Assembly (NCBI GenBank): GCA_019459485.1
Contig: JAIBEZ010000038.1
Location: forward strand, 1-37,944
DNA from: Prolixibacteraceae bacterium
Lineage (GTDB): Bacteria > Bacteroidota > Bacteroidia > Bacteroidales > Prolixibacteraceae
Direction of reading: 5' to 3'
Length of the DNA: 37,944 nt
Of the stretch, positions 1 through 37,944 are shown in pieces. Made by a program: the position numbers and the translations under genes. The notes under the pieces were generated by a model, which was not told the origin of the DNA, did not search any database, and was given only the letters and a program-made list of their open reading frames with translations. Each line of letters opens with the position of its first letter. Position 1 is the stretch's first letter.

Positions 1-1509
1 CAGCATTTCGTTCCGAAGAGTTGCATATTCTTTTCTGGCCCGATCGCTCCGAAGTGGAATTACAATTTGCTGATCTTTTGTGAACCCCAGCGGCTGATTT
101 TTCATGTATGTAATCTGATGCCTGATGGTCAATGTAGCCACAACCAGCCCTATTGCCACCACAAATTGGAATACAACCAGCCCCTTTCGTAAGCTTGTAG
201 CTGAAACTGAATTCGAAAATTTGCCTTTAATGGCTTCTGATGGGTTGAACAGTGACAGGTAGAATGCCGGGTAACTTCCTGCAAACAATCCGGTTATCAG
301 GGCCATTATGAGGAATGAAAATGTTATTTTCGGGTTAAAAAGGTCGGAAATAAGCAATGTCTTTCCTGAAAGTTGGTTAAAAATTGGCAAAAACAGGATT
401 ACAAGCATGATTGCTATAACCAATGATAGGAGGGTAAGTACCATCGACTCTCCAAGAAACTGGGCAACCAATCCCTTTTTCCCTGCCCCCATTACTTTAC
501 GTATCCCTACTTCCATTCCGCGTTTTGCTGAGCCTGCAGTGGCAAGGTTCATAAAATTAATGCAGGCAATAAGTAAGGTAAACAAAGCAATGGAAGCCAG
601 CACATATAGGTAGGTAGTACTGGTGGTTGGCGTTATAATTTTATCAATTTTACTGAAAAGATGAATGTCCTTTACCGGGAGTAAATTCATTTCTTTGTCA
701 TACCCGGCTATCTTCAATTCTTTGCCAGCATATTTTTCTACGAAAGCAGGTAACTTCCGGTTTAGGTCTGTGGCACTGGAATTCGGATTTAACCGGACAT
801 AAGTGTAGAACATATTGTTGTTTGAAAAATCCAGTTTTGAATTTCGTAAATAGTCGCCAACCCAACCTGAATTCATTGGAAGAAAATACCGGGCGTCAAT
901 ATGTGATCTGGAGGTTTCATCACGATAAACACCCGTAACACTAAAACTCTCGCCGTTACCATCCGTACCGCCAACCTGAATTGTTTTATTGAGTGCGGGT
1001 TGGTTTCCGAACAGTTTTTTTGCCACCTCTTCCGATAAAACAATAGCGCGTGGGTCTTTTAAGGCTGTGAGTGCATCCCCTTCAATAAACTGATACGAAA
1101 ACATGTCAAAAAAAGTAGAGTCAACATGAATCCCTTTGGTTTCGTATATTGATCTTACATCACCTCCAGGCTCATTAATCTTTAGCAATGTTTTGGTTTC
1201 AAGGAAATTACACCACACTCTTGTTGTTTGTACCACCTCCGGAAATTCTGCTTTAAATGCCTGTGCATAAAGAGCCGGAGCTCTTGGGTTATCCATCTTA
1301 TCTCCATTGGATTGCGAGTTTTGACTTCTTACCAGGTATAAATTACTGATATGTTTCTGGTGTTTGTCGAATGAGAGTTCGCTATTGATGTAAAGTAACA
1401 GCAACATGCAACAGGTCATCCCGACAGACAATCCAACGATATTAATGGCTGAGAACAATTTCCTTTTCCATAAATTTCGCCAGGCGATTCTAAAATAATT
1501 TTCGATCAT
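1..1509 (-). CDS. MacB-like ABC transporter permease (partial, C-terminus outside window)
   Basis: The open frame starts at ATG 1509 (MIENYFRIAWRNLWKRK) and runs without a stop to base 1, so 503 N-terminal residues are visible. The layout is that of large Bacteroidota MacB/FtsX permeases: a cytoplasmic amphipathic start, TM1 at about residues 20-40, a MacB-type periplasmic domain to about residue 280, then a TM block containing the conserved GIRKVMGA cytoplasmic motif after the second TM and a further TM bundle. It is the last visible gene of the efflux operon and the third permease in a row. It presumably works with the ATPase at 6518-7216 and is not itself an ATPase. Substrate unknown. Confidence 0.9.
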   Translation of the reverse strand, partial: MIENYFRIAWRNLWKRKLFSAINIVGLSVGMTCCMLLLLYINSELSFDKHQKHISNLYLVRSQNSQSNGDKMDNPRAPALYAQAFKAEFPEVVQTTRVWCNFLETKTLLKINEPGGDVRSIYETKGIHVDSTFFDMFSYQFIEGDALTALKDPRAIVLSEEVAKKLFGNQPALNKTIQVGGTDGNGESFSVTGVYRDETSRSHIDARYFLPMNSGWVGDYLRNSKLDFSNNNMFYTYVRLNPNSSATDLNRKLPAFVEKYAGKELKIAGYDKEMNLLPVKDIHLFSKIDKIITPTTSTTYLYVLASIALFTLLIACINFMNLATAGSAKRGMEVGIRKVMGAGKKGLVAQFLGESMVLTLLSLVIAIMLVILFLPIFNQLSGKTLLISDLFNPKITFSFLIMALITGLFAGSYPAFYLSLFNPSEAIKGKFSNSVSATSLRKGLVVFQFVVAIGLVVATLTIRHQITYMKNQPLGFTKDQQIVIPLRSDRARKEYATLRNEML

Positions 1510-1543
1510 ATTCTATTTATTTATTGTGATATACTTCATTTGT

Positions 1544-1603
1544 CACCAAATTCTCCCCCTTCAGGGAGCTTGTCCCGGTTTACCGGGTAGTTAGAGGGGG
1601 TTT
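1544..1603 (-). repeat. Intergenic palindromic repeat between permease genes, copy 1
   Basis: Just after the stop of the second permease the minus strand carries a C-rich tract, an inner hairpin (CCCGGT/ACCGGG at 1574-1587), and a second stem CTCCC/GGGAG (1553-1568), followed by AATTTGG. The same framework, without the inner CCCGGT hairpin, follows the preceding permease gene at 4039-4078. It looks like a dispersed Bacteroidota intergenic repeat, not a coding part. Confidence 0.6.
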
Positions 1604-3994
1604 CTATTCATATCTTAAACTTTCTATTGGGTTTTTAACAGCCGCTTTCCACGATTGGAACGAAACCGTCAGCAGCGCAATTCCCAATGCCAGCAAACCC
1701 GCAAGTGCAAAAATCCACCAGCTTAATTCAGTTTTGTAGGCAAAGGTTTCTAGCCATTTATTCATGGCAAACCAGGCTAGGGGAGTGGCAATTACAAAAG
1801 CGATTACCACCCATTTTACAAAGTCTTTATTGAGCATGGTCAGTATTTCAGAAATTTTGGCGCCGTTTACTTTGCGGATTCCTATTTCTTTGGTGTGTTG
1901 ATTGCTTTGCATTAACGAAATATTGAAAAGTCCCATTAATGAAATCAGTAAGGTTACCAGTGTAAAAAGCTTGATTAATTTGCTTTTGGCATAATCATCG
2001 TCGTACATCATTTTTACCCGGTTATCGAGAAACTGCATTTTAAAAGGTTCATCAACAAAAAAGGTCTTCCAGTTTTTTTGCACATTGTCAATTGTTGTTT
2101 TTAAATCTGAATTTGCTTTTATCCTGATGTTTAAATAGCCTTCATTTTGTTTATCGAGATAAAGCACGATCGGTTCGGTTTGATTGCGAAGGGAATTAAA
2201 ACAGACATTCTTTAAAACGCCGATGATTTTTGTCCCTTCAATTTCTTTCCCCAGAACAGGAGGAGTAAAACCACAAAACTCAATGGCTGCTTCGTTTATG
2301 ATCACCGATTTATAATCGTCATCATGATGGGTCGCGTCAAAATTCCTCCCTTCAGCCAATTCCATTTTCATCAACGGAATATAATCGTAATCAATCTCCA
2401 TTCCATTGACGATCTTGGTTACTTTTTTTCCATCCCGGTCAATTTGAAAATGAAAGCTACTCAATCTTTCGCCAGGCGAGTACCTGGAAAAAGCAACAGA
2501 CTCGACATTCGGATTTCTCAGAATTTCCTGTTTTAACGATTTCACTGATTCGGAACTGCATATCGTTTTATTGAGCTTCAGCATAATCACATTTTCTTTG
2601 TCGAAGCCCATGTCACTTTTCGTAAGGAAAGTTAGCTGTTTGCTGATTAACATGATGGAGATGAGCAACATGATGGATAATGAAAACTGGGCAATTGTTG
2701 ATACCCGGCCAAAGTTTAATTGTCCTTTATTCAATTTGGACGCATCTTTCTTTAGAATAAGTTTCAACCCACTTTTCTTCGATTGATTGAAAAATGGAAT
2801 CAGTGAAGATAAAAATGAAAGTACAAGCAGTAATCCTACCGATAACGTAATAATGATACCCACTGGCAATGGATTGGAACGGATGAGTGGTATCTCATTT
2901 AAAAGTGGAATGGACAACCGGTAAAGAATGACTCCTGAAAACAATGCCACAGCAATAATAACCATCGAGTTGATTAAGAATTGCAGGTAGATTCCGGTCT
3001 GACTGGCGCCATTAATTTTCCGTATTCCTATATTTTTTGACTGTACAAGGTTTTGCGACACCAATAAGTTTGAATAGTTAATGAACGCGATCACCAAAAT
3101 GAACAAACCGATAACCATAAAAATGTAGGAATAGGTACGGTTTCCTTTTGGATTGTCATAACTCATACTACGGGAAAAGTGCAAATCCTTCAACGGAATA
3201 ATAACAGGGGTGAATTGTGCATTAATGGCTTTCCCGAAGGCGGACATGTATTTTTCGTAAAACGGCTGAAAGTTGTCGGTGATGCTTTCAATCTTCGCGT
3301 TTTTCTGCAATAAAACAAACACAAAACAGACAGGCATCCAGTAAGATTCAGATGCTTTTATTTCAGTAGTTTGTGATTGGTCATTCCATTCGTCTCCCAT
3401 GGAAAACAGCACATTTAATTTATGATGGGCATTATCCTGACTGTCATTTATAACTCCAGCTACTGTTAGAGGCGCACCGTCGCGTATTATAGTTTCGCCA
3501 ATCGGATTAGCATTTCCAAATATTTTTTGACTAAGGCTTTTATTAATTACAATCTCATTGGGTTTTCGAAGAGCCTGCCTGGGGTTGCCATAAATAAAAT
3601 TGAACGTAAAAATATTGAAGACGGACGTGTCGGCGGTATAAGCTTCTTCAATCTCAAATATCCCTTTATCTGTTTCCAATTTAACCGCATGACGTACAGG
3701 AACCAAGCGGGTAAAGGATTCAACTGCCGGAAATTCAGTTTTGAGCCCCGGTGCCATTAATGGACCGAGAACGGCATGTGTCATGGTGTTTTCAGCAGCC
3801 ACAATATCGCCGCTAATCCGGTAAATTCGGCTTGCTTTCTCGTGCCGGCTTTCATATCCACGTTCAAAATCTACAATCGAATAAACATGAAAAATGGCAG
3901 TAAATGCAACAGCCAGGCCCACGAGGCTGATTACCGAGTTATTTTTCCGCTTCCACAAGTTGTTAATGGCCAGTTTAATAAATAGGTTGTTCAT
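1604..3994 (-). CDS. MacB-like ABC transporter permease (second of three)
   Basis: This 796-residue protein starts at ATG 3994. It has TM1 at about residues 20-40, a periplasmic MacB-type domain to about residue 280, three TM segments around residues 285-420 with the GIRKING motif between them, a second periplasmic domain, and three C-terminal TM segments carrying KEIGIRKVNGAKISEI. The double-repeat FtsX/MacB architecture and the length fit Bacteroidota efflux permeases with no fused ATPase. The last ~95 residues are nearly the same as in the upstream permease, while the rest is strongly diverged. The gene lies 87 bp after that permease and 94 bp before the next, so it is very likely cotranscribed. 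Its substrate cannot be inferred. Confidence 0.92.
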   Translation of the reverse strand: MNNLFIKLAINNLWKRKNNSVISLVGLAVAFTAIFHVYSIVDFERGYESRHEKASRIYRISGDIVAAENTMTHAVLGPLMAPGLKTEFPAVESFTRLVPVRHAVKLETDKGIFEIEEAYTADTSVFNIFTFNFIYGNPRQALRKPNEIVINKSLSQKIFGNANPIGETIIRDGAPLTVAGVINDSQDNAHHKLNVLFSMGDEWNDQSQTTEIKASESYWMPVCFVFVLLQKNAKIESITDNFQPFYEKYMSAFGKAINAQFTPVIIPLKDLHFSRSMSYDNPKGNRTYSYIFMVIGLFILVIAFINYSNLLVSQNLVQSKNIGIRKINGASQTGIYLQFLINSMVIIAVALFSGVILYRLSIPLLNEIPLIRSNPLPVGIIITLSVGLLLVLSFLSSLIPFFNQSKKSGLKLILKKDASKLNKGQLNFGRVSTIAQFSLSIMLLISIMLISKQLTFLTKSDMGFDKENVIMLKLNKTICSSESVKSLKQEILRNPNVESVAFSRYSPGERLSSFHFQIDRDGKKVTKIVNGMEIDYDYIPLMKMELAEGRNFDATHHDDDYKSVIINEAAIEFCGFTPPVLGKEIEGTKIIGVLKNVCFNSLRNQTEPIVLYLDKQNEGYLNIRIKANSDLKTTIDNVQKNWKTFFVDEPFKMQFLDNRVKMMYDDDYAKSKLIKLFTLVTLLISLMGLFNISLMQSNQHTKEIGIRKVNGAKISEILTMLNKDFVKWVVIAFVIATPLAWFAMNKWLETFAYKTELSWWIFALAGLLALGIALLTVSFQSWKAAVKNPIESLRYE

Positions 3995-4038
3995 GGTTTA
4001 AGTGTTTTTATTTTTCTTTCACTCATTCTATATCATTT

Positions 4039-4078
4039 GCTCCAAATCCCTCCCCTTCGGGGAGGTTAGGAGGGCTTC
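4039..4078 (-). repeat. Intergenic palindromic repeat between permease genes, copy 2
   Basis: This shorter relative of the element at 1544-1603 lies at the equivalent place, directly after the stop of the first permease. The core is a perfect 7-bp stem CCTCCCC/GGGGAGG with a 3-nt loop (4049-4065), flanked on the minus strand by CCTCCTAA on one side and ATTTGGAG on the other. It could slow mRNA decay or be a processing site. It has no U-run and is not a standard terminator. Confidence 0.6.
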
Positions 4079-4081
4079 TTT

Positions 4082-6430
4082 TTATTCGTACCGCAACGCT
4101 TCCACCGGATTCCTCGTAGCAGCCCGCCAGCTTTGCCAACTCACTGTTATCAGTGCAATTCCCAATGCCAGCAAACCGGCCAGGGCGAAAATCCACCAGC
4201 TTAATTCGGTTTTGTAGGCAAAACTTTCGAGCCATTGGTTCATGGCGTAGTAAGCAATGGGCGTTGCAATTACAAAAGCGATTGCTACCCATTTTACAAA
4301 GTCTTTATTGAGCATGGTCAGTATTTCAGAAATTTTGGCGCCGTTTACCTTGCGAATGCCAATTTCCTTTACGCGACTGTTGAGCAGTAAAAATGTAATT
4401 CCGAAGAGTCCCAAAACTGAAATCAGGATTGAGATTCCGGTAAAAATGAACAGGATTTTTACTGTTTGCTGAACGTCGGCATACAAAGTTCCAAGCCGTT
4501 CATCCAAAAAGAAATAATCAAAGGGTGTATTGGGGATTACTTTGTTCCAGATGCTTTCAATCTGTTTCAAGGTTTGTGAAATATTACTGGGACTTACTGA
4601 AATTGAAAGGGTGTAAAAATTGGCCTGCGACTCTTTGGAAATAATCAGTGGCGGTATTTTCATATATATCGAAGAAACCTGAAAATCTTTCACCACGCCG
4701 ATGATTTCATGATCGCTTTCCCTGAAAATGGTTTTCCCAACCGGATTTTCCCAGCCCAATTGTTTGGCCAGTGTTTCGTTAATAATGAACGACTTGTTAT
4801 CGATATCCCTTCCTTCCAGGAAATTACGTCCGCTCAATAATTTAACCTGAAATGTTTTAAAAAACCGATCGTCAACATGCAGGGCATTGTACATTTGCCA
4901 CTGATCTGTGCCTTCGGGCTTATAGCCATTTTGAGTGGTTTCGAGACCCGGAATACCAAAACTCGCCGAGGCATTGATCACGCCGGGAAGTTTTTTCAGT
5001 TCCGAGATCATAGTTTCACCTTTTTTCCCGATTTCCCCGTTCATCACATTAATAATGTTTTCAGCTTTAAAGCCCAGATCTTTGTGCAGTGCAAAATTCA
5101 ATTGCTTGTAAACGATCAGCATCGACGAAATAAGTGCGATAGAAATGCAGAACTGAAAGGCAGATACATAAGCAATCCGCCTGTTCCTGAAGGGTGACGA
5201 ATTTGAGGCCGAAAGTTGCAAAGTCGATTTATTCCTCCGGAAGATAAGGTATTGTATCGAGCTTGCTAACGCACTGAATACAATAATCATCAGGATTAAA
5301 AATGGGAGGCTTTGTTTGAGTTGAAGGGACACAAAATCAACTCCAAACAGTTGGGTAATTGCCGGTTGAAAAATAAGAAATACCACGGTTGCAATTGCCC
5401 CGGCCGCGATGAACAGAAGCAAAGATTCAGCAAATAACTGGCTTAATATTCCGTATTTTCCAATCCCCAGATACTGTTTTATGCCAAATTCCTTTGTGCG
5501 AAGAGCAAGTGTACCATTCGAAATAAAAAGGTAGTTGATAAAAGCAATAATCAGAACAAGCATTCCAATGAAAAAGAGGGTCATCACGTTGGTGTACGAC
5601 TTATTACCAAACATGTCCCAGTCAACCTTCGAATGCAGATGAATTTTCGTTAAAGGTTCGAGCTCAAATTCAGTAAGAAAACCACTTCCTTTTTCTGCTT
5701 TATTTACTTTCTCCCACAAAAGGTCTGATATTTTATTCGCCATCTCTGTCTTTTGATCAGCCCTGTGCAGTTTTAAAAAAGTTGTAGCCGACAAGCCGCC
5801 ATTCCAGGCGGTATAAACACCTGGAGCGCTGATGAGTGGCTCAATCGGAAACACAAGGTCGAACTGGATGTGTGAGTTTAACGGAACATTTCTGGCTATT
5901 CCGCTAACTACAAAAGGTTGATTATTACAGGAAATTGTAGTACCAACCGGATTCTGATTTCCAAATAAACGGTTGGCCGTTTCTTCAGTGAGTACAACGC
6001 TGTTTTTATCTGTCTGCACCGTTTGGGGATCGCCCAATTTCAGGCCAAAAGAAAAAAAGCGGAAAAAATTGGGATCAGTGTACAGTGAGTTTTTTACCGA
6101 AATACTTTTATCTCCATATTTCAAAAGCTTACCCCGATTCAGTTTTATTCGGGTAAAATCTTCAATTTCAGCAAAAGCCTCTTTCATGTCAGGCGCAACC
6201 GGGATTCTTACCAGCGGAACCATTTCTTTTTTCTGTGGGCTGGTTGATATTTCGCTCATCCGGAATATCCGGTCTTTATCGGTATGAAACTGATCATACG
6301 AGAACTCGAAACTGACATAAAGAAACAGTACGATTGAACACGAAAGACCAAGTATCAATCCAAATAAATTTACAAGCGTGTAAAATTTAAATCTGAAAAA
6401 ACTACGGACAACTGATCGGAATAAGTTCAT
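4082..6430 (-). CDS. MacB-like ABC transporter permease (first of three)
   Basis: This 782-residue protein starts at ATG 6430 (MNLFRSVVRSFFRFK). TM1 at about residues 18-38 is followed by a periplasmic MacB-type domain, a central TM block (FIGMLVLIIAFINYLF, with a degenerate KEFGIKQYLG in place of the usual GIRK motif), a second periplasmic domain and a C-terminal TM block after KEIGIRKVNGAK. It is the first permease after the ATPase, 87 bp downstream of it. With the adaptor and TolC-like channel upstream it suggests a tripartite MacAB-TolC-like machine. Having three permeases with one ATPase leaves open whether they form heterodimers or alternative pumps. Confidence 0.92.
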   Translation of the reverse strand: MNLFRSVVRSFFRFKFYTLVNLFGLILGLSCSIVLFLYVSFEFSYDQFHTDKDRIFRMSEISTSPQKKEMVPLVRIPVAPDMKEAFAEIEDFTRIKLNRGKLLKYGDKSISVKNSLYTDPNFFRFFSFGLKLGDPQTVQTDKNSVVLTEETANRLFGNQNPVGTTISCNNQPFVVSGIARNVPLNSHIQFDLVFPIEPLISAPGVYTAWNGGLSATTFLKLHRADQKTEMANKISDLLWEKVNKAEKGSGFLTEFELEPLTKIHLHSKVDWDMFGNKSYTNVMTLFFIGMLVLIIAFINYLFISNGTLALRTKEFGIKQYLGIGKYGILSQLFAESLLLFIAAGAIATVVFLIFQPAITQLFGVDFVSLQLKQSLPFLILMIIVFSALASSIQYLIFRRNKSTLQLSASNSSPFRNRRIAYVSAFQFCISIALISSMLIVYKQLNFALHKDLGFKAENIINVMNGEIGKKGETMISELKKLPGVINASASFGIPGLETTQNGYKPEGTDQWQMYNALHVDDRFFKTFQVKLLSGRNFLEGRDIDNKSFIINETLAKQLGWENPVGKTIFRESDHEIIGVVKDFQVSSIYMKIPPLIISKESQANFYTLSISVSPSNISQTLKQIESIWNKVIPNTPFDYFFLDERLGTLYADVQQTVKILFIFTGISILISVLGLFGITFLLLNSRVKEIGIRKVNGAKISEILTMLNKDFVKWVAIAFVIATPIAYYAMNQWLESFAYKTELSWWIFALAGLLALGIALITVSWQSWRAATRNPVEALRYE

Positions 6431-6517
6431 TTTAATCGTATTAAGGATTACAATTCTGATTTACTTAGTAAGAGTTTCACTCCAAAAGAAGCGGAGATTA
6501 TTCATACCCCCAGACTG

Positions 6518-7216
6518 TTATACCAACAATTCCCCCATCTGCTTCTTTACCTCCTCGGTAATTACCTGTCCGTCGAACAAATTAATCACCCGATGAGCAA
6601 ATTCAGAGTCGTGCATCGAGTGAGTTACCATTACGATCGTTGTTCCTTCGCGGTTAAGTTCGGTAAGCAGGTTCATCACTTCCAACCCATTTTTCGAGTC
6701 GAGGTTACCAGTTGGCTCATCGGCCAGGATCAGCTTCGGATTGGCAACTACTGCACGCGCAATGGCCACACGTTGCTGTTGTCCTCCTGATAATTGCTGC
6801 GGAAAATGTTTTTTGCGGTGACTGATTTTCATCCGTTCGAGTACTTTCTCGACCATTTCCTTGCGCTCTTTGGCACTCAGCTTCAGGTAAATAAGCGGAA
6901 GCTCTACGTTTTCATACACGTTGAGTTCGTCGATCAGGTTAAAACTCTGGAACACAAAGCCGATATTGCCTTTCCGAAGCAATGTGCGGTTGCGCTCCTT
7001 AAAACCGCCTACTTCCTGATTGTCGAAATAATACTCTCCTGAACTCGGGTTGTCAAGCAAGCCGATAATATTCAGCAATGTTGACTTTCCGCAGCCCGAA
7101 GGCCCCATGATGGCTACAAACTCGCCCTTCTGAATGTGAAGGGTCACTTCGCTCAACGCACTGGTTTCGATTTCCTCCGTGCGAAATACTTTGTTTAGGT
7201 TTACTGTTCGTATCAT
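6518..7216 (-). CDS. ABC transporter ATP-binding protein, MacB/LolD type
   Basis: A complete 232-residue ATPase domain. Visible motifs are Walker [10 protein letters not shown] (residues 38-46), Q-loop FVFQSFNL, signature LSGGQQQR, Walker B LILADEP with GNLDS following (D-loop region), and H-loop MVTHS. The LFDG ending and the overall pattern match the LolD/MacB/FtsE clade that powers mechanotransmission permeases. Start at ATG 7216. It lies between a four-helix-bundle gene (69 bp upstream) and the first permease (87 bp downstream). It is the only ATPase in the operon, so it probably serves all three permeases. Confidence 0.95.
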
Positions 7217-7232
7217 AGCAAATGTGGAAAAG

Positions 7233-7251
7233 GGAGAAGGGAGACCGAAAA
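7233..7251. repeat. Left inverted repeat flanking the S23-type gene
   Basis: Plus-strand purine tract GGAGAAGGGAGACCGAAAA. Its inverted partner at 7739-7758 reads GGAGAAGGGAAACCGGAAAA on the minus strand, so the arms agree at all but one substitution and one inserted G. The pair brackets the four-helix-bundle gene and little else. See findings. Confidence 0.6.
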
Positions 7252-7285
7252 CCGAAAAAATGGAATCGGTACCTTTCCCGGATTA

Positions 7286-7651
7286 TTAACTAAATCGTTC
7301 TTTTCTGGTTTTGACTAAATTGTTTAATTGAGCCGATATTCTCTTTGTATTTTCAACTAAAGCTTGATAATCAGGCTCACCTAAGAATCCCAATCTGAAA
7401 GCTATCAATAATTGTGTGCGAACTTCTCCGGCCGAACCTTTGGCAATAAACAGAAACTGAATAAACTCTTTGTTGTATTGTCGTTCAAAACCTTCAGCGA
7501 TATTTGAAGGAACAGAAACTGATGCCCTGCAAATCTGATCTTTTAAGGAATAGTCTTTGCAGTTCTGGAATTTACCGTAAACATCAGCACTTAATGAAAT
7601 TGCATTTTGCCAAACATCAAGGTCTTCAAATTTTTCGATTTTCGTATTCAT
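7286..7651 (-). CDS. Four-helix-bundle protein (S23 / 23S rRNA intervening-sequence protein family)
   Basis: A 121-residue, all-helical protein. The family's hallmark stretches are present: FEDLDVWQ near the N-terminus, DQICRASVSVPSNIAEG in the second helix region, FIQFLFIAKGSAGEVRTQL in the third. In other bacteria such proteins are encoded inside intervening sequences of 23S rRNA genes, and in Bacteroidota they are scattered singly through genomes; their biochemical function is not established. Here it is inserted between the adaptor and ATPase genes of an efflux operon, on the same strand, with purine/pyrimidine inverted tracts on both sides. This suggests a movable unit more than a pump component. 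Start at ATG 7651. Confidence 0.93.
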   Translation of the reverse strand: MNTKIEKFEDLDVWQNAISLSADVYGKFQNCKDYSLKDQICRASVSVPSNIAEGFERQYNKEFIQFLFIAKGSAGEVRTQLLIAFRLGFLGEPDYQALVENTKRISAQLNNLVKTRKERFS

Positions 7652-7738
7652 AAGAAATATTTTTAAGTTAGTTGCTGAAATTTATGAAAAATAATCCATT
7701 GTTTTCCCTTTCTCATTTTTTCCCTTCTCCTGTCTCTC

Positions 7739-7758
7739 TTTTCCGGTTTCCCTTCTCC
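7739..7758. repeat. Right inverted repeat flanking the S23-type gene
   Basis: Plus-strand TTTTCCGGTTTCCCTTCTCC, the inverted partner of 7233-7251. The surrounding pyrimidine-rich tract (about 7702-7774) holds further direct copies of CCCTTCTCCTGTCTC (7721-7735 and 7750-7764) and then a third CTGTCTCCC, so this side is a small tandem cluster. Confidence 0.6.
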
Positions 7759-7774
7759 TGTCTCCTGTCTCCCT

Positions 7775-9031
7775 TTACCTGAAGGTAATTTTATCATTCG
7801 TCCCAAACATCTCATACCCTGAGGTAATCACCTTTTCTCCTGCGTTCAAACCTTCCAGAACTTCGTAATACTGCGGGTTCTGTTTGCCAATTTTTATCTG
7901 ACGTTTAACCGCTTCGGTTCCAGCATCGTTCAGCACAAATACCCACTGTCCTCCGGTGCTCTGAAAAAAACCTCCGCGCGGTATCATCAATGCTTTTTGC
8001 GACTCGCCCAATTCAAGTTTAACGTGATAGGTTTGGCCGGTACGCACATTTTCAGGTGTTTGGCCTTCAAAAACCAGGTCGATCTTGAACTGTCCTTCAC
8101 GAACATCAGGATAAACCTTTTTTACTATAAGGCTGAAATTTGTTCCGTTGCGATCGAGCGAGGCAGCAAGCCCGCGAACTATACGGTCAATGTAGTGTTC
8201 ATCGATTTTTGCATTTACCTTGAAATTATCGAGAACATTGACTTGTCCAATACGCTGACCACCACTGATCGATTGCCCGATTTCGGCATCCAGCATTCCC
8301 AGCTGACCGTCAACCGGAGCTTTTACGTTCAGGTCGTCAAGCCGTTCGTGAACCAGATCGAGCATTTGCCGCATTTTCCCAAGGTCGCTTACCAGGGTAA
8401 TCATCGAAGTTGCCCGCATGATCGAATCATTTCTTGCTTTCAGCTTATTAATAACCAGCAGATTGCTTTCGTATTCGTAATCTTCCTTTGCCTGAAGGTA
8501 ATCCTCTTTCGAAATAAGCGCCTCTTTGTATAGCGTTTCGTACTGATTAAATGTGCGTTTTTTTCGGGTAAGCTTGTATTCGCTGTCCAGAATATTGCGT
8601 TTCGATTGAATCAGTTCAGTCTCGAAACTGATCCTTGTGTTGCGCAGGTAGTTCTCTTTTTCGGCCAGAGCGGCTTCGCTGTTCAGGATGGTTTGGTATA
8701 ACTGCCGGTTTTCGAGGCGCAGAATCACATCGCCTTTTTTAACGATTGCACCTTCTTCAATAAAACGCTCTTCCACAGTTCCGCCTTCCACAGCATCCAG
8801 AAAAATGGTAGTGATTGGCTCAACCTGCCCGATTACCGTAATGTAGTCGTTAAAGATACCATCCTCAACATTACTTACTGTAAGCTTATCTTTCTCGGCC
8901 CTGAAAACCGACGAATGATCTCCAAAAGCCAGTTTCACGATTAAAAAGCCGATGATCAAAATACCCAGGCCCCAGAAAATATGTTTCTTCTGAATTCCCT
9001 TTTTCTTTTCAATTATTTTATCCATTCCCAT
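7775..9031 (-). CDS. Periplasmic adaptor protein (HlyD/AcrA/MacA-like membrane fusion protein)
   Basis: A 418-residue adaptor. It has a cytoplasmic basic start, a single TM (about residues 17-36), then the biotinyl-lipoyl half-motif (GGTVEERFIEEGAIVKKGD), a long alpha-hairpin (about residues 120-230, rich in E, K, R and L), the second lipoyl half (VKAPVDGQLG), a beta-barrel and a membrane-proximal domain ending in KVITSGYEMF. The family bridges an inner-membrane pump to a TolC-type channel. It lies between the TolC-like gene and the pump genes, as in MacA-type operons. ATG 9031 or 9025 (MGMD) could both serve as start. About 200 bp separates it from the TolC-like gene. Confidence 0.94.
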   Translation of the reverse strand: MGMDKIIEKKKGIQKKHIFWGLGILIIGFLIVKLAFGDHSSVFRAEKDKLTVSNVEDGIFNDYITVIGQVEPITTIFLDAVEGGTVEERFIEEGAIVKKGDVILRLENRQLYQTILNSEAALAEKENYLRNTRISFETELIQSKRNILDSEYKLTRKKRTFNQYETLYKEALISKEDYLQAKEDYEYESNLLVINKLKARNDSIMRATSMITLVSDLGKMRQMLDLVHERLDDLNVKAPVDGQLGMLDAEIGQSISGGQRIGQVNVLDNFKVNAKIDEHYIDRIVRGLAASLDRNGTNFSLIVKKVYPDVREGQFKIDLVFEGQTPENVRTGQTYHVKLELGESQKALMIPRGGFFQSTGGQWVFVLNDAGTEAVKRQIKIGKQNPQYYEVLEGLNAGEKVITSGYEMFGTNDKITFR

Positions 9032-9040
9032 GACGGTAGA

Positions 9041-9068
9041 GTTTCAAGTTTCAAGTTCAAAGTTTCAA
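9041..9068. repeat. Heptanucleotide tandem repeat upstream of adaptor gene
   Basis: Four contiguous 7-bp units on the plus strand: GTTTCAA, GTTTCAA, GTTCAAA, GTTTCAA. They lie in the 5' untranslated space of the adaptor gene, 10 bp before its ATG on the minus strand. The rest of the 201-bp gap to the TolC-like gene is AT/pyrimidine-rich, with local repeats of TTCGATAT near 9150, and shows no gene. Confidence 0.6.
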
Positions 9069-9232
9069 GTTCTGCCTTGATGACGGTTATTTCAATACAA
9101 TATCATCGTCAAATCTGGCATCGTTTTTTGTTTCTTATTTCTTATTTTTTGTTCGATATTCGATATTGGTTATTGAGAATTGGACATTTCGTCCTCCCTT
9201 TCCCGGATTCTGGGTTCCTTCTTCCTCTGGTT

Positions 9233-10588
9233 TTATTCCCAAAACCTTTCCCCTTTGTAGAAATCAAGAATCCGTTTCTTCATTTCGTAGGTCAGTTTCG
9301 AGCGTAAAACCTGACTGGTGGTATTTGCCAGCCTGTTTTTGATCGTGTAAAGATCGACCGCATTGATCATTCCCTGATCAAACTTTTTTTGTGCTGCCTG
9401 AAACGCCAGCGTATCGGCTTCCAGTTGCTTTCCGGCTTGCCGAAGTTCTTTCCACGAGGCAGTCAGTTGGTTGTAGTTTTCCTCCATTTCGTACTGAACT
9501 GTCTGTTTCGCCAGATCAAGTTTTGTTTGCGACTGTTCCGAAGCAAGGCGGCTGCGCTTTACATCAAACCGAACTGAGTTTTTACTAAATATAGGAATGC
9601 TCATCGAAGCTCCAACAAACTGACTGCGGTTATTTTTGATCTGGCTGTTAAAGGCAATTATCTGTTCATCAGCATCTTTGTTTGTTTCGTAGAATCCGGT
9701 GTTATAAGCTGCCTGCAGTTTAATCGAGGGGAAAAATCCGGCTTTGCTCATATTCAAACTTTTTTGACTGGCCTGAAATTCACTTTCGAACGATCGAATA
9801 TAGGGAGACCAACTGATGTGTTGCCCGAAAAGTGCAGGAATATCGGCAACAACCTCAGCAACAACGGGGTTCTCCTTCGGTATATCCAGTGTAATTTGCT
9901 TGTCAGGAGGCAAGTTCATTGCTTTTTTCAGGCTGATCCACGATGAAGCAATGTTATTGGAAGTTTGAATGCAAAACAATTCTTCCTTTTCAAAATTGGC
10001 ATTTACCTCCAGCAAATCAGTTTGTGCTTTCAATCCGGTTGCTACCAAAATTTGTGTCTTTCGCACGTTCATTTCCGAAAGCGCTTTTTGCTCATTGGCA
10101 ATTTTCAGCAACTCTTCGTAATACACTACATTAAAAAAGGCATTCATCACTGCAAAAGCCAAATCATCCGTAGCATTCAACCGATTGTTTTCGGCAGATT
10201 CTTTCCTGAATTTCTGGTACCTGATCTGGTTCTGAAGCATAAACCCACGAAACAGATCGAGCGAAGTCCCCAGATAATAAGAGTTGTTAAAGAAGGAAGT
10301 ATTTACAATTCCGTTCGTATTTGGATCTACCGACCGCCCATAGTTTAAACCGGCATCAACTCCGGCGCCAACTCCGGGCAGCAGGTTCCATTTCGATTGG
10401 CGGTAATTTAATCCGGCAATCTTTTCATTCAGTTGCGCATCCTGCAATTGCAGGTTATTTTTTATCGCATAGCCAATACATTCATTCAAAGTCCACTTTT
10501 CCTGAGCGGAAATTTGTAAGCTCAGCAGGATTACAATCAGGAACAACAAATTTCTTTTGCGACTTTTTACCCGAACAAAATTGAGCAA
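9233..10588 (-). CDS. TolC-like outer membrane efflux protein
   Basis: The mature part shows the two-repeat OEP layout: WTLNECIGYAIKNNLQ at the start, long coiled-coil helices, the GLNYGRSVDPNTN strand region, a second repeat with IKLQAAYNTGFY, and the ending KRILDFYKG. A signal peptide is clear (basic KSRKR, hydrophobic LLFLIVILLSL, cleavage after ISA). The start is uncertain. The frame is open up to ATG 10753, and ATG 10711 is also possible, but both would put 40-55 odd residues before the signal peptide. I chose TTG 10588 as nearest to it. It is the first gene of the minus-strand efflux operon, divergent from the two-component system. Confidence 0.88.
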   Translation of the reverse strand: MLNFVRVKSRKRNLLFLIVILLSLQISAQEKWTLNECIGYAIKNNLQLQDAQLNEKIAGLNYRQSKWNLLPGVGAGVDAGLNYGRSVDPNTNGIVNTSFFNNSYYLGTSLDLFRGFMLQNQIRYQKFRKESAENNRLNATDDLAFAVMNAFFNVVYYEELLKIANEQKALSEMNVRKTQILVATGLKAQTDLLEVNANFEKEELFCIQTSNNIASSWISLKKAMNLPPDKQITLDIPKENPVVAEVVADIPALFGQHISWSPYIRSFESEFQASQKSLNMSKAGFFPSIKLQAAYNTGFYETNKDADEQIIAFNSQIKNNRSQFVGASMSIPIFSKNSVRFDVKRSRLASEQSQTKLDLAKQTVQYEMEENYNQLTASWKELRQAGKQLEADTLAFQAAQKKFDQGMINAVDLYTIKNRLANTTSQVLRSKLTYEMKKRILDFYKGERFWE

Positions 10589-10820
10589 ATAGAACGTAAA
10601 TAAGTATGTTTTAGCAGACCTCAATTGTAGAAGGCAAAAGCTATAAACATCACGTTCAACGCTTTTGGTATTGCCACACTGAAGATCATCGTTGTAACAA
10701 GTTAGTTTCATTGTTTTAGCATTTTGAAAAGGACTGTACCAGAATAATGCCATAAACGCAAATGTGCTATTATTCAGTTACTTAGTATGGCGAAGTCGTG
10801 TTGTGAGTTAAAATAATTGA

Positions 10821-10853
10821 CAATAGAATGTCAAAATATTTGACACTCTATTG
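10821..10853. promoter_or_regulatory. 33-bp palindromic operator candidate for the divergent regulator
   Basis: The arms are CAATAGAATGTCAAA (10821-10835) and TTTGACACTCTATTG (10839-10853) around a 3-nt ATA centre. Fourteen of fifteen pairs match. A further TTGACA half-site at 10817-10822 is inverted relative to the TGTCAA at 10829. A dyad of this size between a TolC-like operon and a divergent NtrC-type regulator fits an enhancer-like binding site for that regulator. Its right end coincides with the -33 TTG of the regulator promoter, so autoregulation is likely. Binding is inferred, not shown. Confidence 0.7.
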
Positions 10854-10880
10854 ATTTTGGTTTCTATGTCGTGTAACTTT
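10851..10880 (+). promoter_or_regulatory. Bacteroidota-type promoter of the NtrC-type regulator
   Basis: TTG at 10851-10853, a 20-nt spacer and TAACTTTG at 10873-10880 match the Bacteroidota primary-sigma consensus TTG-N19-21-TAnnTTTG. Transcription would be expected to begin only a few bases before ATG 10890, leaving an almost leaderless mRNA. Confidence 0.6.
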
Positions 10881-10889
10881 GAAAAAAAA

Positions 10890-12254
10890 ATGGCCAAAGG
10901 AAACATTCTGATTGTCGATGACAACAAAAGCATTTTAAGTGCACTGGAGATTTTCCTGACTCCTGAATTTCAAACCGTCACCACGCTGTCCGATCCCAAC
11001 CAAATCCCGACCGAACTTCGGAAGAAAGACTACAACCTGGTAATCCTCGACATGAATTTTAATGCCGGAATAAACACCGGCAACGAAGGCATATACTGGC
11101 TGGGACGAATCAAGGAATCCAATCCGGAGATTTCGGTGGTAATGATAACAGCATACGGCGATGTTGAATTGACAGTAAAAGCGTTGAAAATGGGAGCCAC
11201 CGATTTTTTCCTGAAACCATGGGACAACAACAAATTACTGGCAACGCTAAAATCAGCCCTTCAGCTAAACTGGTCGAAAAAAGAGGTAAGCCAGCTAAAG
11301 GAAAAAGAAAAGGGGTTGAAAACAGAGATCAACCGCGAGCAGAAATTTATTGTTGGCTCGTCGCCCCAGCTGATGCAAATGCTGAACATGGTTCGAAAAG
11401 TGGCGAAAACGGATGCCAACGTACTGATTACCGGCGAAAACGGAACCGGAAAAGAACTGATAGCGCATGAAATTCACCGCCTGTCGGAACGCTCACACGA
11501 AGTAATGGTGAGTGTCGATATGGGGGCGATCACAGAAACTCTGTTCGAAAGCGAACTGTTTGGTCATGTGAAGGGCGCATTTACCGATGCCCGCGAAAAC
11601 CGCCCCGGAAAATTTGAAGTGGCCGATAAAGGCAGTCTTTTCCTGGACGAAATCGGCAACCTCTCGTTTCATCTTCAGGCTAAACTACTGGCAGCCATAC
11701 AAAACCGGCAGATTTCGCGTATCGGTTCCAATCAAACCATACCTATCGACATACGGCTGATTTGCGCCACCAATAAAAAACTGGAAAGTATGGTACACGA
11801 TGGATTGTTCCGCGAAGACCTGCTATACCGTATCAATACGATCCAGATTGAAGTTCCGCCGCTTCGCGATCGTGGAAATGATGTGCTGGTACTGGCCGAT
11901 TTCTTCATGAAAAAATATACCTCAAAATACAACAAACCCAGTCTGAAAATTAACCAACCGGCTCAGGATAAATTGCTCAAATATGCATGGCCCGGGAATA
12001 TCCGTGAATTGCAGCATACCATCGAGAAAGCGGTTATCCTTAGCGAAGGCAACGTTTTGAAACCTGAGGATTTTTTCATGCGGCCAATTCTTTCAGGAAA
12101 AACTAGTGAGACAGAACTTACACTCGAAGAAATGGAAAAACGAATGATCAACCTTGCCATCGAAAAGAACAACGGAAACCTAAGCGCTGCAGCCGAGCAG
12201 CTTGGAATCACCCGACAGACACTCTATAACAAAATCAAAAAGAACGGACAATGA
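10890..12254 (+). CDS. Sigma-54-type (NtrC family) response regulator
   Basis: A 454-residue protein with three domains. The receiver (residues 5-120) has acidic D10/D11, phosphoacceptor D54 (VILDMNF) and K109. The AAA+ domain (about 150-390) has Walker A GENGTGKE (182-189), Walker B LFLDE (250-254), and R-finger/sensor motifs FREDLLYRI and WPGNIREL. A Fis-type HTH ends the protein (NLSAAAEQLGITRQTLYNKI). The sigma-54 contact loop reads GAFTDA (229-234), not the classical GAFTGA. I chose ATG 10890 over upstream starts because MAKGNILIVDD is the normal receiver start and the promoter box ends just before it. It overlaps the kinase gene and faces the efflux operon, which it probably controls. 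Confidence 0.93.
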   Translation: MAKGNILIVDDNKSILSALEIFLTPEFQTVTTLSDPNQIPTELRKKDYNLVILDMNFNAGINTGNEGIYWLGRIKESNPEISVVMITAYGDVELTVKALKMGATDFFLKPWDNNKLLATLKSALQLNWSKKEVSQLKEKEKGLKTEINREQKFIVGSSPQLMQMLNMVRKVAKTDANVLITGENGTGKELIAHEIHRLSERSHEVMVSVDMGAITETLFESELFGHVKGAFTDARENRPGKFEVADKGSLFLDEIGNLSFHLQAKLLAAIQNRQISRIGSNQTIPIDIRLICATNKKLESMVHDGLFREDLLYRINTIQIEVPPLRDRGNDVLVLADFFMKKYTSKYNKPSLKINQPAQDKLLKYAWPGNIRELQHTIEKAVILSEGNVLKPEDFFMRPILSGKTSETELTLEEMEKRMINLAIEKNNGNLSAAAEQLGITRQTLYNKIKKNGQ

Positions 12255-13603
12255 TCAGTCGAAACCTCTATTTTCAAATAGTCTTCAGGGTAATGTTAAT
12301 TGTGTTTCTATCCATAGTTGCCGGTTGGCTGATTGCTTCAGGCCATTCGCCTCTGCTGATTTTTTTGTGCTTCTTTCTTGTGATTGCCTTGGCCATTAAT
12401 CTTGTCAACTACCTGAATTCCACCAACCGGAAAATAAGCTATTTCCTCGAATCTGTACAGAATGAAGATTCAACGCTTTCGTTTCCGACCAATATTACCG
12501 ACCAGCCAATTCGCGAAATCTATCAGGGACTGAATAAAGTCAACAAGCAAATCCAGCAGTTAAAAATCGAAAACCAGCAACGTGAACAGTATTTTCAAAC
12601 CTTGCTCGAGCATGTAGCTACCGGTATTGTAACTTTCAACGACAAAGGATTTGTGCTTCATGCCAACTCGGCTGCAAAAAAAATGTTGGGGGTCGATGTG
12701 CTTACCCATATCAACCAACTGGAGAGAGTTAACCGGAATTTGTTTCAGGCCATCAGGAAAATTCAGCCATTTGAACAAAAACTGGTTTCTGTAATTACCG
12801 AACGCGGAACGATTCAGCTTTCGCTCAAATCAACTTCGTTTAAGGTAAAAAGCAATGAACTGATGTTGTTATCGGTACAGGATATCCGTAATGAATTGGA
12901 TGAAAAAGAGCTGGATTCGTGGATGAAACTGATCAGGGTGCTGATGCACGAAATCATGAATTCGATCGCACCAATCACTTCACTTTCAGAAAGTTTGTGC
13001 AAGTTTTTTACCATCGGCGGTCGTCCTGCACTTCCTGAAGAATTGACTGAGGCAACCATTGGAACTACACTTCGTGGGTTGAATGTAATTAAAGAACAGG
13101 GAAATGGATTGATGCTGTTTGTTGAATCGTACAGGAAACTGACACGTTTACCAAAACCAGATAAGATAGTATTCAAAGTTGAAGACCTTGTCAACCGGAT
13201 AAAAGTGCTCTACGCTTCGCTCGAAAACAGCGAAAAGGTGAAACTTATTGTTTCGGTAAACCCTCCGGGAATGGAGCTTTTGGCAGATGAAAACCAGATT
13301 TCTCAGGTTTTGATCAACCTGGCAAAGAATGCTTTGCAGGCCAACGAGAATAATCCTGAAGGTAAAATTCATATTACTGCCGGATTCAATACCGATCATC
13401 GAGCTGAAATATGTGTAACCGACAATGGTCCGGGAATTCCGGATGAGATTCTGGAGCAGATTTTTGTGCCTTTTTTTACGACCCGCGAAAATGGCTCCGG
13501 AATCGGGCTTAGCCTGTCGCGGCAGATCATGCGCCTGCATGGCGGAAGCCTTCAGGTACGCTCGGTTCCGAACAAAGAAACGGTATTTTGCCTGGGGTTT
13601 TAG
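12251..13603 (+). CDS. Membrane sensor histidine kinase (NtrB/NtrY-like)
   Basis: A 450-residue kinase whose ATG overlaps the stop of the regulator gene (ATGA), indicating translational coupling. Two TM segments (about residues 12-30 and 34-55) have almost no periplasmic loop, so it probably senses within or from inside the membrane. A linker helix and a PAS-like domain (about 110-210) follow, then the dimerisation/phosphoacceptor helix with H233 in [10 protein letters not shown], and an HATPase_c domain with N-box N360 ([12 protein letters not shown]), G1 DNGPGIP (391-397) and G2 GSGIGLSLS. The short periplasmic part argues against direct sensing of a periplasmic drug. It is the cognate kinase of the upstream NtrC-type regulator. 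Confidence 0.94.
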
Positions 13604-13617
13604 AGATCACCGTGTGT

Positions 13618-13646
13618 GTAGAGACAAGGCATTGCCTTGTCTCTAC
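13618..13646. repeat. Perfect 14-bp inverted repeat downstream of kinase gene
   Basis: GTAGAGACAAGGCA, one central T, then TGCCTTGTCTCTAC. It starts 15 bp after the kinase stop. GTAGAGAC...GTCTCTAC palindromes recur widely in bacterial intergenic DNA (from memory, not checked). There is no U-run, so it is a REP-like element or an mRNA 3' stabiliser rather than a standard terminator. Confidence 0.75.
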
Positions 13647-13775
13647 AGCAGATATTCGTATTGAACGGGTTACACCAGTTGTTTTATCATTCCACCATGC
13701 CATTTGTTCAACCACCATCGTGGTTGTGGGCGCGATGGATTACCGTTACCACGGGTTTCACCGCCTGGCTATTCA
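13647..13775. other. Gene-free stretch with decayed repeat sequence
   Basis: No credible gene. It contains a perfect hairpin CAACCAC-CATC-GTGGTTG (13709-13726) and G/C-patterned sequence (GTTACCACGGGTTTCACC) that resembles eroded dispersed-repeat DNA. Together with the flanking elements, the interval between the kinase gene and the next gene (13604-14097, 494 bp) is made of repeats. Confidence 0.4.
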
Positions 13776-13859
13776 TCAATTTCAAAAAAGGATTGCAAAT
13801 CCCGGGCTAAAAAGTGCTGATTGCAAATCAGCACTAGCGCTGCGAGCTTTTACATATCC
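13776..13859. repeat. REP-like element, copy A
   Basis: An 84-bp unit that aligns end to end with the unit at 13968-14052 (shared TCAAnTTCAAAAAAGGATT, GGGCTAAAA, CAGCTTTT-like ends). It carries two palindromes: GGATT-gca-AATCC (13790-13802) and a 10-bp stem AGTGCTGATT-gca-AATCAGCACT (13813-13835). The stem differs from copy B with both sides changed together. Confidence 0.75.
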
Positions 13860-13931
13860 TAATGAACTGGATTAAAGCAAGTGCATATTCAATTTTAAAA
13901 AAACATTGGACTAAGTTAACAAAACTTTGTA

Positions 13932-13964
13932 AACGAAGTTGCCTGTTAAAAGGGCAGCTTCGTT
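13932..13964. repeat. Isolated hairpin between the two REP-like copies
   Basis: AACGAAGTTGCC (13932-13943) pairs with GGCAGCTTCGTT (13953-13964), including one G-U pair, around a 9-nt loop. It lies between copies A and B and may be part of the same repeat cluster. Confidence 0.5.
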
Positions 13965-13967
13965 GTT

Positions 13968-14052
13968 TCAAATTCAAAAAAGGATTACAAATCTTGGGCT
14001 AAAAGGTGAAGATTGTAAATCTTCACCAGCACTGCCAGCTTTTTGCAAATCC
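13968..14052. repeat. REP-like element, copy B
   Basis: The diverged partner of copy A, 192 bp downstream in the same orientation. Its main stem is GGTGAAGATT-gta-AATCTTCACC (14005-14027). Compared with copy A, CT on one arm became AA and AG on the other arm became TT, so pairing is preserved. Confidence 0.75.
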
Positions 14053-14097
14053 AGAAGAGCGGGGTTCCATCAAAGCCCTGGTTTTCCGAGGCTTTTG

Positions 14098-14577
14098 TTA
14101 GTCAACTTTTTTGATCGTCATATAATAATACCTGCTTTCGTCACGAGTAATCCATTTTATCTGAAAACCTTTGTAATAGAATATTTTATCTGGCAAAACG
14201 ATGCTTCGTCCTGGCTTGCCTTCTGCATATCTTACCATTATTGGTATTTCTTTAAACGGATAATTGGGGGGTATTTCAAAAGGTTTACTAAGTGGTGCAG
14301 TAAACCTTTTCCCATTAACCCTATACTCAAAATTATAATCCCTACTGGACATTCGTCCCGCAGGATAGGCGTAAAAAGCAATGGTTTCTATACCATTGCT
14401 TTTTAAATACACATTCCATTTCCTGGCGCTTTTATCTCCGATAATAAAAAATGGAGAAATAAATGCCAATATTATTAGCATTGCTAAAGCAAAATGCTTA
14501 AACTTTGGTTTTACCTCAGCTTTCGTATTCCCACCACCGCTCTTCATAATTGTAATTTTCCCACTGTTGTTTTTCAT
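14098..14577 (-). CDS. Hypothetical single-pass membrane protein
   Basis: I do not recognise this family. From ATG 14577 it is 159 residues: a basic, Ser/Gly-rich start, one TM (about residues 28-47, FALAMLIILAFISPFFIIG), then a ~110-residue, beta-rich, aromatic- and Tyr/Lys-rich domain probably outside the inner membrane, ending YYYMTIKKVD. The frame stays open to 14670, but that part overlaps repeat-like sequence. A near-duplicate 30 bp further in (ATTACAATCATGAA then ATTACAATTATGAA) gives a second candidate start at 14547. It is surrounded by REP-like DNA on both sides with no functional partner. Real-gene status is moderately sure because the downstream domain looks protein-like throughout. 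Confidence 0.6.
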   Translation of the reverse strand: MKNNSGKITIMKSGGGNTKAEVKPKFKHFALAMLIILAFISPFFIIGDKSARKWNVYLKSNGIETIAFYAYPAGRMSSRDYNFEYRVNGKRFTAPLSKPFEIPPNYPFKEIPIMVRYAEGKPGRSIVLPDKIFYYKGFQIKWITRDESRYYYMTIKKVD

Positions 14578-14794
14578 GATTGTAATAATATTTTTCCCCC
14601 ATGCTCTTCCGGATATGCATCCATGTTGATCGAAGCGGCTGGTGCTGATTTGCGATCCGGGTTTAAACATGACTGCCGCTACTTTTTTATTCCATTGGCG
14701 TAAAATTAAGAATTATGGTATTCAACGTTGTGGAAATGGACTATAAATCCAGAGTTTAAAAGTGTCAATTGCCTGCCAGCAGCACCTCCTGGCT

Positions 14795-14811
14795 GCGGAT
14801 CTGTGATCCGC
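14795..14811. repeat. Short REP-like palindrome
   Basis: GCGGATC-tgt-GATCCGC in the 226-bp gap between the hypothetical gene and the DUF6261 gene. It follows AGCACCTCCTGG (14780-14791), which resembles the GCACCTCCGG core of the periodic array at 15774-16026. This suggests that the repeats are related. Confidence 0.55.
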
Positions 14812-14828
14812 CTATACCATAATTATTT

Positions 14829-14870
14829 CAAACCCGCCGCCTCGCTACTCAACGAGGCTAAGCGGGTTTG
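14829..14870 (-). terminator. Strong hairpin after the DUF6261 gene
   Basis: CAAACCCGC (14829-14837) pairs with GCGGGTTTG (14862-14870), and an inner stem CCTCG/CGAGG (14840-14844 and 14853-14857) extends it. Read on the minus strand it begins 26 nt after the DUF6261 stop. The following sequence is GAAATAATT, not a U-run, so termination is plausible but unproven. Confidence 0.45.
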
Positions 14871-14896
14871 GTCATTGTGCATCCACCTCAGAAAGA

Positions 14897-15640
14897 TTAT
14901 TCAACGGGTTTGTCCTTGTCGTCCTTGCCGTTGGTGCGCCGGGCCAGCATATCGGAGTAATATTTACGGGAAGCGTTCAACAAGTTAAGTGCATTGAGGA
15001 ATAAGGGCGATTTGAGCGCTTTTGCCATTGCCAGCACGTAATTGGCCATATCGGCGTACTTTTTCAACAATTCGGCGCGTATCACCTTCATGTCGTAGGT
15101 CTCGGTTGAAGCTTCGGTAACCAGTCGGTTCGCGAATAGGGTTTTAAATGCTTCGTTGGTAGTTTTTAAACGAGCGACGTAGCGGCCCATGTTTAGCACA
15201 CCGATCTTTGCAGCGTGTGCGGGGCTTTCGAGTTCGTTTACCAACTTATCGATGGCCATTGTTTCGGCTTCGTAGTTCAGGTCGGCAAGACCTTTAAAAC
15301 TGGTAAAAACAATGTTCAGGCCGCGGCTGGCTTCTACTTCAGCTTCGTCGTCGGATACACCATACAATTTCAGCGCTTTGCCAAAGGCATCGACGGCTTT
15401 GTCCCGGTTTTTATCGGCAAGGCCAATTTTTTCAGTTTCTTCGCTTTTGCGAATCTGGGCAAGCGCCTTTTCATACGAGCCTTTTTGTTGGGTTAAGTCC
15501 TGCAAATAGGCATTCAACGGAACATCAATCATCAGAGCCTGATCGATGGTTGCCAAATCATCCAAAGTTCGGCGAATAAGTTGTCCGGCTTCCATGTTGG
15601 TCAAATCTGAAGTCCGCACGGGTTCAAGTTTTAGCATCAT
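14897..15640 (-). CDS. DUF6261-like protein of unknown function
   Basis: A 247-residue, soluble, almost entirely helical protein with no signal peptide or TM. The pattern (KLEPVRTSDLTNMEAGQLI at the start, then long amphipathic helices with NLNY-like and MGRYVARLK segments, and a charged, disordered tail GKDDKDKPVE) matches, from memory, the Bacteroidota family DUF6261, often found near repeat and mobile DNA and of unknown role. Start at the first ATG of MMLKLEP. It stands alone: its upstream side is 462 bp of repeat-rich DNA and its downstream side another repeat patch. Family name moderately sure; function unknown. Confidence 0.8.
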   Translation of the reverse strand: MMLKLEPVRTSDLTNMEAGQLIRRTLDDLATIDQALMIDVPLNAYLQDLTQQKGSYEKALAQIRKSEETEKIGLADKNRDKAVDAFGKALKLYGVSDDEAEVEASRGLNIVFTSFKGLADLNYEAETMAIDKLVNELESPAHAAKIGVLNMGRYVARLKTTNEAFKTLFANRLVTEASTETYDMKVIRAELLKKYADMANYVLAMAKALKSPLFLNALNLLNASRKYYSDMLARRTNGKDDKDKPVE

Positions 15641-15773
15641 TGATGGGAAGATTTATAGATTAATTAACTGCATACAATTTAACACATTATTTTCATATAA
15701 TAATCAAAATAAAAAAAGAAAATAACAAATAGTTGATTGCTCTGGGGCGATAAGGGAAAAGCCGCGTAAAACC

Positions 15774-16026
15774 GCAGCTCCGTTTTGTGTAAATCAAAAA
15801 AAAAGGAATCGTTTGCAGCTCCTGTTGGTCAGAACCCATTTTGGTTTAATCTTTCCGCACCTCCGGTTTGGGCCAACCAAAAAAAGGACGACCAAAAGCA
15901 CCTCCGGTTAGGCAGAACTGAAATCGGTTCAGCTATTCCGCACCTCCGAAAAGTCTAAACCGGATTGGATTCATGCTTTCCGCACCTCCGGCTGGTACCG
16001 ATTTGTCAGAAGTCAAATCGCCTTCA
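15774..16026. repeat. Degenerate tandem array with 41-42 bp period
   Basis: A core GCACCTCCGG (or GCAGCTCCnG) starts at 15774, 15815, 15857, 15898, 15940 and 15982, that is at intervals of 41, 42, 41, 42 and 42 bp. Between cores the units share CAGAACC..TTGGTTTA..CTTTCC, with small inverted repeats such as GAAC...GTTC. Six units are visible, the first two most diverged. The remainder of the 15641-16102 interval is AT-rich (15641-15720) with no gene seen. Confidence 0.7.
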
Positions 16027-16039
16027 GCGCCGAAATTTG

Positions 16040-16098
16040 TTCCGGACTTCGGAATGTCTGATATTCAAGTAATCTTCGACTTGGGAAAGTCGAAGTCC
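16040..16098. repeat. Pair of alternative hairpins after the GT9 gene
   Basis: TTCCG-gactt-CGGAA (16040-16054) and CTTCGACTT-ggga-AAGTCGAAG (16074-16095) are each perfect. In addition GGACTTCG (16044-16051) is exactly complementary to CGAAGTCC (16091-16098), which would exclude both. On the minus strand they lie 4-63 nt after the GT9 stop and have no U-run. Confidence 0.55.
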
Positions 16099-16102
16099 TG
16101 CA

Positions 16103-17086
16103 CTAAAACTCCCTTTTTACCCAGTTGATAATTTGTTCTTCCGGCAAATCGTTCATGCAACGGAAGTGCTTTTTCGGGCATTTATGGTAGCCCAGTTTGG
16201 AGCATGGACGGCATGGTAACCCTTTCACTTCGAGTATTTCAGAACCTTCTCCAGGCATGTAGGGCGACATTCCCAATTCGGGGGCAGTATTTCCCCAAAC
16301 CGACAGTATTTTTTTGTGGTAAGCAGCAGCAATGTGCATCAATCCGGTATCGTTAGAGATTACCAGTCGTGCATTTTTAACCAGCGATGCCGATTGATTG
16401 ATTCGTAATTTTCCGGTAAAATTAACCACGTTTCCGGTATTCCATTCCAAAACCCGGTCGGCTATCAAACGTTCACTTTTCCCTCCCAGTAATACGAACG
16501 GAAATTTAGTATTCGAAATTAATGTCCGGTATTTTTCTACCGGCATTCGTTTGGTTGCATAAGTTCCGGCCAGCACAATTGCAATGTAGCCATTCCTGAA
16601 ATTTTCAGGCAATTCGTCTATTGGAAATTCATCGTCGATGGAAATGAAATGCTCAAGTCCTTTCCCGTCATCTGATACTCCGAATGTGCTGAGTGTTGCC
16701 AGGTTTCGATCGACAATGTGGGATTTTGGCAGGATGTTGATCTTGAACAAGGTCAGTAAAAGTTTGCGGATATTCAGTTTGTTAAAGCTGAATGATTTGA
16801 CTTTTAATCCGAGTTTTACCCGCAGGCTGCGCAAATTGTTGTGCAAATCAATGATGTAATCGTAATTTTCAGTTTTAAGTTCGCCAATTATTTTTGAAAG
16901 CGAATCTTCTAAAAATTGAATTTTATCGATGTAAGGATTGGCTTGCAGGAGATCCGCGTTGCGTTTCTTGGTAAGGTAATGTATTTCTGCTTCCGGAAAT
17001 TGATTTTTCAGGCAACGTGCAACCGGCGAGGTCAAAACAATGTCGCCAATGGAACTGAAACGTATAATTAGAAATTTTGTCTTCAC
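16103..17086 (-). CDS. Glycosyltransferase family 9 (heptosyltransferase-like)
   Basis: A 327-residue GT-B protein. The start GTG 17086 gives MKTKFLIIRFSSIGDIVLTSP, the classical GT9 N-terminus with the GD acceptor motif. The nucleotide-sugar half has NDTGLMHIAAAY and VWGNTAPELGMSP. GT9 enzymes add heptose or related sugars to lipopolysaccharide core from ADP-activated donors on the inner face of the inner membrane; the exact sugar cannot be told. A Cys-rich segment (LPCRPCSKLGYHKCPKKHF) near the C-terminus is seen in Bacteroidota members. Its start codon sits directly behind the atpC terminator, so it likely has separate or read-through expression. Confidence 0.93.
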   Translation of the reverse strand: MKTKFLIIRFSSIGDIVLTSPVARCLKNQFPEAEIHYLTKKRNADLLQANPYIDKIQFLEDSLSKIIGELKTENYDYIIDLHNNLRSLRVKLGLKVKSFSFNKLNIRKLLLTLFKINILPKSHIVDRNLATLSTFGVSDDGKGLEHFISIDDEFPIDELPENFRNGYIAIVLAGTYATKRMPVEKYRTLISNTKFPFVLLGGKSERLIADRVLEWNTGNVVNFTGKLRINQSASLVKNARLVISNDTGLMHIAAAYHKKILSVWGNTAPELGMSPYMPGEGSEILEVKGLPCRPCSKLGYHKCPKKHFRCMNDLPEEQIINWVKREF

Positions 17087-17123
17087 AATAAAAAGCCCTG
17101 AAACTGTTGTATTTTCAGGGCTT
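17087..17123 (-). terminator. Rho-independent terminator of atpDC
   Basis: AAGCCCTGAAA (17093-17103) and TTTCAGGGCTT (17113-17123) form a perfect 11-bp stem with a 9-nt loop. On the minus strand the stem is followed by TTTTATTG. The T-run touches the GTG of the GT9 gene at 17086. Confidence 0.8.
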
Positions 17124-17152
17124 AAATATAAACAGATTATCGCATCAACCGG

Positions 17153-17395
17153 CTATGCCGACTCTGCAAGTATTATTATTTTGTTGTCTTTGTTTTCAAT
17201 CACTCCCCCTTCAATTTCAAAAAAAAGAATTTTGCCTGATTCTTCCACCACTTTTATCTTTCCCTTTTCGAGTGTCGAAATAATTGGGGCATGGTGATTT
17301 AGAATCGCAAAAGACCCTTTTGTTCCGGGAACTTGAACCAGTTTTACTTCGCCTGAATAAATTTTTTTTCCGGGTGTAATTATTTCCAGCTTCAT
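17153..17395 (-). CDS. atpC: F1F0 ATP synthase epsilon subunit (short form)
   Basis: Only 80 residues, covering the N-terminal beta-sandwich: MKLEIITPGKKIYSGEV, then GTKGSFAILNHHAPIISTLEKG, and the closing GGVIENKDNKIIILAESA. The C-terminal helical hairpin that inhibits hydrolysis in E. coli-type epsilon (about 139 residues) is absent. This short form is usual in Bacteroidota. The subunit joins the central stalk of F1 on the cytoplasmic side. It follows atpD by 91 bp and ends 29 bp before a strong terminator, so atpD-atpC form a two-gene unit. The remaining ATP synthase genes are not in this window. Confidence 0.95.
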   Translation of the reverse strand: MKLEIITPGKKIYSGEVKLVQVPGTKGSFAILNHHAPIISTLEKGKIKVVEESGKILFFEIEGGVIENKDNKIIILAESA

Positions 17396-17418
17396 GGTTT
17401 TTTAATATTAGTTTCAGT

Positions 17419-17478
17419 GTTCAGTCGCAGTGTTCACTTAAATAGTTGCAGTTTTTACTGAGGACTGCGACTGTGAAC
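17419..17478. repeat. Inverted repeat between atpD and atpC
   Basis: CAGTCGCAGT (17422-17431) and ACTGCGACTG (17464-17473) are exact complements with a 32-nt loop. GTTCA (17419) and TGAAC (17474) extend the dyad with a small bulge. It occupies most of the 91-bp gap and could tune the atpD/atpC ratio, although it may simply be a dispersed repeat. Confidence 0.5.
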
Positions 17479-17486
17479 TGTGACTA

Positions 17487-19067
<1,581 letters not shown>

Positions 19068-19084
19068 TTATCTGAAGGTTCACT

Positions 19085-20068
19085 TTAATGATCCCTGCTC
19101 ATGATCATTTTTGCCAGTACAACCATTTCTGCTTTTGTTTCTTTGGCTACATCTATTTCATTCAAAACGTCCAGCGCCGACTGGTAAAAAGCTTCGATGT
19201 TATTTTCGGTGATCTCTTTTATTTTCAATTTGGTATAAATATTTTTTACTGCCATTATTTTCTCCTGATGATTGAATTCTCTTTTTTCAATCCATTCCAG
19301 AAGTTCCTTTCTTGTTGAGCCATCTGATAATTCCAGTGCTTTTAACAGGAGAAAGGTCTTTTTGTTCGATATGATATCGCCGCCTATTTTCTTCCCGAAT
19401 TTTTCCTGATCGGCAAAAACATCCAGCAAATCGTCCTGAAGCTGAAAAGCAATTCCCAGATCAAGCCCAAAAACATACAATAAATCGGCGATTCTTTCGG
19501 GGGCGTTCGCTGCCAAAGCGCCCATTTTCAAGCTACATGCCAGTAATACAGCCGTTTTCAGGCGGATCATATTTAAATATTCAGGAATTGAAACGTTCAT
19601 TCTGGTTTCAAAATCCATGTCGTATTGCTGGCCTTCGCATACTTCAAGCGCCGTATCCGAAAAAAGGCGGATCATTTTGCCAAGGTTTTCAGTTTCGCTT
19701 TTTTGCAAATAATTGTATGCCATTATCGACATCGCGTCACCCGATAGAATGGCGATATTGGGGTTGTATTTTTTATGTACAGCCTGTGAGTTTCGGCGCA
19801 TATCGGCCTGATCCATGATATCGTCGTGCAGCAAAGTGAAATTGTGAAAAACTTCAATTGCCAGAGCGGCAGGAAAGGCTTTTTCAATTTTGTCGGTGAA
19901 GAGGTTGCAGGCCATAAGAACCATTACCGGACGAAGTCGTTTTCCGCCCATTGCAAGCGTGTAGCCAATTGGTTCGTACAGATTTTGGGGTTCAGCCTTG
20001 TTTAACCGAATTATTTCCCGGTTTATTTCTTCTGAAATAAGCTTATTTAACTCTTTGATTGTTTGCAT
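19085..20068 (-). CDS. Polyprenyl diphosphate synthase (trans-isoprenyl transferase)
   Basis: 327 residues from ATG 20068 (MQTIKELNKL); a TTG at 20080 in frame is less likely. Class signatures are GGKRLRPVMV (41-50), the first Asp-rich motif DDIMD (82-86) with HNFTLLHDD before it, GQQYDMDFE, and the second Asp-rich motif DDLLD (212-216). It condenses isopentenyl diphosphate onto allylic diphosphates. There is no two-residue insertion in DDIMD, and the residue five before it is Phe (F77), a pattern that in characterised archaeal enzymes goes with C20 products, so GGPP is my guess; FPP is possible. It follows the LytTR regulator by about 20 bp and is probably cotranscribed with it. Confidence 0.93.
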   Translation of the reverse strand: MQTIKELNKLISEEINREIIRLNKAEPQNLYEPIGYTLAMGGKRLRPVMVLMACNLFTDKIEKAFPAALAIEVFHNFTLLHDDIMDQADMRRNSQAVHKKYNPNIAILSGDAMSIMAYNYLQKSETENLGKMIRLFSDTALEVCEGQQYDMDFETRMNVSIPEYLNMIRLKTAVLLACSLKMGALAANAPERIADLLYVFGLDLGIAFQLQDDLLDVFADQEKFGKKIGGDIISNKKTFLLLKALELSDGSTRKELLEWIEKREFNHQEKIMAVKNIYTKLKIKEITENNIEAFYQSALDVLNEIDVAKETKAEMVVLAKMIMSRDH

Positions 20069-20088
20069 ATTTGTTGTCAATCAGTGAA

Positions 20089-20841
20089 TTATATTCGGTT
20101 GTACAATAGTCTGTTCAGGAGTTCTTCCTTGAATTTGGGCGATACAGGCAATTGTATTTTGTCTATCATTTCAACCACACCACCATCGGTTTTAAGGTAT
20201 CGGTTTACATTCCGGAGGCTGATAAGATGTGAGCGGTGTATTCGAAAAAAACCATGGGAAACCAACATGTTATCGAATTCAAGTAAGGTGCGGCTTATTA
20301 GTACCGATCTGCCATCAACAAAGAAAATCCTCGAATAATTTCTTTCTCCTTCGCACCTTATGATATCTTTTACTTTAACAATGGTGAATCCATTGATTTC
20401 GGGGAGCGCAATAGTTGCACTGTCATCGTTTCCCGGTTTCAAGTTAGTTTTTAATACTTCAACACGCTGTTTTTCGCGCAATACCGGAATTTCGTTGATC
20501 CGGTTGATTGTTAATCTGACATTTTCAATTAAAACCGGCTTTACAATATAATCGAAGGCAGAATATTTGAACGCAGTGATGGCATAATCACTGTAAGATG
20601 TAGTAAATACGACTTTAAAATCTACTTCAGAAAGTTGCTCCAAAAGGCGGAATCCAGTTCCATCTGGCATTTCAATATCTAAAAAAACAAGATCCGGATC
20701 AACCTGGTCAATCAATTTTATTCCTGAAGCCACAGAGTCCGCTTCACCAAGAATTTGAATTTCGGGAAAATTCTGTTCTAATATTCGTCTTAAACCTCTC
20801 CGGGCCAATTGATCATCATCAATAATAACGGTATGATACAT
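20089..20841 (-). CDS. LytTR-family response regulator (orphan)
   Basis: 250 residues from ATG 20841. The receiver domain (1-120) has D8-D10, phosphoacceptor D55 in LVFLDIEMPDG, and K-containing YIVKPV. The LytTR DNA-binding domain (about 145-245) shows the usual IIRCEGERNYSRIFF, LLEFDNMLVSHGFFRIHRSHLI and LPVSPKFKEELL blocks. In Bacteroidota such regulators normally pair with a YpdA/LytS-type membrane histidine kinase. None is adjacent here; the downstream neighbour is the polyprenyl synthase. Its target genes cannot be inferred. Confidence 0.94.
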   Translation of the reverse strand: MYHTVIIDDDQLARRGLRRILEQNFPEIQILGEADSVASGIKLIDQVDPDLVFLDIEMPDGTGFRLLEQLSEVDFKVVFTTSYSDYAITAFKYSAFDYIVKPVLIENVRLTINRINEIPVLREKQRVEVLKTNLKPGNDDSATIALPEINGFTIVKVKDIIRCEGERNYSRIFFVDGRSVLISRTLLEFDNMLVSHGFFRIHRSHLISLRNVNRYLKTDGGVVEMIDKIQLPVSPKFKEELLNRLLYNRI

Positions 20842-20985
20842 CTGGATTTTGGTTCTGATAATTTTTTTAAAAATACTACAAATGATCGGACTTGTGCAAA
20901 TAGTTCAATAAAAATTTATTTTGTGATGAAATTCAACTCTTTTATTTTCTTCTGCACAAAACTGCCTGTGTTTTGTTTATATGAA

Positions 20986-20993
20986 TAATTTTG
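20986..20993 (+). promoter_or_regulatory. Promoter -7 box of tsaB
   Basis: TAATTTTG matches TAnnTTTG and lies 19 bp before the tsaB ATG. A CTG 19 bp upstream is the best but imperfect -33 match. Confidence 0.45.
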
Positions 20994-21012
20994 TCGGATT
21001 AATAAATTTTAA

Positions 21013-21723
21013 ATGGCCGTTATACTAATAATTGAAACCTCCACTGAAGTATGCAGCGTTGCACTTACTGTTGATGGAGTACTGATTGATCTCAAAGAAT
21101 CAAAAGAAGGGCAAAATCACGCCCGGCTGGTAACTGTTTTTGCTGAAGAACTGCTAAGCCGGAACAATATGAAACCGGATGAATTATCGGCAGTAGCTGT
21201 AAGTAAAGGTCCCGGTTCATATACTGGTTTACGGATCGGGGTTTCAACGGCAAAGGGGATTTGTTTCGCCCGCAGGATCCCGCTCATTGCTATTGGTACG
21301 CTTGAAGCCATGACGCAACATGTAATATTGAACCGGAAATATTACAAAATTCCGGAGGATAAACCTACGTTATTTTGCCCGATGATTGATGCCAGAAGAA
21401 TGGAGGTTTTCTCGATGTTGTACAAGGAAGACGGATCGGTATTGAAGCCTATCAGTGCCGAAATTATCGATGAGACATTCCTTTCCAAAGAAATAGCAGA
21501 GAATCAGGTTGTATTTTTTGGCAATGGCGCAGAAAAATGCAGGCAAACATTGCAATCGCCAAACGCATTGTTTATCAGTGATATAGATGCGTCGGCTAAA
21601 TTCATGTGTCAGTTGGCCTGGGAATTGTACAACAAAAACAAATTTGAAGACGTTGCCTATTTTGAACCCTTCTATCTGAAGGATTTTGTAGCGACTGTTT
21701 CCAAGAAAAACCTGCCGGGATGA
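21013..21723 (+). CDS. tsaB: tRNA threonylcarbamoyladenosine biosynthesis protein TsaB
   Basis: A 236-residue member of the ASKHA-fold TsaB group: ILIIETSTEVCSVAL at the N-terminus, then HARLVTVFAEELL, and the diagnostic SKGPGSYTGLRIGVSTAKG (about residues 65-83). With TsaC, TsaD and TsaE it makes the t6A modification at position 37 of ANN-decoding tRNAs; TsaB is the non-catalytic partner of TsaD. The stop overlaps the ATG of the next gene (ATGA), so the DUF3108 gene is translationally coupled. It is divergent from the LytTR regulator with 171 bp between. Confidence 0.95.
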   Translation: MAVILIIETSTEVCSVALTVDGVLIDLKESKEGQNHARLVTVFAEELLSRNNMKPDELSAVAVSKGPGSYTGLRIGVSTAKGICFARRIPLIAIGTLEAMTQHVILNRKYYKIPEDKPTLFCPMIDARRMEVFSMLYKEDGSVLKPISAEIIDETFLSKEIAENQVVFFGNGAEKCRQTLQSPNALFISDIDASAKFMCQLAWELYNKNKFEDVAYFEPFYLKDFVATVSKKNLPG

Positions 21724-22460
21724 GAATTGCAATGATTATTAGTTTTTTACTGGTGTTTGTACTGAATATGAACTCACAGCCAATTGAAGAGATGGAATAC
21801 ATTCTTCGGTTTGGGTTTATACATGGAGGCAAGGCGACAGTAACTGCGCAGAACGTGAAATTAAACAAGCAACCTGCCATTCATTACCATCTGAGGGGGA
21901 AGACTATCGGATTGGTGGATAAAATTTACGAAGTGAACGATGTTTACGAAAGCTGGGTCAATCCTCAGACCTACCTGCCTGTGAAATCGATACGCAATGT
22001 CAGGGAACAAAAATACCGGTTTTATGACGAGGTGACTTATGATCATGCGAACGATTCGCTTTTCAGTTTAAAATCAGGCCGCAAAAAAGTTCCGGATAAT
22101 GTAAACGATATGGTCAGTGTTTTTTTCTATATCAGGCAAAACCATTTTTTCGATAATTTGCTGGCAGGAAAAAACGTTGAAATACCTGTATATCATGGCG
22201 ATGATTTGTTTCTAATGCATTTGGAATATCTGGGAATTGAAACCATCGATACAAAAATCGGTAAAAAGGAATGTTATGTTGTTTCACCAAAAGTGCCAAA
22301 AGGTAAACTTTTTAAGAGTTCGGACGACCTGAAGATTTATATCACAAAAGACAAAAACAGGTTGCCGATCTACGCTGAATTTAATTTACTGGTCGGGTCA
22401 CTCAAATGCGAATTGATTTCGTATAAAATAAATGGGATGGATCAATTGGCCAAACAATAA
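21720..22460 (+). CDS. DUF3108-like exported protein
   Basis: 246 residues. A Sec signal peptide (residues 1-20, MRIAMIISFLLVFVLNMNSQ) leads into a beta-rich domain with the DUF3108 pattern: EYILRFGFIHGGKATV, HLRGKTIGLVDKIYEVNDVYESW, TYLPVKSIRNVREQKYRFYDEVTYD, and the ending LPIYAEFNLLVGSLKCELISY. The family is periplasmic or envelope-associated and of unknown function. Translationally coupled to tsaB through ATGA. A 178-bp gap with its own promoter-like box separates it from efp. Confidence 0.88.
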   Translation: MRIAMIISFLLVFVLNMNSQPIEEMEYILRFGFIHGGKATVTAQNVKLNKQPAIHYHLRGKTIGLVDKIYEVNDVYESWVNPQTYLPVKSIRNVREQKYRFYDEVTYDHANDSLFSLKSGRKKVPDNVNDMVSVFFYIRQNHFFDNLLAGKNVEIPVYHGDDLFLMHLEYLGIETIDTKIGKKECYVVSPKVPKGKLFKSSDDLKIYITKDKNRLPIYAEFNLLVGSLKCELISYKINGMDQLAKQ

Positions 22461-22522
22461 TATGTTGATAGTGAAATATTTGAAAAAATAGAACGAAAAA
22501 TTCTGATTCAGCAATATTTCTT

Positions 22523-22530
22523 TATTTTTG
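22523..22530 (+). promoter_or_regulatory. Promoter -7 box of efp
   Basis: TATTTTTG matches TAnnTTTG and lies 108 bp before the efp ATG. No good -33 TTG stands at the standard distance. The predicted mRNA would begin just before the hairpin at 22543-22570. Confidence 0.4.
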
Positions 22531-22542
22531 CACCCGAATTGA

Positions 22543-22570
22543 AACTCACCCCAATGCATCGGGCTGAGTT
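22543..22570 (+). promoter_or_regulatory. Hairpin near the 5' end of the efp leader
   Basis: AACTCA (22543-22548) pairs with TGAGTT (22565-22570), CCC (22550-22552) with GGG (22561-22563), with ATGCAT at the apex; two opposed mismatches interrupt it. It reads like a slightly decayed longer palindrome. It could be a leader structure or a dispersed repeat. Confidence 0.5.
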
Positions 22571-22638
22571 CCATGAGAACATACGAATATTCAATTAATT
22601 ACCATTATTTTCGAGTGAAATTACTTTAAAAATTTTCT

Positions 22639-23211
22639 ATGGCTATTACAACGGCAGATATTAAGAACGGAATGACAATAGAATACAACGAACAGTTGTT
22701 TCAGATAGTCTCATTCCAACACGTTAAACCCGGTAAAGGTCCGGCTTTCGTGAGAACGAAGCTCAAAAACCTTAAAACAGGCAGAACGATTGAAAACACA
22801 TTCAATTCAGGAGTTAGAATTGAACAGGTAAGGATCGAACGTCGCCCATATCAATATTTATATCAGGATGAAGCCGGTTATAATTTTATGAATAATGAAA
22901 CTTTCGAACAAATATCTATCGGATCAGAATTGATTGAGAATGCTGATCTGATGAAAGAAGGACAGATCGTGGAAATGAACATTCATGCAGATACCGAAAC
23001 TCCGCTGACCGTTGAGTTGCCTCCTTTTGTAGAATTACAGGTTACTTCGACCATGGCAGGAGAAAAGGGAAATACAGCCAGTTCGAATGCACTAAAACCG
23101 GCAACCATAGAAACCGGCGCTGAAATTATGGTTCCGATGTTTATCAATGACGACGATATAATTAAAATAGATACCCGCGACCGTACTTATTATGAACGCG
23201 TAAAGAAATAA
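22639..23211 (+). CDS. efp: Translation elongation factor P
   Basis: 190 residues, normal for EF-P, which binds ribosomes stalled on polyproline between the P and E sites. The N-terminal KOW-like domain (1-65) carries the loop [10 protein letters not shown] with Lys33 at the tip that is post-translationally modified in many bacteria. The two OB domains follow, with the EF-P signature near the end ([27 protein letters not shown]). Start ATG 22639. No modification enzyme (epmA/B, earP, ymfI type) is in the window, so the modification state is open. Confidence 0.98.
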
Positions 23212-23231
23212 TTGGAATTATTCTAATTTGG

Positions 23232-23262
23232 AAATGGCCTGCATATCGGGCCATTTTTTTTT
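23232..23262 (+). terminator. Rho-independent terminator of efp
   Basis: AAATGGCC (23232-23239), a 9-nt loop and GGCCATTT (23249-23256), followed by T's to 23262. It lies 21 bp after the efp stop and reaches the stop of the convergent ligase gene. Confidence 0.85.
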
Positions 23263-24724
23263 ATGCCTTATTCTCAGGAAGGGTTTCCGTATAAGCTGCT
23301 TTTCGGGTGTAAATATCAACAGCAACAATAATTGCAGTAAATCCCCAAAATGGTACCGAGAGTTTATCTGTATCCAGAAAATTGTTCAGTATTCCGTGAA
23401 TGTAGTAAGTTATTAATCCGAGCAAAGCGCTCATCACCAGTGTTTTTAATCTTTTATCGGTTGCCCTTGTGTAGGTATGAATTCCAGTGTAAATAACCAC
23501 TCCAATCAATAGCAGAAACGTTACCAGTCCCATAAATCCCGATTCAGCCATTGGTCCCAGGTATTCACTGTGAGCATTTCCTCCATCGGCTGAATTGGTG
23601 CTTATAATTGTCCGGTCGGCAGTCAGTTGGTAAGGAGCATAATTAAACATGTAGGTTCCCGGACCCCATCCAAATATTGGTTTGTCTTTGTACATCCTGA
23701 TGGCACAACTCCACCGGTTGAGGCGTTCCAGATTTGATGCATCGGATGAAATGTTAGAAATGGATGAAACATGCTCGGTGAGGTTGGCCGAAGATTCTGT
23801 GTCATTTCGTTCCAGATGCATAAGTATTGGTTTCTGAAAAACCAGAACTACTGAAAGCACGACAAGAAAGATTATGAAAATGGGTTTAAACCTTATTTTC
23901 AGGCGTAAAACAGCCCAGACACCCAAAGCAGCAATCATACTTAGCCAGGCAGCACGGGCATACGAAAGGACAAGTCCCATTAATAGTATGCCCAGTACAA
24001 TTCGGGCGATTGATTTTACTTTGGTCGGGTAACTTTTAGTAAACGAAAAGCCGAATAAAAATGGCAGATACATGGCAAGCGCTGCACCATAAGAAGTGTG
24101 GTCGTTATACAATGGGTTTACAACAAAATTGGCTGCCTGCTTATTCCACAAACCATAACCAAGGTGTCGGTAGGTAGCATAGGAAATCACAATCAACAGG
24201 GGTATCGTATAAAGCCAGATATACTTTTCAATATTTTTTCCCGATTCGAAGAGTTTGGCAGTCAGCAGGTAAAAACCAACAATAAACCAGACCCTTGTCA
24301 GAAAAGCTTTAAAGGATACAATTGGCATTGTGCTGGTAAAGGTTGTCAGCAACATCCATAATAAGCTGAAATATACGGCCATTGTAACCGGATGCCACAC
24401 AATATCGCGGTCGAATTTTCCGGTAGCTGAAACTTTCAGTATAAAAATGAGCAGCAATCCAAAGAGCAGAGGTTCGGTAGGCAAAAACATGTTAAAAGCC
24501 AGCCCCGGCATTATTTCTGACAAGGGCAGCGAGAGCGGTGTGAAAAATACAATCAGGTACAAAAGTTTGTCGAAGGCGTAAATTGCCAGCAATATGATTC
24601 CTAAAACCAAGGGCATTGCATTGATAATCATTGAATGCTTCTGTACCAGAAAATAAGCATTCAGCAAAATAAACAATGCCGAAACAATGTAGAAAAGTGC
24701 AACTTTTATCCTGGCCTGGTACAC
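23261..24724 (-). CDS. O-antigen ligase/polymerase family protein (Wzy/WaaL-like)
   Basis: A 487-residue polytopic protein with roughly 11-12 TM segments from residue 5 to the C-terminus. A large outer loop (about 290-370) carries RLNRWSCAIRMYKDKPIFGWGPGTY and NAHSEYLGPMAESG, the hallmark of the Wzy_C domain (PF04932) with its functional Arg and His. Such proteins polymerise or ligate surface polysaccharide at the periplasmic face. The start is GTG 24724, 3 bp after the stop of the Wzz-like gene. That neighbour supports a role in polysaccharide assembly. Polymerase versus ligase cannot be told from sequence. Confidence 0.9.
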   Translation of the reverse strand: MYQARIKVALFYIVSALFILLNAYFLVQKHSMIINAMPLVLGIILLAIYAFDKLLYLIVFFTPLSLPLSEIMPGLAFNMFLPTEPLLFGLLLIFILKVSATGKFDRDIVWHPVTMAVYFSLLWMLLTTFTSTMPIVSFKAFLTRVWFIVGFYLLTAKLFESGKNIEKYIWLYTIPLLIVISYATYRHLGYGLWNKQAANFVVNPLYNDHTSYGAALAMYLPFLFGFSFTKSYPTKVKSIARIVLGILLMGLVLSYARAAWLSMIAALGVWAVLRLKIRFKPIFIIFLVVLSVVLVFQKPILMHLERNDTESSANLTEHVSSISNISSDASNLERLNRWSCAIRMYKDKPIFGWGPGTYMFNYAPYQLTADRTIISTNSADGGNAHSEYLGPMAESGFMGLVTFLLLIGVVIYTGIHTYTRATDKRLKTLVMSALLGLITYYIHGILNNFLDTDKLSVPFWGFTAIIVAVDIYTRKAAYTETLPENKA

Positions 24725-24727
24725 AGT

Positions 24728-25681
24728 TTAGGTGGTTTTTTTGTTTTCTATCAGCAAAACAACCAATAGGGCAACGAAAAGTGCAGAGAAAGTAGAAATT
24801 AACAGGATGATTGAGCGAACCGGGTAAGACTTTTTATCAGCCGGAATAGGGTTTTGAACCCTCTGTCCATATATAATTTTTTTGTTCGCACTACTGACCG
24901 ATTGATCATAGACTTTCATAATTGAATCTTTCTGGCTGACCAACCTACTTTGTTGCTTGTCGAGAATTTCATATTCGCCGCCTTTCTCCGATATGTTTTT
25001 TAACCATTGGCTGAGCTCTTTTCCTCCGGCGGAATTCTTCTGCTGACTGGCCAAAACCTTTACCATTCCTTTTGTAATTTCCTCAGCCTGTGTGCGGTAA
25101 TCCAGAATTTGATATTCGCTACGAAAGAAATTTAATTTTTCTTCCAGAGAATCAACTTTGTGGCTGATCAATGCATAATCCTTTTTTGCGATGGTCGCAA
25201 TTTCTTCATATTTGATTTTATGCATCAGCCCAACTTTTTCGTCGAGGAAGCGAATAATAGAGTCGCACATATTGCATGCCCGTTGTGGGTCGGTATCCAA
25301 CACTGAAATTTCAACGGTTTCGTATTGTGTTTTTTTAAATTTCACATTGTCGTTGAATTCTGCCAGCATATAAGTCAAATATTGAGGCTCGTCTTTGCTG
25401 ATTTTGTAAGCTTCGTTCAAATTGAACGCATCAATGGTTCGCAGTTTAATGTCAAGCGAATTAATGATTTCAAGCAATTGTTCACTTTCCGATTCATCGC
25501 TGAATACATAAAAATTGTTGCTTGGGTATATCAGTGCGGTGGATTTATACTTTGGTTTAATAAAAGTTGAAGAAGAAAAAATTGCTGAAACAACAATTGC
25601 CAGAATGCCAACAATTAGAAAATGCATCCTCCACTTCCATATTATTTCAACAAGATTCTGATTATTAAAAAAGTTTGTCAT
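24728..25681 (-). CDS. Wzz-like chain-length determinant protein
   Basis: 317 residues with the Wzz topology: an N-terminal TM (about 20-40, FLIVGILAIVVSAIFSS), a long periplasmic helical domain with coiled-coil-like heptads (about 160-260, around LEEKLNFFRSEYQIL), and a C-terminal TM (about 290-312). The proline-rich stretch before TM2 (NPIPADKKSYPVRS) fits the family. It lacks a C-terminal tyrosine kinase domain. Such proteins set polysaccharide chain length together with a Wzy polymerase, here the next gene, which starts 3 bp later. The upstream neighbour is tyrS, 75 bp away, which is unrelated in function. Confidence 0.88.
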   Translation of the reverse strand: MTNFFNNQNLVEIIWKWRMHFLIVGILAIVVSAIFSSSTFIKPKYKSTALIYPSNNFYVFSDESESEQLLEIINSLDIKLRTIDAFNLNEAYKISKDEPQYLTYMLAEFNDNVKFKKTQYETVEISVLDTDPQRACNMCDSIIRFLDEKVGLMHKIKYEEIATIAKKDYALISHKVDSLEEKLNFFRSEYQILDYRTQAEEITKGMVKVLASQQKNSAGGKELSQWLKNISEKGGEYEILDKQQSRLVSQKDSIMKVYDQSVSSANKKIIYGQRVQNPIPADKKSYPVRSIILLISTFSALFVALLVVLLIENKKTT

Positions 25682-25756
25682 AGAGAGGTCTTTTGGTTGA
25701 ATTTTTAACGGAACAACGGTATATTTATTACTGAAAATTGAAATATATCCTGAAAT

Positions 25757-27049
25757 TTATTCAGCAACCAGCAGAAAGTAATTCTTCTTGCCTTTTTGAA
25801 TCAGGATGTATTTGCCGTCAATGAGGAAATCCGCATTTATAAGCAATTCAGTATCTGCAACTTTGTCTTTGTTGATGCTTAACCCGTTTCCCTGAATCGT
25901 GCGGCGCAATTCTCCTTTCGATGGGAATACCATTGTTTTTTCAGCCAAAAGCTCAACCACTTTTATTCCGGCATTCAGTTCAGTTCCTGAAATTTTGAAT
26001 TGCGGAACTCCTTCAAAAACCGCCAGAAATGTTTCCTTGTCGAGTTTGCGCAGCAATTCAGCTGTTCCCTGTCCAAAAAGGATTTGCGAAGCTTCAACTG
26101 CCATCTCATAATCTTCGCGCGAATGCACCATTACAGTCACTTCTTCGGCCAGCCGTTTTTGAAGCAGGCGCAAATGTGGCGCTTCTGAATGTTGGTTAAT
26201 CAGTTCAGCAATTTCAGCTTTTTGCAAAAGGGTAAATATCTTGATGTACTTTTCAGCATCTTCATCAGAAGTATTCAACCAGAACTGAAAAAATTTGTAA
26301 GGCGAAGTCAGTTTTGGGTCGAGCCAAACGTTACCTGATTCGGTTTTGCCAAACTTAGTGCCATCTGCTTTTTTTATCAGCGGGCAAGTCAATGCAAAAG
26401 CTTCGCCACCGGTTTTTCTACGGATCAGTTCGGTACCTGTGGTAATGTTTCCCCACTGGTCGGAACCGCCCATTTGCAGTTTAACATTTTTGGTCTGATA
26501 AAGGTGAAGGAAATCGGTTCCCTGAACCAGCTGATAGGTAAATTCGGTAAACGACATTCCGGTGCTGCTTTCAGAATCCAGTCGTTTCTTTACTGAATCT
26601 TTCGACATCATATAATTGACTGTGATGTGTTTGCCAATGTCGCGGATGAAATCCAGAAAGGTAAATTCCCTCATCCAGTCGTAGTTGTTGACCATCTCGG
26701 CTGCATTCGGTACATCCGATTCGAAATCCAGAAATTTGGAAAGCTGTTTTTTTATTGATTCCTGATTGTGGCGCAGTGTCGGTTCGTCCAGTAAATTTCG
26801 TTCCTGCGATTTTCCTGAAGGATCGCCAATCATTCCGGTTGCTCCACCAATCAATGCAATGGGCTTGTGACCAGATAACTGGAAATGTTTAAGCAACATA
26901 ACACCAACCAGGTGTCCAATATGCAGCGAATCGGCAGTTGGGTCAATCCCAAGATACGAAACGGTTAATTCTTTATCGAGTTGTTCTTTTGTTCCGGGCA
27001 TGATATCGTGAATCATACCTCTCCACTTAAGTTCTTCAACAAAATTCAT
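25757..27049 (-). CDS. tyrS: Tyrosyl-tRNA synthetase
   Basis: A 430-residue class I synthetase. HIGH motif H43-I44-G45-H46 ([10 protein letters not shown]), the tyrosine-binding [14 protein letters not shown] and GGSDQWGNI, the KMSKS-equivalent KFGKTESG (232-239), and a C-terminal S4 RNA-binding domain (about 360-430). It charges tRNA-Tyr in the cytoplasm. The KFGKT form is the standard one in bacterial TyrRS. Start ATG 27049. The 144-bp upstream gap to the CvpA gene shows no clear promoter box and no T-box-like structure that I can recognise. Confidence 0.97.
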
Positions 27050-27193
27050 GGTTATTTTTCTTTTTGAACATTAGAAATATTGCCTGAGATTACTAAATCC
27101 GGCAGGCGGGAAAGGCTGAAACTCCCCTCCGAAAAATTTGGCCAAAGATATAAAATGAATGGTTCACTGTCGAAATATCTCCATGCAAAATGA

Positions 27194-27730
27194 TCAGGTG
27201 ATTTTTACCGGGGGGTTAGCTGCTTCGTTTTTGTTCTCATCATCCGCATTCCAAAGCCTGATAAACGGGAATAAAGTAGGAACCAATTGTTTCATGGGCC
27301 CGTAAATTTTTGACTCCTCTTTTTGTTTGGAAGGTAAAATATGTACATTTTCATCGACGCTGTCAAAAAGCAGCAGAATGATACTCAAAATAACTGCGGC
27401 TTTTAGTACACCGAAAATGATTCCGGCCAACCGGTTTAAAAAGCCCAGAAAAACAGCTTTCACAACCGTATCGAGCATCTTTCCCATGATGTGAATCAGA
27501 ATCACAATAAGAATAAAAGTTACCACAAATGCTATGGTGCTGAGGTATTCTGAATGGTAACCTGTGTGTTTGGTTATAAAAGCGGCAGTATAATCAGAGA
27601 ATTTGATTCCACCCCAAATGCCCAGTATCAAAGCCGCCAGCGAAGCCAGCTCAATAATAAAACCATTGCGAAATCCTTGAATTGCTGCTAATAACAATAA
27701 AATGCCAAGAACCAGATCAATATAATTCAT
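27194..27730 (-). CDS. CvpA family membrane protein
   Basis: 178 residues from ATG 27730 (MNYIDLVLGILLLLAAIQGF); an in-frame TTG at 27757 would add nine residues and is less likely. Four TM segments span about residues 4-20, 25-45, 60-80 and 100-120. The CvpA pattern RNGFIIELASLAALILGIWGG and FLNRLAGIIFGVLKAAVI are present, followed by a polar cytoplasmic tail. The family is named for colicin V production in E. coli; its general function is unclear. It is divergent from the GH3 gene with 174 bp between, and likely read with tyrS. Confidence 0.9.
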   Translation of the reverse strand: MNYIDLVLGILLLLAAIQGFRNGFIIELASLAALILGIWGGIKFSDYTAAFITKHTGYHSEYLSTIAFVVTFILIVILIHIMGKMLDTVVKAVFLGFLNRLAGIIFGVLKAAVILSIILLLFDSVDENVHILPSKQKEESKIYGPMKQLVPTLFPFIRLWNADDENKNEAANPPVKIT

Positions 27731-27872
27731 AAATGTAAGAGTTGAATGGAGATTCAAATTTCAGTAAAAATAGAAAAATTATATTTAAGCAACCAACAAA
27801 CTTTATGCAGGCGACAATCCTTAGTTGGGAAAATGGCTGGGTTCAAATCTCAAGCGAATTCAGTTTTTTTAA

Positions 27873-27880
27873 TAATTTTG
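27873..27880 (+). promoter_or_regulatory. Possible promoter -7 box of GH3 gene
   Basis: TAATTTTG, 24 bp before the ATG, fits TAnnTTTG. No TTG lies 19-21 bp upstream, so this is a weak call. Confidence 0.35.
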
Positions 27881-27904
27881 TGACCATTCTGAAAATAAAT
27901 TTCC

Positions 27905-29422
27905 ATGCCAGTAATCAACTCAATTATTAATTGGGCCAATTTTAAACGTATATACGAAATTGAGCTATTTAAAAAGCATCCACAGGAAGTTCAGCGCGAG
28001 GTACTTTTCGAACTTTTAGAGGAGGCTTCCAATACCGAAACTGGATTAAAGTATAATTTCAGAAACATTCGCTCCGAAAAGGAGTTTCGTGAAAATGTTC
28101 CTGTTCAGACCTACGACGATATAAAAGAAACCGTTGAACGGATGATGCAGGGCGAAAAAAACCTGATTTGGCCGGGCGAAACCAAATGGTTTGCAAAATC
28201 GTCGGGAACCACCCATGATAAAAGCAAGTTTATTCCGGTGAGCAAAGATTGCCTCGAAGGCGTTCACATACGCGGCGGACGAGACGTGCTGGCCCTGTAC
28301 CTGAAAAATAATCCTGAATCGGGCATCTTGTCGGGCAAATCGCTAACCCTTGGCGGAAGCCATCGGGTAAGTAACTTTAACAACAACAGCTATTACGGCG
28401 ATCTTTCGGCCATCATCATAGAAAATATACCATTCTGGACCGAATTTTACCGGACACCTTCTACTGAAATATCGCTTCTTGAAGAGTTTGAAGAAAAAAT
28501 TGAAAAGATCATTAAACATTCGCTGGGCGAAAATGTGACATCGTTTGCCGGTGTTCCGTCGTGGTACCTGGTTTTATTAAAGCGCGTGTTGGAGGTTACC
28601 GGCAAAAGCAATATTCTGGAAGTTTGGCCCAATCTGGAAGTTTTTACCCATGGCGGGGTGAAATTTGAACCCTATCGCGAGCAATACGAAAAACTGTTCC
28701 CGGGCACACAGATGCATTACATGGAAACCTACAATGCATCGGAAGGATTTTTTGGAATTCAGGATGAGCCGGACAAGAAGGATATGTTGCTGATGCTCGA
28801 TTACGGAATTTACTACGAATTTATTCCGATGGATAAATTCCGGAGCGCTACGCCTAAAGTGATTTCACTTCAGGAGGTCGAATTAGGTGAAAATTATGCC
28901 ATGGTGATTACTACCAATGGCGGATTGTGGCGTTATGTGATTGGCGATACCATCAGGTTTACTTCGCGAAACCCGTATAAATTTCTGATTACCGGCAGAA
29001 CCAAACATTTTATAAATGCTTTTGGCGAGGAACTGATTATCGACAATGCAGAAAAAGCATTTCAGATTGCCTGTACTCGAACCGGCGCCATAATTTCGGA
29101 ATATACCGGCGGCCCGATATATATGAATGATAACCAGAAAGGGGCTCATGAGTGGGTTATTGAGTTTGAAAAACCACCACGCGATTTGGAACATTTCATT
29201 TCTTTGTTCGATGGGGCTTTGAAAACCATCAACTCGGATTACGAAGCCAAACGGCACAAAAGCCTCAGCCTTGAAATGCCACATTTTATTGTTGCAAAAA
29301 AGGGACTTTTTTACGAATGGATGAAAAACAGAGGGAAAGTTGGCGGTCAGAATAAAATACCACGCCTGTCAAACGACCGGCAATACCTCGATCAGTTAAT
29401 CGAATTGAATAATTCTTTGTAA
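27905..29422 (+). CDS. GH3 auxin-responsive promoter family protein (acyl-adenylate-forming)
   Basis: A 505-residue GH3-fold enzyme homologue. Visible motifs: ATP/phosphate loop KSSGTTHDKSKFIPVS (about residue 98 on), the YNASEGFFGIQ nucleotide motif, GGLWRYVIGDTIRF, and a C-terminal lobe beginning GRTKHFINAFGEELI. Plant GH3 proteins adenylate and amidate auxin or jasmonate. The bacterial members, common in Bacteroidota, have no established substrate, so the reaction here is likely ATP-dependent carboxylate activation and no more can be said. First gene of a plus-strand cluster with the nucleoside kinase 69 bp downstream. A hairpin-like AACTTTT/AAAAGTT lies in that gap. Confidence 0.93.
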   Translation: MPVINSIINWANFKRIYEIELFKKHPQEVQREVLFELLEEASNTETGLKYNFRNIRSEKEFRENVPVQTYDDIKETVERMMQGEKNLIWPGETKWFAKSSGTTHDKSKFIPVSKDCLEGVHIRGGRDVLALYLKNNPESGILSGKSLTLGGSHRVSNFNNNSYYGDLSAIIIENIPFWTEFYRTPSTEISLLEEFEEKIEKIIKHSLGENVTSFAGVPSWYLVLLKRVLEVTGKSNILEVWPNLEVFTHGGVKFEPYREQYEKLFPGTQMHYMETYNASEGFFGIQDEPDKKDMLLMLDYGIYYEFIPMDKFRSATPKVISLQEVELGENYAMVITTNGGLWRYVIGDTIRFTSRNPYKFLITGRTKHFINAFGEELIIDNAEKAFQIACTRTGAIISEYTGGPIYMNDNQKGAHEWVIEFEKPPRDLEHFISLFDGALKTINSDYEAKRHKSLSLEMPHFIVAKKGLFYEWMKNRGKVGGQNKIPRLSNDRQYLDQLIELNNSL

Positions 29423-29491
29423 ACTTTTCGGAATAGTCAAAAGTTCGGTGTATTATTCCGTATTTTGGATCAAATTTTTAAACCTATCAAA

Positions 29492-30106
29492 ATGCACATT
29501 GCTTTAGCCGGAAATATTGGAGCGGGAAAGACTACTTTGACCGAATTACTCTCGAAACATTATAAATGGGTGGCCCATTATGAAGATGTTGATGAAAATC
29601 CTTATTTGAATGATTTTTATGAAGACATGCAACGTTGGTCGTTCAACCTTCAGATTTACTTTCTTAACAGCCGCTTTAAACAAGTAGTTGATATTCGGAA
29701 TTCATCGAAAACGGTGATTCAGGATCGCACCATATATGAAGATGCGGAGATTTTTGCACCCAACCTGCATGCCATGGGACTGATGTCAACCCGCGATTTT
29801 AACAACTACCATTCTCTTTTTCAGATGATGACCAAGTTTGTTCAGGCTCCTGATCTGCTTATTTACCTTCGTGCTTCGGTTCCTACCCTGGTTCATCAGA
29901 TTCAGAAACGCGGACGCGACTACGAAAATTCCATCAGGATTGATTACCTGAAGCAACTTAACGAACGCTACGAAGCCTGGGTGAACCGCTACAAAGCCGG
30001 TAAATTGCTGATCATTGACGTTGACCGTATTAACTTCCAGAACAATCCTGAAGATTTAAGCAATGTGATTGACAGGATTGATGCCCAGATTCATGGATTA
30101 TTTTAA
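29492..30106 (+). CDS. Deoxynucleoside kinase (dAdo/dGuo kinase family)
   Basis: 204 residues from ATG 29492 ([16 protein letters not shown]); an upstream TTG at 29465 is less likely. P-loop GNIGAGKT is at residues 7-14, [13 protein letters not shown] contains the catalytic/substrate Glu, the DRT-type motif is in [12 protein letters not shown], and the lid segment RGRDYENSI follows. It phosphorylates deoxynucleosides for salvage in the cytoplasm; purine deoxynucleosides are the usual substrates in related enzymes. The stop overlaps the first possible start of rdgB, whose product cleans up non-canonical purine nucleotides, so a nucleotide-pool pairing is plausible. Confidence 0.92.
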
Positions 30107-30111
30107 TGGTT

Positions 30112-30696
30112 ATGAAACTTGTATTTGCAACAAATAATCAGCATAAACTTCAGGAAATTACTCAATTACTCAATGGATCGTTCGAACTGCTAAGTCTGAA
30201 CGATATTGGTTGTGAGGATGATATTCCTGAAAATCAGGCTACTCTTGAAGGCAATGCTGCCGAAAAATCATTTTTCATCTATAATAAATATGGTTTAAAT
30301 TGTTTTGCCGACGATACGGGGCTTGAGATAGAAGCCTTGAACGGCGAGCCTGGCGTTTATTCGGCCCGCTATGCCGGAGAGGAGCGCAGTGCTGAAAATA
30401 ATATGGATTTGGTTTTAGATAAACTGGATAAAATAAAAAACCGGAAGGCACGTTTTAGAACAGTTGTTTCGTTGGTGATTGACGGGAACGAAACTCAATT
30501 CGAAGGCATCGTTGACGGGCAGATACTGGAAGAAAAGCGGGGAAAAACAGGCTTTGGATACGATCCGATTTTCAAACCCGACGAATCCGGTGTTTCTTTT
30601 GCAGAAATGACAATGGATGAAAAGAACAAAATCAGTCACAGGGGTAGGGCAGTGCAGAAATTAGTTGAATATTTAATCCGGCATAAAGGGAAATAA
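30112..30696 (+). CDS. rdgB: Non-canonical purine NTP pyrophosphatase (RdgB/HAM1)
   Basis: 194 residues from ATG 30112 ([12 protein letters not shown]), two codons after an alternative ATG at 30106 that overlaps the kinase stop. Family motifs are [12 protein letters not shown] (phosphate/substrate), [25 protein letters not shown] (metal binding and base pocket), GFGYDPIF, and the closing [15 protein letters not shown]. It hydrolyses ITP, dITP and XTP to monophosphates, keeping them out of DNA and RNA. The porZ ATG overlaps its stop (TAATG). Confidence 0.96.
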
Positions 30697-33029
30697 TGGC
30701 GAACAAATACCTGTTATTCATAGCATTTATCTTTCTGACAGTCTTTAGTGTCAATTCTCAGCCAACTATTGGCGAATGGACCGATTATCAATCGTATGCC
30801 CATGCCAAAAATGTGGTTGATACTGGCGAAAAAATTTATTGTGTTACTGAAGGTGGCTTGTTTTCGTACAACAAAACAGATAACAGCATTCAGAAAATGT
30901 CGGGGATTAATGGTCTTTCTGATGCAGGTGTTGATCGGCTGGCATACAGTAAAGAGAATAAATTGCTGTTAGTAGCCTATGAGAATGCAAATATTGATTT
31001 AATATTTGATACCAAAATTTTTAACCTATCCGACATCAAAAGGAAGCAAATATCCGCTGATAAAAAAATCAATAATGTATTGTTTGTCGGGAATCTGGCA
31101 TATCTCTCCTGTGGTTTCGGCATTGTGGTCATCAATCTCGAACGAAAAGAAATAAAAGATACTTATTTTATTGGTCAGGATGGCGCCTATGTCAATGTTC
31201 AGGATATGGCTACCGATGGCACCTTTTTGTATGCGGCCACTACCACCGGAATATTTAAAGCACTTGCTTCGGAACCCAACCTTCAGAATTACAACAACTG
31301 GAGCCGGATTACAAACATTCCCAATGCCAGCAAAAAGTTCAGCAAAATAAAATATTTTGAAGGGAAAATCTTTGCCAATTATACTCCCGACGAGTGGGCG
31401 CAGGACGAAATGTACCAACTGACAGAAGATAATTGGGTGCGTTTCCTACCACGTGTTAATTATGTTTCGGATGTGACGATAAGTGGGAATTACCTCGTTT
31501 TTTCCAGTAGGGAAGAGATTTTTATTTACGATGATAAACTTGAACTAATAAAGTATGTTTATCAATATTCGTTTTCAGGAAAAGAAGAAAAGCCTATCAG
31601 TACAATGTGCGCAGTTTTGGACGATCAGAATGTACTTTGGATTGCCGACCAGAAATATGGGCTGATCAAAGTCGGAACTCAAACCGAAAAAATTGTTCCC
31701 GACGGGCCCATTGACAACAAAATATTTTCGCTTTCAATGAATGGCAATGACCTTTGGATTACTCCCGGCGGCAAGTCAAATCCGTGGGGAAATCTTTATA
31801 ACCAACCGCAGTTTCAACTTAACCGCGAGGGAAAGTGGTCGGTTTTTGATCGTAATGTTTTCCCCATTTTAAACGATTTACGCGACATGGTTTGTGTTAT
31901 TTCCGACCCGAAAGATCCGGATCATTTTTTTGCAGGTTCCTGGGGCGGAGGTGTTCTCGAATTTAAAGCCGGTAAGTTTCACAAACAGCATAACAACCTC
32001 AACAGCAGCTTGCAAACCCAATTGCCAGGCCAACCAAACGATCCCTATGTCCGTATCGGCGGGATGGATTTTGATTCGAAAGGAAACCTTTGGGTAACCA
32101 ATTCTGGGGTAGCCAATGTGCTTTCTGTTTTTCAGACTGACGGACAATGGAAATCTTATGAGTTAAGTGGAATTGCCAATAATACTTTCATCGGAAAAGT
32201 GCTGGTGACCAAAGACGATGATAAATGGATTATCCTTGGCCGTGGTCAGTACATGTATGCACTTAATGGTGACGACGAACAATCTAAAATGCAAAAAGTT
32301 ACGGCCTATTTCTCCAACGGAAAGGAAGAACTTTATACGGATATGAGGGATGTAAATGCCATTGCCGAAGATCAAAATGGTGAATTATGGCTGGGCACAT
32401 CAGGCGGAGTGGCAGTATTCACAAATCCCCAAAAGATATGGGAAGATGCCACAATGTTTGCAACACGCCCCGGATTAGACCTGAACGATGGAAAATTTCA
32501 TCCTTTGCTCGAAAAAGAATCAATTACCGCCATCGCTATTGATGGGGCAAACCGGAAATGGATTGGAACCAAAACTTCCGGCGTATTTTTAATTTCTGAA
32601 AATGGTGATACGGAACTTGAACATTTTAATATGGAGAACAGTCCGCTGCCAACCGATGAAATTACCGACATCGCAATTAACCAAAAATCCGGCGAAGTTT
32701 TTATCGGGACCTCAGTCGGGTTGATTTCGTACATGGGCGAAGCAACTGCCGGCAATGAAGAATTTGCTGATGTTTATGTCTATCCAAACCCGGTTCGCGA
32801 AACTTATGAAGGTCCGATCGTTGTAAAAGGACTGGTTGAAGATACCGATTTACGAATTACCGATATTAGCGGGAACCTGGTGCACAAAACTACTTCACTC
32901 GGCGGCCAGGCAATCTGGGATGGTAAAAACTTAAACGGAAACCGTTGCAAAACCGGAGTCTATCTGGTTTTTATGAGCGATGCATCAGGAAATAAAACGA
33001 TGGTGACCAAACTTTTATTTATCCATTAA
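30696..33029 (+). CDS. porZ: PorZ-like beta-propeller protein of the type IX secretion system
   Basis: 777 residues, nearly the same length as Porphyromonas PorZ. It has a signal peptide (1-21, ending SVNSQ), then GEWTDYQSYAHAKNVV, and repeated two-component-regulator-type propeller blades (for example ENKLLLVAYENANIDLI and GELWLGTSGGVAVF) filling two propellers. A type-A T9SS sorting domain starts near residue 691 (YPNP at 696-699) and ends MVTKLLFIH. In Porphyromonas, PorZ is a surface protein of the attachment complex that hands anionic LPS to the sortase PorU. Family and synteny with downstream recO are usual in Bacteroidota. This implies a functional T9SS elsewhere in the genome. Confidence 0.9.
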   Translation: MANKYLLFIAFIFLTVFSVNSQPTIGEWTDYQSYAHAKNVVDTGEKIYCVTEGGLFSYNKTDNSIQKMSGINGLSDAGVDRLAYSKENKLLLVAYENANIDLIFDTKIFNLSDIKRKQISADKKINNVLFVGNLAYLSCGFGIVVINLERKEIKDTYFIGQDGAYVNVQDMATDGTFLYAATTTGIFKALASEPNLQNYNNWSRITNIPNASKKFSKIKYFEGKIFANYTPDEWAQDEMYQLTEDNWVRFLPRVNYVSDVTISGNYLVFSSREEIFIYDDKLELIKYVYQYSFSGKEEKPISTMCAVLDDQNVLWIADQKYGLIKVGTQTEKIVPDGPIDNKIFSLSMNGNDLWITPGGKSNPWGNLYNQPQFQLNREGKWSVFDRNVFPILNDLRDMVCVISDPKDPDHFFAGSWGGGVLEFKAGKFHKQHNNLNSSLQTQLPGQPNDPYVRIGGMDFDSKGNLWVTNSGVANVLSVFQTDGQWKSYELSGIANNTFIGKVLVTKDDDKWIILGRGQYMYALNGDDEQSKMQKVTAYFSNGKEELYTDMRDVNAIAEDQNGELWLGTSGGVAVFTNPQKIWEDATMFATRPGLDLNDGKFHPLLEKESITAIAIDGANRKWIGTKTSGVFLISENGDTELEHFNMENSPLPTDEITDIAINQKSGEVFIGTSVGLISYMGEATAGNEEFADVYVYPNPVRETYEGPIVVKGLVEDTDLRITDISGNLVHKTTSLGGQAIWDGKNLNGNRCKTGVYLVFMSDASGNKTMVTKLLFIH

Positions 33030-33041
33030 AACTGACAACCT

Positions 33042-33767
33042 GTGCTCGAAAAAACTCGGGGCATCTTTTTACATTCAGTAAAATATTCCGAAACCAGCAT
33101 TATTGCTGTAATTTATACTGAATCTTTTGGCCGCCAGTCGTTCATGATTAATGGTGCAAGAAGTAAAAAATCGACTGTTAAATCGGTTGCTTTTCAACCA
33201 CTTTATCTTCTCGATCTTGAGATTTATTACAAAACTGGCCGCGAAATCCATCGGTTGAAAGATGTCCGGATTGCAAATCCTTTTTCGACCATTCCGTTTG
33301 ATATCCGGAAAAGTTCGCAGGTAATTTTTTTGGCCGAAATTCTTTACAAATGTTTAAAGGAAGAAGAGCCCAATCCGGGCTTGTTTCATTTTATATACAA
33401 TTCATTGAGTTTTCTTGATTTGTCTGATCAGGGGATTAGTAATTTCCACGTTTGGTTCCTGTTTAAACTGACACAGTTTTTAGGAATCTATCCAAGTCGT
33501 GACAATGCGCTGATCAGCAATTATTTTGACTTGCAAAAAGCAAGGTTTGTGAGCAATGAGCCAATTCACAATCAGTTTACCGATAAGCACATAACCGGAT
33601 TGTTGGCAATGCTTTTCGATATTGATTTTTCGTCGCTTGGGAAACTGGAATATTCTCAGAATGAACGGCGTCAATTGCTCGATAAGTTACTCGAATATTA
33701 CAGAATTCATTTTGACAACATGGGTGAGATAAAATCATTGGACATTTTGAGAGAAGTTTTACGCTGA
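33042..33767 (+). CDS. recO: DNA repair protein RecO
   Basis: 241 residues from GTG 33042, 12 bp after porZ. The N-terminal OB domain (1-80) starts KTRGIFLHSVKYSETSIIAVIYTE, and the helical domain follows (for example FLAEILYKCLKEEEPNPGLF and FLFKLTQFLGIYPSRDN). RecO anneals strands and loads RecA with RecR in the RecF pathway. The Cys4 zinc motif found in many RecO proteins is absent: the only Cys is in KCLKEEE. That is common in Bacteroidota. No ATG in a good position exists upstream, so GTG is the natural start. Confidence 0.93.
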   Translation: MLEKTRGIFLHSVKYSETSIIAVIYTESFGRQSFMINGARSKKSTVKSVAFQPLYLLDLEIYYKTGREIHRLKDVRIANPFSTIPFDIRKSSQVIFLAEILYKCLKEEEPNPGLFHFIYNSLSFLDLSDQGISNFHVWFLFKLTQFLGIYPSRDNALISNYFDLQKARFVSNEPIHNQFTDKHITGLLAMLFDIDFSSLGKLEYSQNERRQLLDKLLEYYRIHFDNMGEIKSLDILREVLR

Positions 33768-33839
33768 TTTATGTGTTGAATAAAACATTATATTTGAAAG
33801 TGAATGCCATTTGAAATGCAACCAAACAGCATATTTTTT

Positions 33840-33847
33840 TAACTTTG
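33840..33847 (+). promoter_or_regulatory. Promoter -7 box of the aminotransferase-like gene
   Basis: TAACTTTG, the same sequence as in the regulator promoter at 10873, ending 18 bp before ATG 33866. The -33 is poor (TGC at 20 bp). It suggests that this gene is read separately from recO. Confidence 0.45.
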
Positions 33848-33865
33848 CCAGTCAATATTTACAAA

Positions 33866-35017
33866 ATGTCTCAAACGAAATTACTCGTCACTAAAGGAAG
33901 TATATTTTCCGCTGTTAATAAACTGGTTACCGAAACCGGTGCAATTGATCTTTCTTTAGGGAAAACTGATTTTCCGTGCCCTGAAAAACTGGCAGAACTG
34001 GCAGCAACATATATTCGGTCGGGATACAATAATTATGCACCGCACGAAGGGGTCAGCGAATTACGTGCTGTAATTTCTACAAGAGTAAAAAACCTTTACA
34101 AACGCTCATACAATCCTGAAACAGAAATTACCATCACAGCAGGTCATGTTCAGGCAATAATGACCGCTATAAGTTCGGTGGTAAAAGATGAAGACGAAGT
34201 AATTCTTTTTGAGCCCGCCTACGAATCGTATGCTCCGGCAATTGTACATGCTGGTGCCCGCCCGGTTTATGTTGCCCTTAAATCACCTGATTTCCATATC
34301 GACTGGGAAGAAGTCCGGAAAATGGTTTCTTCCAAAACACGGATGATTATTCTCAATTCACCGCACAATCCCAGCGGTTCTGTTTTATCTGAATCGGATC
34401 TGATTCAGTTGCAAAAACTAATTAACGGAACCAACATAGTTGTTCTGAGCGACGAGGTTTTCGAATCAATCGTGTTTGATAACAGCACCCATCAAAGTGT
34501 AGCCAAATTTGACAAGCTGGCAGAGCGGAGTTTCGTGGTTTCTTCATTCGGCCCGGTTTTCAATATCAATGGCTGGGGTCTCGCTTACATTCTGGCACCC
34601 GAGAAATTAATGAATGAATTCCGGAGGATACAGCAATTCCAGATTTACAATGTGAATACTCCGCTTCAGTATGCTCTTTCAGAATATTTACTGACGGAAG
34701 ATTCGAAGAAGGATATTTCAGAAATGTATCAGGGCAAACGAAACTATTTTAACCGGTTGTTGGGCGGAAGTTTGTTTAAGATTATTCCTTCTCAGGGAAG
34801 TTATTTCGAAATACTTGATTATTCTGCCATTTCTGATGAACCGGATACCGACTTCACGTACCGTCTGGCAACAGAATATGGAGTGGGAGTTGTTCCTGTT
34901 TCCGCTTTTCTGCACGAAAAAAACAAACAGAAAATGGTACGTATTTGTTTTGCGAAAAACAACGAAACCCTCGAAGCTGCTGCTGAACGTTTACGATTGG
35001 TTACTTCCTTAAAATAG
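33866..35017 (+). CDS. Aminotransferase class I/II-fold protein lacking the PLP lysine
   Basis: 383 residues from ATG 33866; an upstream TTG at 33845 is unlikely. The whole protein aligns by eye with methionine/kynurenine-type aminotransferases: NNYAPHEGVSELRAVIS, DEVILFEPAYESYAPAI, NSPHNPSGSV (N168), SDEVFESIVF (D196) and the carboxylate Arg in VRICFAKN. The Schiff-base segment, normally SFGKT, reads SFGPV: codon CCG at 34553-34555 makes residue 230 Pro. The PLP-contacting Tyr of DEVYE is Phe199, and the GAT phosphate loop is GHV. The frame is intact, with no stops. So it is either a pseudoenzyme or an enzyme with another chemistry. It lies alone between recO and the sugar-binding lipoprotein. 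Confidence 0.88.
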   Translation: MSQTKLLVTKGSIFSAVNKLVTETGAIDLSLGKTDFPCPEKLAELAATYIRSGYNNYAPHEGVSELRAVISTRVKNLYKRSYNPETEITITAGHVQAIMTAISSVVKDEDEVILFEPAYESYAPAIVHAGARPVYVALKSPDFHIDWEEVRKMVSSKTRMIILNSPHNPSGSVLSESDLIQLQKLINGTNIVVLSDEVFESIVFDNSTHQSVAKFDKLAERSFVVSSFGPVFNINGWGLAYILAPEKLMNEFRRIQQFQIYNVNTPLQYALSEYLLTEDSKKDISEMYQGKRNYFNRLLGGSLFKIIPSQGSYFEILDYSAISDEPDTDFTYRLATEYGVGVVPVSAFLHEKNKQKMVRICFAKNNETLEAAAERLRLVTSLK

Positions 35018-35241
35018 AATGCCGGATCAGTTATCAAGTGAGTTTTATGTTCCTTCCTGTTTTCTTTTGATATGTTATTCAACCATCTGTTGGATCGAAC
35101 GAAGTATGAGTTTTTCCGTATAAAAATTTAATTTCCAGAATTGTTTATTTATTAATACAAGTGGTTCTCGGTTAGGATCAGTTCTTCCCTTTTTTATGGT
35201 TATGGTATAATTCAAATATTCACTGATAAATTCCATCTACT

Positions 35242-36237
35242 ATGAAGACCAAGATTTTAATTTATTTATTACTGGCAGGTTTAGTACTTGTTGGTTGTTC
35301 ATCCGGAAAGCCAAAGATTGGCTTGCTGGTTCACAGTTATGATACGCCACGCTGGCAAAGTGATGAAAAATATTTTACCGAAGCTGTCGATCAGCTTGGG
35401 GGTATTTCTGTTGTAAAAATGGCCGAAAATGATGCACAGAAACAAATTCAGCAGGCCAAAGAATTGATCGACGAGGGAATCTCGGTTTTGGTGGTAGTTC
35501 CGGTTGACCAATTTTCTGCCGGACAAATCGTTGATATGGCACATAAAAATAACATCAAGGTGATTGCTTACGATAGGTTGATCAACAATTGCTGGCTCGA
35601 TTATTACGTGTCTTCTGATAATGTGCGAATTGGTGAAATTCAGGCGGAATACCTTACAAACACAATACCTGCAGGTAATTATGCCCTTATCGGTGGTCCT
35701 ACATACGACAACAACAGCCGGATGATTTTTCTCGGACAAATGAATATTATACAGCCATACATTGACAAAGGCCAGATAAGCCTGATTTACAATGTTTTTT
35801 CGGATTATTGGACCGAAGCTGAAGGTTACAAGCATACTTTGCAGCTTATTGAAACTGCCAAAGGAGATGTGGATGCTATTCTTGCCGGAAATGATGCCAT
35901 TGCCCTGGGAGCATTAAGGGCGTTGAAGGAGAAAGGGTTGGCTGGTAAAGTAAAGCTTGCCGGACAGGATGCCGACTTGGCGAACATTCAGGAAATTATG
36001 AAGGGCAATCAAACGATGACAGTATATAAACCAATTAAAACCATGGCATATACTGTAGCCGAACTAGCCATCCATTTGGCAGATGAAAGTCCTGTTCCAC
36101 TCGCAACTTCGACTATCAGTAACGGTAACAGGTTAGTTCCTTCCTATCTGGTCAATCCAATGGCCATCAATGAGAGCAATATTCAAATGACCGTTGTTGC
36201 AGAAGGCTATCAGGAGGCAGACAAAATTTTGAAGTAA
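35242..36237 (+). CDS. D-xylose-type periplasmic binding lipoprotein (orphan XylF-like)
   Basis: 331 residues. A lipoprotein signal peptide ends in the lipobox LVGC (Cys at about residue 19), followed by SSGKPKIGLLVHSYDTPRW. The type-I periplasmic-binding fold of XylF is clear: LVVVPVDQFSAGQIV, VIAYDRLI, DYYVSSDN, AILAGNDAIALGALRALKEKG, KLAGQDADLANI and MTVYKPIK. In Proteobacteria XylF delivers D-xylose to an ABC importer; here no ATPase or permease gene is next to it. Bacteroidota seldom use such importers, so sensing or a partner encoded elsewhere is possible. The 224-bp upstream gap shows nothing I can call. A strong terminator follows. Confidence 0.9.
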   Translation: MKTKILIYLLLAGLVLVGCSSGKPKIGLLVHSYDTPRWQSDEKYFTEAVDQLGGISVVKMAENDAQKQIQQAKELIDEGISVLVVVPVDQFSAGQIVDMAHKNNIKVIAYDRLINNCWLDYYVSSDNVRIGEIQAEYLTNTIPAGNYALIGGPTYDNNSRMIFLGQMNIIQPYIDKGQISLIYNVFSDYWTEAEGYKHTLQLIETAKGDVDAILAGNDAIALGALRALKEKGLAGKVKLAGQDADLANIQEIMKGNQTMTVYKPIKTMAYTVAELAIHLADESPVPLATSTISNGNRLVPSYLVNPMAINESNIQMTVVAEGYQEADKILK

Positions 36238-36255
36238 CCGCTAAAAAAGATGAAC

Positions 36256-36296
36256 AAAAAAGGGACACCCTGCGGCATCCCTTTTTAATTTTTTTC
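36256..36296. terminator. Bidirectional rho-independent terminator
   Basis: AAAAAGGGA (36257-36265) and TCCCTTTTT (36278-36286) form the stem, extended by CC/GG inside, with a T-rich tail to 36296 and an A-run on the other side. It lies between the convergent xylose-type lipoprotein and SPOR genes and can serve both. Confidence 0.85.
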
Positions 36297-36305
36297 CTTA
36301 AAGCT

Positions 36306-36797
36306 TTATTTCTTGATCAGTAACCAGCTGTCGGCATATTTCGGATAATCATTTCTGATTTTCTGAACACGGCTACGGGCACTGGCTTCATCATTGAAAG
36401 AATCGACACAAACCCTGTAATAACCAGTTTCGCTGTGCAGAATAATTGGTTTAAAGCCCAGTTGAACCAGTTCCTGTTTGAAGCGTCCGGCATTTTCGTT
36501 GCTGCTGAAACTTCCAACAATCACGAAGAAGCTTTTGCTTCCGTAGGCAGCCTGATCTTCAGCTGAAAATGTAAAATTCTCGCTTCTTACTGACACTGGT
36601 TTTCCTGTAACAGATTTATCGGCAGTTTCGTACATGGTATCCGAAGTTGGATTTTCGCGTACAGCAGGCACTGAAAAAACTTTGGTTTCTGCAGTTGTTT
36701 CTGTTTTTGGAGCTGCCTGACTCTTTTTAGACTTGAATACTTTACATCCGCTTGTAAGAAGCGCCAATGTAAAAGCAACTAAGATAATTCTCTTCAT
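36306..36797 (-). CDS. SPOR domain lipoprotein
   Basis: 163 residues. A lipoprotein signal peptide (MKRIILVAFTLALLTSGC, Cys18) precedes a Lys/Ala/Thr/Pro-rich linker (about 20-75) and a C-terminal SPOR domain (about 88-160) with SFFVIVGSFSSNENAGRFKQ, GYYRVCVDSF and ASARSRVQKIR. SPOR domains bind denuded glycan strands of peptidoglycan, so the protein probably sits on the inner face of the outer membrane or in the periplasm near the septum. Start ATG 36797. It is monocistronic, with a promoter box upstream and the shared terminator downstream. Confidence 0.93.
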   Translation of the reverse strand: MKRIILVAFTLALLTSGCKVFKSKKSQAAPKTETTAETKVFSVPAVRENPTSDTMYETADKSVTGKPVSVRSENFTFSAEDQAAYGSKSFFVIVGSFSSNENAGRFKQELVQLGFKPIILHSETGYYRVCVDSFNDEASARSRVQKIRNDYPKYADSWLLIKK

Positions 36798-36822
36798 GGT
36801 AATAACGTATTAATTTTGTTTT

Positions 36823-36830
36823 CAAATTTA
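36823..36830 (-). promoter_or_regulatory. Promoter -7 box of the SPOR gene
   Basis: On the minus strand TAAATTTG, matching TAnnTTTG, 25 bp before the ATG. The -33 region is not well matched. Confidence 0.45.
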
Positions 36831-36959
36831 CAAAAGATCAACTACTGATTTGTTAAAATTAAGGTGTGTCAATCAATTATTTATCAACAATGCATTTTCT
36901 GTGAGTCTTTCTGAATGTTTATTTGTTTGTAAAAAAAGAAACAGCCGCTGTCAGCATCT

Positions 36960-37205
36960 TCAGAAATTGAGTTTGTTTCGCATAAAACGCTGCCCTTTAA
37001 CCGATCTGTAAAAACTTACCTGCCGAATGGCTTTTAGCCGGGTATCATGTGTTTCCGAATACATCAGAACCCAAGGACCCCGATCTTTTGTGGGTGTTAT
37101 CTGATTTGTGTTGTGCATTTCGAGCACTTTTTCAAGATCCTCAAAATAACCGTAATAAAAGGCTCCGGCATCAGGAGAATAGATCGCATAAGAATGAAAA
37201 CTCAT
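36960..37205 (-). CDS. Degenerate GIY-YIG family protein
   Basis: 81 residues from ATG 37205 (MSFHSYAIYSPDAGAFYYGY). The N-terminal AIYS...YYGY pair matches the GIY and YIG strands, and the layout EDLEKVLEMHN..DRGPWVLMYSETHDTRLKAIRQ follows the small UPF0213-like GIY-YIG proteins. Key residues look lost: the Arg after the YIG strand (LRxH in active proteins) is LEMH, and the metal-binding Glu of the ALxxE helix is replaced (AIRQV). Hence it may bind nucleic acid without cutting, or have drifted. Such single genes are common in Bacteroidota. An extended start at 37235 is possible but would add unconserved residues. Confidence 0.7.
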   Translation of the reverse strand: MSFHSYAIYSPDAGAFYYGYFEDLEKVLEMHNTNQITPTKDRGPWVLMYSETHDTRLKAIRQVSFYRSVKGQRFMRNKLNF

Positions 37206-37291
37206 TTCAAAAATGTTTATTGCGGCAGGAAACAACTAAAAATGTATTTTTTTCAATACTGAAAATAACTTTTCCTCCCCGATTGAGCTTG

Positions 37292-37299
37292 CAAAAATA
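37292..37299 (-). promoter_or_regulatory. Possible promoter -7 box of the GIY-YIG gene
   Basis: TATTTTTG on the minus strand fits TAnnTTTG. The leader to ATG 37205 would be about 80 nt. The -33 is CTG at 21 bp, an imperfect match. Confidence 0.35.
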
Positions 37300-37324
37300 C
37301 TAAAAATGCCCGGTTTTTATCAGT

Positions 37325-37944
37325 TTAATGTGCAGAAACAAAATGCATCCAGTTGCTTTCTTCCTGATAATCTTCAACTACCCGGGTTTGATTACTGAAA
37401 TTGAAATGCTGAAACAATGAAGTAATTTCCTGTTTCAGAAATATCAGCCCATTATTTATCAAATCGCTTCTGTATCCTTTTTCACCCATATTGATCACCA
37501 TTTCGAAAGAAACAATGCGACCAAGGATTGCTCCTAATTCAACCATTTTCCTTTGTGGAAGTTCCAGGTTCAACTCAAAATCAAGCATTTCTTTCATCGA
37601 AGGTGCCGATTTTGAAGTCAGGTTGAAGTCTTTCAGGAATTGGTAAAGGTTGCTTTCTTTGGTTTTTTTCATCATTTTCACCAAGTTCTCGGAAATTTGT
37701 GCATACAAAATATCGTTCGATCCTTCGAAAATCTGGAACGGACGGCTATCAGTGATACTTCTTCCGGCGATATGACTTAGCTTGTAGGCTTGTGCACCAA
37801 CCAGCTGAGTAGCCGATTGTGCGGCTTCCTGCATAAGATCAGTAACAACACTTTTTACTGAATTGGCTTCAAATCCGTGTGGAAAAAGGTCGATTTCGAG
37901 ACCGGCCTTCTCGCTGCTGTTGGCACACATGGCCGAACAAATGG
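37325..37944 (-). CDS. Acyl-CoA dehydrogenase, C-terminal part (5' end outside window)
   Basis: The reading frame enters from the window edge and ends at 37325, giving about 206 residues. SAMCANSSEKAGLEIDLFPHG is followed by the flavin-domain end AAQSATQLVGAQAYKLSHIAGRS, then RPFQIFEGSNDILYAQISENL, the segment that contacts FAD and CoA in this family. A further ~110 helical residues (to SNWMHFVSAH) go beyond the usual end, as in the longer (~570-600 residue) Bacteroidota dehydrogenases. It oxidises acyl-CoA to enoyl-CoA, passing electrons to ETF. An internal ATG at 37930 is not the real start, since the homologous frame continues upstream. Confidence 0.88.
   Translation of the reverse strand, partial: ICSAMCANSSEKAGLEIDLFPHGFEANSVKSVVTDLMQEAAQSATQLVGAQAYKLSHIAGRSITDSRPFQIFEGSNDILYAQISENLVKMMKKTKESNLYQFLKDFNLTSKSAPSMKEMLDFELNLELPQRKMVELGAILGRIVSFEMVINMGEKGYRSDLINNGLIFLKQEITSLFQHFNFSNQTRVVEDYQEESNWMHFVSAH

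Follow-up and report, generated by a model that had tools for sequence, protein, structure and literature searches.

Can a protein that keeps the fold of a class I aminotransferase, and has a proline in place of the lysine that forms the Schiff base with PLP, still work as a transaminase, and if it does not, for what is it kept? The question is raised by one gene in a 37,944-nucleotide stretch of Prolixibacteraceae DNA (the window; Table 1). A sequence-only reading of the window had described an intact frame of 383 codons containing the motifs SFGPV (P230), DEVFE (F199), GHV (93-95) and GWG (G238), together with HNPSG (N168), SDEV (D196) and VRICFAK (R359). Translation confirms the frame, which ends in a stop after 383 residues, and every one of the motifs. 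In the alignment with the closest solved relative by sequence, E. coli YbdL (PDB code 1u08, 300 bits), P230 stands opposite the Lys of SSFGK, in agreement with the earlier assignment of a proline to the Schiff-base position. The same alignment pairs F199 with the Tyr of DEVYE, V95 with the Thr of GAT and G238 with the Lys of GWK; with V95 and G238, the PLP phosphate cup (the Thr of GAT and the Lys/Arg of GWK) is absent from the window protein. The aminotransferase fold, also part of that reading, is retained. The AF2 model (pLDDT 89.6, pTM 0.89, residues 1-10 below 50) finds 1u08 as its best fold match in Foldseek, with TM 0.93-0.96 at 40% identity. The protein scores 171 bits with Pfam Aminotran_1_2 (PF00155; gathering threshold 19.7), a result that speaks for homology only, and 462.2 bits with NCBIfam NF006569 (PRK09082, "methionine aminotransferase"; cut-off 420). 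Ten other Prolixibacteraceae members scanned with NF006569 divide evenly, five above the cut-off and five below, so that 6 of 11 pass when the window protein is included.

Table 1. Features of the window that bear on the Lys-less gene. Codon numbers are those of its 383-residue product; roles from PMC9309667 follow excerpts of that paper.
Feature	Position	Strand	Remarks
rdgB/Ham1 NTPase, conserved neighbor	30106..30696	+	Pfam Ham1p_like; synteny
porZ (type IX secretion component), conserved neighbor	30696..33029	+	Pfam PorZ_N_b_propeller; PDB 5m11, E 8.5e-76; synteny
recO, conserved upstream neighbor	33042..33767	+	Pfam RecO_N, RecO_C; synteny
TAACTTTG, Bacteroidota -7-type promoter box (TAnnTTTG)	33840..33847	+	26 nt upstream of the ATG
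Lys-less class I aminotransferase-fold gene	33866..35017	+	383 aa; profile, alignment, AF2, Foldseek
Codons 94-95, His-Val	34145..34150	+	stand where the GAT phosphate loop has Ala-Thr
Codon 168, Asn of HNP	34367..34369	+	kept in 81/82 readable family loci
Codon 199, Phe	34460..34462	+	takes the place of the Tyr touching the pyridine ring (predicted role after PMC9309667)
Codon 230, CCG = Pro	34553..34555	+	replaces the Schiff-base Lys; 1u08 alignment
Codon 238, Gly	34577..34579	+	replaces the PLP-phosphate Lys/Arg (predicted role after PMC9309667)
Codon 359, Arg, binding the substrate alpha-carboxylate in class I	34940..34942	+	kept in 80/81 readable loci (predicted role after PMC9309667)

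A proline at this position might have come from faulty sequencing or assembly, or from a local mutation of recent date. The window protein was searched in 101 relatives and then in 140 Prolixibacteraceae genomes. Ortholog matches at E <= 1e-60 were obtained in 81 of the 140 genomes, representing 16 of 23 genera, and all 81 carry a Lys-less copy. Position 230 is readable in 82 of the 83 family loci, where it is Pro in 64, Ala in 8, Thr in 4, Ser in 2, and His, Arg, Asp and Lys in one each. The sequence-only reading had allowed that homologs of the same clade might all keep the lysine; 81 of the 82 readable loci lack it. The lone lysine is found in a second copy (L182, G157:C391) from a genome rated 7% contaminated; this copy groups in the tree with rows of other families and looks foreign, the product of contamination or transfer. 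Within the window's own genus the residue is Pro in 23 of 23 readable loci, and it is spelled by three codons (CCG 15, CCT 6, CCC 2); Pro230 has thus been kept through synonymous changes, and an error or a recent mutation is practically out of the question. There are no internal stops in the 82 family matches listed. We regard a real, conserved Lys-less clade as virtually certain.

A second escape, a different lysine that holds PLP, had also been raised, and it is unsupported by the alignment. In the 80 Lys-less Prolixibacteraceae rows the lysines conserved at 85% or more are at positions 5, 139, 152, 157, 291, 352 and 364, and none of these lies within 60 residues of position 230 along the sequence. 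Five of the seven are also the majority residue in 116 Lys-containing (Lys+) homologs, in which K157 and K352 are minority residues; this comparison set consists of the 134 Lys+ rows of the tree described below, minus those adjacent to recO and those of families f11, f19, f56, f65, f82, f97 and f115. Of the 140 genomes, 59 are without a match at E <= 1e-60, and these include 42 of the 103 best assemblies, so that the gene can be dispensed with. A search for a remnant near recO in 11 genomes without the gene returned no match better than E 0.37.

What has gone along with the lysine can be read against the active enzymes. In class I, according to excerpts of PMC9309667, the Schiff-base Lys of active enzymes is absolutely conserved, an Asp holds the ring nitrogen, and an Asn and a Tyr touch the ring; the PLP phosphate is held by an Arg, a Thr and Ser residues, probably with a further contact from a Tyr of the other subunit, and another Arg binds the alpha-carboxylate. 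We assigned these roles to window positions by motif and alignment, as predictions. In counts over the family loci that include the single Lys copy, Thr95 is lost in 77 of 82, the basic phosphate ligand Lys238 in 81 of 82, and Tyr199 in 78 of 82 (Phe in 76). Asp196 is lost in 38 of 82 (Asn in 33) and kept in 44; Ser227 is kept in 76 of 82, Asn168 in 81 of 82 and Arg359 in 80 of 81. The N-terminal SQGFPDF loop is changed, and Tyr57 and Tyr119 are relaxed. The sites counted above are fixed or nearly fixed in the 116 Lys+ homologs. As judged from these residues, the grip on B6 is largely dismantled, and what stays is the Arg for the carboxylate together with the HNP Asn. Since loss of the lysine stops normal transamination, the protein would very probably not be a transaminase; and as the loss of Thr95, Lys238 and Tyr199 should lower the affinity for B6, it is probably no longer a stable binder of PLP.

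The gene is nevertheless not in ordinary decay, as had been claimed from the window alone, and in the window's genus this judgment is borne out on two counts, the rate of substitution and the fixed promoter box. The median dN/dS within the genus is 0.037 (NG86; computed over the 164 pairs, out of 253, whose dS is finite and exceeds 0.05). The box, TAACTTTG, answers to the promoter box that the sequence-only reading had ascribed to the gene; its pattern TAnnTTTG, which we take to be the Bacteroidota promoter consensus, recurs at -26 to -28 in each of the 20 leaders examined from this genus, with drift in the remaining spacer. The genus has 21 distinct rows; the one that is not among these leaders is truncated by a contig end. 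The alternative TTG start of the ORF listing, at 33845, is inside the box, which makes the ATG at 33866 the likely start. The 33 loci showing all four genes (seven loci named as duplicates were dropped) give 528 pairs. The Lys-less protein is the better conserved of the two when set against RecO in 502 of these pairs and against PorZ in 527, but against RdgB in only 127. On sequence grounds, then, the gene is in the window's genus a kept, expressed-looking one under strong purifying selection. Two long-branch members look looser: L060, with N168D and Asp196 lost, and L062, with R230, Asp196 lost and a location not found beside recO. Candidate sites of new constraint, with helix 281-298 (G290, Y294, R297) seemingly a strong case, numbered 11-20 on 22 thinned rows, where random halves of the Lys+ rows gave a mean of 0.8 such sites and at most 5; but Lys+ clades compared with each other gave 0-13, and over all 80 rows G290 stands at 58 and R297 at 55.

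The neighborhood was compared in 49 flanked Prolixibacteraceae loci including the window, a number of which represent one contig seen in both of two collections. Of these loci, 47 have recO, 45 have rdgB and 40 have porZ; the usual order is rdgB-porZ-recO-Lys-less gene. In the 225-row set, recO lies within 900 nt upstream in 84 of 90 determinable non-Lys rows versus 9 of 128 determinable Lys+ rows, although the neighborhoods classed as "other" may hide a diverged recO. Downstream, a gene that we take from family knowledge of the gene pair to be omega-amidase-like follows 53 of 134 Lys+ rows versus 0 of 91 non-Lys rows. Because most non-Lys rows form one clade, both contrasts amount to few independent events. 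A link between transaminase and omega-amidase is described in excerpts of PMC9309667 and PMC6302742. Loss of the lysine together with the omega-amidase was considered and rejected: 55 of the 61 family genomes searched have a homolog at another place (counted by homology), among them the window's genome and genomes without the Lys-less gene. Functional coupling to recO was rejected as well, for porZ and recO remain adjacent in 11 of 11 examined family genomes without the Lys-less gene, and the linkage to recO may be inherited order only. Just downstream of the gene, at 35242-36237, the window encodes a lipoprotein-like periplasmic sugar-binding protein (Peripla_BP_4) to which no ORF of the 48 further loci in the comparison has a match; at 27905-29422 lies the gene for a GH3-family protein of bacterial type with the N, M and C domains of GH3, and after it comes a deoxynucleoside kinase gene.

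When was the lysine lost? In a tree of 61 rows, made without the fragments L026, L028, L069 and L071 and the distant L070, all 46 Prolixibacteraceae rows form one clade (99/100). A larger tree of 225 rows was made without columns 228-232, so that the lysine position itself is excluded; L026, L028, L069-L071, the paralogs L002-L006, the wide-flank/amidase loci L186-L196 and three duplicate loci were left out, and the merging of identical proteins reduced 242 rows to 225. Here the Prolixibacteraceae clade (80 rows, with L182 outside) has an SH-aLRT of 99, and all 91 non-Lys rows fall within one clade of 105 rows (SH-aLRT 97) that also holds 14 Lys+ rows. The Lys state changes 7 times on the 225-row tree and 6 times on a tree of 49 chosen rows, with at least five changes forced in each. 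In the 49-row tree a group with Glu at position 230, made up of f30 and a Marinilabiliaceae record, is joined to Prolixibacteraceae, though the support is modest (81/86). Elsewhere the lysine has given way to I or V in f97, to I in f11, to E in a second copy of f90, and to R in f56 and f82. At the level of the order, 142 genomes have a match, from which 30 loci and then 40 more, picked for weak matches or families of interest, were read. On these trees the loss of the lysine is reconstructed as ancestral to the Prolixibacteraceae orthologs and recurrent in related families, with some placements resting on long branches.

The related families show the loss at different stages. The four f97 loci (L254-L257) are linked to recO and all have Gly for the carboxylate Arg (359); position 230 is Lys in two of them and I or V in the other two, so that f97 shows this loss at a mixed stage. 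The Arg is already gone from the two that have Lys, and catalysis would thus seem to have been abandoned in f97 before the lysine. Family f11 is the opposite of f97, with the lysine lost and the phosphate cup intact: L059 has Ile at the Lys position with GAT, Tyr199 and GWR in place, L230 of the same genus keeps Lys, and the loss in L059 is probably recent, to judge from this pattern. Glu at position 230 is found in L113, L067, L228, L229 and L227, which are relatives from f30 and a Marinilabiliaceae record; four of these five follow recO, and L228 and L229 combine the Glu with Phe for Asn168.

What, then, does the Prolixibacteraceae protein do? The reading that we prefer, and to which we give an even chance, is that of a pseudoenzyme descended from a transaminase and probably free of PLP, which would serve without catalysis in binding or regulation and have a small carboxylate as its ligand. 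Its ancestor would have been a YbdL/KAT-type (methionine/glutamine) transaminase whose gene came to lie after rdgB-porZ-recO and was then released from catalysis. The Schiff-base Lys has disappeared and the contacts to PLP phosphate and ring have mostly been lost or replaced, with the fold kept; the old substrate pocket would now take a small carboxylate (an amino or 2-oxo acid), and a change in domain closure, or a partner, would pass the signal on. Retention of Arg359 and Asn168 together with the fold favors a small-carboxylate binder over a bare scaffold, and Asn194 of AAT also helps to bind the substrate carboxylate. Conservation of the two residues could also be structural. The ligand is one that we infer only, and for the binding of a carboxylate as such we would put the chance slightly under even. 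More tentatively, and with some doubt on our side, the protein might be a receptor without B6 that recognizes an amino acid or a 2-oxo acid and signals nitrogen or sulfur amino-acid status in Prolixibacteraceae, perhaps jointly with Marinilabiliaceae-type relatives. The parent recO-linked gene would in that case have left catalysis before the lysine was lost, which would account for its independent loss in several families.

Alternatively, the protein might be a scaffold or partner subunit whose old active site is unused, paired with a catalytic transaminase, as LCB1/SPT1 is with SPT2, or with RecO or PorZ. We consider this unlikely. SPT1/LCB1 is indeed described, in excerpts of PMC6148460, as a Lys-less subunit that needs SPT2, and the position of the gene after recO in 84 non-Lys rows would fit a partner role, except that most of these rows are one clade and reflect few events, not 84. 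Against a transaminase partner, the best of five further matches within the window's genome shows 25% identity, and a second match at E <= 1e-60 occurs in just 1 of the 81 family genomes; with no close Lys+ partner found, an LCB1-like subunit becomes less likely. Against RecO or PorZ, the two genes stay together where the Lys-less gene is absent, and the latter has its own promoter box. PorZ, moreover, is an exported protein, and in the Lys-less protein no signal peptide is seen by eye.

An enzyme with a different chemistry, using other pocket residues either without PLP or with loosely held B6, is improbable in our view. The Asn/Arg pair is kept, the Glu at position 230 is shared by 5 of 5 rows of f30 and the Marinilabiliaceae record, and fold-type I enzymes that use His for the Lys, such as ColD, are known. 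Within Prolixibacteraceae, however, seven residues other than Lys (P, A, T, S, H, D and R) occur at 230, two of which, Pro and Ala, are incapable of acid-base work, and most loci have D or N at 196. Such variation leaves no common catalytic residue at these positions and makes a new chemistry at 230 unlikely. It is quite improbable, too, that PLP or PMP is held without a covalent bond, as in a B6 buffer or a slow half-transaminase. Conservation of Asp196 (44 of 82), Ser227 (76 of 82) and Asn168 (81 of 82) is in its favor, and on the first two of these weak PLP binding is possible; but Thr95, Lys238 and Tyr199 are lost nearly throughout, and Tyr57 and Tyr119 are relaxed. Slow decay of a redundant gene, to which the repeated Lys losses, the 59 of 140 family genomes without a match (E <= 1e-60) and the fast-evolving L060 and L062 might point, is a remote prospect given the low dN/dS, the absence of stops in the 82 family matches listed, the fixed box and a protein more conserved than RecO, and for the window's genus alone the dN/dS result rules it out.

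The pseudoenzyme reading has a practical consequence. The name "methionine aminotransferase", which the NCBI model would give to the window protein, is probably wrong, and as NF006569 would so name at least some members (6 of the 11 scanned pass), metabolic reconstructions would be misled. Among the matches listed from the open-licence PMC literature there was no paper on the Lys-less Prolixibacteraceae clade. With neighboring families in mixed states, some with Lys kept and Arg lost, others with Lys lost and the phosphate cup kept, these proteins offer a usable system for studying how pseudoenzymes arise from enzymes and what is then selected.

Comparison with known systems places the family more closely. 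The YbdL/KAT-clade methionine (glutamine) aminotransferase (1u08; NF006569) has the same fold, length and substrate-carboxylate Arg. Compared with it, the window family is without the Schiff-base Lys, the GAT Thr, Tyr199 and Lys238, its SQGFPDF loop is changed, and its gene adjoins recO and not an omega-amidase gene. The window protein is like GcvPA, the Lys-less fold-type I pseudo-subunit of the two-subunit glycine decarboxylase, but GcvPA works with a catalytic partner, GcvPB. ColD-type dehydratases have a natural His for the Schiff-base Lys on an aspartate aminotransferase fold and keep both B6 and the conserved His, whereas the chemistry of residue 230 is unconserved in Prolixibacteraceae. 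SPT1/LCB1 of serine palmitoyltransferase is likewise of fold-type I and selected without the PLP Lys, according to excerpts of PMC6148460; LCB1 has a close Lys+ partner, LCB2, whereas none was found for the Prolixibacteraceae protein. In pyridoxamine:pyruvate aminotransferase, as excerpts of PMC9309667 describe it, B6 is a substrate and not a bound cofactor, and the enzyme keeps its active Lys (K197) and the Asp. Lys-less proteins of fold-type I are thus already known, and those that can be named are mainly partner subunits; here a seemingly stand-alone Lys-less protein is kept across many genera of one family.
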